Assembly: GCA_944392515.1 (NCBI GenBank)
Contig: CALXWV010000007.1
Coordinates: 1 to 45,309, forward strand
DNA from: an uncultured Clostridia bacterium
Lineage (GTDB): Bacteria > Bacillota > Clostridia > TANB77 > CAG-508
Reading direction: 5' to 3'
DNA length: 45,309 nucleotides
Position numbers and translations under genes: made by a program. This document shows positions 1-45,309 of the stretch, in pieces (position 1 is the stretch's first letter; each line of letters opens with the position of its first letter). The notes under the pieces are model-generated. The model had not been told where the DNA came from. It made no database searches and worked only from the letters and a program-made list of their open reading frames with translations.

Positions 1-56
1 AATGTATCACACCCAGTTCACAAAATGGACAAATTTCATTATTATAATATAAGCAT

Positions 57-88
57 AATCAGTAATTAAGTTACTCCGATTACTGATT
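57..88. repeat. Perfect 9-bp inverted repeat near left edge
   Basis: Two 9-bp arms, AATCAGTAA (57-65) and TTACTGATT (80-88), are perfect reverse complements around a 14-base loop. A TATAAT hexamer lies just upstream at 43-48 and a terminator-like hairpin lies downstream at 121-147. The repeat could therefore be the 5' hairpin of a short plus-strand RNA. No convincing -35 box was found, so it is recorded only as a repeat. The rest of 1-244 holds no gene that I can support. Confidence 0.45.
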
Positions 89-120
89 GAAATAAAAAAA
101 CATCCCCTTTTATTTTCAAA

Positions 121-152
121 AGATGATGCCTTTAAATGGCATCATCTTTTTT
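121..152. terminator. Rho-independent terminator, probably bidirectional
   Basis: A perfect 10-bp stem (AGATGATGCC at 121-130, GGCATCATCT at 138-147) with a 7-base loop is followed on the plus strand by a run of T. On the minus strand it is followed by a shorter TTTT. It lies about 100 bases downstream of the minus-strand M23 peptidase gene. It could end that transcript, or a plus-strand transcript entering from the left edge. Confidence 0.7.
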
Positions 153-244
153 ATTACTATTTTATTCAGGTATTGAAGTATTAATATCTAATAATTATTA
201 ATTTAATTCAATTGCTTTATTTTATCTTTTAGCTATATTAAACC

Positions 245-1195
245 TTAATTGTTTTGATAAACAAAACTTTCTGGATTTACTTGCTTACCATTTAATCTTA
301 TCTCAAAATGTAAATGGTTTCCTGTTGAATTACCTGTTGAACCAACAGCTGCAATTTTTTCACCAGCATCTACTGTATCTCCTGCCGATACATATAACTT
401 ACTACAATGTCCATAGTAAGTTTCAACACCATTTCCATGATCTATTTTAACTAAATATCCATATCCACTGCTCCAGCCCGCAAAAGTTATTTTTCCAGAA
501 GCTGTAGCAAAAATTGGTGTTCCTCTAGTAGCTGCTATATCAATACCTTTATGAGTATGGTCTCTTATACTTTCATTTACTCCATATCTTGAAGTGATTC
601 TACCTGTAACTGGTACTACTGCTAAATAAATGCCATTAACTGTTCTACTATCAATCTCTTCTTTTTCTTCTAATTCCTCTTGTAAATCATTAGTTAACTC
701 TTCTTTAGCTAATTTAATATTTTCTTCATTTACTTCGTCCACATTATCTAAATATATTGGATTGATAACTAAGTCTGGTTCTATTTCGCTATATTGTTCT
801 TTTAATGTAGAAACTAATTCTTCTGCTTCTTCCATTGTATTAACATACACCTTAGTTTCTTCATTATTTAAGTCTGCTACTTCATATACTCTATATACAT
901 TTTTTGCATTTTCTTTTAGAGCAAGCATAACTTCTTCCTCATTAACTTCATTTCTACTTACTAAACTAAATGAATATTCAACATTATCTAGCTCAACAAA
1001 TGCAACATTAACCTCACTAGGTGTTAAAATATTTTCATTTACTTCATTATTAAAATCTTCTTCGTCCCCTACGTATCCTAAATTTTCTCCATTTAGACTA
1101 ACACTATATGCTGGTCTAAATTTTATTAATATTATTGCTAATATTATTGCTAAAGCAATAGCTATTATCTTAAAGAGCTTTATCGTTCGTTTCAT
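245..1195 (-). CDS. Membrane-anchored M23 family peptidoglycan endopeptidase
   Basis: This is a predicted cell-wall hydrolase that cuts peptide cross-links in peptidoglycan. A hydrophobic segment at about residues 9-25 serves as signal anchor. It is followed by a roughly 170-residue extracytoplasmic region rich in Glu/Asn, part of it probably coiled. The C-terminal third is a LytM/M23 domain: zinc ligands H215 and D219 in HKGID, the GYG...GHC stretch (about 244-264), and HLHFE with H294/H296. All expected M23 residues are present, so it is likely active. Its own promoter lies at 1262-1290. Unusually, the only good ribosome binding site (AAGGAG, near 1234-1239) is about 38 bases from the ATG, and no in-frame earlier start exists after the upstream stop. 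The exact substrate bond is unknown. Confidence 0.88.
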   Translation of the reverse strand: MKRTIKLFKIIAIALAIILAIILIKFRPAYSVSLNGENLGYVGDEEDFNNEVNENILTPSEVNVAFVELDNVEYSFSLVSRNEVNEEEVMLALKENAKNVYRVYEVADLNNEETKVYVNTMEEAEELVSTLKEQYSEIEPDLVINPIYLDNVDEVNEENIKLAKEELTNDLQEELEEKEEIDSRTVNGIYLAVVPVTGRITSRYGVNESIRDHTHKGIDIAATRGTPIFATASGKITFAGWSSGYGYLVKIDHGNGVETYYGHCSKLYVSAGDTVDAGEKIAAVGSTGNSTGNHLHFEIRLNGKQVNPESFVYQNN

Positions 1196-1261
1196 ATAAT
1201 ATGCTATTCTTTTACTTAAAATATATGTTCACACTCCTTTTTTATTGTGACGACAAATATA

Positions 1262-1290
1262 ATTATACCATATATTTTAAGCAATTTCAA
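1262..1290 (-). promoter_or_regulatory. Sigma-A promoter of the M23 peptidase gene
   Basis: On the minus strand TTGAAA (1285-1290) and TATAAT (1262-1267) are separated by 17 bases. Transcription should start near 1255, giving a leader of about 60 bases. Confidence 0.7.
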
Positions 1291-1313
1291 CCAATTTATG
1301 CAAAAATAAGCCC

Positions 1314-1358
1314 AAAACAAGCAAAAATACTATTTTTTAGTAGTATTTTGCTTGTTTT
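1314..1358 (-). terminator. Rho-independent terminator of the DUF3298-like gene
   Basis: A long stem (AAAACAAGCAAAAATACTA against TAGTATTTTGCTTGTTTT, one bulged base) surrounds a short loop. It lies 20 bases beyond the stop codon of the minus-strand gene that ends at 1379. The arm supplies the T-rich 3' end. Confidence 0.75.
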
Positions 1359-1378
1359 ACTTTTCATTTTTACTAGTT

Positions 1379-2215
1379 TTATATCTCTATAATATCCATT
1401 TCAGAAGTGTAATTATTATTTCCATAAGCAAAAATTATATATAGTTCACCATTTGGTCCTTCCATAAAATTAGCTACATTATCTATTTGATACATTTCAT
1501 CATTAATGTCTCTTTGATAAACTGTATACCCTGATTCTGCCATTTTATTAGCATCATTAATTGCATTTTGAACTACTGTCTTTATTCTATTTTCTACCAC
1601 TGTTTCGTCAATATCTCTATCTTCTAATATATCTTTTACAGTTACTTTTTCATTTGTTTCTAAATTATAATTATATGTTTGTACTATAACTCTTTGTGGA
1701 TTATCTCCTTCTTTTATTGTAGCTTTTATTGCTAAAGATAGTATATTATTATTAATATATGATGTGTAGTCTAAATTATAAATTGTATATACCCCATTTC
1801 CAGACATTATTGCATTAATTTTATCTACAAATATACTTTGAGTTAAATTATTAAATTCTGTAACAACATCACTTTGAATATTAATAACTGGTATATTAAT
1901 GTTCATACTATATTTTCCATCTATAGTCTGATTTTCAGAGTAAAATGTATATACAATTTCTTTATTATTATCTAATTTCGTTACATTATTCTCATCATAA
2001 TTTCCATAAAATTCATTTGTAAATAAGTCTAAAAAAGACTGATTTATATCTTGTGTTGTTACTATATTTCCACCTGCAGTTATATCATTTCCATAAGCAT
2101 CCTGAACAGGTTCTTTTACAAAAAATTGTGCATATACAGCAATTCCTATTGCCACAATGCAAAAAATTATTATTATAATATACATTATATATCTAATAGT
2201 TTTTGTATTCATCAT
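1379..2215 (-). CDS. Membrane-anchored DUF3298/RsiV-like extracytoplasmic protein
   Basis: The protein has 278 residues. It has one N-terminal membrane segment (about residues 9-30) and a globular extracytoplasmic part. The pattern from about residue 105 onward (IPVINIQ..., a paired helix, then short beta strands such as NILSLAIKATI and a YNYNLETNEKVTVKDIL segment) resembles the DUF4163/DUF3298 fold of RsiV and PdaC, which bind cell-wall-related ligands. I see no catalytic motif. It is a monocistronic unit with its own promoter (2239-2267), ribosome binding site AAAGGATG and terminator. It is divergent from clpE. A role in envelope sensing is only an inference. No adjacent ECF sigma factor is present, so an anti-sigma role is not supported. 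Confidence 0.6.
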   Translation of the reverse strand: MMNTKTIRYIMYIIIIIFCIVAIGIAVYAQFFVKEPVQDAYGNDITAGGNIVTTQDINQSFLDLFTNEFYGNYDENNVTKLDNNKEIVYTFYSENQTIDGKYSMNINIPVINIQSDVVTEFNNLTQSIFVDKINAIMSGNGVYTIYNLDYTSYINNNILSLAIKATIKEGDNPQRVIVQTYNYNLETNEKVTVKDILEDRDIDETVVENRIKTVVQNAINDANKMAESGYTVYQRDINDEMYQIDNVANFMEGPNGELYIIFAYGNNNYTSEMDIIEI

Positions 2216-2238
2216 AATTTCATCCTTTCTTTTTTTAA

Positions 2239-2267
2239 ATTATATCATTTAAAAAAATTTAAGTAAA
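2239..2267 (-). promoter_or_regulatory. Sigma-A-like promoter of the DUF3298-like gene
   Basis: On the minus strand TTTACT (2262-2267), 17 bases, then TATAAT (2239-2244). Only about 20 bases separate the -10 box from the ATG at 2215, leaving a very short leader. The remainder of the 2216-2531 gap holds the clpE promoter and leader and no other gene. Confidence 0.5.
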
Positions 2268-2367
2268 TAGATACCCCTCATTATTTTTAAGAAGTATATT
2301 ATTTTGATTTATTAATAGACTAAAGATCTTACCACACAAAATTCACAATTTTATAACATTAAAATAT

Positions 2368-2396
2368 TTGACTATTTTAGTATTTTAATGTATTAT
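2368..2396 (+). promoter_or_regulatory. Sigma-A-like promoter of clpE-pgsA
   Basis: TTGACT (2368-2373), a 17-base spacer and TATTAT (2391-2396). It gives a leader of about 130 bases before the ATG at 2532. The leader contains an inverted repeat TAAGTAT...ATACTTA. No CtsR heptad repeat or CIRCE element was seen. Confidence 0.55.
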
Positions 2397-2531
2397 ATAA
2401 TAAGTATATTTTTATTAAAAATGAATTTAAACGTAAGTATTTTATGCAATAAATTTATACTTATTTAATTTTTATTATAGTATAAATATTAATAACTATG
2501 CTTATAAAATAAATAGATTGGAGAAACAAAT

Positions 2532-4865
2532 ATGTTATGTTCAGATTGTAAAAAAAATACAGCCGTTATATTTGTTAACAAACAAGATGAAAATGGCAAA
2601 ATGAAAACTGAAGGTTATTGCTATGAATGTGCAAAAAAAAGAGGAATTAACCCTCTAAATGCTTTTTCAAACACTTCAAACCTATCTGAAAGTGACTTAA
2701 ATAATATGACAGAACAATTAAATTCAATGTTTAAAGATTTATCAGGAAATCTAGCTATTCAAGGTATTTCAGCAGAGGATTTAAATAAAATGGCAGAAGG
2801 GATAAATGAAAATGAAGAGGAAGATTCTCAAGAAGATAATCCTAAAGGATTTGCTATACCTTTAGGTTCAATATTTTCTGGAATGTTTGGTGGAAATAAT
2901 TCAGACAATTCCCAAACTAGAAAAGCTGTCAAAGAAGATAAAAAAGCTAATAAAAAATTAAAAACACTTTATACCTATGGAACTAATTTAACTAATAAAG
3001 CTAAAAATAATGAAATTGATAATGTAATTGGCAGAGAAAAAGAAATTGCTAGAGTAATTCAAATTCTTAATAGAAGAACGAAAAATAATCCTTGTTTAAT
3101 TGGTGAACCTGGTGTTGGAAAAACTGCAATTGCTCAAGGATTAGCAATAAGAATTGCAGAAGGTAAAGTTCCTGCTAAACTCTTAAAGAAAGAAGTATTT
3201 TTATTAGATATGACTGCTGTTGTAGCCGGAACACAGTTTAGAGGACAATTTGAAGCAAGAATGAAATCAATTATTGATGAATGCAAATCAGCTGGTAATA
3301 TTATTCTTGTAATAGATGAAATACATAATATTATAGGTGCTGGAGATGCTGATCATTCAATGAATGCGGCAAATATATTAAAACCTAGTCTTGCTGATGG
3401 TTCAATTCAATTAATTGGTACTACTACCTTAAATGAATATAGAAAATATATTGAAAAAGATACTGCATTAGAGAGAAGATTCCAACCAGTTATGGTTGAA
3501 GAACCAACAGTTTTAGATAGTATAGAAATCTTAAAAGGTATTAAAGGTTATTATGAAGATTACCATAAAGTACAAATTCCAGATGACGTTATTCGTCAAA
3601 CTGTAATTTTATCTGAAAAATATATTCATGATAGATTTTTACCAGACAAAGCAATAGACGTATTAGATGAAGCATGTTCAAGAATCAACTTGAATAATAA
3701 AGATTTATATGATTTAGAAGTATTAAAAAATAAATTATCTGAGGTGCAAGCTCAAAAAGAAGCTGCAGCTGAAGCTGATTCTACTGAAGACTATAAAAAA
3801 GCTGCTGAACTTAAAACTCAAGAATGTTCTTTAACTGAACAAATTGATGCTATAAATAAAAGAATGAAACCAGTAGTATTAACAGTTGCAGATATTGCAA
3901 AGGTAATAGAAAATTGGACTAAAATACCAGTTCAAAAAATAACTGAAGAAGAAACTAAAAAACTTTTATCTTTAGAAGATAATCTTCATAAAAGAGTTAT
4001 AGGTCAAAATGAAGCTGTATCTGCAGTTGCACGTGCTATTAGAAGAAACAGAGCAGGACTAAAGAGTACTAAAAGACCACCTTCATTTATATTTGTTGGT
4101 CCTACTGGTGTTGGTAAAACTGAGCTTGCTAAAGCTTTAGCTTCAGAAGTTTTTGGAAGTGAAGATAATATTATTAGAATTGATATGTCTGAATATATGG
4201 AAAGTAATTCAACAGCAAAACTTATAGGCGCTCCTCCAGGATATGTTGGATATGATGATGCAGGTCAATTGACAGAAAAAGTTAAAAGACATCCATATTC
4301 TATAGTTTTACTAGATGAAATTGAAAAAGCTCATAGTGATGTATTTAACATATTATTACAAGTATTAGATGATGGAAGGCTAACAGATGCACAAGGAAAT
4401 ACTGTAAGCTTTGAAAATACAATAATTATTATGACATCAAATGCTGGTTCAAATCAAAATATGAATTCAATAGGATTTGGAACAAGTACATATGCTAAAA
4501 ATAAAGTTTTAGATAGTCTAAAAGAAACATTTAGACCTGAATTCTTAAATAGAGTAGATGAAATAGTTGTATTTGATTCCTTAAGCAATAGCGAATTAAC
4601 TCAAATTGTTAATTTAATGCTTTCTGATACTCAAAATGTACTAAATGATAGGAATATTAAAATGTATGTATCTGATGAAGCAAAAAAATATTTATTGCAA
4701 AAAGGTACAGATATAAAATATGGTGCAAGACCTTTAAGAAGAGCTGTACAAAGATATGTTGAAGATGAACTTTCAGATATGATTTTAAGAAATGAATTAA
4801 GTAATGGACAAAAAGTATATATTGATTTAAAAGACGATAAATTGAGCTTTAATGTTAAAGATTAA
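2532..4865 (+). CDS. clpE: ClpE-type AAA+ protein unfoldase with N-terminal zinc finger
   Basis: This is an ATP-dependent unfoldase of the Clp/Hsp100 family that should feed substrates to ClpP or act as a chaperone. The N-terminus carries two CxxC pairs (C3/C6 and C28/C31), the zinc finger that distinguishes ClpE from ClpC. There is no Clp N-repeat domain. AAA+ domain 1 has Walker A GEPGVGKT (about 191) and Walker B ILVIDEI (about 260). A UVR-like middle domain spans about 395-443. AAA+ domain 2 has Walker A GPTGVGKT (about 523), Walker B VLLDEIEKAH, and an IGF loop (about 647) expected to dock ClpP. The C-terminal small domain is complete. It is preceded by GGAG 8 bases before the ATG. pgsA follows 22 bases downstream. 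ClpC is the nearest alternative, but the zinc finger argues against it. Confidence 0.88.
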   Translation: MLCSDCKKNTAVIFVNKQDENGKMKTEGYCYECAKKRGINPLNAFSNTSNLSESDLNNMTEQLNSMFKDLSGNLAIQGISAEDLNKMAEGINENEEEDSQEDNPKGFAIPLGSIFSGMFGGNNSDNSQTRKAVKEDKKANKKLKTLYTYGTNLTNKAKNNEIDNVIGREKEIARVIQILNRRTKNNPCLIGEPGVGKTAIAQGLAIRIAEGKVPAKLLKKEVFLLDMTAVVAGTQFRGQFEARMKSIIDECKSAGNIILVIDEIHNIIGAGDADHSMNAANILKPSLADGSIQLIGTTTLNEYRKYIEKDTALERRFQPVMVEEPTVLDSIEILKGIKGYYEDYHKVQIPDDVIRQTVILSEKYIHDRFLPDKAIDVLDEACSRINLNNKDLYDLEVLKNKLSEVQAQKEAAAEADSTEDYKKAAELKTQECSLTEQIDAINKRMKPVVLTVADIAKVIENWTKIPVQKITEEETKKLLSLEDNLHKRVIGQNEAVSAVARAIRRNRAGLKSTKRPPSFIFVGPTGVGKTELAKALASEVFGSEDNIIRIDMSEYMESNSTAKLIGAPPGYVGYDDAGQLTEKVKRHPYSIVLLDEIEKAHSDVFNILLQVLDDGRLTDAQGNTVSFENTIIIMTSNAGSNQNMNSIGFGTSTYAKNKVLDSLKETFRPEFLNRVDEIVVFDSLSNSELTQIVNLMLSDTQNVLNDRNIKMYVSDEAKKYLLQKGTDIKYGARPLRRAVQRYVEDELSDMILRNELSNGQKVYIDLKDDKLSFNVKD

Positions 4866-4887
4866 TATTATTAGGAAGGACAGAAAA

Positions 4888-5469
4888 ATGATAAAACACA
4901 TACCAAATATTTTAACAATTATTAGATTTATATTTATTCCATCTATAGTAATATCTTTAGTATATGATAATTATTTACTTGCTTTAATACTTTTCACATT
5001 ATCTTCACTTACAGATGTATTAGATGGAAAAATCGCCAGAAAATATAATGCAATATCTGATTTTGGTAAACTTATGGACCCATTAGCAGATAAATTAACT
5101 CAGCTTTCTGTTCTTTTAACTTTAGCAATAAAAAATGTAATTCCTTGGTGGATTGTAGTTATTCTAGTATTAAAAGAAACCGTTATGATTGCTGGTGCAT
5201 CATTTCTTTATGGAAAAAGCTTAGTAGTATCTAGTAAATGGTATGGGAAACTTACTACAGTATTTATTTATATTGCAGTAGTAAGTTCTTGTATTATTAA
5301 AATATATGGATTCTTTAGATTCGATTTATATATTTATGCTTTAGCTGTAATATTTGCTTTATTCTCTCTTATTAAATATTTTATGTACTTCTATGGAAGA
5401 GGATATTTACCTAATAAAGAAGAATTAAAAAAGCAATCGAAAACTGTCCCTGAAAAGAAATCAAAATAG
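4888..5469 (+). CDS. pgsA: CDP-diacylglycerol--glycerol-3-phosphate 3-phosphatidyltransferase
   Basis: This is an integral membrane enzyme that joins CDP-diacylglycerol and glycerol-3-phosphate, the committed step to phosphatidylglycerol. The full CDP-alcohol phosphotransferase signature is visible at residues 43-68 (D43, D46-G47, A50-R51, G60, D64, D68). The remainder is hydrophobic, with several membrane helices. The ATG at 4888 is preferred because AGGAAGG lies 8 bases upstream. A longer reading frame starting at 4852 would overlap clpE and has no ribosome binding site. It has 193 residues, normal for PgsA. A terminator follows immediately. The pairing with clpE suggests co-transcription but no functional link is obvious. 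Confidence 0.9.
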   Translation: MIKHIPNILTIIRFIFIPSIVISLVYDNYLLALILFTLSSLTDVLDGKIARKYNAISDFGKLMDPLADKLTQLSVLLTLAIKNVIPWWIVVILVLKETVMIAGASFLYGKSLVVSSKWYGKLTTVFIYIAVVSSCIIKIYGFFRFDLYIYALAVIFALFSLIKYFMYFYGRGYLPNKEELKKQSKTVPEKKSK

Positions 5470-5471
5470 TA

Positions 5472-5515
5472 AAAACTCTAATATTAGAATATATCTAGTA
5501 TTAGAGTTTTTTATT
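5472..5515. terminator. Bidirectional terminator between pgsA and the BofC-like gene
   Basis: A perfect 12-bp stem (AAAACTCTAATA at 5472-5483, TATTAGAGTTTT at 5499-5510) with T runs in both directions. It separates the convergent pgsA (plus) and BofC-like (minus) genes. Confidence 0.85.
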
Positions 5516-5531
5516 TATTACATTTTTTTAC

Positions 5532-6134
5532 TTATTCAAAATCCTCTAGTTTCTTAGCTAATTCATTTTGTCCATATGCTGTTATTCCCTTTTGTAAAAG
5601 TTCTATATCTTCTTTAGGTAAATACTGCACAGGAATATCTGTTTTTTCTTTTAGAGTTCTATTACCATCATTATCAACAGAATAAACTACAATATTTTCA
5701 TCATCAATTGTAATTAAATAATGTTCATCACAATTTCCTTGAAATTCTTTATATAACTTTACTTCATCTGCTGTAAAACTTTCAATCTTCCAATCACTAT
5801 AAGCATTCTTAAAATATTCCTCATCCTTATTTACTTCGCTATCCTGAACTTTCTCCTTTTGAATTATAGTATGGCCACAATCAGTATAATATTTTTCAAA
5901 TATAATATATGCATTTGGTGACAATTTAACATCTGACATACTTGTAGCAATAATATCATCTGGCACTTTATTTATGTCAATTATATTTGACTCAATTAAT
6001 TCATTAACTTTTCTAATTTCATTTATTTGTGCTTCTTGCAGGTTATTTCTATCTATTATAGCATAGATTATTCCTCCTACCATTCCCAAAACTATTGCTA
6101 TACATACTAAAATTATTAAAGTTGTTTTTTTCAT
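5532..6134 (-). CDS. BofC C-terminal-domain membrane protein
   Basis: The protein has 200 residues and one N-terminal membrane segment (about 5-26). The last 65 residues (YLITIDD..., an IVVYSVDNDGNR strand pair, PVQYLPKEDIELLQKGI, and a final LEDFE) match the pattern of the BofC C-terminal domain. In Bacillus, BofC acts in the intermembrane space as part of the sigma-K checkpoint. Many clostridia carry the domain in proteins of unknown role, so a sporulation function is only an inference. A pair of cysteines (in DCGH and GNCDEH) could form a disulfide. It is the last gene of a probable SH3 protein-comEC-bofC-like unit, 59 bases after comEC. Confidence 0.6.
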   Translation of the reverse strand: MKKTTLIILVCIAIVLGMVGGIIYAIIDRNNLQEAQINEIRKVNELIESNIIDINKVPDDIIATSMSDVKLSPNAYIIFEKYYTDCGHTIIQKEKVQDSEVNKDEEYFKNAYSDWKIESFTADEVKLYKEFQGNCDEHYLITIDDENIVVYSVDNDGNRTLKEKTDIPVQYLPKEDIELLQKGITAYGQNELAKKLEDFE

Positions 6135-6193
6135 ATACTCATCTACCTCTTTTATTTATATTTTGAGTATATTTTTTCCAATTTTTTATTTTA

Positions 6194-8560
6194 TTATTCA
6201 ATTTTAGTATTAATAATTAATTTTTTATTATATTTTATTGTTATTTCTCCATTTTTATCTGTTCTATAAATCTTGCATCCTATACCTATTAATCTTTCTA
6301 TCACCCCATTATTTGGATGACCAAAATTATTATCCTCTCCTACTCCTATTAATGCTATTTTTGGTTTTACCGCTTCTATGAATTTTTTTGTTGTAGATGT
6401 CTTTGAACCATGATGAGCCACTTTTAATATTGTTGCTTGCAAAGTGCTTAAATTATTTGAATATATATTTAATATTCTACTTTCAGCTTTTTCTTCGATA
6501 TCTCCTGTAAATAGCATAGAAAAGTCTTTCCATATGAATTTAAAGACTATAGCATTATTGTTCTTTTTGTTATCTGTTATAAGATTATTTTCTGGAAATA
6601 AAATATTTATAGTAGCATTCCCTATTTTTATAACATCTCCCAATTTTACCAAAATAAGATTTGTCCTCTGTTTTTTAGCTAAATTAATAAAAGTATCATA
6701 TTCATCTGATTCTTGCCCTAGATTAGATATTATTGCATTTTCTACCTTCATATTTTCCATTATGAAATTCAATCCTTGGCAATGATCTGAATCAAAATGA
6801 GATATTATAACATAATCTAATTCATTTATTCCTCTGTCTAACAAATATGGAAATAAAGTCATTTCACCAACATCAAATGTTTCTCCATATGAACTTCCAC
6901 CTCCATCTATCAGTATACTTTTATTATTAACCCTTATTAATGTACTATCTCCTTGCCCTACGTCTATAAAATTGATTTCTAGATTACTTCTTTTTGAAGT
7001 AAAAATTGGAAATATAAAATTAAAAATTATAACTAATAAAATAACTATTATTAAAATCTTTTTGCTATATTTTTTTCTAGATAATAAATATATTAAAATA
7101 TAAAAAATAATTATTAAAAATAAATTTGGAGTAACTACATATATTTTTGAAAAAGGAAGCATACTACAAATATGTGCTATAAATATTAATATTTTTAAAA
7201 GACTATTTAATAAAATAAATAAAGGTGATATAAAACTTTTTAATATAATAGACAGAAAAACAAGTATAAACGCATAAATTATTATTATTCCAAGTATCGC
7301 TCCTGCAAGTAAATTAGAAATTACAAATGATAAAGATATTGTATTAAAATTTAGCATCATGATTGGGATTATAATAATATTAGCTGATATTGTAACACTT
7401 ACTGATTCTTTAATATATTTAATTAAATTTATAATTATTTGATTACTGTTCTTTTGGTTATCTTTAATATATAGCCTTTTATTATTTATACTCTCTTCTT
7501 TATTTCCAATTTTATACCTATTTAACTTTGTATTAATTTTACTAGTAATATATTCTATTATGTTATTAATTGATTCATTAAATAATACTATTCCAATTAC
7601 TCCACCATAAGATAATTGAACTCCAATATCAAATATTATATATGGATTAATTACAATTTGAATTAGTATTGCTATTGCCATATTAGTCCATAAATCTGCT
7701 TTTCTATAAAACATACTAGCTAATATACTAAGTAATGCCATTATACCTGATCTAACTACTGAACCAGTATTTCCTGCTAAATTCATAAAAAACAAAATTA
7801 TTATTAAAATAAATATTTGTCCAAGTTTTTTTCTTTTGAACAATTTATTTATGTATGTTAAAGCTAAAACAATATAAACAAAATGTGAACCAGAAACAGC
7901 AAGCATATGAGTTAAATTAGAAGTTTTAAAATCCTCTTCAATATTTTCATCTAAATTTGTTCTATCTCCAATGATTAACCCTATGCACAAGTTTGCTTCA
8001 TCTTCGCTTAAATTTGCCCTTAAATTTGATTTTATATATTCTTTAAATGAAATTATACTATTCTTAATTAAACTGCCCTTATTTTTAGAAATAACGTTAA
8101 TTTCACTACATTCAAAAGTTCCATATATTTTTTGGGTCTTCAAATATAAAGAATAATCAAAACCTCCATAGTTTCTTTGTTCATTTGATTTATTATATGT
8201 TCCATAAAATTCTATAACATCTCCATATTCTAACTTTTGATTATAATCCTTTATTTTTATATCAAGTAAGAACATTTTATTCTTTAATAAGTCTTTTATT
8301 CTTATATCTTCATTTGTAATATTTTCTTTATTATAATTGTTAGATGTTCTTTTTATATTATCCTTATCTATTATTTCTATTATATATGTAATTTTATAAT
8401 CGCTTTCAGATTTTATTTCTAATACAATTCCTGTAAAATAGCTTGTCGTTTTATCTAATTCATATACTTTGTCATAGTCAAAAAAGACCACACCTAAATT
8501 GTGTAGCCCTATTATTAAACTTATTACAATAATAGCGAAAGCACAAATTATTCTATTCAT
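6194..8560 (-). CDS. comEC: ComEC/Rec2 DNA-uptake channel protein
   Basis: This is a predicted polytopic membrane channel that translocates single-stranded DNA in natural transformation. An N-terminal membrane segment precedes a DUF4131-like soluble region (OB-like, ending near GGFDYSLYLK). A multi-helix Competence domain follows, including the motif HMLAVSGSH near residue 225. The C-terminal metallo-beta-lactamase-like domain has FIDVGQGDSTLI, DGGG and HFDSDHCQG; this domain is proposed to trim the incoming strand. It has 788 residues, the usual size. An in-frame GTG at 8579-8581 lacks a ribosome binding site, while the ATG at 8558-8560 follows AGAAAGG by 4 bases, so the latter is preferred. 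Presence of comEC alone does not prove competence. Confidence 0.9.
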   Translation of the reverse strand: MNRIICAFAIIVISLIIGLHNLGVVFFDYDKVYELDKTTSYFTGIVLEIKSESDYKITYIIEIIDKDNIKRTSNNYNKENITNEDIRIKDLLKNKMFLLDIKIKDYNQKLEYGDVIEFYGTYNKSNEQRNYGGFDYSLYLKTQKIYGTFECSEINVISKNKGSLIKNSIISFKEYIKSNLRANLSEDEANLCIGLIIGDRTNLDENIEEDFKTSNLTHMLAVSGSHFVYIVLALTYINKLFKRKKLGQIFILIIILFFMNLAGNTGSVVRSGIMALLSILASMFYRKADLWTNMAIAILIQIVINPYIIFDIGVQLSYGGVIGIVLFNESINNIIEYITSKINTKLNRYKIGNKEESINNKRLYIKDNQKNSNQIIINLIKYIKESVSVTISANIIIIPIMMLNFNTISLSFVISNLLAGAILGIIIIYAFILVFLSIILKSFISPLFILLNSLLKILIFIAHICSMLPFSKIYVVTPNLFLIIIFYILIYLLSRKKYSKKILIIVILLVIIFNFIFPIFTSKRSNLEINFIDVGQGDSTLIRVNNKSILIDGGGSSYGETFDVGEMTLFPYLLDRGINELDYVIISHFDSDHCQGLNFIMENMKVENAIISNLGQESDEYDTFINLAKKQRTNLILVKLGDVIKIGNATINILFPENNLITDNKKNNNAIVFKFIWKDFSMLFTGDIEEKAESRILNIYSNNLSTLQATILKVAHHGSKTSTTKKFIEAVKPKIALIGVGEDNNFGHPNNGVIERLIGIGCKIYRTDKNGEITIKYNKKLIINTKIE

Positions 8561-8639
8561 AAAACCTTTCTGTGCCCCCACTATATATTTTTAATTATAT
8601 TTATTCTAATTTTAAATTTAGTAAATAATCTTTCATATT

Positions 8640-9530
8640 TTATTGTTTCGTTTCTGATAAATATTTTTTCATCATATATCCACTACCATCAGTTACATTA
8701 ACTTTATACCAATCTCCTTCTTCCCCATTTACAGTTACTGGTGTATTTAGACCAACACTTGCAACAGTATCTGATGAGGTTGTTGCTTGTGATCTAATAT
8801 ATACAGCATCAACATTTACATACATTGTTTTTGGATAGTTTGAACTAATTTCATTTTGAATGTTATTAGAATTATTATCTTCATTTGAAGTAACATCATT
8901 ATTGCTATTTGAATTATTTATATTCTCATTATCTACTTCATTAGTTGCAGTATTATTATTTGAATCAGTATTACTATCTTCAATATTATTTTTATCAACA
9001 TTAGAATTATTTTCATTGTCATTAATGTAATCATTATTTGTAGTAGCTGTATCCGTTCCATTTATATTATCTAAAAATATCCATCCTGAGTTAGTATCTG
9101 TTTGTATATATGCCCATTTTCCATTGATAGATACTACTAATGCATCAGTATTAGCAGTAATATTTTCTAAAACTGTAGAATTTAGTAATGGTAATATATA
9201 TAATTTAGAATCTTTATTTACAATACCATTTGAATTAGCTTTAGGAGGTATACTTGTATTTGCAACAGTTTCTTTTATAGATACATATTGTTTGCTTACA
9301 TAACCTGAAAAATCTTGATATTTAATTTTATACCAATCTCCTTCTTCTTCAATAATTTCAAAACTAGCATCTTTAGGTAATACTGTTACAATATTTGATG
9401 AAGTACTAGGAGTCTCTCTAACATTTAAAAATTCAGTATCTCTTAATGTACCAGTACTTGCAAAGCAATAACTTATAAATATTAAAGAAAATATTAGAAG
9501 TATTAATAATATATTTAGTATTTTTTTCAT
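8640..9530 (-). CDS. Secreted protein with three bacterial SH3 domains
   Basis: A signal peptide or anchor (about residues 5-24) precedes an SH3b domain (about 25-82, with LNVRETPSTSSNIVTVLPK and GDWYKI). A second, more diverged SH3-like repeat lies at about 105-155. A linker of roughly 70 residues is made almost wholly of Asn, Asp, Ser, Thr and Glu. A third SH3b domain is C-terminal (about 235-296, with VYIRSQATTSSDTVASV, GDWYKV and SGYMMKKYL). Such repeats bind peptidoglycan peptides. There is no catalytic domain. The Asn-rich linker is typical of surface proteins in AT-rich clostridia. The promoter at 9593-9621 is preceded by a WalR box, consistent with a role in cell-wall homeostasis. comEC follows after a short gap. 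Confidence 0.85.
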   Translation of the reverse strand: MKKILNILLILLIFSLIFISYCFASTGTLRDTEFLNVRETPSTSSNIVTVLPKDASFEIIEEEGDWYKIKYQDFSGYVSKQYVSIKETVANTSIPPKANSNGIVNKDSKLYILPLLNSTVLENITANTDALVVSINGKWAYIQTDTNSGWIFLDNINGTDTATTNNDYINDNENNSNVDKNNIEDSNTDSNNNTATNEVDNENINNSNSNNDVTSNEDNNSNNIQNEISSNYPKTMYVNVDAVYIRSQATTSSDTVASVGLNTPVTVNGEEGDWYKVNVTDGSGYMMKKYLSETKQ

Positions 9531-9592
9531 TTAATTCCTCCAAAAGTATATATATTCATTTATAATAACCAATTTTTAATTTTCTCATAATA

Positions 9593-9621
9593 ATATTATT
9601 ACTTATACCTAATAAAGTCAA
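9593..9621 (-). promoter_or_regulatory. Sigma-A promoter of the SH3-domain gene
   Basis: On the minus strand TTGACT (9616-9621), 17 bases, TAATAT (9593-9598). The -35 box lies 7 bases downstream of a WalR-type direct repeat, a geometry that suits activation. Confidence 0.65.
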
Positions 9622-9628
9622 GACATTT

Positions 9629-9645
9629 GTAACAATTTTGTAACA
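9629..9645 (-). promoter_or_regulatory. Predicted WalR binding site
   Basis: The minus strand reads TGTTAC-AAAAT-TGTTAC. This matches the published WalR (YycF) consensus TGTWAH-N5-TGTWAH at every defined position, with the required 5-base spacer. It sits directly upstream of the SH3-domain gene promoter. A WalR-like regulator is encoded at 29921-30670 in the same window. Confidence 0.7.
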
Positions 9646-9675
9646 TTAGAGTTAATTATTATTTAGAAAATTTAA

Positions 9676-9709
9676 ATAAAAAAACAAGGTAAACCAACTA
9701 GTGTTTACC
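9676..9709 (-). terminator. Terminator of tuf
   Basis: On the minus strand GGTAAAC (9703-9709) and GTTTACC (9688-9694) form a 7-bp stem with an 8-base loop, followed by TTG and a run of seven or more T. It lies 15 bases past the tuf stop codon. Confidence 0.85.
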
Positions 9710-9723
9710 CTGCTTTTATATTA

Positions 9724-10926
9724 TTACTCAATTATTTCTGATACAACACCGCTGCCAACTGTTTTTCCACCTTCACGAATAGCGAATCTTAATCCTTGTT
9801 CGATAGCGATTGGAGTAATTAATTCTATTGTCATATCTACGTTATCTCCAGGCATTACCATTTCTGTTCCTGCTGGTAAATCAATTAATCCTGTAACGTC
9901 TGTTGTTCTGAAATAGAATTGTGGTCTATATCCGTTGAAGAATGGTGTATGACGTCCACCTTCTTCTTTTGTTAGAACGTATACTTGTGCTTTGAATTTT
10001 GTATGTGGATGTATTGTTCCTGGTTTTGCTAGAACTTGACCTCTTTCTACTTCTTCTCTTTGAATACCTCTTAATAGAACACCGATGTTATCACCAGCTT
10101 CTGCTTGATCAAGAGTTTTTCTGAACATTTCGATACCGGTAACAACAGTCTTTTTCTTGTCTTTTGAAAGACCTACTATTTCAACTTCGTCAGATAATTT
10201 TAATGTTCCTCTTTCTACTCTACCTGTAACAACTGTACCTCTTCCTGAAATTGTCATAACATCCTCAATTGGCATTAAGAATGGTTGATCAACTGGTCTT
10301 TCAGGTGTTGGGATATAGCTATCAACAGCATCCATTAATTCTTTAATGCATTGATATTCTGGAGCATCTGGATCTTTTGATGTAGACTCTAATGCTTTTA
10401 ATGAAGATCCTTTAACTACTGGAATTTCATCTCCAGGGAAACCATAGCTTGAAAGTAAATCTCTAACTTCCATTTCAACTAGTTCTAGTAATTCTGGATC
10501 ATCAACCATATCACATTTATTTAAATATACAACAATATATTTAACACCAACTTGTCTAGCAAGTAATATATGCTCTCTTGTTTGAGGCATTGGACCATCA
10601 GCTGCTGAAACAACTAATATTGCTCCATCCATTTGAGCAGCACCTGTAATCATGTTCTTTACATAGTCTGCGTGTCCTGGGCAGTCAACGTGAGCATAGT
10701 GTCTTTTATCTGTTTCATACTCAACGTGAGCTGTGTTAATTGTGATTCCTCTTGCTTTTTCTTCTGGTGCACTATCAATTGCACTATAGTCTTCGAATTG
10801 TGCTTGTCCTTTTAAGCTTAGCCATTTTGTAATAGCTGCTGTTGTTGTTGTTTTACCATGATCAACATGTCCGATTGTACCAATGTTAACGTGTGGCTTA
10901 CTTCTTACAAATTTTTCCTTAGCCAT
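9724..10926 (-). CDS. tuf: Translation elongation factor Tu
   Basis: This GTPase delivers aminoacyl-tRNA to the ribosome. The G motifs are intact: [18 protein letters not shown]. The RGITI switch I segment, the domain 2 region ([13 protein letters not shown]) and the C-terminal domain 3 are also intact. At 400 residues it is full length. AAGGAGG lies ahead of the ATG. It is the last gene of the str cluster but is separated from fusA by 232 bases that contain a separate promoter and a long leader hairpin. It can therefore be expressed independently of rpsL-rpsG-fusA. Confidence 0.98.
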
Positions 10927-10987
10927 ATTTAAAATCCTCCTTATTTTTATTTTATTAATTTAAAACATTAATAACTATTTAAGACTT

Positions 10988-11035
10988 ATGCTAAATTTAA
11001 TATATAATATATTTTGCATATTCTAAATTTAGCAT
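10988..11035 (-). repeat. Long hairpin at the 5' end of the tuf transcript
   Basis: Perfect 12-bp arms (ATGCTAAATTTA at 10988-10999 and TAAATTTAGCAT at 11024-11035) enclose an AT-rich loop of 24 bases. The predicted tuf transcription start (about 11033, a G) falls at the base of the stem, so the RNA would begin with a paired GCUAAAUUUA segment. It lacks a T run and is probably not a terminator. Stabilisation of the mRNA 5' end is a plausible role. Confidence 0.55.
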
Positions 11036-11039
11036 TTAC

Positions 11040-11068
11040 ATTCTATACCATTTTAGTAAAAAATGCAA
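11040..11068 (-). promoter_or_regulatory. Promoter of tuf
   Basis: On the minus strand TTGCAT (11063-11068), 17 bases, TAGAAT (11040-11045). It lies in the fusA-tuf gap and explains independent transcription of tuf. Confidence 0.55.
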
Positions 11069-11102
11069 GTCTTATTCATTTTTTATTTAACAGTTTATAT
11101 TT

Positions 11103-11137
11103 ATGATACTTAAGATTTGAATATTCTTAATTATCAT
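11103..11137 (-). repeat. Hairpin just downstream of fusA
   Basis: The interrupted stem ATGATA-TTAAGA against TCTTAA-TATCAT has one mismatch and a loop of about 9 bases, 20 bases after the fusA stop. No T run follows on the minus strand, so it is more likely an mRNA 3'-end or processing structure than a strong terminator. Confidence 0.4.
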
Positions 11138-11158
11138 TAATAACTATTTAACTAATAA

Positions 11159-13249
11159 TTAGTCTTGTTTCTTTGCTCTTGATGTAACAATTTGGTCTAA
11201 GATAGATTTTGGTACTTCTTCATAGTGAGAAGGTTCCATTGAATATGTTCCTCTACCTTGTGTTTTAGAACGTAAGTCAGTTGCATAACCAAACATTTCT
11301 GAAAGTGGAATAAATCCTCTTATTATTTGGTTACCACTTCTTGCTTCCATTCCTTCCATTCTACCACGTCTAGCATTTATATCTCCAATAACATCTCCCA
11401 TGTATTCTTCTGGAACTGTTATTTCAACTTTCATGATAGGCTCTAGTAAAACAGATTTAGCTTGTTTACAACCTTCTTTGAAAGCCATAGATGCTGCTAT
11501 TTTGAATGCCATTTCTGAAGAGTCAACTTCATGATATGAACCATCAACTAATGTTGCTTTGAAGTCTATAACTGGATACCCTGCAAGAACACCACTCATA
11601 GCTGCTTCTCTTAATCCTTCTTCAACTGGTTTAATATATTCTTTTGGTACAGCACCACCAACAATTTTACTTTCAAATTGAACACCTGAACCTGGCTCTA
11701 ATGGTTCCATTTCAAACCATACATCACCATATTGTCCATGTCCACCAGATTGACGAACAAATTTGCCTTGTACTCTAACCTTATTTCTAATTGTTTCTTT
11801 ATATGAAACTTGAGGTTTACCAACAGTACATTCAACTTTAAATTCTCTCTTTAATCTATCTACTATAATATCTAAGTGTAATTCACCCATACCTGCTATA
11901 ATAGTTTGACCTGTTTCTTGGTCTGTCCATGTTTTGAATGTTGGATCTTCTTCAGCAAGTTTTGCTAAAGCTACACCCATTTTTTCACTATTAGCTTTAT
12001 CTTTTGGCTCAATAGCTATATCTATAACTGGTTCAGGGAATTCCATTGATTCTAGTATAACTGGATGATCTACATTACATAGTGTATCACCAGTTGATAC
12101 ATCTTTTAAACCAACTGCTGCTGCAATATCTCCAGCATATACTTTTTCAACATCTTGTCTGTGATTTGCATGCATAAGTAGAATTCTACCAATTCTATCT
12201 TTCTTATCCTTTGTAGCATTTAATATTGTAGAACCTGTTGTTATTGTTCCTGAGTAAACTCTAAAGAAACATAATTTTCCAACAAATGGGTCTGTCATAA
12301 TTTTAAATGCTAAAGCTGAGAATGGTTCTTTATCATCAGTCTTTCTATCTACTTCATTTCCATCTTCGTCAACACCTTTAATAGGTGGGATATCTAATGG
12401 AGATGGTAAATAATCTACTATTGCATTTAATAACTCTTGTACACCTTTATTTTTATAAGATGAACCACAAGTTACTGGAACTAAAGTATTTGCAATTGTT
12501 CCTTTTCTAAGACCTGATTTAATTTCTTCCTCAGTTAGTTCTTCACCTTCTAAGTATTTCATCATTAAGTCATCATCTTGTTCTGCAGCTGCTTCAACCA
12601 TTTCTGATCTATATTTCTCTGCGTCTTCTTTCATATCTTCAGGAATATCTAATTCTTCAATTTCTCTTCCTAAATCATCTTTATGAATGAAAGCTCTCAT
12701 TTTAATTAAGTCAACTATTCCCTTGAAATTATCTTCACTACCTATTGGTAATTGAATAGGAACAGGATGACATCCAAGTCTTTCTTTCATTTGGTCAACG
12801 CAAGCATAGAAATCAGCACCTGTAATATCCATTTTATTTACATATGCCATTCTAGGTACTTGGTATTTATCTGCTTGTCTCCAAACAGTTTCTGATTGTG
12901 GTTGAACACCACCTTTAGCAGCTAATACTAAAACTGCACCATCAAGAACTCTTAAAGATCTTTCAACTTCAACTGTAAAGTCAACGTGACCTGGTGTATC
13001 GATAATATTTATTCTATTGCCTTTCCAGTGACATGTTGTAGCAGCTGATGTAATTGTAATACCTCTTTCTTGCTCTTGAACCATCCAGTCCATAGTAGCA
13101 GCACCATCATGAACTTCACCAATTTTATGTGTTCTACCTGTGTAAAAAAGTATTCTCTCTGTTGTTGTTGTTTTGCCCGCATCAATATGGGCCATTATTC
13201 CTATATTTCTTGTTTTCTCTAAAGGAAATTCTCTTCCGTCTCCGGCCAT
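11159..13249 (-). CDS. fusA: Translation elongation factor G
   Basis: This GTPase drives ribosomal translocation. The N-terminal G domain shows [14 protein letters not shown], the RGITITSA switch, DTPGHVDF and NKMD. Later domains include the EF-G domain IV segment around [16 protein letters not shown] and the C-terminal domain V ([19 protein letters not shown]). It has 696 residues, the standard length. The ribosome binding site AAAGGGG precedes the ATG. It is the third gene of the str operon, about 90 bases after rpsG, with no terminator between them. Confidence 0.98.
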
Positions 13250-13339
13250 ATGTTTTTCCCCTTTCTGTTAATTTATAATTAACTTTTTCTTACTTACTTT
13301 TCATTTTATACCATTCTAATTTTGTAGTAATAATTATAA

Positions 13340-13810
13340 TTAGAATTTGTAATGAGCAAAAGCTTTATTAGCTTCAGCCATTTTATGCATATCTTCTTTC
13401 TTCTTAAATGCTCCACCGTTGTTAGCTATAGCGTCTAATATTTCTGCTGCTAATTTTTCAGACATAGTTTTTTCATTTCTTGTTCTAGCATATTTAACAA
13501 GCCATCTTAAACCTAATGTTTGTCTTCTTTCTGGTCTGATTTCTAGTGGAACTTGGTATGTTGCACCACCAACTCTTCTTGCTTTAACTTCAAGAACTGG
13601 CATTACGTTATTTAAAGCTTCTGTAAAAACTTCTAATGGGTCTCTTCCAGATTTTTCTTTTATAATGTCAAATGCATCATAAACTATTTTTTGTGCAACT
13701 GTTTTCTTACCATCAAGCATAACATTGTTGATTAATTTTGTAACAACTTTGCTGTTATACATTGGATCTGGTAATACGTCTCTTTTTGCTATAAATCCTT
13801 TTCTTGGCAC
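13340..13810 (-). CDS. rpsG: 30S ribosomal protein S7
   Basis: This primary 16S rRNA-binding protein nucleates assembly of the 30S head. The GTG start at 13808-13810 is chosen because AAGGAGG lies just upstream and the product then begins [15 protein letters not shown] and has 156 residues, exactly the family norm. An upstream in-frame ATG would add 27 unrelated residues with no support. Family hallmarks include [16 protein letters not shown] and the C-terminal AHYKF. It is the second gene of the str operon. In E. coli S7 autoregulates this operon; no equivalent site was recognised here. Confidence 0.97.
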
Positions 13811-13987
13811 TATTCTTCCCTCCTTATTAATATTTGATGTAAACCTTACATCTAGGTACTCTGAAACGTTTTTCGTTTCCGCATAGTGCAATCTATTTAT
13901 AATTTAAGTCCTAAATTATCAATTATTGCACCTTGCTTTTGGCTAATCAAAATATTTAGCCATAAATCAATTTAAATCTTTATCGAT

Positions 13988-14401
13988 TTATTTCTTTGGT
14001 TTTTTTGCTCCGTATTTTGATCTACCTTGCATTCTGTCTTTAACACCTGCTGTATCAAGTGTTCCTCTTATAATGTGATATCTAACACCAGGAAGGTCTT
14101 TTACTCTTCCACCTCTAATTAAAACAACACTGTGTTCTTGTAGATTGTGTCCTATACCAGGAATATAAGAAGTAACTTCATAACCATTTGAAAGTCTAAC
14201 CCTTGCTACTTTTCTTAAAGCTGAATTTGGCTTTTTAGGTGTAACAGTTTTTACAACAGTACAAACTCCTCTTTTTTGTGGAGCTCTAGCTGATGTTTGT
14301 TTGTTCTTCATAGAATTAAATCCATGTTGTAAAGCTGGTGACTTTGATTTTGCTTTTGAAGATTTTCTTCCTTTTCTTACTAATTGATTAATTGTTGGCA
14401 C
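13988..14401 (-). CDS. rpsL: 30S ribosomal protein S12
   Basis: This decoding-centre protein has 137 residues. The start codon is GTG, preceded by AGGAGGTGAAATTTAA. Conserved motifs include [22 protein letters not shown] and the second loop [13 protein letters not shown]. The lysine of PKKPNS that is changed in streptomycin-resistant strains is wild type here. It is the first gene of the str operon, under the strong promoter at 14474-14502, with a structured leader. Both rpsL and rpsG in this operon start with GTG. Confidence 0.98.
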
Positions 14402-14424
14402 TTAAATTTCACCTCCTAAAATAA

Positions 14425-14473
14425 AATACTGTTATTTTAAGAGCCTATAACGGCATCTTAAATTAACAGTATT
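14425..14473 (-). repeat. Large interrupted palindrome spanning the str-operon transcription start and leader
   Basis: Outer arms of 10 bp (AATACTGTTA and TAACAGTATT) are perfect. They continue inward past a single A/A mismatch into TTTAAGA/TCTTAAA, then GCC/GGC, with a GTTATA loop. The predicted start of transcription (about 14467) falls inside the outer arm, so the RNA would begin GUUAAUUUAAGA and fold back at once, ending 15-20 bases before the rpsL ribosome binding site. It could be an operator, an attenuator (it is followed by TTTATTTT) or a 5' stabiliser. Confidence 0.6.
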
Positions 14474-14502
14474 ATTGTATCATGGTTTTAGCTTAAAGTC
14501 AA
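14474..14502 (-). promoter_or_regulatory. Strong sigma-A promoter of the str operon
   Basis: On the minus strand TTGACT (14497-14502), a 17-base spacer and TACAAT (14474-14479), directly upstream of the rpsL leader. Confidence 0.8.
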
Positions 14503-14554
14503 TGCATTTTAAGGTATTTTTTATCTATATTTTATAATTATATAAACCTAAAAT

Positions 14555-16645
14555 TTACCTTTCTTCTTGCTGATTTTGATTTGCTTTTTCATTTTGTTGT
14601 AATTGTTGCAATATTTCTGTATTATCTCCTGTTGTAATTTCAAAGCCTTTTAAATTCTCAGTTCCTTTTGAACTTTCATCCAAATCTGATGTCTTTACCC
14701 AACCATATGTGTTAAATATGTTGTGATTTGTTTCGCCAACTTGAATTGCAGCCATCTCATAAGTTTTGTCTTGTTTTAGCATATTTTTTATTTCATCAAT
14801 GCTCATTCCTGAATCTTTTGCATAATCTTCCCATGTCTTACCATTTGAAGTTAATAAAATATTTTTAGTACCATCTTCATTTTCTTTAACTATTGCTCTA
14901 TTAAATATTTCTACTATAGTATCTTGTGCTAAAGTTCCTTTAGCTCCTCTTCCAGTTGAATCTGCAGTATACTCAAGGCCTCCTTTTGCAAAATATTGCT
15001 TTGTAAGTGTTCCAGAAGTTAATGTCTCTGCATCATGGGCTACTAATTTATCTTGTTCATTTTCTAGTTTTTCTTGCTCCTGTTTTTTTGCTGCTTCTTC
15101 TAAAGCTTGTTGCTCTTCTTGAGCTCTTTTAGCTTCTGCATCTGCTTCTTTCTGAGCTTCAGCTGCTTTCTGTTCAATTATCTGTCTATTATGTTCCTTT
15201 TGTCCATTTATACCAATTACTAATGCTAGTGAAGCAACTGCTACAGCGCTTAAAGCTAATATATGATTTTTATGATCTTTGAAAAATTGTTTTACTTTTG
15301 GAATAGAGAATCCTTTTATTTTTCTCTTTTCCTCTTTTTCTTGTTCCTTTAATTCTTCTATCTTTAGGTTTTCTTGAATCACACCTTCTTTATATTTTTT
15401 TATTTCATCCGATAAATAAAATTCATTATTTCTTGCCTCAGGTAATTGATAATTTTTATTAAACAATCTCATAAACCAAAGTTTTAATTTTTGGAACCAA
15501 TTCAATTTTATTTGCTTTGGTTCATTGGAATTTTGAAGAATTATATCTGATCTGCTTGGTCCTAGTCCTCTAAATTTAGCTTTTTGTTCTTCTAAAGCTA
15601 ACTCTCCTATTTCTTTTGGGTTCATTTCAATATTTCTATCTTCGTGTCTTTGTTCTGCATCTTCTTGTGCCATTACATTATTTTTAATCTTTTCTGCAAA
15701 AGCTGCTCTTTCTGCTTCAGTTTTTTCTCCATTATTTAGAAAATCTTCATATTCTTTTTCAGATACTTCCTTAAAGACCATATGTCCTTTATCATCAAAA
15801 ATTAATTTTCCATTCTCATCATAAGTAGGAATTTGCCAATTTGATTCTTCAAACTCTCTTCTTTCGAAATCATATGGCATCCATTTTCCAGTATATGAGT
15901 TATAATGTAAACTAGAATCTTGCAATGCTTCATTCGGAATTTGATTCCAAGTATTTGTATTTTTATCGTAATAAGTTTCAAGTGTTTTCCTACCTACATT
16001 TTCAGATTTTCTAACTTCACCTATTTCTGGAAAATATGCATACTTATTAGAGTAAGAATCTTCAAATATAAAAGTATTACCTGTTTTTGTTTTATTAATT
16101 AGAGTCCATTTATCAGATTCTGGTATAAAATCAGGTCTTTTAACAACAAAAAACTGATTATTTCCATCTACAATGTTTTCTTCAGCTAATTTTGTTGTAT
16201 CTGTTGCTGCAGCATTTCTAACAGCTTCAGATCTAGCTTGTCTTTCTTGTCTAGTTTGTTCAACAGTTTCATTATGTTTTTGTTCTTTATTTGCTCTAGA
16301 CATTTCATCAATTATAGCATTCATTCCTTTGCTTTCTAATGTTGTATCATTCCAAGTGCTTCTTCTAGCATCACTAGCTTTTTTTCCACCCCTCATTGGA
16401 TCTATAGCCTTTAACTGTTTTTGTCTTATAGCTAATAATTCTTCACTCTCTTTTATCGCTGTTTCTAAAAATGCTCTTTTAGATATTTTTTCATTATCTG
16501 ACATAGTAGAATTAGATTCTAATTCTATTAAATCCATTTGATAAGAATTTAATAAATCTTGAGCTAAGTTTACTTCTCTTTTTACAACATCAACCATAAG
16601 TTTAAGTTGTTCTTTATTTTGTGGACCATTTACTTGTTTTGCCAT
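14555..16645 (-). CDS. Unrecognised large single-pass membrane protein with coiled-coil segments
   Basis: I do not recognise this 696-residue protein. The N-terminal ~150 residues are charged and helical, probably coiled coil. Residues about 160-290 form a beta-rich region with repeated aromatic Y/W turns (YYDKNTNTWNQIPNEAL, YNSYTGKWMPYDF). A second charged helical region follows. One hydrophobic segment lies at about 460-479, then an Ala/Glu/Gln/Lys coiled coil (about 490-540). A C-terminal globular part includes a weakly LysM-like stretch (NGKTWEDYAKDSGMSIDEI), and the tail is Gln/Asn-rich. The ATG at 16643-16645 follows AAGGAGG by 6 bases and is preferred over a longer start. It has its own consensus promoter and is transcribed toward the str operon. 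Function unknown; a surface or division scaffold is possible. Confidence 0.85.
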   Translation of the reverse strand: MAKQVNGPQNKEQLKLMVDVVKREVNLAQDLLNSYQMDLIELESNSTMSDNEKISKRAFLETAIKESEELLAIRQKQLKAIDPMRGGKKASDARRSTWNDTTLESKGMNAIIDEMSRANKEQKHNETVEQTRQERQARSEAVRNAAATDTTKLAEENIVDGNNQFFVVKRPDFIPESDKWTLINKTKTGNTFIFEDSYSNKYAYFPEIGEVRKSENVGRKTLETYYDKNTNTWNQIPNEALQDSSLHYNSYTGKWMPYDFERREFEESNWQIPTYDENGKLIFDDKGHMVFKEVSEKEYEDFLNNGEKTEAERAAFAEKIKNNVMAQEDAEQRHEDRNIEMNPKEIGELALEEQKAKFRGLGPSRSDIILQNSNEPKQIKLNWFQKLKLWFMRLFNKNYQLPEARNNEFYLSDEIKKYKEGVIQENLKIEELKEQEKEEKRKIKGFSIPKVKQFFKDHKNHILALSAVAVASLALVIGINGQKEHNRQIIEQKAAEAQKEADAEAKRAQEEQQALEEAAKKQEQEKLENEQDKLVAHDAETLTSGTLTKQYFAKGGLEYTADSTGRGAKGTLAQDTIVEIFNRAIVKENEDGTKNILLTSNGKTWEDYAKDSGMSIDEIKNMLKQDKTYEMAAIQVGETNHNIFNTYGWVKTSDLDESSKGTENLKGFEITTGDNTEILQQLQQNEKANQNQQEER

Positions 16646-16672
16646 AAATATCCTCCTTTTAATCATAAGTTA

Positions 16673-16701
16673 ATTATATCACATTTGGTTCGTTATTTCA
16701 A
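16673..16701 (-). promoter_or_regulatory. Sigma-A promoter of the 696-residue membrane protein gene
   Basis: On the minus strand TTGAAA (16696-16701), 17 bases, TATAAT (16673-16678), about 30 bases ahead of the chosen ATG. Confidence 0.75.
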
Positions 16702-16803
16702 TATTATGTAAATTTTATTTATTATATTTTTATATAAATGTATATTAAGTATAAAAAAATTGCAATAGAATTATAAAATTTGTAATATAAATTTAATATT
16801 ATT

Positions 16804-18312
16804 TTATAATGTTTTAATATTATTTAATGCTCTTTTGCTTAATTCTTCATATCTTTTCTTTTTATCTTTTATTTTGTTTCCTTCTAACTCTGGTAAAATT
16901 CCAAAATTCGCATTCATTGGTTGAAAATTTTCTTTTGATGTTGAAATATAATCAGCTAAAGCTCCAATCATAGTTTCTTTGCTAAAAACTATTTTTTTAC
17001 TTATTTTAGATTTATCATTTAATATATTTAAATTATCTTCATTTTTAGTTATGTCACAATAATTTAATCTATTAACTGCATTTAAAGCTGCTACCATTCC
17101 AGAAGATATTGACTCTACATATCCTTCTACACCTGTTATTTGTCCTGCAAAATATACATTGGTATTTTTCTTAAAATTATATGTATTGTCTAATAGCTCT
17201 GAAGAATTTATAAAAGTATTTCTATGCATTACACCATATTTAACAAATTCTGCATTATTTAGCCCTGGAATTAAAGAAAACACTCTTTTTTGTTCTCCAT
17301 ATTTTAAGTTTGTTTGAAATCCCACCATATTGTATAATGTGGCATTTGTATTATCTTGTCTAAGCTGAACTACCGCATAAGGTCTTTTACCTGTTCTCGG
17401 ATCATCAAATCCTACTGGTTTAATAGGTCCAAATCTCAATGTATCTGTTCCTCTTTTTGCCATAACTTCTATAGGCATACAGCCTTCAAATATTTCTCCT
17501 TTTTCGAAGTCATAAAGTGTTACTACTTCTGAATTTATAAGTTCATTTACAAATTGTTCATATTCTTCTTTATTTAATGGTAAATTTATATAACTGTTTG
17601 TATTTATTCTATTTTCATTATCTTCTTTTTGACTCTTAGACCTATTGTATTCATTAATCCTCTTATGCCATTCTTCTATTGTTTCATCTTTTTTCTTTTC
17701 TTGTTCGTATCTATCTCCATAAAAGGCAATATTAAAATCTATACTATCTTTTTCTATAATTGGAGCTGCTGCATCATAAAAGTATAATTCGTTTTCTCCT
17801 GTTAATTTTTTTATGCCTATAGATAACGAGTCTGATGTAAGAGGCCCTGTTGCTATTATTGTTATTGTATCTTTTATTAAATCTTCAAAGAATATTTTAT
17901 TATCACTTATATTGTCAACTTTTATTGAGTCATCATATTTACTTACTACTTCTTTATTTATTACTTCTATATTAGGATGACTTTTTATTATTTCTGTAAC
18001 TTTTTTAGCAAATTCATCTCTATCTACTGCTAAAGCTTGTCCTGCAGGAACAGCTGTTTCATCTGCAATTTTTATTAAAAGTGAGTCTAGCCTTCTTAAC
18101 TCTTCTTTTAAAAGTCCGCAAGCATTTGTAAGTAAATTTGATTTAAAGGAATTACTGCATACAATTTCTGCAAAATTACTATTAGAATGAGCTGGTGAAA
18201 ACTTAATTGGTTTCATTTCATATAGCTTTACTTTTATTCCTCTCTTTGCTATTTGGTATGCAGCTTCTGAACCAGCGAGGCCTGCTCCTATTACATTTAT
18301 ATATTCATTCAT
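16804..18312 (-). CDS. trmFO: tRNA (uracil-54-C5) methyltransferase, folate/FAD-dependent
   Basis: This flavoprotein makes ribothymidine at position 54 of tRNA, using methylenetetrahydrofolate. An N-terminal FAD-binding motif (VIGAGLAGSEAA), the catalytic-site segment VCSNSFKS (C52) and FEGCMPIEVMAKRG are all present. So are GPIKPVGFDDPRTGKRPYAVVQLRQ and a C-terminal GVEGYVESISSGMVAALNA. At 502 residues it is longer than the roughly 435-450 usual for the family. The excess is mostly a charged, Lys/Glu/Asn-rich insert at about 203-239, ahead of the YINLPLNKEEY segment. GidA/MnmG is excluded by length and by the CSNS and GCMPIE motifs. It lies downstream of the SNF2 gene, after a weak terminator. 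Confidence 0.93.
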   Translation of the reverse strand: MNEYINVIGAGLAGSEAAYQIAKRGIKVKLYEMKPIKFSPAHSNSNFAEIVCSNSFKSNLLTNACGLLKEELRRLDSLLIKIADETAVPAGQALAVDRDEFAKKVTEIIKSHPNIEVINKEVVSKYDDSIKVDNISDNKIFFEDLIKDTITIIATGPLTSDSLSIGIKKLTGENELYFYDAAAPIIEKDSIDFNIAFYGDRYEQEKKKDETIEEWHKRINEYNRSKSQKEDNENRINTNSYINLPLNKEEYEQFVNELINSEVVTLYDFEKGEIFEGCMPIEVMAKRGTDTLRFGPIKPVGFDDPRTGKRPYAVVQLRQDNTNATLYNMVGFQTNLKYGEQKRVFSLIPGLNNAEFVKYGVMHRNTFINSSELLDNTYNFKKNTNVYFAGQITGVEGYVESISSGMVAALNAVNRLNYCDITKNEDNLNILNDKSKISKKIVFSKETMIGALADYISTSKENFQPMNANFGILPELEGNKIKDKKKRYEELSKRALNNIKTL

Positions 18313-18398
18313 TTTTAATCTTTCCTTTATAATGTTTTTATAATCTTCATTAATTTAGATTAAAGACCTATAAACATATCCTTTCTTATATATTTTTA

Positions 18399-18431
18399 TT
18401 AAAGATAGAGACATTTTATCTCTATCTTTAA
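18399..18431 (-). terminator. Probable terminator of the SNF2 gene
   Basis: A perfect 13-bp stem (TTAAAGATAGAGA at 18399-18411, TCTCTATCTTTAA at 18419-18431) with a 7-base loop lies 32 bases after the helicase stop codon. The T tract on the minus strand is weak, so some readthrough into trmFO is possible. Confidence 0.6.
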
Positions 18432-18463
18432 AATGATTATCTATGCTATTTTTCTATAAAATA

Positions 18464-21400
18464 TTATTCAAATAAATCCATAATTTCATCTTTAGATAAT
18501 TTACTAATAAATGTTTCATTCATAGAAAGCATATCTTCAGCAAGTTTAGCTTTTCTTTCTTGCAAATTATATATTTTTTCTTCTATTGAATTTTTTGTAA
18601 TAAGTTTATATACTTGCACATTTCTTTTTTGACCAATTCTATATGTTCTATCTGTTGCTTGATTTTCAGCAGATAAATTCCACCATGGGTCATAATGTAT
18701 TACCATATCCGCTCCAATAAGGTTAAGTCCAGTACCACCTGCTTTAAGTGAAATTAAAAATACTTTTATATTTTCATTATTATTAAACTCATTTACTAAG
18801 TCCATTCTGTCTTCTACTTTAGTTTGTCCAGTTAATTTAAAATATCTAATATTCTCTTTTTGGAATTCTTTTTCTAAATATGTGAACATTGAAGAATATC
18901 CTGAAAATAGCAATATTTTATGGCCTCCATTTATTGCATCTTTTACTATTTCCATACATTGATTTAATTTACTGCTTTCACCTTCGTAATTTTCAATAAA
19001 TAGTCCTGGATGGCAACAAATTTGTCTTAATCTCATAAGAAGAGCTAATATTTTTATTTGACTATTAGCAACTCCATTGGCTTCAATTTCTTCTTTAGCT
19101 TGTTTTTTTGCACTTTGCATATATGATAAATATATTTTTAATTGTTCACCAGTCATTTCATTATTAAGCACAGTAATTGTTTTTTCTGGTAATTCTGTAA
19201 GTACATTTTCTTTTATTCTTCTTAAAACAAATGGTTCTATCATACTTTTAAGTTTAGCCATTGCCTCTTTATCTTCATCTTTAGTAATAGGTGTTTCAAA
19301 TTGTATTTTAAACTTATTATATGAATATAAATAACCTGGCATAATAAAGTCAAAAATTGACCATAGTTCTGAAAGTGAGTTTTCAATTGGTGTACCAGTT
19401 AAAGCAAATTTTGTATCTGCTTTTATTTCTTTAATAGTTTTCGCATTTTGTGTATTATTGTTTTTAATATATTGTGCTTCATCAGCAATTATATATCTGA
19501 AACTATAATCTAATTCTTTGTATAAATTTATATCTCTTTTTAATAAATCATATGAAGTAATAACTATATCAAAATCTGGAATATTTTTTATAATATTTTC
19601 TCTAGTTTTTAAATCACCATTTACTACTACTGTTTTTAAACTAGGTGTAAACTTGCTAGCTTCTTCCTTCCAGTTAAGGCTTAAGGAGCTTGGACATACA
19701 ACTAATACAGGTTTTCTTTCTTCATCTTTTATATTTTCAAAATATGACATTATAACAGCTAAAAGTTGAACTGTTTTTCCTAAACCCATATCATCTGCTA
19801 AAATTCCACCAAGTTTATATTCATCTAAAGTTTTTAGCCAGTCGAATCCTACTTGTTGATACTCCCTTAAATCTGCTTTAAGCCCTTTTGGAATTTCATA
19901 TTTATCTGATATTTGTCTATTATATACATCATCTATTAATTGCCTATATGTTTCACCTTTTTTTACAACAATATTTTCATTTTTCTTAAGTATTTTATCT
20001 AAGTACATACCCCTATATATAGGTAGTTTTAATTCTCCACTAATTAACTCTTCATAGCTTGCATTTGTACTATCTGATATTTTATCTAATATATCCATAG
20101 TTTCAGTATTTTCTAGGTCTACAAATTCACCATTTTTTAATCTGTGATATCTTTTCTTAAGCTTATATTTTTTCATTATTTCTGCAATTTCATTTTTATC
20201 TATGTTTATATTAGATAAATCTATTTGAAGTAAATTGTTTTCAATTTTAACTCCAATTGAATTTATTTTAGGTCTCATTATTTGTTTATTTCTAAATTCT
20301 TCAGTAGCTAGTACTTCAAATCTTGAAATATATTCTTCAATTCCTTTTTGTAAGAAAATAAATATATCATCATCTTTTACTAAAACTAATTTATTATTTC
20401 TTTGATCATACATAAATCCTGAACTACTGAACATATCTAATGCTTTAGATTCTTCAACTGCATTTCTAGGAATTTTCTTATCTATTTGTTCAAATGGACT
20501 AAATTCAAAATCGTCATATGCAAATTTTAAATCTGCAGTAATGTAATTCTTTTTATTATAATCTAAAAATACTTTTACTTTTAATTTTCTTGGTAAATAA
20601 TTAGATAACTCTTCACTATCTACATTGTTTATATCTATTCTATCCTTCATAAGTGGCATTATTAGTGAGTAAAAGTCAGCAAATTCATCTTTTCTAAGTA
20701 TTATTTCTTTTGTAAAATTAACTTTAAACGTATTTAATAATTTTATAACTGTTTTTTCAAATTCTTTAGAGCATCTATACATTTTATCTTCTTGCCAAAA
20801 ATATGTATATTCTTTGCCTTCTACTATAATATAATTAAATACATCAACATTTGTAACTAAACTATAATCTGTATCGCTTTTATTTTTTAAATTAAATTTA
20901 ATGTCTGGCTCATTATCCACAAATTGTACATTTTCTGTGGAATAATCTCCATATATTTCTATTGATTTATCTTTTAGAATATCAAAAAATTCGTCTATTC
21001 CTGAATTAGATAAAACAATATATGCTTTATCTAATACTGGCATATAAAATCTTTCTTCTACTTCATTTGAGTATTTTATTATTTCAGCATATTTTAAAAT
21101 AAAGTCCAAAAGTGGCAAACTTTCTTTTTCAAAATTTTCTCTAATATGCATAAGTTCTAACTTTGCACCATATTTAAAGGTTTCTTTATTTTGCATTCTT
21201 GTATAAAATTCAGTTAAATCCTTTATTTTATACATTTGCTTATTACCAATTCTAACTTCTAATCTAAAAGTTTTTAAATTATCTTTATAAATTAACCTTG
21301 GCTCTAGCTTAACTTTTTCAGAATAAGCAAGATTAGTGCTTTTTTCCAGTTGTTCATCATTATAAAATGAACTTATCATTTGCCTATAAATTCTATATTT

Positions 21401-21763
21401 TTCACTATTTTGTGATTTATTTGATTTTTTTACTATATTTTCTTTATTCATTTGTACATAAGATGGGTTACTATTAAATTCTAAAGCTGTTGCTAAAATA
21501 TGTTTGCAAGTTCCATAAGTAGACTCATAATCCGGGCAAGTACAATTTAGATTTTCTATTTCTCCATTTTTTACTTCTATATATGTAAAATATGTGTCAT
21601 TTGTGCCTTTAACTTCTGCATGAATGGAAAAATTATTTGAACTTTCGTAATTAATTTTTGTTATTTTTACATTATTATTGTCTTTTATATCTTTTGCTTT
21701 TTCTTTTCTTTTATCTCCAGCAGATTGTTTTAATTCATTTAAAATATCCTCATTTACGACCAT
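18464..21763 (-). CDS. SWIM zinc-finger SNF2-family helicase/translocase
   Basis: This is a 1099-residue double-stranded DNA translocase of the bacterial SNF2/RapA-like group. The N-terminus has a SWIM zinc finger (CTCPDYESTYGTCKHIL, about residues 72-90). A long middle region resembles the SNF2-associated domain of Firmicutes. The helicase core follows: motif I DDMGLGKT (about 657), motif II DEAQ (about 760) and ALTGTPIENSLSELWSIF. The C-terminal motifs are SLKAGGTGLNL (about 1009), DPWWN and ATDRTYRIGQKR. All catalytic motifs are intact. Its biological role (transcription recycling, repair or defence) is not set by context; no nuclease, methylase or defence neighbour is present. It has its own promoter and a structured leader. 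Confidence 0.92.
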   Translation of the reverse strand: MVVNEDILNELKQSAGDKRKEKAKDIKDNNNVKITKINYESSNNFSIHAEVKGTNDTYFTYIEVKNGEIENLNCTCPDYESTYGTCKHILATALEFNSNPSYVQMNKENIVKKSNKSQNSEKYRIYRQMISSFYNDEQLEKSTNLAYSEKVKLEPRLIYKDNLKTFRLEVRIGNKQMYKIKDLTEFYTRMQNKETFKYGAKLELMHIRENFEKESLPLLDFILKYAEIIKYSNEVEERFYMPVLDKAYIVLSNSGIDEFFDILKDKSIEIYGDYSTENVQFVDNEPDIKFNLKNKSDTDYSLVTNVDVFNYIIVEGKEYTYFWQEDKMYRCSKEFEKTVIKLLNTFKVNFTKEIILRKDEFADFYSLIMPLMKDRIDINNVDSEELSNYLPRKLKVKVFLDYNKKNYITADLKFAYDDFEFSPFEQIDKKIPRNAVEESKALDMFSSSGFMYDQRNNKLVLVKDDDIFIFLQKGIEEYISRFEVLATEEFRNKQIMRPKINSIGVKIENNLLQIDLSNINIDKNEIAEIMKKYKLKKRYHRLKNGEFVDLENTETMDILDKISDSTNASYEELISGELKLPIYRGMYLDKILKKNENIVVKKGETYRQLIDDVYNRQISDKYEIPKGLKADLREYQQVGFDWLKTLDEYKLGGILADDMGLGKTVQLLAVIMSYFENIKDEERKPVLVVCPSSLSLNWKEEASKFTPSLKTVVVNGDLKTRENIIKNIPDFDIVITSYDLLKRDINLYKELDYSFRYIIADEAQYIKNNNTQNAKTIKEIKADTKFALTGTPIENSLSELWSIFDFIMPGYLYSYNKFKIQFETPITKDEDKEAMAKLKSMIEPFVLRRIKENVLTELPEKTITVLNNEMTGEQLKIYLSYMQSAKKQAKEEIEANGVANSQIKILALLMRLRQICCHPGLFIENYEGESSKLNQCMEIVKDAINGGHKILLFSGYSSMFTYLEKEFQKENIRYFKLTGQTKVEDRMDLVNEFNNNENIKVFLISLKAGGTGLNLIGADMVIHYDPWWNLSAENQATDRTYRIGQKRNVQVYKLITKNSIEEKIYNLQERKAKLAEDMLSMNETFISKLSKDEIMDLFE

Positions 21764-21852
21764 CTACTTATATTCCTTTCCTGCTTTGCCTTTTAAGGCA
21801 CACATGGGAATTAAAGCAATTTAATTACTCCCCATTAATCTCTTCAAACTAG
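21764..21852 (-). promoter_or_regulatory. Structured 5' leader of the SNF2 gene
   Basis: The roughly 90-base leader contains two hairpins. In the first, AATTAAA pairs with TTTAATT, and ATGGG pairs with CCCAT across a GAGT bulge. The second is a tight TGCCTT-AA-AAGGCA hairpin just before the AAAGG ribosome binding site. The GGGGAGTAA stretch is reminiscent of the yybP-ykoY (manganese) riboswitch, but the other conserved parts were not found. It is noted as a structured leader only. Confidence 0.35.
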
Positions 21853-21858
21853 TAATAT

Positions 21859-21887
21859 ATTATACTATAAAATTCAAAATTTCACAA
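21859..21887 (-). promoter_or_regulatory. Promoter of the SNF2 gene
   Basis: On the minus strand TTGTGA (21882-21887), 17 bases, TATAAT (21859-21864). It is divergent from the toxin promoter that begins 44 bases away. Confidence 0.6.
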
Positions 21888-21930
21888 GTAGATTTTTAAA
21901 ATAATTATGCAAATATTTTGTGTAAACCTA

Positions 21931-21959
21931 TAGACTTTATTACTAATATATGGTAAAAT
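21931..21959 (+). promoter_or_regulatory. Promoter of the small toxin-like ORF
   Basis: TAGACT (21931-21936), a 17-base spacer and TAAAAT (21954-21959). The predicted start, about 21966, is the first base of a perfect 12-bp palindrome. Confidence 0.6.
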
Positions 21960-21965
21960 TTGTCT

Positions 21966-21977
21966 ATCTCCGGAGAT
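21966..21977. repeat. Perfect 12-bp palindrome at the 5' end of the toxin mRNA
   Basis: ATCTCCGGAGAT lies immediately upstream of the toxin ribosome binding site (AAGGAGG, 21980-21986). Its CTCC can pair with the GGAG of that site. A 5'-end anti-ribosome-binding-site segment of this kind is known in type I toxin mRNAs. Confidence 0.55.
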
Positions 21978-21984
21978 GGAAGGA

Positions 21985-22010
21985 GGTCTGTAATGTATGA
22001 TATAATCAGG
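21985..22010 (+). repeat. Direct repeat copy 1, over the toxin ribosome binding site and start codon
   Basis: This segment begins GGTCTGTAATGTATGAT and ends AATCAGG. It is repeated in diverged form at 22103-22126 (about 20 of 26 aligned positions identical, with two short gaps). It includes the end of the ribosome binding site and the toxin ATG. The second copy lies in the antisense-RNA gene. Confidence 0.7.
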
Positions 22011-22064
22011 CTAGTTGCCCTCATTATTGTATATCTTATTATACATAAAAATGAGGAAAACTAA
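21993..22064 (+). CDS. Putative Fst-like type I toxin peptide (23 residues)
   Basis: A short ORF starts at ATG 21993, six bases after a strong AAGGAGG site. It encodes a 23-residue peptide that starts MYDIIRLVALIIVYLII and ends in a charged HKNEEN tail. One membrane-spanning helix plus a short charged C-terminus is the architecture of the Fst/Ldr-type toxins, which disturb the membrane. It has its own promoter and a terminator shared with a facing antisense RNA. The peptide is shorter than plasmid pAD1 Fst and lacks its conserved proline, so family membership rests on gene organisation more than on sequence. Alternatives are a non-toxic membrane micropeptide or an untranslated RNA. Confidence 0.65.
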   Translation: MYDIIRLVALIIVYLIIHKNEEN

Positions 22065-22069
22065 AGAGA

Positions 22070-22102
22070 AAAAGCTAGGAGTGGCCACTCCTAGCTTTTT
22101 TT
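22070..22102. terminator. Bidirectional terminator shared by toxin mRNA, antisense RNA and por operon
   Basis: AAAAGCTAGGAGTGG and CCACTCCTAGCTTTT form an uninterrupted self-complementary palindrome. It is followed by seven T on the plus strand and five T on the minus strand. It serves the plus-strand toxin ORF (stop at 22064), the facing antisense RNA and, from further right, the porCDAB mRNA. Confidence 0.85.
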
Positions 22103-22126
22103 GGTCTCAATGCATGATTAATTAGG
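22103..22126 (+). repeat. Direct repeat copy 2, within the antisense RNA gene
   Basis: The plus strand reads GGTCTCAATGCATGATT and continues AATTAGG, a diverged copy of 21985-22010. Of the four base differences, the T/C change gives a tolerated G-U pair in the RNA duplex. The repeat is what would give the antisense RNA its contact with the toxin start region. Confidence 0.7.
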
Positions 22127-22138
22127 TTTGCTAAAATA

Positions 22139-22167
22139 ATTATACATATTTTACCTATTATTGTCAA
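22139..22167 (-). promoter_or_regulatory. Consensus sigma-A promoter for the antisense RNA
   Basis: On the minus strand TTGACA (22162-22167), exactly 17 bases, TATAAT (22139-22144). It is a perfect match to the sigma-A consensus and the strongest promoter I found in the window. No ORF of its own lies downstream. Confidence 0.8.
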
Positions 22168-22175
22168 TACTTTTA

Positions 22176-23123
22176 TTATTTATTTGTCATTTCTTCTTTT
22201 GCAAGAAGTTCATTCCATCTCTTATCTACTTCTTCTTGGAATTTTTCTATCATCCATTCATTACCTGGTTTAAACATATGTTTAAATCTCTTTTGAGGTT
22301 TTAAGAATTCCTCAACTGGTAACTTTTTAGCTGGTTTATATGTTATATGATATACACCATTTTCAACTTCATACATTGGCCAGTAGCATGTTTCTACTGC
22401 TAATTTATTAAGTTTCATCAAATCTTCTGTTGGGTATCCCCAACCTCTTGGGCATGGAGATAATACATTTAAGAATTTTGCTCCTTTTGTATATATTGCT
22501 TTTTCAGCTTTTTCATATAAATCTTTAAAATTCATATATGCAGCTGTTTGAGCAACATAAGGTAAATGATGTGATACCATTATTTCTGTTAAATCTTTTC
22601 TTACTTGCATTTTTCCAGGAATTACACTACCTGCTGGTGATGTAGTTGTATCTGCAAATTGTGGTGTTGCAGATGAACGTTGGATACCGGTATTCATATA
22701 TGCTCCATTATCATAGCATACATAAGTCATATCATGACCTCTTTCCATTGCTCCAGAAAGAGCTTGTATACCTATATCATATGTTCCACCATCTCCACCA
22801 AAGCATATGAATTTTGTATTTTCATCCTCTGGTAATTTTCCTTGTTTTTTAAGTGATTTATAAGCTGCCTCAACACCTGATTCAGTTGAAGCTGCACATT
22901 CAAATGCTGTGTGAATATATGAATCTGTCCAAGATGTATATGGGTAAATACAAGTTGAAACTTCCATACAACCTGTTGCATTAGATACAACAACATGATC
23001 TTCAGGTTTTACAGCTCTTAGAATCATTCTTGCTACTGGAGGGGCACCACATCCAGCACACATTCTATGTCCTTCTGAAAACCTAGATGGTCTATTTGCT
23101 ACTATTTCTTTTACATTATACAT
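22176..23123 (-). CDS. porB: Pyruvate:ferredoxin oxidoreductase, beta (TPP-binding) subunit
   Basis: This subunit binds thiamine diphosphate in the enzyme that converts pyruvate and CoA to acetyl-CoA and CO2 while reducing ferredoxin. It has 315 residues. The N-terminal MCAGCGAPP (about 22-30) gives cluster cysteines. GDGGTYDIGIQALSGAMERG followed by DNGAYMNTGIQRS is the TPP/Mg signature. SPCPRGW carries another conserved cysteine. It is the last gene of porC-porD-porA-porB. Substrate specificity (pyruvate versus another 2-oxoacid) is inferred from overall resemblance, not proven. A small AGCATAT-AA-ATATGCT hairpin lies in the porA-porB gap. Confidence 0.92.
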   Translation of the reverse strand: MYNVKEIVANRPSRFSEGHRMCAGCGAPPVARMILRAVKPEDHVVVSNATGCMEVSTCIYPYTSWTDSYIHTAFECAASTESGVEAAYKSLKKQGKLPEDENTKFICFGGDGGTYDIGIQALSGAMERGHDMTYVCYDNGAYMNTGIQRSSATPQFADTTTSPAGSVIPGKMQVRKDLTEIMVSHHLPYVAQTAAYMNFKDLYEKAEKAIYTKGAKFLNVLSPCPRGWGYPTEDLMKLNKLAVETCYWPMYEVENGVYHITYKPAKKLPVEEFLKPQKRFKHMFKPGNEWMIEKFQEEVDKRWNELLAKEEMTNK

Positions 23124-23216
23124 AGTTTCCTATTTCCTTTCTATATTATTTCTAAAGCATATTTATATGCTAAAATCTCTTTATAAATTAAATTTAATTA
23201 TTTATTTTTTTAATAT

Positions 23217-24392
23217 TTATTTACTTTTTAGTCCTAAAAATCTAAATGGATTACTCATATCTTTTAGATTTTGTAAATCATTATATACTATTTCTATTTG
23301 TTTTTCAGTTACATCTCTACCACCAATACCATATGAGTAGTTTATTGTTGGTACATTAACATTTTGTACAAACATAGCTGATGTAACATCTTCATATAAT
23401 GGTCCACCTGTTAAGTTTAAAATAGGTGTTTTATCTAAAACAGCTATTGCTTTTGCTTTAGATAGAGATGCTGCAATCTCATTTACAGGAAATGGTCTAA
23501 ATACTCTTATTTTAAGTAACCCTGCTTTTACTCCATTTGCTCTTAATCTATCTATAACATTTTTAACAGTTCCTGCTGTTGAGTTCATACAAACTATAAC
23601 ATATTCAGCATCTTCCATTTTATATTCTTCAAATAAGTCATATTTTCTGCCTGTTAATTTTTCAAAATCTTTAGCAACATCTAATATAACTTGTTTTGCA
23701 TTTTTCATAGCTTCCCATTGTTGTCTTTTATGTTCAAATAGGTATGGTTGTAAATCCATAGGTCCCATAGATATTGGATTTTTTCTATCTAATAGATAAT
23801 GTTCTGGTTTATATGTTCCTACGAATTTTCTTACATCTTCTGTTTCTATTAATTCTATATTTTCAATAGAATGTGATGTTATAAATCCATCTTGGCATAC
23901 CATAATTGGTAATAAAACATCTTTATTTTCTGCTATTCTATGAGCCATAATCATATTATCATAAGCTTCTTGGTTTGTTTCAGAAAATAACATTATCCAT
24001 CCACTATCTCTTACTGCCATAGCATCTGAATGATCACTGTGAATATTAAGTGGTCCTGAAATTGCTCTATTAACTAAAGCCATAACTATAGGTAATCTCA
24101 TGCTTGATGCAATTTGTACCATTTCCCACATATACTCTAAACCATTTGCAGATGTTGCAGTCATTGCTCTTGCACCTGCAGCTTCAGCACCAATACAAGC
24201 ACTCATAGCACTATGTTCACTTTCAACAGCAACAAATTCTGTATCTACTTCTCCGTTATCTACATATGTAGAAAAATACTGAGGTATTTCTGTAGAAGGA
24301 GTTATAGGGAATGCTGCTACAACATCTGGATTAATTTGCTTCATTGCAAATGCTGTTGCTTCATTTCCGCTTAATCTTTCTCTAATACTCAT
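23217..24392 (-). CDS. porA: Pyruvate:ferredoxin oxidoreductase, alpha subunit
   Basis: This is the alpha subunit of the four-subunit oxidoreductase, 391 residues. Features include the GNEATAFAMKQINPDVVAAF opening, the FPITPSTEI motif, ESEHSAMSACIGAEAAGARA and TATSANGLEYMWE of the pyrimidine-binding domain. A C-terminal domain II follows (MNSTAGTVKNVIDRLRANG, RVFRPFP). The start ATG lies one base after the porD stop (TAATATG), with a GAGGAGG site inside the end of porD, so the two are translationally coupled. Confidence 0.93.
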   Translation of the reverse strand: MSIRERLSGNEATAFAMKQINPDVVAAFPITPSTEIPQYFSTYVDNGEVDTEFVAVESEHSAMSACIGAEAAGARAMTATSANGLEYMWEMVQIASSMRLPIVMALVNRAISGPLNIHSDHSDAMAVRDSGWIMLFSETNQEAYDNMIMAHRIAENKDVLLPIMVCQDGFITSHSIENIELIETEDVRKFVGTYKPEHYLLDRKNPISMGPMDLQPYLFEHKRQQWEAMKNAKQVILDVAKDFEKLTGRKYDLFEEYKMEDAEYVIVCMNSTAGTVKNVIDRLRANGVKAGLLKIRVFRPFPVNEIAASLSKAKAIAVLDKTPILNLTGGPLYEDVTSAMFVQNVNVPTINYSYGIGGRDVTEKQIEIVYNDLQNLKDMSNPFRFLGLKSK

Positions 24393-24393
24393 A

Positions 24394-24687
24394 TTATTTT
24401 CCCTCCTCTTTCATAGTTATTGCTCCAAATGGGCATACTTTTGAGCATACACCACATCCTTTGCAAAAATCATAATTAAAATCTTCTCTTTTTTGCTCTT
24501 TGTTTACTGGTATTGCATTTTCAGGGCAAACAGGGAAACACATTCCACATTGTTTACACTTTTCTAAATCGAATACTGGTTTTCTACTTCTCCAATCACC
24601 TGTTTTAAAAGTTTTAGAATTTCCAGCATCATAAATTACTCCACCTTCAGTCATATCTTGCCAAGGTGTATTTTTATTTATTTCCAT
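24394..24687 (-). CDS. porD: Pyruvate:ferredoxin oxidoreductase, delta (ferredoxin-like) subunit
   Basis: The protein has 97 residues. It has two 4Fe-4S motifs, CKQCGMCFPVCP (about 43-54) and CKGCGVCSKVCP (about 74-85), after a short N-terminal extension (TGDWRSRKPVFDLEKC) typical of PorD. It carries electrons from the TPP site to free ferredoxin. The AGAAAGG ribosome binding site precedes the ATG. It is coupled to porA. Confidence 0.94.
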   Translation of the reverse strand: MEINKNTPWQDMTEGGVIYDAGNSKTFKTGDWRSRKPVFDLEKCKQCGMCFPVCPENAIPVNKEQKREDFNYDFCKGCGVCSKVCPFGAITMKEEGK

Positions 24688-24802
24688 AACTTATCCTTTC
24701 TAAGTGATATTATTCCCACTTTTTTTATTTGTTTGCATTCCTAGTTCTTTAATTTTTTAAATACACTATATAAGTTTAAAATAATTTATAAAACAAAAAT
24801 AA

Positions 24803-25384
24803 TTATTGAATCTTTTTTACTTCTTTCAAAGCTACTTCTACAGCTTGCATATTTCCTGGTATAACTTCAGGTTTTTTAGCAAATTTATGTTTAAATGATC
24901 CTTCCATATCTTTTATAAAATCTTCATCTGACATAATTCCTGTAACTTTAACTATTGCAGCAAGCATTGGTGTATTAGGAAAATATTTTCCAAGTGCCTC
25001 TTCTGAAATTTTTCTTGCATCAATTGTATAAACATTTCCTTTATATCCTTTTAATAAAGGTTTTATTTCATCAATTGTTTTTGTTGTATTAATTAATATT
25101 GCTCCATTTTCTTTTAATCCTGATGTAACATCTACAGCTGAAAGTAATGTATCATCAACAACTACAACATAATCTGGTTCATAAACATTGCTATGTACTC
25201 TTATAGGGTTTGTACTAATTCTGTTATATGCAGTCATTGGTGCTCCCATTCTTTCTGGTCCATATTCAGGAAAACCTTGAATATATTTACCAGTATTGAA
25301 GGCTGCATCTGCTAATAGTAATGAAGCTGTTTTTGCTCCTTGGCCACCTCTACCGTGCCATCTAATTTCAATTAAATCCTTCAT
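24803..25384 (-). CDS. porC: Pyruvate:ferredoxin oxidoreductase, gamma subunit
   Basis: The 193-residue gamma subunit is the first gene of the por operon. The opening IRWHGRGGQGAKTASLLLADAA and the following FPEYGPERMGAPMTAYNRIS are diagnostic of the family. A C-terminal helix closes the fold. It has a strong AAAGGAGG site and a good promoter at 25437-25465. The separate C-D-A-B subunits are the ancestral type; many clostridia instead have a single fused PFOR. Confidence 0.94.
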   Translation of the reverse strand: MKDLIEIRWHGRGGQGAKTASLLLADAAFNTGKYIQGFPEYGPERMGAPMTAYNRISTNPIRVHSNVYEPDYVVVVDDTLLSAVDVTSGLKENGAILINTTKTIDEIKPLLKGYKGNVYTIDARKISEEALGKYFPNTPMLAAIVKVTGIMSDEDFIKDMEGSFKHKFAKKPEVIPGNMQAVEVALKEVKKIQ

Positions 25385-25436
25385 TAATTGCCTCCTTTAT
25401 TTACTTAATTTATTACTTTATCTTTTGCATACACCT

Positions 25437-25465
25437 AGTATATATTTAAAATATTCTAATGTCAA
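25437..25465 (-). promoter_or_regulatory. Sigma-A promoter of the por operon
   Basis: On the minus strand TTGACA (25460-25465), 17 bases, TATACT (25437-25442), about 50 bases upstream of porC. The gap 25385-25747 contains this promoter, a small-RNA candidate with its own promoter, and otherwise AT-rich sequence. Confidence 0.75.
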
Positions 25466-25560
25466 TTAAACTGACCAAAGAATTAGTTTTTTTAATTTTA
25501 TATATTATTACAATTTAATAAAAAATAATCTTTTTATTTAAAAATCTTATAAAATACAGA

Positions 25561-25639
25561 AAAAAAAGAAGATCCCGAAGGACCTCCCAATGAAAAAGCT
25601 TGAAACCTTGAGTAAATTCTACACACTTAGAATTTACAT
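25561..25639 (-). ncRNA. Candidate small RNA (about 80 nt) with own promoter and terminator
   Basis: A good promoter (25646-25674) predicts a leftward RNA from about 25639. It would begin almost at once with a perfect 10-bp hairpin (GTAAATTCTA/TAGAATTTAC with a 6-base loop, 25612-25637). A single-stranded stretch of about 25 bases with a GGGAGG motif follows. It ends in AGGUCC-UUCG-GGAUCU followed by a long U tract. No ORF is visible in the sense direction. I do not recognise the family; it is not tmRNA, 6S RNA or SRP RNA by size and motif. A trans-acting regulatory RNA is the simplest reading. Confidence 0.65.
25562..25585 (-). terminator. UUCG-capped terminator of the small RNA
   Basis: On the minus strand AGGTCC-TTCG-GGATCT (25570-25585) forms a six-pair stem (one G-U) capped by the very stable UUCG tetraloop. 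It is followed by TC and seven or more T. Confidence 0.8.
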
Positions 25640-25645
25640 GCACTC

Positions 25646-25674
25646 ATTTTAGCATGCATTTTAAAATTTGTCAA
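25646..25674 (-). promoter_or_regulatory. Promoter of the candidate small RNA
   Basis: On the minus strand TTGACA (25669-25674), 17 bases, TAAAAT (25646-25651). There is no downstream ORF in this direction before the terminator. Confidence 0.7.
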
Positions 25675-25747
25675 GGAAATTTTTAATATTTAATACGATT
25701 TTTATCAATTTCTTTTTACTTTTTCAAATTAACTATTTTAATAATTA

Positions 25748-25921
25748 TTATTCATCTATTTGTGGAGCTCCAACTGGGCAAACTGAAGCACAAGTTCCAC
25801 ATTCTATACATTGACTTTTATCAATTACATATTTGCCTTCACCTTGTGAAATGCAGTTTACTGGGCAAGAAGCTGCACAAGCACCACATTGTACGCAAGC
25901 ATCTGAAATTTTATATGCCAT
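25748..25921 (-). CDS. 2[4Fe-4S] ferredoxin
   Basis: This is a clostridial-type ferredoxin of 57 residues with two motifs, CVQCGACAASCP and CIECGTCASVCP. It is a low-potential electron carrier and the natural acceptor for the neighbouring oxidoreductase. The ATG at 25919-25921 follows AAGGTGGTG by about 6 bases. A GTG four codons earlier overlaps that site and is unlikely. It is separated from the por operon by the small-RNA locus and lies 76 bases downstream of ricT. Confidence 0.94.
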   Translation of the reverse strand: MAYKISDACVQCGACAASCPVNCISQGEGKYVIDKSQCIECGTCASVCPVGAPQIDE

Positions 25922-25996
25922 ATATTTCACCACCTTTCAAATTTTACCCTATTATAATATATATGTTTTTTAAATGCTATATATTTTTATAATTTT

Positions 25997-26920
25997 TTAC
26001 ATGTCATCATCATTTGATGAACTTATTTCCATTTTATCCATTTTTTCCATTTGTTCTAATTCTTTTAAGTCTTCTTCGCTAACATCTTGTTCTACTTCTT
26101 TTTTGCCATCTTTTATTACCTTTACATCAGATGCATTATATTTTTTATAGTAGAAATTATCTTCATCATCTTTTAGCTTAACTTTTAAGATTTCATTTAA
26201 TACTTCTATTCCTTCGACTGTTCCTTCACCGTCTTCTGTACTAACTATTGCTCCTAATTTAGGAAGTTTTTTCATCTTATCCTCATATACATTTTGTTCA
26301 TATTTTAAGCAACATAAAAGTCTTCCACAAGATCCAGTTATTTTCGAAGCATTAAGAGACAAGTTTTGTTCTTTTGCCATTTTTATTGTTACAACATCCA
26401 TCTTCTTTAAAAATGAACAACAACAAAGTTCTCTACCACATGGGCCATTTCCTCCCATTCTTTTTATTTCATCTCTTACTCCTATTTGTCTAAGTTCTAT
26501 TCTTGTTCTAAATACACTTGCTAAGTCTTTAACTAATTCTCTAAAGTCAATCCTTCCATCAGCTGTAAAGTAAAATAATAATTTTGAATTATCAAAAAGG
26601 TACCTTGCTTCAACTAAATTCATTTTTAATTTATGCTCTTTAATTTTCTTTTGGCAAACATCAAAAGCTTTTTTTTCATTTTTTAAATTTTCTTGTTGAT
26701 GTTTCTTATCCTCTTTGTTTGCTATTCTTATTATCTTTTTTAATTCTTTTTTTACTTTATCTTCAGGCAATTTTCTAGAATTTACAGTAACAGTTCCATA
26801 TTCTTGTCCTAAAGTTGTTTCAACTATTACTTCATCACCATTCCTTACATCTAAGTTGCCTGGATCAAAAAAGTATATTTTTCCTGGTTTTCTAAACCTA
26901 ACTCCTACTACTTTTATCAT
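25997..26920 (-). CDS. ricT: RicT (YaaT), PSP1-domain regulatory iron-sulfur protein
   Basis: This is a member of the RicT/YaaT family, part of the Ric (Y-) complex. In Bacillus subtilis that complex helps RNase Y-dependent mRNA maturation and influences sporulation and competence. It has 307 residues. The N-terminal PSP1 region is followed by the cysteine-rich core GPCGRELCCCSF and GSCGRLLCCLKYEQNVY. The C-terminal tail is acidic and low-complexity. RicA and RicF are not in the window. The start overlaps the end of holB by 23 bases, with a good GGGAGG site inside holB, implying coupled expression. Confidence 0.93.
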   Translation of the reverse strand: MIKVVGVRFRKPGKIYFFDPGNLDVRNGDEVIVETTLGQEYGTVTVNSRKLPEDKVKKELKKIIRIANKEDKKHQQENLKNEKKAFDVCQKKIKEHKLKMNLVEARYLFDNSKLLFYFTADGRIDFRELVKDLASVFRTRIELRQIGVRDEIKRMGGNGPCGRELCCCSFLKKMDVVTIKMAKEQNLSLNASKITGSCGRLLCCLKYEQNVYEDKMKKLPKLGAIVSTEDGEGTVEGIEVLNEILKVKLKDDEDNFYYKKYNASDVKVIKDGKKEVEQDVSEEDLKELEQMEKMDKMEISSSNDDDM

Positions 26921-27782
26921 TTATATCCTCCCATATATGCATTAACATATAATCTATGCACATATCATAATTGTTATTTGAAAGTATCTTTTTCTTAGTT
27001 TCTTCTATTATTGTAATTACTTTTGAATATCTTAAATTTTCTTTAGCTTTTTCAAAAAATATTATGTTCAAGAAATCTAACAAAGTCATTATATCATCTT
27101 TTGATGAATATAACAAATCTGAATTATTTAAAACATCTATTAAACTATTTTTTCCTAATAAATTAGCTATAATTTTAAGATTATCAAAAATTTCTTTCTT
27201 TTGACTTATTGTTTCAGCTTTAGCTACACTTCCTTCACATAGTTTTATTATATCTTGGTCATTTGTATTAAGTATTTGAGATATCTCTTCATTTGTTAAA
27301 TCTTCAAATCTTATTATAACACATCTTGATTTAATTGTTTGTAGCATTTTGGTTTCATTAGATGCAATAAGTATAATCATTGCATATTCTGGAGGCTCTT
27401 CTAATGTTTTAAGTAAACAATTTTGACTTTCTTCAGACATTAAATCAGCATCATCTATTATATATACTTTTTTATTTGAAATAATTGGCTTTTCAACAAT
27501 TCTCGCTTGCATATTACGTATTTGATCTATTTTTATGCTTTTTCCATCAGGTACAATTATACTAAAGTCTGGATTACTATTAGCATCAAATTTTATGCAA
27601 GATTCACAGTTGTCATCTCCTAAACACATAACTTTTTTTGCTAAATCTTTTGCAAAGAGTTTTTTTCCAATTCCTGCTTTTCCAACAAATAAATAGCTGT
27701 GTGATACATTACCCGAATTAATTGCATTTTCAAGTGATTCTTTTATTTTATTATTTCCAACTATATTTTTGAATAATTGCAT
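26898..27782 (-). CDS. holB: DNA polymerase III delta' subunit
   Basis: This clamp-loader subunit has 294 residues. It has a Walker A-like GKAGIGKK (about 34-41) and a zinc-type cysteine cluster reduced to C53, C59 and C62. The segment IDQIRNMQARIVEKPIISNKKVYIIDDADLM, continuing into LLKTLEEPPE, is diagnostic of the family. SRC (in KSRCVIIRF) is the sensor/arginine-finger motif. A holB-ricT pair is common in Firmicutes, which supports the call. It is 27 bases after lepB in the same operon. Confidence 0.92.
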   Translation of the reverse strand: MQLFKNIVGNNKIKESLENAINSGNVSHSYLFVGKAGIGKKLFAKDLAKKVMCLGDDNCESCIKFDANSNPDFSIIVPDGKSIKIDQIRNMQARIVEKPIISNKKVYIIDDADLMSEESQNCLLKTLEEPPEYAMIILIASNETKMLQTIKSRCVIIRFEDLTNEEISQILNTNDQDIIKLCEGSVAKAETISQKKEIFDNLKIIANLLGKNSLIDVLNNSDLLYSSKDDIMTLLDFLNIIFFEKAKENLRYSKVITIIEETKKKILSNNNYDMCIDYMLMHIWEDINDKSSRS

Positions 27783-27809
27783 TTCTTACCTCTTGTTTAA
27801 GATTAAATG

Positions 27810-28445
27810 TTATTCCACTTTTCCAAATTTATTTAAAGGCCAAAATCTTATTACTACTTTACTTTCTATTTTTTCAAGTGGTATACAGCCAAATGCTCTA
27901 CAATCTTTTGAGCCTTCTCTATTATCTCCCATTGCAAATACTGTATTTTCAGGAACAAAAAAATCATTAAGTACTCCTGTAGGTTCAGTTATTACATCAT
28001 CTTTTAAATATGGCTCATCTAATTCTTCTCCATTTATATATACTTTTCCATCTTTTATTTCTACATGTTCCCCTGGAAGAGCTATAACTCTTTTTATATA
28101 GCTTTCCTTTCCTATTTCTAATACATCATATATAAATTTTCCCCACCAAGTATTTGGTTCATTATCATATTTTGCAACTGGATTTTCTATATCTGAAGCT
28201 AAAAGTCCTGTAGCATTATTGCTTGGTGCTTCAAATGTAATTATGTCTCCTCTTTCAGGCATTTTTCCAAAAGTTCTTGGTAATCTATTTAAAATAAGTC
28301 TATCATTTTGTTCAAGTGTTGGCCACATTGAAGTTTGTTTTACAATAGTTGGAGTACCTATAAAATATTTTATTAGTATTGCTATAACCACTGCAATTAT
28401 AATGCAATAAATCCATTCTAATATATTTTTTATTTTATCATTCAT
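27810..28445 (-). CDS. lepB: Signal peptidase I
   Basis: This membrane protease removes signal peptides from secreted proteins. It has 211 residues and one N-terminal membrane helix (about 10-27). The catalytic Ser39 lies in TSMWPTL and the general-base Lys118 in IKRVIALPGE. The conserved GDNREGSKDCRAFG box differs from the usual GDNR..S.DSR by a Cys in place of the second Ser, a minor variation. The gene lies between walK and holB. Gram-positive signal peptidases of this length are normal. Confidence 0.93.
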   Translation of the reverse strand: MNDKIKNILEWIYCIIIAVVIAILIKYFIGTPTIVKQTSMWPTLEQNDRLILNRLPRTFGKMPERGDIITFEAPSNNATGLLASDIENPVAKYDNEPNTWWGKFIYDVLEIGKESYIKRVIALPGEHVEIKDGKVYINGEELDEPYLKDDVITEPTGVLNDFFVPENTVFAMGDNREGSKDCRAFGCIPLEKIESKVVIRFWPLNKFGKVE

Positions 28446-28513
28446 TTATAATTCTTGCCTCCAAAAATATGTTTATAATATATAAACTCATGTTTAATAA
28501 ATCTCTTTTATAT

Positions 28514-29905
28514 TTATTTACTTTCTTTTTTCTTTACAGGTATTTGTATTACTACTTCAGTCCCATCATCAACTTTGCTCTTTATATTAATGCTTCCATT
28601 ATTCTTTTCTATTATTTCTTTAGCTATTGAAAGACCAAGACCTGTCCCTCCAAGTTGTCTTGAGCGTGCTTTATCTACTCTATAAAATCTCTCATATATT
28701 CTTTCCAAATCATTTTTAGGTATTCCTATACCAGTATCTTTTATTTTCACATATGCATCATTATGTACATAACCTACATAAATATCTATTTTTCCACCAT
28801 CTGGTGTATATTTAATACTATTGCTTAAAATATTTAATATTACTCTTTCTATGCCATCTTTATCTGCATAAACACTTGGTACATCAGCTGTTACAAAACA
28901 GCTAACTTCTTGATTTTTCTTTTTTATTTCTATTTCAAATTTTTCTTTGCATAGTTTAGCAAGCTCACCTAAATCAAATTCAGTTGGCTTACTTGTAACT
29001 CTATTACTATCATACTTAGATAATGTAAGTAAATCTTGAACTAATTTTTCCATTCTGTCTGCATTATCATCTATTACATGTAAGAAATGTTTTTCTGTTT
29101 CTTTATCACAATCACCATCAAGAAGTGTTTCAGAATAACCCATAATGGATGCAATTGGTGTTTTTAATTCATGTGATACATCTGCTACAAATTCTTTTCT
29201 CATATTATCTAGTTTTACATGTTCTGTAATATCTTGTATAACTACCATTACTCCTGCGGGCATATCTAAATCATCTCTATATGGTATAAAAAACAAGCTC
29301 ATAGTGCCTTGTTCATTTTCAATCTTCTTTTCTGATGAAGTCCAACTGTCTAAGTATATTATTTTTTCCATATTAATATCTTCAAATTTGCCAAATATAG
29401 ATTTAAAAGAATTATCATTATTTTTTAAGCCCAGTAACCTTTTAGCTGCTGGATTTATATAAGTAACTTTTCCATCCATGTTAAAAGTTATTACCCCGTC
29501 AGTCATATGCTTTAATATTGTCTCTTTTTGTTTTTTTTCACTATTTACATCTTTTAAATTTTGCTTTAATTCATCAACAATTTCATTAAATGACTCTGTA
29601 AGTTCATCACTAGAAGCTACTGTATCAATATTATTAATGTCTGCACTAAAGATTGCTTTTTTAGCACCTTTTAGCATCTTTGACATTGGTTCAATATATT
29701 TTTTTACTTCTATAAAAGCTATTACTATTGTAAAAATAGAAAATAGTATTAAAGATGTAATTGATACTGCCTTTATTTGCGAAATATATAAAGAATCAAT
29801 TCCTGCATTTATTAATACACGTGAAAAGTATATTGTAAAAAAGCATATTATTGCTATTGAAACAATATATAGCATGAGTATTATTTTCATTTGAAAATTT
29901 TTCAC
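28514..29905 (-). CDS. walK: WalK/PhoR-like sensor histidine kinase
   Basis: The kinase has 463 residues. Two membrane helices (about 8-28 and 43-66) flank a very short outside loop of about 15 residues, so it has no extracytoplasmic sensor domain. A HAMP-like linker is followed by a PAS domain (about 115-225, starting near MTDGVITFNMDGKVTYIN). The HisKA domain has phospho-acceptor H in SHELKTP (about 245). The ATPase domain shows the N box ILNILSNSIKY, DTGIGIP and GTGLGLS. The order of domains fits WalK, but the missing outer PAS domain differs from Bacillus WalK and is closer to VicK or PhoR. It follows walR by 15 bases. Confidence 0.88.
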   Translation of the reverse strand: MKNFQMKIILMLYIVSIAIICFFTIYFSRVLINAGIDSLYISQIKAVSITSLILFSIFTIVIAFIEVKKYIEPMSKMLKGAKKAIFSADINNIDTVASSDELTESFNEIVDELKQNLKDVNSEKKQKETILKHMTDGVITFNMDGKVTYINPAAKRLLGLKNNDNSFKSIFGKFEDINMEKIIYLDSWTSSEKKIENEQGTMSLFFIPYRDDLDMPAGVMVVIQDITEHVKLDNMRKEFVADVSHELKTPIASIMGYSETLLDGDCDKETEKHFLHVIDDNADRMEKLVQDLLTLSKYDSNRVTSKPTEFDLGELAKLCKEKFEIEIKKKNQEVSCFVTADVPSVYADKDGIERVILNILSNSIKYTPDGGKIDIYVGYVHNDAYVKIKDTGIGIPKNDLERIYERFYRVDKARSRQLGGTGLGLSIAKEIIEKNNGSINIKSKVDDGTEVVIQIPVKKKESK

Positions 29906-29920
29906 GAATTATGCCTCCAA

Positions 29921-30670
29921 CTATTTAGATTCTATATAATATCCTACTCCTCTTTTTGTAATTAAGATTTTAGGATTTGCTGTATTTTTTTCTATTTTCT
30001 CTCTTATTCTTCTAATTGTTACATCAACTGTTCTAATATCTCCATAATATTCATAACCCCATACTTTTTCAAGTAGGTCTTCTCTTGTAACAACTTGTCC
30101 AGGTTTTTGTGCTAAGTACCTTAGAACCTCAAATTCTCTTCTAGTTAAATCATTAACTTTTTGTCCTCTTGCCTCAACTTCAAATTTATCTAAGTCTAAT
30201 TTTAAAGTTCCAACAACTATTTTATTACCTTTATTTGATGAACTAGTTAAATCTTGGTCAGTTTGATCTACTTTACGCAAATTAGCTTTTACCCTAGCAA
30301 TTAGTTCTCTAACACTAAAAGGCTTAGTCATATAATCATCTGCACCAATTTCTAGTCCTAATATTTTATCTATTTCTTCCCCTTTTGCTGATAACATGAT
30401 TATAGGAGTTTTACCTAATACTTGTCTTACTCTTTTGCACACAGTAAGGCCATCTGCTTTTGGTAGCATTACATCCAATAAAATTAAATCAGGATTTTGT
30501 GAAAGTGCAAGTGATACTGCTTCTTCTCCATCACCTGCTGTAACTGTATTATATCCTTCTTTTTCTAGGTTAAATACTAATAAATCTCTTATTGAAGGTT
30601 CATCATCTACTATTAATATTTTCTTTTTTGAATCATCATATATATTTGTGTTTGACATGGTATTTTGCAC
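29921..30670 (-). CDS. walR: WalR-like OmpR-family response regulator
   Basis: The 249-residue regulator has a receiver domain (acidic pair D22/D23, phospho-acceptor D66 in LILLDVMLP, and MLSAKGE with the conserved Lys). A winged-helix domain follows, with recognition region VWGYEYYGDIRTVDVTIRRIREKIE and TKRGVGYYI. This is very close to Bacillus WalR, more so than to PhoP. The start is GTG at 30668-30670, six bases after AAGGTGGG; the next ATG is too far from that site. It is the first gene of walR-walK-lepB-holB-ricT. A matching WalR box lies upstream of the SH3-domain gene in this window. Confidence 0.9.
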   Translation of the reverse strand: MQNTMSNTNIYDDSKKKILIVDDEPSIRDLLVFNLEKEGYNTVTAGDGEEAVSLALSQNPDLILLDVMLPKADGLTVCKRVRQVLGKTPIIMLSAKGEEIDKILGLEIGADDYMTKPFSVRELIARVKANLRKVDQTDQDLTSSSNKGNKIVVGTLKLDLDKFEVEARGQKVNDLTRREFEVLRYLAQKPGQVVTREDLLEKVWGYEYYGDIRTVDVTIRRIREKIEKNTANPKILITKRGVGYYIESK

Positions 30671-30703
30671 AAAAGTCCCACCTTTCCTTTTATTATAGAT
30701 ATA

Positions 30704-30732
30704 TTTATATCACAATAAGAGCAATTTATCAA
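30704..30732 (-). promoter_or_regulatory. Promoter of the walR operon
   Basis: On the minus strand TTGATA (30727-30732), 17 bases, TATAAA (30704-30709), about 35 bases ahead of the GTG start. Confidence 0.65.
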
Positions 30733-30762
30733 TCTAAAAGTAAAATTTTTTTGGAAAAGTCC

Positions 30763-30805
30763 AAAAATATACTCTATCTAATAACTTAGAATAGAGTATA
30801 TTTTT
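30763..30805 (-). terminator. Terminator of the glucan synthase gene
   Basis: A perfect 15-bp stem (AAAAATATACTCTAT at 30763-30777, ATAGAGTATATTTTT at 30791-30805) with a 13-base loop lies directly after the stop codon at 30814. Confidence 0.85.
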
Positions 30806-30813
30806 GCTAATTT

Positions 30814-33800
30814 TTAAAACTCAACTTTTACTTCAAAGTTTCCTTCATTTGCTAATTTTATCTCATCTACTTTTTTACCATCTAAGTACATTTGAAGATT
30901 ATCTCCTGTTATATTTGAAATCTCTTTAGACTCTCCATTTTCCTTTTTATTTTTTTCATTTGCTATTTGTTTTCTTTCATACTTTATATTATATATTGCT
31001 TTTTTCCATTTAAAAGTAACTTCAAAATTTGACCAATCATCTGGAACACATGGTTTTATTTTTAAAATTTCATGATGAATTTTTAATCCTAAAATATATT
31101 CAGTTTGTAGTGTAAAAAGCCAACCGCTTGAACCTGTATACCAGGTCCAGCCTCCTCTTCCGGCAAATTCATTTTCACTATATATATCCGCTTCTATTGC
31201 ATAAGGTTCTACCTTATATTTAATAGCCTGTTCTTCTGTTTTAGCATGTTCTATAGGATTTATCATCTTATATATTTCTATAGCTTTTTTTGGTCTATTT
31301 AATATACTTTCTGCAATTGCTCCCCATATTGCTGCATGTGTATATTGTCCTCCATTTTCTCTCATGCCTTTAGCATATGAAGCTATATATCCAGGTTTAA
31401 ATTCTTCATTTTGAAATGGTGGTGCTAATAATTTTACCAAATTATTTTCTCTATCTACTAAATAGTTTTCCATACTATCCATTGCTATATATTTTTTATC
31501 ATTATCTCCTGCATTAGATATTATTGACCAACTTTGAGAAATACCATCTATTTTGCATTCTTTATTTACTGCACTACCTAAAACTTTACCATCATCTGTA
31601 GTTGCTCTTTTAAACCATCTACCATCCCAGCCTTCAGTATTTAAATTTTTCTTAAGTTTTTCTGCTATTTTAATTAATCTTTCATATTCATCTGAATTTT
31701 CATCTGTGTCAATATTTTTTACATCAACCATTCTTTTTTCTTCTTGCATTGCTATTGCAGTTTCTTTATTTGCAAATCTTGTTATATATTTAGAATACTC
31801 AGCAAATTTAATTAAGATTGAATACAAGAAAAATCCAAGCCATACACTTTCACCTATTCCTTTTATGCCAACTTTATTCATGCCATCATTCCAATCACCG
31901 CCATTTATCTTTGGAAAGAAGTCATAGTTTAAAGATTTATTTATACCTCTCATGCAGTGATGGTATATGCTTTCTTTTTCTTCAGTAAAAGTAAACTTAT
32001 CCATATAATCATGTTCGTTTTCTTTAAGCTTTCTTCCTTTTACATATTCTACTTCTTCATTTAAAATTGAATAATCTCCAGTAAAATCAATATAAGTAAT
32101 TACTGCATATGCAAGCCATAGCATTGTGTCACTGTATCTAGCTCTTATTCCAAGATTATTTTCATTATGCCACCAATGAAGGACATCTCCTTCTTTAAAT
32201 TGATGTTTAGCATGAAGTAATATCTGATTTTTTAATATATTGCTATCTAGATATTTAAGAGCCATAGCATCTTGCAATTGGTCTCTATATCCTATTGCAC
32301 CTCCTGATTGATAAAATCCTGTTTTAGCAAATTTTCTTGATGCTATTGTTTGATATAAAGCCCATCCATTTTGAAGAATATCAAAAGAAGTGAGCGGTGT
32401 TTTTGCTTTTGCAATTTTTACTTTATCCATCCAATATTTTTTTACTTCTTCTAAAGCTTCATTTTCTTTTCCTAAATACTTTGTTCCTATTTCCATACAC
32501 TCTGTTTCAGTTTTTTCTGCACCTAATATTAAAGTTATATCTTTAGTCTCTAATGAATCAATCTCTACATTTATTTGTATTAAATTATTTGTATAATTTA
32601 TTGGTTCATTACTTGTTATATATGCATAATAATTTGGATTAATATTATTTTTTATTAATAATAAATTATAATTTTCTTTAAATTTAAAGTTTACAAATCT
32701 ATCTTTTCTTTCACCAAGTAATAAATCAACACTATAATAAATAATTATTTTTTTCTTTTTTAAACTTGTATTTTTTAGACTTAATTTACTTATTTTTAGG
32801 CTATCATTTACTGGAACAAATATTGTTAATTCTTCTTCTATATCTTTATAAATATGATTAAAGCAAGAATATCCAAAACCATAAGTTATATGGTAATTAC
32901 CTTCATCTGCTAAAATATTAGGACTAATTGAAAAGTACTCATCATTTTCTTTAAGAATAATTAATTCTGATGGCTTATCTAAAAGTGCATCATTTGAAAA
33001 TTCTGTTAATCTATTTGTTTTACAGTTATAATACCAAGTGTATCCACCTAAAGCTTCTGTTGTAAGTGTACCAAATTTATCATTTGCCATTATATTGCAC
33101 CATACAGCAGGAGTCTTATTATGCTTATTTACTATTATGTGATATTCATTTCCATCTTCAGAAAATCCACCATAACCATTGTAGTATAAAAGCTTACTTG
33201 TATCTATCTCAATATTTTTTGAAGATTTACCTTTATTTAAGATTATTTTATCTTCTTTCTTTTTCTTTCCTAATTCTTTCATTTGGATATTAATTGATCC
33301 TAGTTTTGAATCAAGTATTAAATTTGCTCTAGCTTCTATTACTCTTTTATCTTCTAAAGGAATATTTATAAGAGTTTTAAAATTACTTTGTATTTCATTT
33401 TTAGATAAAATAATAATATCTACTAATATATTTTTCATATTAAAATATTCTTTTGCTTTTGCAATTTCTTTCATTAAATAGGTATCATTTTTATCCCTTA
33501 GTTTTACTAATAATATTGGATTATCTCCAGAAATTCCATACTTCCATAATTTTTCAGTAGATAAATCTAATTCTATTTTATTTTCTTTATGATCTGGGAA
33601 TAGTAATTTTTCTAGCATCTTTTGATACAAATCTATATCTTTTCCTTTTATATCTAAATATCTTGCTTCTGCAAAACTGTGACTCTTAGAAATATCAAAA
33701 ATTGTATTAAGTCTTTCAGATTTTATATATTCTTTTAAGTTCTCAGTAGCTTCCTCTTTGCTATCTCCTGCAGAATTTATAAGAAATACATTTTTTACCT

Positions 33801-36800
33801 CATCAGGTTTTACATTAACTAATCTTCTCATTGCTATAATTGGTTGTATAGTTTGAACTATTCTTTTAGATAATTGAGCCGAGTTTACTACAGCATCTGG
33901 TATATCCATATTAATATTTTCAAACTTTTTATTTATTTTATCTTCATAATTATTTCTTAAAGCTTTATTCTCAACATCAAAATTTCCTCTTCCAACAAAT
34001 TTTTCTTTATCTATTTCAAATTCTAAATCTCCTTCTTCATATACTAAATTTGTGGCAAGAAAGCTTTTTTGCCTATTTTCTTCTCTTAGCCTTCTTGTTA
34101 TTAAAATACCATCATCTATTTTTTCATAGTCTATAAACATTTTATTAAAAGTTGGATGTGAATAAAATGCTGCGAAATCTGAAAGTAATATATCCATATA
34201 ACTTGTTACTTCAAGAGTTACCGGTGTTATTCCAGTATTTTTTATACTTATTTTTCTAATTTCTATTGGCAAATTAGGAACAATAGTAACTTTCATAGTT
34301 ATCATTAAATTCCCATCTTGTATAACTACTTTATCGTCTGATGTAGTAAATAATATTTTATTTTTATCTGATACAGTATCATATATTTTTTTAGAGTTAA
34401 TGTCTTTAATATACACATGAATATTATTACTTATAATATCATTACCAAATTTAGTATAACTACTTCCATCATCTTTCATCACAATAGAGTATTTTTCATT
34501 TGCTAAAACATTAATTCCTGATGTTCTTTCAGTGTATTCCTCATAATCTTTATATTTAATTTTTTCAACCTTTTCCTTTCTTTCTTTTGTAGTAATCATA
34601 TCTTTAGGCATTTTTTCTTCTAACAAAATTTCTGTTCCTTCAATTTGTGCATTTCTAATAAATCTTTTTTGAAATATATTGTTATTCATTAAATTATTTA
34701 TTGAAGAAAGAATTAAGCCTTGATGATGTGCCATAAATGTTTTATTAACAGCCTTTTTAGGTTTATAATCTATGGACTCATAAAATCCATATTTCCCTGT
34801 TCCAGAATTTTTATCTATTAATTTTAGATTCTCCACCGCTTCTTTTGGATAAAATGTAAGTGCCATTGCAGTAGAATAAGGGCTGATTACTATTTCATCA
34901 TCTAAATCTCTCTTTAAACCTAGCCAAGGAACACCAAATGTTTTATATTGATAATTGCCTTTAAAATCTTTTGTATTATATGCTGACTCAGATATTCCCC
35001 AAGGTATACCTAACTTTTTAGCATATTTTCTTTGACTTAGTATTGAAAATCTACAAGATTCATCTAATAAAGATGTTTCATAAGAAGGAATATTAATGCA
35101 AGGCATTAAATATTCAAAAGCTGTTCCGCCCCAAGATATTAAACCTTTATATAATCCCATTTTAGTCAATAGTCTTGAGCAATTATTCCAATGTTTGCTA
35201 GGTACATCTCTTTTAGCTATAGCAATAATACTTGTCTGTCTAGCTTCTGATGCTAACAAATCATAATATGAATTAACTAAAGTATTTGCTTCTATATTAT
35301 ATCCAACTGAAAATAATCCAATTTTATAATCATATAATTTGCTAAAATCTGTTTGATTAATTAATATATCTATTCTTTTTACTAAGCTAATAATTTGATT
35401 ATTTAATTGTTCATCAATCTTATCTTTATTATTTTCTTTATTGTTTTCTTTTGTTTTATTTGCTTTTACTTCTATCAAAAATTGCTTAACTGTATATAAA
35501 TATCCGATTAGATTTCCACTGTCTACTGATGAAATAAATAATGGTTTAACCGCATCAAGTGTATAGATATTATACCAATTATATAAATGTCCATTCCACT
35601 TTTCTAAATCTTCAATTGTTGTTATAGTCTTTTCAATCATATCTATAGTATCTTTTAAATTTTCAAACTTTAGGTCATAAGCTGACATCATTGCCATTAA
35701 CGATAATCCTATATTTGTTGGAGATGTTATTGCTGATTTTTTTGCCTTTCTATCTGCTTGATAATTATCTGATGGAAGATTATTTACCATATTATCTTTA
35801 AAATATTGCCAGGTTCTTTTGGCTATATCTAATAAAAATTCTTTATCTCCATCTTCTAGGCTGTCTGAAAGTATCTTTTCATTTTTCACACCTAATTTAT
35901 ACATTATAAGTGGTGCTAGAAGCCAAATTAATCCTAAAATAAAAGACAATATGCAAAGTAAATTAATATTATATAAAATAACTCCAAAAGAAATTGCTAA
36001 TAAAACTATCCCAGCAAAAACATTAGGAAGCATTGATAAATAATATCCACTTACTGTTTTTTTACTACTTTTTTCAGCATCATTTGAAGTAGTCCATTCC
36101 AGCATAAAATTATGTGATATTTTCATTCTATATATACTTTTTATAAATGCATTTATTTCTAGATAAGCCATGTCTGGCAGAATTGAAAGTTTAACTAAGA
36201 ATCTGTAAATTGCACCTTGCACTTTAGTAAATTCTTTAGAAATTAGCCTTTGCTCTTCTGTTTTATAATTCATAAAAATATCTAATAGTTCTAATATACT
36301 AGGAAATGCTAAAAATATAATTGCAAGTAAAAAAAACAAATTAAAATTAGCTTTAGTAAAAATTGCAAAAGCAAAGCAAATTACTATTAATAATAACTCA
36401 AAAAAATCTTCTAAATCTCTTGCTAAATTATCCAAGATTTTATATTTTGATAAATTATTTAATGTAGAATTAAGCCATGGTAGTATTTGCACATCTCCTC
36501 TTATCCATCTATGCTTTCTTTTTCTATATGAGATATAATTTGATGGATAGCCATCCATTAAAAGTATATCTGATGCTAAGCCACATCTTAAATAACTTCC
36601 TTCTAATAAATCATGACTAAGTACACTATTTTCAGGTATTGTATCTTTTAAAACATCATAAAAAACTTCTACATCATATATCCCTTTTCCCGTATAAATG
36701 CCTTCATCAAAATTATCTTGATAAACATCTGAAATTGCATTTGTATAAAGGTCAGTTCCACCTGCTCCTGCAAAAAGTATTGAGAATATTGTTCTTCTTT

Positions 36801-38700
36801 CATCTTTTATATCTACACTAACCCTAGGTTGAATTAGACCATGACCTGAAACTACAGTATTAGTAATCTTATTTACTTTAGGTTTATTTAAAACATGTGC
36901 AATTGTTCCAACTAACTTTTCTGCTTGATTCATCGATAAATTTGTATCACTATCTATTGTTATTACATATTTTATTTTAGGTAAATTATTGCAAGTATTT
37001 ACCCAAAATGGATTTTTGCCAGTTACTAAATACTCATTTAGCTGAGTTAAAATACCTCTTTTTCTTTCCCAGCCCATGAAACATCTTTCACTTGTAGACC
37101 ATTCTCTTTTTCTATATATAAAATTAAAAACATTCCCGTATTTATTGTTTAATTCTTCAGTGCACCTTTTACCAACTTCAGCAATTTTATCATCCTTTTT
37201 ATTTTTTTCACTTTTTTCACTAGTGCAATCTCCTAAAAGTGTAAAATACAAATTATCACTTTTATTAGCTAAATAGTAAACCTCAAGTTTATGAAAAAAA
37301 TTAGTTACATCCTCTTCATCTTTTAAAAGTGCTGGTATTACACACATAGTAGCATATTCTTTTGGAATACCTTTTTCTTGAAAATCTAATTTAGGAAGAA
37401 CTTTAGGTTTTACTATTTTACTTAGTATATATTGTAAAAATTTTGTTACAACATTTTGAATAGGTATAAAACATAAAAGCCCTAATATCCAAGATTTTGT
37501 GCATAGAAGTATAGTTAATGCAATTGTTAAAATATAGATGCTAAATACATATATTTTAGACTTAGTTTTATTAGAAATAAACTTTACTTTTTTATTTAAT
37601 AAATTACTTAGAAATTCATCTTTTCCATCACCTATAAGGTAATAACCCACATGGGTATTTTTTTGGCTTTTACTATTTTTTGTATTATTCTTCTTAGTAT
37701 TACATAACTCTAGACACTTTTGAGTAATATACACTTCAGAAAGCTTTGTTTTCTTTGCAATTTCTTCAATAGCTCCTCTGTAATTTGCTTTACTATGATA
37801 GTCCATTATTTTATACACTTTATCTGAGTTTAGCATTTTTTCAACAATACTTGTATTTTCAAAAATAGATAAAATATCCATTCTAGAAATAGCTTTAATA
37901 CTAAGTATGGAGTTTTGCATAGACACACGTTTTAAGGCAATATCAAAATGCTCTTTATTAGTAACTTCGCTTAAAGTCATTCCATTTTTCTGTACTTGTT
38001 CTTCTAAAATATCTAAAAAAGGAGCAGTTTCTTTTCCATAAGTTTTAAGTCTATATGTCATATATTCAATAAACGGATATAAATCACAATCAAGTTTAAT
38101 CTTCTTTACATTTTTGTTTTCTAATATTCTTTGTACCATATTTTCAACTTTAAACTTTTGCATTTGAGAAACAAATATCTTTTCACAAATCCCCCTAATT
38201 TTTTCAATAATAGAAATTTGTAAAAACACTCCTATATTCCATATCTCATCCATATATAGATTTTTTTGAGTTTGATAGCTATTTATATATTCAGTAAGTT
38301 CTCCTTCATCTATTCTTCCATCTGTATTCATAACGATTTCATTAGATAAAACAAATACTCTTGCAAATCCCGCATTTACACCATTTGCAATTCTAGGAAA
38401 TTTCTCATATTTACTTTTGCTTAATGTTTTTTGCAGAATTTTTACTGTATTTTCTATCAAATAATAATTATCTAAAAGCCACTCTCCTGCTGGATGTATT
38501 GGAATGCCAAGTTTTACATGCTGATTTAATAAAGTATATATTAATGATATATACTCAAAATTATCCAATACCCTAGGAATTGGATAAGTGTTAATATCTG
38601 ATTTATCTTTAATAATACTATCTGCAGCAAATTTTGCTAAATACTCTTTTAATAACTTTTTATCTAGTACAATTTCTTTTGTATTTAAAATTTTATACAT
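30814..38700 (-). CDS. Cyclic beta-1,2-glucan synthase-like giant protein (GT84-GH94)
   Basis: A 2628-residue polytopic enzyme resembling NdvB/ChvB. In order: a soluble N-terminal region (1-380); membrane helices (about 383-430); and a GT2/GT84-like transferase (IDSDTNLS about 583, HDLLEGSYLRCG, RKHRWIRGD about 730). More membrane segments follow (about 770-815 and 897-940). A glucoamylase-like domain has YLMPCINIPSYETSLLDES, GISESAYN and MAHHQG (about 1325). Beta-rich linker domains lead to a GH94-type phosphorylase domain (GGAIGYRDQLQDAMAL, GGDWNDGMN about 2270, GGWTWYTGSSGW about 2520). Known homologues build, cyclise and trim beta-1,2-glucans. The ATG at 38698-38700 is preferred; the upstream GTG abuts the GGGGAG site. 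The actual product in this organism is inferred. Confidence 0.87.
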   Translation of the reverse strand: MYKILNTKEIVLDKKLLKEYLAKFAADSIIKDKSDINTYPIPRVLDNFEYISLIYTLLNQHVKLGIPIHPAGEWLLDNYYLIENTVKILQKTLSKSKYEKFPRIANGVNAGFARVFVLSNEIVMNTDGRIDEGELTEYINSYQTQKNLYMDEIWNIGVFLQISIIEKIRGICEKIFVSQMQKFKVENMVQRILENKNVKKIKLDCDLYPFIEYMTYRLKTYGKETAPFLDILEEQVQKNGMTLSEVTNKEHFDIALKRVSMQNSILSIKAISRMDILSIFENTSIVEKMLNSDKVYKIMDYHSKANYRGAIEEIAKKTKLSEVYITQKCLELCNTKKNNTKNSKSQKNTHVGYYLIGDGKDEFLSNLLNKKVKFISNKTKSKIYVFSIYILTIALTILLCTKSWILGLLCFIPIQNVVTKFLQYILSKIVKPKVLPKLDFQEKGIPKEYATMCVIPALLKDEEDVTNFFHKLEVYYLANKSDNLYFTLLGDCTSEKSEKNKKDDKIAEVGKRCTEELNNKYGNVFNFIYRKREWSTSERCFMGWERKRGILTQLNEYLVTGKNPFWVNTCNNLPKIKYVITIDSDTNLSMNQAEKLVGTIAHVLNKPKVNKITNTVVSGHGLIQPRVSVDIKDERRTIFSILFAGAGGTDLYTNAISDVYQDNFDEGIYTGKGIYDVEVFYDVLKDTIPENSVLSHDLLEGSYLRCGLASDILLMDGYPSNYISYRKRKHRWIRGDVQILPWLNSTLNNLSKYKILDNLARDLEDFFELLLIVICFAFAIFTKANFNLFFLLAIIFLAFPSILELLDIFMNYKTEEQRLISKEFTKVQGAIYRFLVKLSILPDMAYLEINAFIKSIYRMKISHNFMLEWTTSNDAEKSSKKTVSGYYLSMLPNVFAGIVLLAISFGVILYNINLLCILSFILGLIWLLAPLIMYKLGVKNEKILSDSLEDGDKEFLLDIAKRTWQYFKDNMVNNLPSDNYQADRKAKKSAITSPTNIGLSLMAMMSAYDLKFENLKDTIDMIEKTITTIEDLEKWNGHLYNWYNIYTLDAVKPLFISSVDSGNLIGYLYTVKQFLIEVKANKTKENNKENNKDKIDEQLNNQIISLVKRIDILINQTDFSKLYDYKIGLFSVGYNIEANTLVNSYYDLLASEARQTSIIAIAKRDVPSKHWNNCSRLLTKMGLYKGLISWGGTAFEYLMPCINIPSYETSLLDESCRFSILSQRKYAKKLGIPWGISESAYNTKDFKGNYQYKTFGVPWLGLKRDLDDEIVISPYSTAMALTFYPKEAVENLKLIDKNSGTGKYGFYESIDYKPKKAVNKTFMAHHQGLILSSINNLMNNNIFQKRFIRNAQIEGTEILLEEKMPKDMITTKERKEKVEKIKYKDYEEYTERTSGINVLANEKYSIVMKDDGSSYTKFGNDIISNNIHVYIKDINSKKIYDTVSDKNKILFTTSDDKVVIQDGNLMITMKVTIVPNLPIEIRKISIKNTGITPVTLEVTSYMDILLSDFAAFYSHPTFNKMFIDYEKIDDGILITRRLREENRQKSFLATNLVYEEGDLEFEIDKEKFVGRGNFDVENKALRNNYEDKINKKFENINMDIPDAVVNSAQLSKRIVQTIQPIIAMRRLVNVKPDEVKNVFLINSAGDSKEEATENLKEYIKSERLNTIFDISKSHSFAEARYLDIKGKDIDLYQKMLEKLLFPDHKENKIELDLSTEKLWKYGISGDNPILLVKLRDKNDTYLMKEIAKAKEYFNMKNILVDIIILSKNEIQSNFKTLINIPLEDKRVIEARANLILDSKLGSINIQMKELGKKKKEDKIILNKGKSSKNIEIDTSKLLYYNGYGGFSEDGNEYHIIVNKHNKTPAVWCNIMANDKFGTLTTEALGGYTWYYNCKTNRLTEFSNDALLDKPSELIILKENDEYFSISPNILADEGNYHITYGFGYSCFNHIYKDIEEELTIFVPVNDSLKISKLSLKNTSLKKKKIIIYYSVDLLLGERKDRFVNFKFKENYNLLLIKNNINPNYYAYITSNEPINYTNNLIQINVEIDSLETKDITLILGAEKTETECMEIGTKYLGKENEALEEVKKYWMDKVKIAKAKTPLTSFDILQNGWALYQTIASRKFAKTGFYQSGGAIGYRDQLQDAMALKYLDSNILKNQILLHAKHQFKEGDVLHWWHNENNLGIRARYSDTMLWLAYAVITYIDFTGDYSILNEEVEYVKGRKLKENEHDYMDKFTFTEEKESIYHHCMRGINKSLNYDFFPKINGGDWNDGMNKVGIKGIGESVWLGFFLYSILIKFAEYSKYITRFANKETAIAMQEEKRMVDVKNIDTDENSDEYERLIKIAEKLKKNLNTEGWDGRWFKRATTDDGKVLGSAVNKECKIDGISQSWSIISNAGDNDKKYIAMDSMENYLVDRENNLVKLLAPPFQNEEFKPGYIASYAKGMRENGGQYTHAAIWGAIAESILNRPKKAIEIYKMINPIEHAKTEEQAIKYKVEPYAIEADIYSENEFAGRGGWTWYTGSSGWLFTLQTEYILGLKIHHEILKIKPCVPDDWSNFEVTFKWKKAIYNIKYERKQIANEKNKKENGESKEISNITGDNLQMYLDGKKVDEIKLANEGNFEVKVEF

Positions 38701-38716
38701 AAAAAATTCCACTCCC

Positions 38717-38756
38717 CGAATATGTTTTTACACATATTGTTTCCGGTTTGTGGAAA
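38717..38756 (-). repeat. Hairpins in the leader of the glucan synthase gene
   Basis: Just upstream of GGGGAG, the minus strand contains CAATATG...CATATTC (about 6 bp, 8-base loop) and, before it, TTTCC...GGAAA. No recognised riboswitch signature was found. These could influence access to the ribosome binding site. The rest of 38701-38848 is AT-rich, with a TATAAT but no good -35. Confidence 0.35.
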
Positions 38757-38848
38757 ATTATACTTTTATTGATATATTTAGGTTTTTATTACTATTTTTT
38801 AATTATATAAATTTTATTTTCATGAATTCGTTTGAAAATAAATTAATT

Positions 38849-39598
38849 TTAATCTTTTATTTTTAGTTTTCTTAATTCATCTTTTTGCTCTTTTGTTAGT
38901 CTATATGATTCAATTGCTTTTTGAATAGATTTGTTGTATGTAAAACTATTGATTTTTACATTTAATTTATTTTCTTTTTTTAAATTCATACAGTCATCAT
39001 TTTTTAAATTACTTTTAGTTTGATTATTACTCTCTTTAATTAATTTTTCTTTGAAAAATGATTTGGTTTTATCATAAAACTTAATAAAACAAACTGAGTA
39101 TGCCCAAGCAACTGCCATTTGTGCATAATATCCTTCATGTTTTATTTTAGATAATATTTTTAAAACTTTGTCTATATATTTTTCATCTATAAAATACTGT
39201 AGAATCATCACAACTGCAAATCTAATCTCATATTCTTGTTTAGATTTTAAATACTTTTGTAAAAAGTCCCACATATTATCTTTATCATTTTTTACCTTTT
39301 TTAGACTACTGCAAAAAGTATCACAAACAGCCCAATTATTTATTAGTGGTATAAAATTTTCAATTTGTTCATAATTTATCTCTTTTTCTAAACCAATTAA
39401 CATCCCTTTAAGCATTATTTCTTCATAATATTTTGTTGGAATTTCTGCATAACTTACGAGCTTACTTATATTTTTTGCATACTTTCTAAGCTCTGGCAAT
39501 CTTACTCCTATTATATTATTAACACCTGGGCATAATTTAATCTGAAACTGCCTGTATTTTTCATCTTGCATATTAAATAAATCTTTTTCTATGTTCAT
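38849..39598 (-). CDS. AlkD-like DNA alkylation repair protein
   Basis: The 249-residue protein is built of HEAT-like helical repeats. It resembles AlkC/AlkD DNA glycosylases, which remove N3- or N7-alkylated bases. Recognisable stretches are GVRLPELRKYAKNI, EEIMLKGMLIG, FIPLINNWAVCDTFCSSLK and HEGYYAQMAVAWAYSVCF, where the W and D of NNWAVCD fit the active cleft. An inserted Lys/Asn-rich segment lies near residues 190-215. It is encoded 16 bases after the MBL hydrolase gene and probably shares its transcript. Confidence 0.87.
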   Translation of the reverse strand: MNIEKDLFNMQDEKYRQFQIKLCPGVNNIIGVRLPELRKYAKNISKLVSYAEIPTKYYEEIMLKGMLIGLEKEINYEQIENFIPLINNWAVCDTFCSSLKKVKNDKDNMWDFLQKYLKSKQEYEIRFAVVMILQYFIDEKYIDKVLKILSKIKHEGYYAQMAVAWAYSVCFIKFYDKTKSFFKEKLIKESNNQTKSNLKNDDCMNLKKENKLNVKINSFTYNKSIQKAIESYRLTKEQKDELRKLKIKD

Positions 39599-39614
39599 AT
39601 TTATTGTTCCTTTT

Positions 39615-40232
39615 TTAAAGAAAAAGTATAACTTCTTTTCCTTTTACTAACTTTTTAAAATTCTCACCATCTTCTTTTTTACCAGCAACACTTCCATAGT
39701 GAGTTGGAACAATAATGCTTACATGTATTGCATTTGCTAAATCTGCCGCTTCTTTATAATCCATTGTATATGTTCCACCAACTGGTAAAAATGCAACATC
39801 AGCTTTAACATTTCTTATCTCAGGAATATTATCAGTATCACCTGCAATATAATATTTTTTATTATCTAGTTCTATAATAAAACCTACCCATTTATTCTCT
39901 TTTGGATGAAAATGCTTATCCACATTAAATGCATAAGTTGTGGAAAACTTAATATCATCTATTTCATAATTTTCATTTGGCTCTACAATAAGGAGATTCT
40001 GTTTTCCTACTAATTTAATGGCATCTTCTTTTGCTGATAAAACTGTTATAATTTTTGTATTTTCTTTTAATATTTTTTCTATATCTTTAATAGAAAAATG
40101 GTCATAATGAGAATGTGTACAAAAAATATAATCAGCATCATGCACTTCTTCCTTTAATTCATATGGATCAATATATATTTTTTTATTTCCTAATAATTGA
40201 ACACTATTATTACAATTAACATTAAAATTCAT
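39615..40232 (-). CDS. MBL-fold metallo-hydrolase (UlaG/YtkL-like)
   Basis: The 205-residue metallo-beta-lactamase-fold enzyme has the metal-binding THSHYDHFS, then AGDTDNIPEIRNVKADVAFLPVGGTYTMDY and PTHYG. This combination is typical of the UlaG-like group of predicted metal-dependent hydrolases; the substrate is unknown. An AAAGGAG site lies about 32 bases ahead of the ATG, with a GCATA/TATGC hairpin in between, an unusual arrangement. It is followed by alkD. Confidence 0.88.
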   Translation of the reverse strand: MNFNVNCNNSVQLLGNKKIYIDPYELKEEVHDADYIFCTHSHYDHFSIKDIEKILKENTKIITVLSAKEDAIKLVGKQNLLIVEPNENYEIDDIKFSTTYAFNVDKHFHPKENKWVGFIIELDNKKYYIAGDTDNIPEIRNVKADVAFLPVGGTYTMDYKEAADLANAIHVSIIVPTHYGSVAGKKEDGENFKKLVKGKEVILFL

Positions 40233-40336
40233 AATAACTTTTTAGCATATTAATTTATGCTATTCTCCTTTCTTTATAAATTTTTATTTATTATATAACA
40301 AAATTTTAATATTTCATAGTATTTATTATAATAAAA

Positions 40337-40375
40337 AAAATGCCAATATAACCAAAATTCTTATATTGACATTTT
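40337..40375 (-). terminator. Terminator after the ferritin-like gene
   Basis: AAAATGTCAATATAA and TTATATTGGCATTTT on the minus strand pair over 15 positions with one mismatch around a 9-base loop and are followed by eight T. It closes the ASCH-yqeG-ferritin-like unit. Confidence 0.85.
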
Positions 40376-40379
40376 ATTA

Positions 40380-40730
40380 TTATTTTGCGTTATGAATTAA
40401 AAAATTATATTTATTTGCATGTCTTAGCTCATCTGTCATTATTGACATAAGCAAAGTATAACTATTTTTATTTGGCATTGCTCCCATTATTCTTCTATAT
40501 TTTTCAACAGCTCCTAATTCTCCAAATAAAGCCTTTTCTAGATTTGCTTTATACTTCATAGTATTATTTGCTACATTTTTGGAATTATCTTGAGGTAATA
40601 ACCCACCAGTAAATTCATAATATAATATTCTTAATATTTGATTATGCTTTCTTTGATCATTTCTAATACTTCTTATTATTTCTTTTTCTTTCTCAGTTGT
40701 AGCTTGATTTATTAAAGTATCATAAAACAT
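40380..40730 (-). CDS. Ferritin-like domain protein
   Basis: This small helical protein (116 residues from the chosen start) has carboxylate/His motifs: NDQRKHNQILR in helix 2, GELGAVEKYRRI in helix 3 and DELRHANKYNFL in helix 4. These are the expected di-iron ligands of rubrerythrin/ferritin-like domains. The first helix looks short, so the domain may be truncated or dimer-completed. The ATG at 40728-40730 comes one base after the yqeG stop (TAAAATG), preceded by GGAAG. An earlier ATG pair would overlap yqeG by 14 bases. Possible roles are iron handling or peroxide defence in an anaerobe. Confidence 0.78.
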   Translation of the reverse strand: MFYDTLINQATTEKEKEIIRSIRNDQRKHNQILRILYYEFTGGLLPQDNSKNVANNTMKYKANLEKALFGELGAVEKYRRIMGAMPNKNSYTLLMSIMTDELRHANKYNFLIHNAK

Positions 40731-40731
40731 T

Positions 40732-41229
40732 TTATCTTCCATCATCTTCTACTGTTTTTACTAGAGCAGTTTTCATATTGTTTCTTTTTCCTCCATATAT
40801 ATCATCAAATAAGCTATCTCCTACTACTAACACTTTATCTGGATCTAAATTCATTTTTTGGCAAGCTTTTAGGAAGTTTCTTTTTAAAGGCTTGTGTGCA
40901 AATCCTATATAATCTATACCTTTTTCCTTAAAATATTTTTCTATATTTTTGTCTTTTCCATTACTTAAAATTATTATCTTAATTTTACCCCTTAGACTCT
41001 CAATCCAATCCTTATTAGCTTTTGGCAGACTTTGCATATTTTTTCTTAATGTATCATCTACATCTAAAACAATTCCTTCTACTCCATATTTTTGCTTAAT
41101 TTTTTCTATCTCTTCTTCATTTAATTGAGTAACTTTGTCTACAGTAATATCTGGTTTTATTATTTTAGATAACATATAATTTACTAAGTCCATTAATTTA
41201 TTTGCTACCATTTCATCTAATGTCGTCAT
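40732..41229 (-). CDS. yqeG: YqeG-family HAD IIIA phosphatase
   Basis: The 165-residue HAD-superfamily protein has motif I LDVDDTLRKN (nucleophile D56, acid D58), motif II ILSNG, a lysine in HKPLKRNF, and motif III VVGDSLFDDIYGGKRNNM. The final segment is the YqeG hallmark. Members are predicted phosphatases found throughout Firmicutes, often near ribosome-associated genes; the substrate is unknown. It lies 26 bases after the ASCH gene and is coupled to the ferritin-like gene. Confidence 0.9.
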   Translation of the reverse strand: MTTLDEMVANKLMDLVNYMLSKIIKPDITVDKVTQLNEEEIEKIKQKYGVEGIVLDVDDTLRKNMQSLPKANKDWIESLRGKIKIIILSNGKDKNIEKYFKEKGIDYIGFAHKPLKRNFLKACQKMNLDPDKVLVVGDSLFDDIYGGKRNNMKTALVKTVEDDGR

Positions 41230-41255
41230 TTTGTTTTTCCTTTACTTATAGTCTA

Positions 41256-41639
41256 TCATATTTCATAATCCCATAGACTTAAATGTCCTTTAGCTTCAAT
41301 TGGCTCTTTAAATACTTCTATATCTGTAACTTGCCATCCATAATTTTCTTCAAAGGAGCTTTTAGTATATATATCCTTATTTTCTTTTAATAGCATTTCT
41401 TTAAATTCTGGAGACATTTTTATACAATCAACTAGTTTCACTTTTCCTAGTATCTTACCTGATGGTAAATTTTCCGGAAGATATTTAGAAAGTCTTTTCA
41501 TTGCTTCCTTATCTATACCTTTTCCTGCATGAATTAATAGTTCTCCTCTATATTTAGTTTGCCAACTTCTAAATTCAAATCTTTTATCTCCTTGCATTAT
41601 TAATGTCGCCCAAGGCTGTTTAATTGTTAAAACTTTCAT
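41256..41639 (-). CDS. ASCH-domain protein
   Basis: The 127-residue protein consists of one ASCH domain, a PUA-like beta-barrel fold. The opening MKVLTIKQPWATLIMQGDKR and EFRSWQTKYRGELLIHAGKG are characteristic. The family is linked to RNA binding or to amidohydrolysis of modified nucleosides. Without further motifs the activity cannot be fixed. It is first in the ASCH-yqeG-ferritin-like unit. Confidence 0.88.
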   Translation of the reverse strand: MKVLTIKQPWATLIMQGDKRFEFRSWQTKYRGELLIHAGKGIDKEAMKRLSKYLPENLPSGKILGKVKLVDCIKMSPEFKEMLLKENKDIYTKSSFEENYGWQVTDIEVFKEPIEAKGHLSLWDYEI

Positions 41640-41694
41640 TATATAACTCCTACATATAAAAACTATTTTTTAAAAACATATTATAAAATAACAA

Positions 41695-41719
41695 GCACCC
41701 TTATTATTAATAAGAGTGC
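41695..41719 (-). terminator. Terminator of the SDR gene
   Basis: GCACTCTTATT and AATAAGGGTGC on the minus strand form an 11-bp stem with one mismatch and a 3-base loop, followed by a T-rich stretch, 23 bases after the stop at 41742. Confidence 0.7.
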
Positions 41720-41741
41720 AATTTATTATATAACTTCTAAA

Positions 41742-42653
41742 TTATTTAGCTGCATTAAGGGCTTTCATCTCATTTGCAGATTTATTAAGCATTCTTTTAG
41801 CTATTGCACAAATAATAGGATTTGTAGCAGAAACCGCTTCTAAATTCTTTTTTAGACCTAACTCTTTTAGACATGTATCTACATAATCTACTGGTAAATC
41901 TATTCCTGAAATAAATGATGCCATATTTGAATTCAAAAATACCATAGGAAAAGCCATTTCATCAGAAGTAGCTAATCTACCAGCTAATCCTGCTTGAGCA
42001 ATAAGTCCTTCCTCACTTCCCACCATATCTTGAAATTCTTGCTTCATACCTGTATCTGTTGAACCAGGCATAACATTATTAATTCTAATACCTTTTTTAG
42101 CAAAATTTACTGATTGTTCACAAGCAAATTGTGAAAGACATCTCTTAGAATACATATATGCAAAAGTTGAAGGAGCAGAACTTGCTAATTTCTTTGTCAA
42201 ATCTTGAACTTCTTTCCAAGTAGTTGCATGAACTACTTTGTTTTGCTCTCTTTTAAATCTTTTCCATTCCTCTCCTGCTGTTGAAGTACAATAAACTATT
42301 GATCCACCTTTTGACATTCTTTTTGCTAAATATTTTAAAGTAATATACATATTAGCTGTATAGTTACAATCAAAAGTAGTTCTATAATCTGTTTTTGCTC
42401 CAGATAAACCAGCAACTCCAAAGAATGAATCTATATGATCTGGAATAATTTTAAATGCTTCATCTATATCTTTTTTATGAGATAAATTGCATTTTATAAA
42501 AGATGTAAAACCTTTTACTTTAGGAGAATTCATATCTATTCCATATACTTTAGCACCTAAGCTAATAAGCACTTTAGCTGTAGCTTCTCCCATTCCACTA
42601 GAAATACCTGTTACAACACATATTTTATCTTTATATCCCCAATAATCTTTCAT
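41742..42653 (-). CDS. SDR-family NAD(P)-dependent oxidoreductase
   Basis: The 303-residue Rossmann-fold dehydrogenase has cofactor loop TGISSGMGEA (about 16-25). D37 in GIDMNS favours NAD(H). YCTSTAG carries the catalytic Ser and YMYSK (about 162-166) the Tyr/Lys pair; PGSTDTGM follows. An insert between the Ser and Tyr regions and a C-terminal extension resemble the 3-alpha-hydroxysteroid/coniferyl alcohol dehydrogenase branch, but substrate assignment from motifs alone is unsafe. Monocistronic, with GAGAGG ahead of the ATG. Confidence 0.87.
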   Translation of the reverse strand: MKDYWGYKDKICVVTGISSGMGEATAKVLISLGAKVYGIDMNSPKVKGFTSFIKCNLSHKKDIDEAFKIIPDHIDSFFGVAGLSGAKTDYRTTFDCNYTANMYITLKYLAKRMSKGGSIVYCTSTAGEEWKRFKREQNKVVHATTWKEVQDLTKKLASSAPSTFAYMYSKRCLSQFACEQSVNFAKKGIRINNVMPGSTDTGMKQEFQDMVGSEEGLIAQAGLAGRLATSDEMAFPMVFLNSNMASFISGIDLPVDYVDTCLKELGLKKNLEAVSATNPIICAIAKRMLNKSANEMKALNAAK

Positions 42654-42740
42654 TTGTATTCCTCTCTTTCTTTAGTTTTATTTTTAATTTTTTATACTTT
42701 CTTTTGACATTATACAATAAATTTTTCTTGAATGTAAATA

Positions 42741-43220
42741 TTATTTTTCAAAATTAACAATATGCTTAAATTCTTTTGAATTATTTTTTATAAGCTCTTT
42801 TAACTTTGTTGGAACAAATTCTATTTTATCTAAATCTTCTACATTATACCAAATAAATTCAAGTTTTCCCTTTTTTTCTTCTTCAATAGGCATAATTATT
42901 TTTTTATTATAAATTGATTCATCTTTAAATTTCAATTCATGAGTAACCAATAGTTCATGATAAAGTTTTCCATCCATTTCAAAGAAATTTTCAATAAATG
43001 AAAATGGTTTTACATACTCAGTATCTAATCCAATTTCTTCTTTCATTTCCCTTTGTAATGCTGTAATAGTTGATTCTCCATCTTTAACTCTACCTCCAGG
43101 TAAAGTATAATGATCTTTATCTAATCCGTGATGCAATAAAATTTTGTTTTCTTTTTTAAAAATAGCTGAAACTCTAAAGTTAAAAAGTCTTTCTCCTACT
43201 TTGATTGAAATATCTTCCAT
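42741..43220 (-). CDS. NUDIX hydrolase
   Basis: The 159-residue protein has a complete NUDIX box at residues 43-65 (G43, E49, R57-E58, E61-E62, then G). It should hydrolyse a nucleoside diphosphate-linked substrate; the preceding YTLPGG is typical of MutT-like members. The C-terminal part does not reveal specificity. GGGAGG lies 6 bases before the ATG. Confidence 0.92.
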   Translation of the reverse strand: MEDISIKVGERLFNFRVSAIFKKENKILLHHGLDKDHYTLPGGRVKDGESTITALQREMKEEIGLDTEYVKPFSFIENFFEMDGKLYHELLVTHELKFKDESIYNKKIIMPIEEEKKGKLEFIWYNVEDLDKIEFVPTKLKELIKNNSKEFKHIVNFEK

Positions 43221-43278
43221 ATAAAACCTCCCAAATTACTTATGATAATACCATAATAACCCATTTCGACTTATTTTT

Positions 43279-43496
43279 TCACCATATTTTTTCAATATTA
43301 TTTATAATTTCATGAATATATCCTAAATAAGTTTTATAAAAAGCTCTATCTGTATCATTCTTTTTAGCATGTTTTTTAACTTTTCATACTTTTCATTATT
43401 TTTTATTAAATATCCTAATACTTTTACATTATATAAAATTGATTTTACTTTTTCAACTTTATTAATATATAGTTTTGGTACTTTGTAATGTCTTAA
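43279..43496 (-). pseudogene. Possible frameshifted remnant of an unrecognised gene
   Basis: The minus strand has two consecutive coding-like segments in different frames. The first, beginning LRHYKVPKLYINKVEKVK, runs through NNEKYEKL. A second frame reads KKHAKKNDTDRAFYKTY and then LGYIHEIINNIEKIW before a stop at 43279. Neither has a start codon with a ribosome binding site. The amino-acid composition is protein-like, and the break lies in an A-rich run. I do not recognise the parent family. The rest of 43221-43662 is AT-rich with only a long hairpin. Chance coding potential in an AT-rich spacer remains possible. Confidence 0.35.
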
Positions 43497-43558
43497 TCAA
43501 TATTGTTTTATGCACTAGTATATTTTTCAATTTTATTGAACTTTTTTTCTATTTGTAC

Positions 43559-43622
43559 ATAATAATTATAAAAAGAAAAAAGTCCTCTCTTTAATAGACC
43601 TTTTTCTTTTTATAATTATTAT
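43559..43622 (-). terminator. Very long hairpin, terminator of the DUF4230-ecsC operon
   Basis: Arms of 26 bases at 43559-43584 and 43597-43622 pair with a single mismatch around a 12-base loop. It lies 41 bases beyond the EcsC stop. The T-rich arm (CTTTTTTCTTTTT in the minus direction) supplies the termination tract. Confidence 0.65.
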
Positions 43623-43662
43623 ATATGTATATTTAATGCATTTAACGTTTTCAAATAGTAAA

Positions 43663-44334
43663 TTATATACTTTCTTCTAATTTTTCATCATCTAAATTAC
43701 CTTCCCAAAACATTTTATATGCTCTATTAGCAATCAATTTTGTTTCAGTAAAATCTAAGCCTCCACTTATAGCCGCACCAACACCAGGTACTAATTTTCC
43801 TAAATTAACCATTCCTGTTTGACCAAATTTAGTAATAAATCTAAATCCAATTTTTTGATTAATTTTTGTTAATACTTTTCCTGGAATTTTATCTATTGTT
43901 TTTGTAGCAAGCTTCACTCCTAGCTTTATTCCTGTCTGTTTAAATATTTCATTAAGTGATACTCCAGCAAGGCAGGCATATACAAAAGTTTGAACTTGGT
44001 CAGTTCTCAAATCATATCCAGCTAAATATGCTATACAAGCAATCATTCTCATTTGAACATATAAAACACTTCCAACATTTGCTGGTATTGTTACTGGCAT
44101 AGTTATAACTCCTCCAAATCCAGTAATAAATCCCGAGGTTGTACATTTTATGATTTGATTTTTTATCATATCTTTAACTGCTTTTTCTTTATCTCCTGTT
44201 TTTTCTAGATAATCATTTGCAAATTTTTCTATAGGTGGACTTATTTTATTTATTCCATTTAAAGTTTTTTGATAACAATTATTTAACATTTTAAAAATAT
44301 CTTCTTGCGAAATAAACTTTTCTTTTTTCTCCAT
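43663..44334 (-). CDS. EcsC-family protein
   Basis: The 223-residue protein resembles the EcsC family. Its pattern is a Gly/Ala-rich hydrophobic stretch (TSGFITGFGGVITMPVTIPANVGSVLYVQMRMIACIA, described here in parts) and the AGYDLRTDQVQTFVYACLAG segment. A final GKLVPGVGAAISGGLDF with a helical end follows. Members are membrane-associated and of unknown function; EcsC is named for a gene next to the EcsAB transporter, which is absent here. AAAGGAAG precedes the ATG. It follows the DUF4230 gene by 18 bases. Confidence 0.85.
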   Translation of the reverse strand: MEKKEKFISQEDIFKMLNNCYQKTLNGINKISPPIEKFANDYLEKTGDKEKAVKDMIKNQIIKCTTSGFITGFGGVITMPVTIPANVGSVLYVQMRMIACIAYLAGYDLRTDQVQTFVYACLAGVSLNEIFKQTGIKLGVKLATKTIDKIPGKVLTKINQKIGFRFITKFGQTGMVNLGKLVPGVGAAISGGLDFTETKLIANRAYKMFWEGNLDDEKLEESI

Positions 44335-44352
44335 TTTTAGCTTCCTTTCATT

Positions 44353-44997
44353 TTATTTTTTTATTATAAGATTATATCCTTTTGGAATTGCATTAGCCAA
44401 AAGATCTTTAATTACATATTCTGCTTCAGTTTCCGCGAATTCAAGAATTCCAGTTTTTTCAGCTTCTTTTATTCCATCTTGTTCCGCTAAAGCACAAGCT
44501 TTATTTGCATCTTCTTTTGAATCCACATTAAATAAAGCAAACTTTTCATCAAAATATTGAATTTCATCTTGATTTACATTACAATCAAATACTTTTGCCT
44601 TTGGCATTGTTATTATTATTTCTTTAGTAAGGTTATTTGGCTCAATTTTAACTTCCTTAAGATCAACGCCTGCTCTTATTGTTGCAGTATAAACCATTGT
44701 AAAATCTGATCTATTTATTATCATTGCACCAGCATCTTTATAATTTTCTATACCTGTTATTTTTAATTTTGCAGTTGTTAATTCACTTGATTTTTCAAGT
44801 AATTGATTTAAGTATGTAAAATCTGCTGTTGATTTTGTATTAGTAATTTTTACTCCTATAATTATCAGTATTATAATTATAACTAAGCTCAATATAATCC
44901 AAATTTTCTTTTTAAATTTCTTTAATCCTAAAAAAAATGTGCTAATCTTTTTTTCTTTTTTACTTACCTTTTTTTCATTATTATTTTCATTTTCCAT
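44353..44997 (-). CDS. DUF4230-domain membrane protein
   Basis: The protein has 214 residues. A Lys/Glu-rich cytoplasmic tail is followed by one membrane helix (about 32-49) and an extracytoplasmic DUF4230 domain (TAKLKITGIENYKD, a MVYTATIRAGVDL strand, IITMPKAKVFDCNVN, then a long helix with AEYVIKDLL and a final strand). Function unknown in all members I recall. A GGGGG site precedes the ATG. It sits between a 29-residue membrane peptide gene and ecsC, all probably one operon. Confidence 0.83.
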   Translation of the reverse strand: MENENNNEKKVSKKEKKISTFFLGLKKFKKKIWIILSLVIIIILIIIGVKITNTKSTADFTYLNQLLEKSSELTTAKLKITGIENYKDAGAMIINRSDFTMVYTATIRAGVDLKEVKIEPNNLTKEIIITMPKAKVFDCNVNQDEIQYFDEKFALFNVDSKEDANKACALAEQDGIKEAEKTGILEFAETEAEYVIKDLLANAIPKGYNLIIKK

Positions 44998-45013
44998 AAA
45001 ATTCTTTCCCCCT

Positions 45014-45103
45014 TTAAAATACTGTTATTATTATTGCTCTTATTACAATAAATGCGAAAATTAATCCTAATACAATTAATAATGTTTTCAACAAATCTTT
45101 CAT
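45014..45103 (-). CDS. 29-residue membrane micropeptide
   Basis: A short ORF has a near-ideal AAAGGAGG site 6 bases before its ATG. It encodes a peptide that starts MKDLLKTLLIVLGLIF and continues hydrophobic to the end. It is a single predicted membrane helix with a positively charged N-terminus. Its stop is 16 bases before the DUF4230 start and directly abuts that gene's GGGGG ribosome binding site, so the two are probably coupled. It has no recognisable family. It may assist the DUF4230/EcsC proteins or act as a leader peptide. Confidence 0.7.
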   Translation of the reverse strand: MKDLLKTLLIVLGLIFAFIVIRAIIITVF

Positions 45104-45143
45104 TTAATCCCTCCTTTTTTAGTTTCTAATATAGAATTTGTTT

Positions 45144-45155
45144 TTTTCGCGAAAA
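45144..45155. repeat. Perfect 12-bp palindrome TTTTCGCGAAAA in the leader
   Basis: This palindrome, GC-centred in a very AT-rich context, lies between the predicted transcription start (about 45185) and the micropeptide gene. It looks like a repressor operator, but no known consensus was recognised. Confidence 0.45.
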
Positions 45156-45191
45156 GAAGTATTTATCTTTCTCATTTTATATATTTATAAA

Positions 45192-45220
45192 ATTATAACA
45201 TTTTTTCTTTATTTTTACAA
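45192..45220 (-). promoter_or_regulatory. Promoter of the micropeptide-DUF4230-ecsC operon
   Basis: On the minus strand TTGTAA (45215-45220), 17 bases, TATAAT (45192-45197). The remaining sequence to 45309 is AT-rich; a 13-codon open frame reaches the right edge but cannot be judged. Confidence 0.6.
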
Positions 45221-45309
45221 TTATTTTAACAATATTCAGCATTGTTGCAATGTATTAACCCAATCATTTACTTCAATATCTCTTCTCTATTTGCATAAAT
45301 ATTACATTT

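Follow-up and report, generated by a model that had tools for sequence, protein, structure and literature searches.

The window, by which we mean the whole 45,309-nt stretch of DNA analyzed here, carries on its minus strand a gene for an SH3-domain protein, the target of a WalR-type direct repeat that lies just upstream of a recognizable promoter (Table 1). SH3_3 domains were identified by domain search in the 296-aa product, in agreement with the original prediction of an SH3-domain gene behind the box; the same search found no catalytic domain in the protein, and its N-terminus is, by eye, hydrophobic and signal peptide-like. We infer that this protein acts at the cell wall. The upstream neighbor on the same strand is tuf, encoding EF-Tu, whose strong terminator (9717-9680) separates it from the SH3 gene, so that box and promoter probably serve the latter. 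The tuf-SH3 gene order (8640-10926) seems to be retained in some relatives (L015, L038), where the SH3 gene is preceded by a readable tuf end. A response regulator and its partner histidine kinase are encoded elsewhere in the same window.

Table 1. Features of the SH3 locus and of the regulator genes in the window (positions refer to the whole stretch).
Feature	Position	Strand	Basis or remark
SH3 gene, target of the box	8640..9530	-	296 aa, SH3_3 domains; domain search
GGAGG	9542-9538	-	start codon ATG of the SH3 gene at 9530
-10 element TAATAT	9593..9598	-	4/6 consensus bases; spacer 17
-35 element TTGACT	9616..9621	-	read from the sequence; retained in orthologs
Putative WalR-type box TGTTAC-AAAAT-TGTTAC	9629..9645	-	sequence reading, pattern match, orthologs
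Same box on the opposite strand, TGTAAC-AATTT-TGTAAC	9628-9644	+	orientation retained in 7/7 boxed promoters
Intrinsic terminator of tuf, upstream of the box	9680..9717	-	strong terminator
tuf (EF-Tu), upstream neighbor	9724..10926	-	same strand as the SH3 gene
Partner histidine kinase (PAS, HisKA, HATPase), WalK-like	28514..29905	-	domain and family models
WalR response regulator, presumed binder of the box	29921..30670	-	249 aa; family models, structure matches

Direct reading of the minus strand reproduced the predicted arrangement, with the exact consensus box followed after 7 nt (AAATGTC) by TTGACT-N17-TAATAT. The consensus TGTWAH-N5-TGTWAH is matched on both strands of the site (the plus strand at 9628-9644 reads TGTAACAATTTTGTAAC), because TGTWACA is almost its own reverse complement. 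Within the window, the pattern has 4 matches versus 1.02 expected, a number reached in 2 of 100 shuffles; two of the four represent the SH3 site, read once on either strand, and the remaining pair (37433 and 44272) is intragenic. The probability that the 190-nt intergenic stretch contains an exact match by chance is 1.2%.

Thirty homologous SH3 upstream stretches were compared, some of them incomplete and two from outside the genus. The exact box is present in seven of them, the window's included, and missing from 23. In each of the seven boxed promoters, it is positioned 6 nt (counted from its TTACA end) before TTGACT, and the form retained is TGTAAY-N5-TGTAAY, in opposite orientation to the gene. 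This modifies the original prediction in one respect: the strand quoted there does match the consensus, but its form TGTTAC-AAAAT-TGTTAC is fully matched in the window only, and the orientation kept in all seven promoters is that of the opposite strand. In a tree built from walR, ftsA, and sepF, the seven boxed genomes fall into a single clade (100% support); for an eighth clade member (G003), no SH3 match was found in the 73%-complete assembly. The boxed promoters also share a -10 element, TAATAT or TAAGAT, with 4 of 6 consensus bases in 7/7 cases, versus 5 or 6 of 6 bases in 20 of the 22 scorable boxless SH3 promoters (TATACT in 18/22). Presence of the box together with a poor -10 fits a site that was gained once and may be used for activation, a poor -10 being the expected trace of a switch to activator dependence, with the seven promoters amounting effectively to a single evolutionary event. 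At the level of sequence comparison, the box before the SH3 gene is confirmed as a real, conserved site of the WalR type.

Counted genome-wide and irrespective of its position relative to a promoter, TGTWAH-N5-TGTWAH was weakly enriched (50 matches versus 39 for the reversed control), and we dropped this unphased count as deciding evidence because it was too weak. Several intergenic matches in the window's genome are followed by a -35 element at a fixed distance. Across the 31 genus genomes, the phased pattern TGTWAY-N5-TGTWAY-N10-TTGA gave 39 matches versus 0 for the reversed control; 35 of these come from genomes other than the one that had suggested the pattern, and a few of the 39 look like chance when judged by their context. 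Strong matches to a sequence-only model of this N10-TTGA class were found almost only in the close clade. The class of opposite orientation, to which the SH3 site belongs, was represented by 28 matches versus 9 for the control. We regard conservation at the SH3 promoter in seven genomes, combined with phasing to the -35, as the decisive evidence for a real site, as far as sequence can tell.

The same motif recurs at the promoters of cell-division genes. Upstream of ftsA, which is followed by ftsZ, 2 to 4 half-sites with 11-bp spacing precede the -35, and exact TGTWAH-N5-TGTWAH matches occur at 19 of 24 ftsA promoters in the genus (0.15 expected) and at 17 of 22 in the family and order (0.21 expected), with G036, G040, and G044 being order members that have no box at ftsA. 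For sepF, the exact motif was found at 25 of 27 promoters in the genus (0.27 expected). Half-site gaps other than 5 yielded few or no matches, the main exception being a gap of 3 at ftsA in 7 genomes. The window's own genome (G000) has an array of 11-bp-spaced TTACA/TGTAA half-sites upstream of ftsA (C17, L238) and an 11-bp-spaced half-site array upstream of sepF (C3:53682-53810, L290), as do orthologs in both cases. The deeply conserved targets of the predicted network are the cell-division genes ftsAZ and sepF. Activation of ftsAZ by B. subtilis WalR is attributed to Fukuchi 2000, as cited in PMC5717166, and in M. tuberculosis the related MtrA binds a 9-nt direct repeat spaced by 2 nt, with sepF as one of its targets (PMC6265350). 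As ftsAZ and sepF match known WalR/MtrA targets, the motif marks promoters that would be expected of a WalR/MtrA-family regulator. The promoters of walR itself lacked the exact motif (0 of 21), and autoregulation of walR was dropped as a candidate on this ground.

The regulator encoded in the window is best matched by the YycF model of NCBIfam (320 bits, with a cut-off of 340), followed by RpaB (245 bits), MtrA (241 bits), and PhoB; with 223 bits for the latter versus 320 for YycF, it does not group with the PhoP/PhoB class. For its DNA-binding domain, the top structure matches are of the VicR/YycF/WalR type and rank above all others. WalR was found in 29 of the 31 genus genomes, and the recognition helix DIRTVDVT(I/V)RRIREKIE(K/R)NT is the same in these 29, which bears out the WalR-like recognition helix noted from the sequence alone. 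Among the four OmpR-type regulators found in the 77%-complete bin, only WalR belongs to the WalR/PhoP class; the other three look VanR/ResD-like by eye. Naming the kinase is less straightforward, since the WalK and PnpS models tie at 356 bits (cut-off 725) and 353 bits (cut-off 400), both below cut-off, so that the name WalK rests on the partner WalR. Between its two N-terminal hydrophobic helices, the kinase seemingly has, by eye, a short loop only. No walH, walI, or walJ neighbors accompany the pair, the next genes being those for signal peptidase I, holB, and ricT. Such neighbors are not universal, and streptococcal VicRK is not known to come with walH/I. The gene immediately upstream of walR (30814-38712, same strand) encodes a 2632-aa, cyclic-glucan-synthase-like protein with GH94 and glucoamylase domains.

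The original prediction had called the pair WalRK rather than PhoPR, citing the box. With respect to the regulator, the designation stands, and for the kinase it is left with the tie described above. The choice against PhoPR is supported by the protein itself, by its being the lone WalR/PhoP-class regulator found in the 77%-complete bin, and by the division targets; the WalR reading rests on these three because the motif alone cannot separate WalR from PhoP. The B. subtilis PhoP box consists of similar TTWACA half-sites at a spacing of about 11 bp.

A genome-wide scan for the motif upstream of cell-wall hydrolase genes, the typical WalR targets elsewhere, had further been proposed as a check. 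No hydrolase gene was recognized behind any match in the window's own genome, 10 downstream proteins having been searched against Pfam and the rest inspected by eye. NlpC/P60, the only hydrolase family searched across the genus, was found in 15 of 31 genomes and was dropped as a test set for the motif for this reason.

WalR control of the network marked by the box is the best reading of these sequence patterns. We consider it likely that the box is a site for the WalR of 29921-30670, that it would activate the SH3 promoter with its weak -10, and that it was gained once in the subclade. Two WalR subunits would occupy the two half-sites, one helical turn apart and just upstream of the -35, and would help RNA polymerase to initiate where the -10 by itself is too poor to work well; phosphorylated WalR would in this way raise the output of the secreted SH3 protein. 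The relatives would express the same gene from a boxless, stronger promoter, and the SH3 site, presumably acquired a single time in the genus subclade, would have been added late to an already existing WalR-type network with ftsAZ and sepF as deep targets. The link proposed at the outset between the WalR-type site and the regulator of the same window has gained support from the conserved and phased box, the weak -10, the motif shared with ftsAZ and sepF, and the VicR/YycF/WalR-type DNA-binding domain.

Several observations argue against binding of a real box by a different regulator of the OmpR family, such as a subclade-specific one or a PhoP-type protein that the incomplete bin lacks: the motif recurs at ftsAZ throughout the order and at sepF throughout the genus, both known WalR/MtrA targets; WalR is present in nearly all genus genomes with an invariant recognition helix; and the bin's other three regulators look VanR/ResD-like by eye. 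We judge this alternative unlikely, while acknowledging that PhoP boxes look alike, that each close-clade genome has 4-11 WalR-similar regions, and that a further regulator could be missing from a bin of 77% completeness. Strong module matches, moreover, come mostly from one clade, whereas WalR occurs genus-wide, and the WalR reading has against it the absence of the box at walR itself and of a recognized hydrolase gene behind a match in the own genome. An attempt to tell WalR from a clade-specific regulator by co-occurrence was given up, as the motif-rich genomes are essentially one clade and provide too few independent events. A second possibility is repression of the SH3 gene by WalR bound at the box, or a role of the half-sites as a distant operator that does not activate directly. 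With the box at a constant distance upstream of the -35, neither over nor downstream of the promoter, and with the weaker -10 of boxed promoters fitting activation instead, such a role is quite improbable, even though B. subtilis WalR represses some genes (iseA, pdaC; PMC5717166) and the SH3 protein is no autolysin. Finally, AT-rich intergenic DNA might match the pattern by chance, and the weak genome-wide excess of the unphased pattern could be cited in favor of this reading; conservation of the position in seven genomes and phasing to the -35 disfavor it so strongly that we dismiss it.

In the subclade, a fixed box-promoter module precedes FIST-domain proteins and a coiled-coil protein family, in one genome a glucan-phosphorylase-like gene, and many proteins that combine a pilin-like N-terminus with a C-terminus of the FGE type. 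In one genome (G028), a reverse transcriptase gene follows the pilin/FGE gene behind the module, and here and in G019 a template repeat differs from the 3' end of the target gene by mismatches that fall on template adenines in 23/24 and 17/18 cases, respectively. Judged by the repeats, these adenine-biased mismatches bear the signature of a diversity-generating retroelement. Apparent diversity-generating retroelements with pilin/FGE targets behind the module lie in L328 (987-2237, 3350-4357, and 4440-4576) and L329 (1964-2099 and 4127-4262). In the window's genome, boxes precede pilin-like proteins with an FGE-type C-terminus (C2:21819-23225 and C3:40210-41499) and a protein with a pilin-like start (C13:20023-22936); a reverse transcriptase was not found in this 77%-complete genome. 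It also has three overlapping box matches on both strands (C42:7415-7442) before a leucine-rich-repeat protein with a signal peptide-like start. A 186-aa protein without a Pfam match (C19:20427-21060), with orthologs in L126, L128, L129, L131, and L132, has in six genomes a box of opposite orientation at a distance of 4 nt from TTGA.

We tentatively suggest, with a confidence that falls somewhat short of even, that the genus network may have been extended from ftsAZ and sepF to lineage-specific surface and signaling genes via the fixed module TGTAACAAAAATGTAAT-N10-TTGA, including pilin/FGE proteins, some of them retroelement-diversified. If true, a cell-wall regulator would also time the production of hypervariable surface proteins, and confirmation of WalR control over the pilin/FGE targets would tie cell-wall sensing to retroelement-driven surface variation.

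For a clostridial order that has received little study, our analysis provides a WalR-type regulon that is concrete and open to testing, with conserved WalR/MtrA-type arrays at the ftsAZ promoters of the order and at sepF in the genus, and with an SH3 box whose recruitment seems to have gone along with a weakened core promoter. The predicted network in this group of low-GC Clostridia would comprise the SH3 gene, ftsAZ, sepF and, in some relatives, hypervariable surface proteins. Among known systems, the B. subtilis PhoPR pair is set apart in that no PhoP-class regulator was recognized in the bin and, among the promoter families compared (ftsA, sepF, walR, and the SH3 gene), the deeply conserved targets are division rather than phosphate genes. 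The MtrA site of Actinobacteria (PMC6265350) has the same 11-bp repeat period, sepF as a target, and a related regulator (241 bits with the MtrA model); it differs in belonging to another phylum, in that mycobacteria are without ftsA, and in that the regulator described here is closer to YycF/WalR (320 bits). The WalR (YycF/VicR) site of Bacillus, Staphylococcus, Streptococcus, and C. difficile is the same TGTWAH-N5-TGTWAH, an 11-bp direct repeat, likewise located just upstream of the -35, with ftsAZ among its targets and a regulator of the same family. Unlike in those systems, the deep targets here are ftsAZ and sepF, with no hydrolase recognized behind an own-genome match, the SH3, FIST, and pilin/FGE targets are lineage-specific, and the SH3 box is oriented opposite to its gene. 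The signal is of a known kind; what is new is how far the network reaches.
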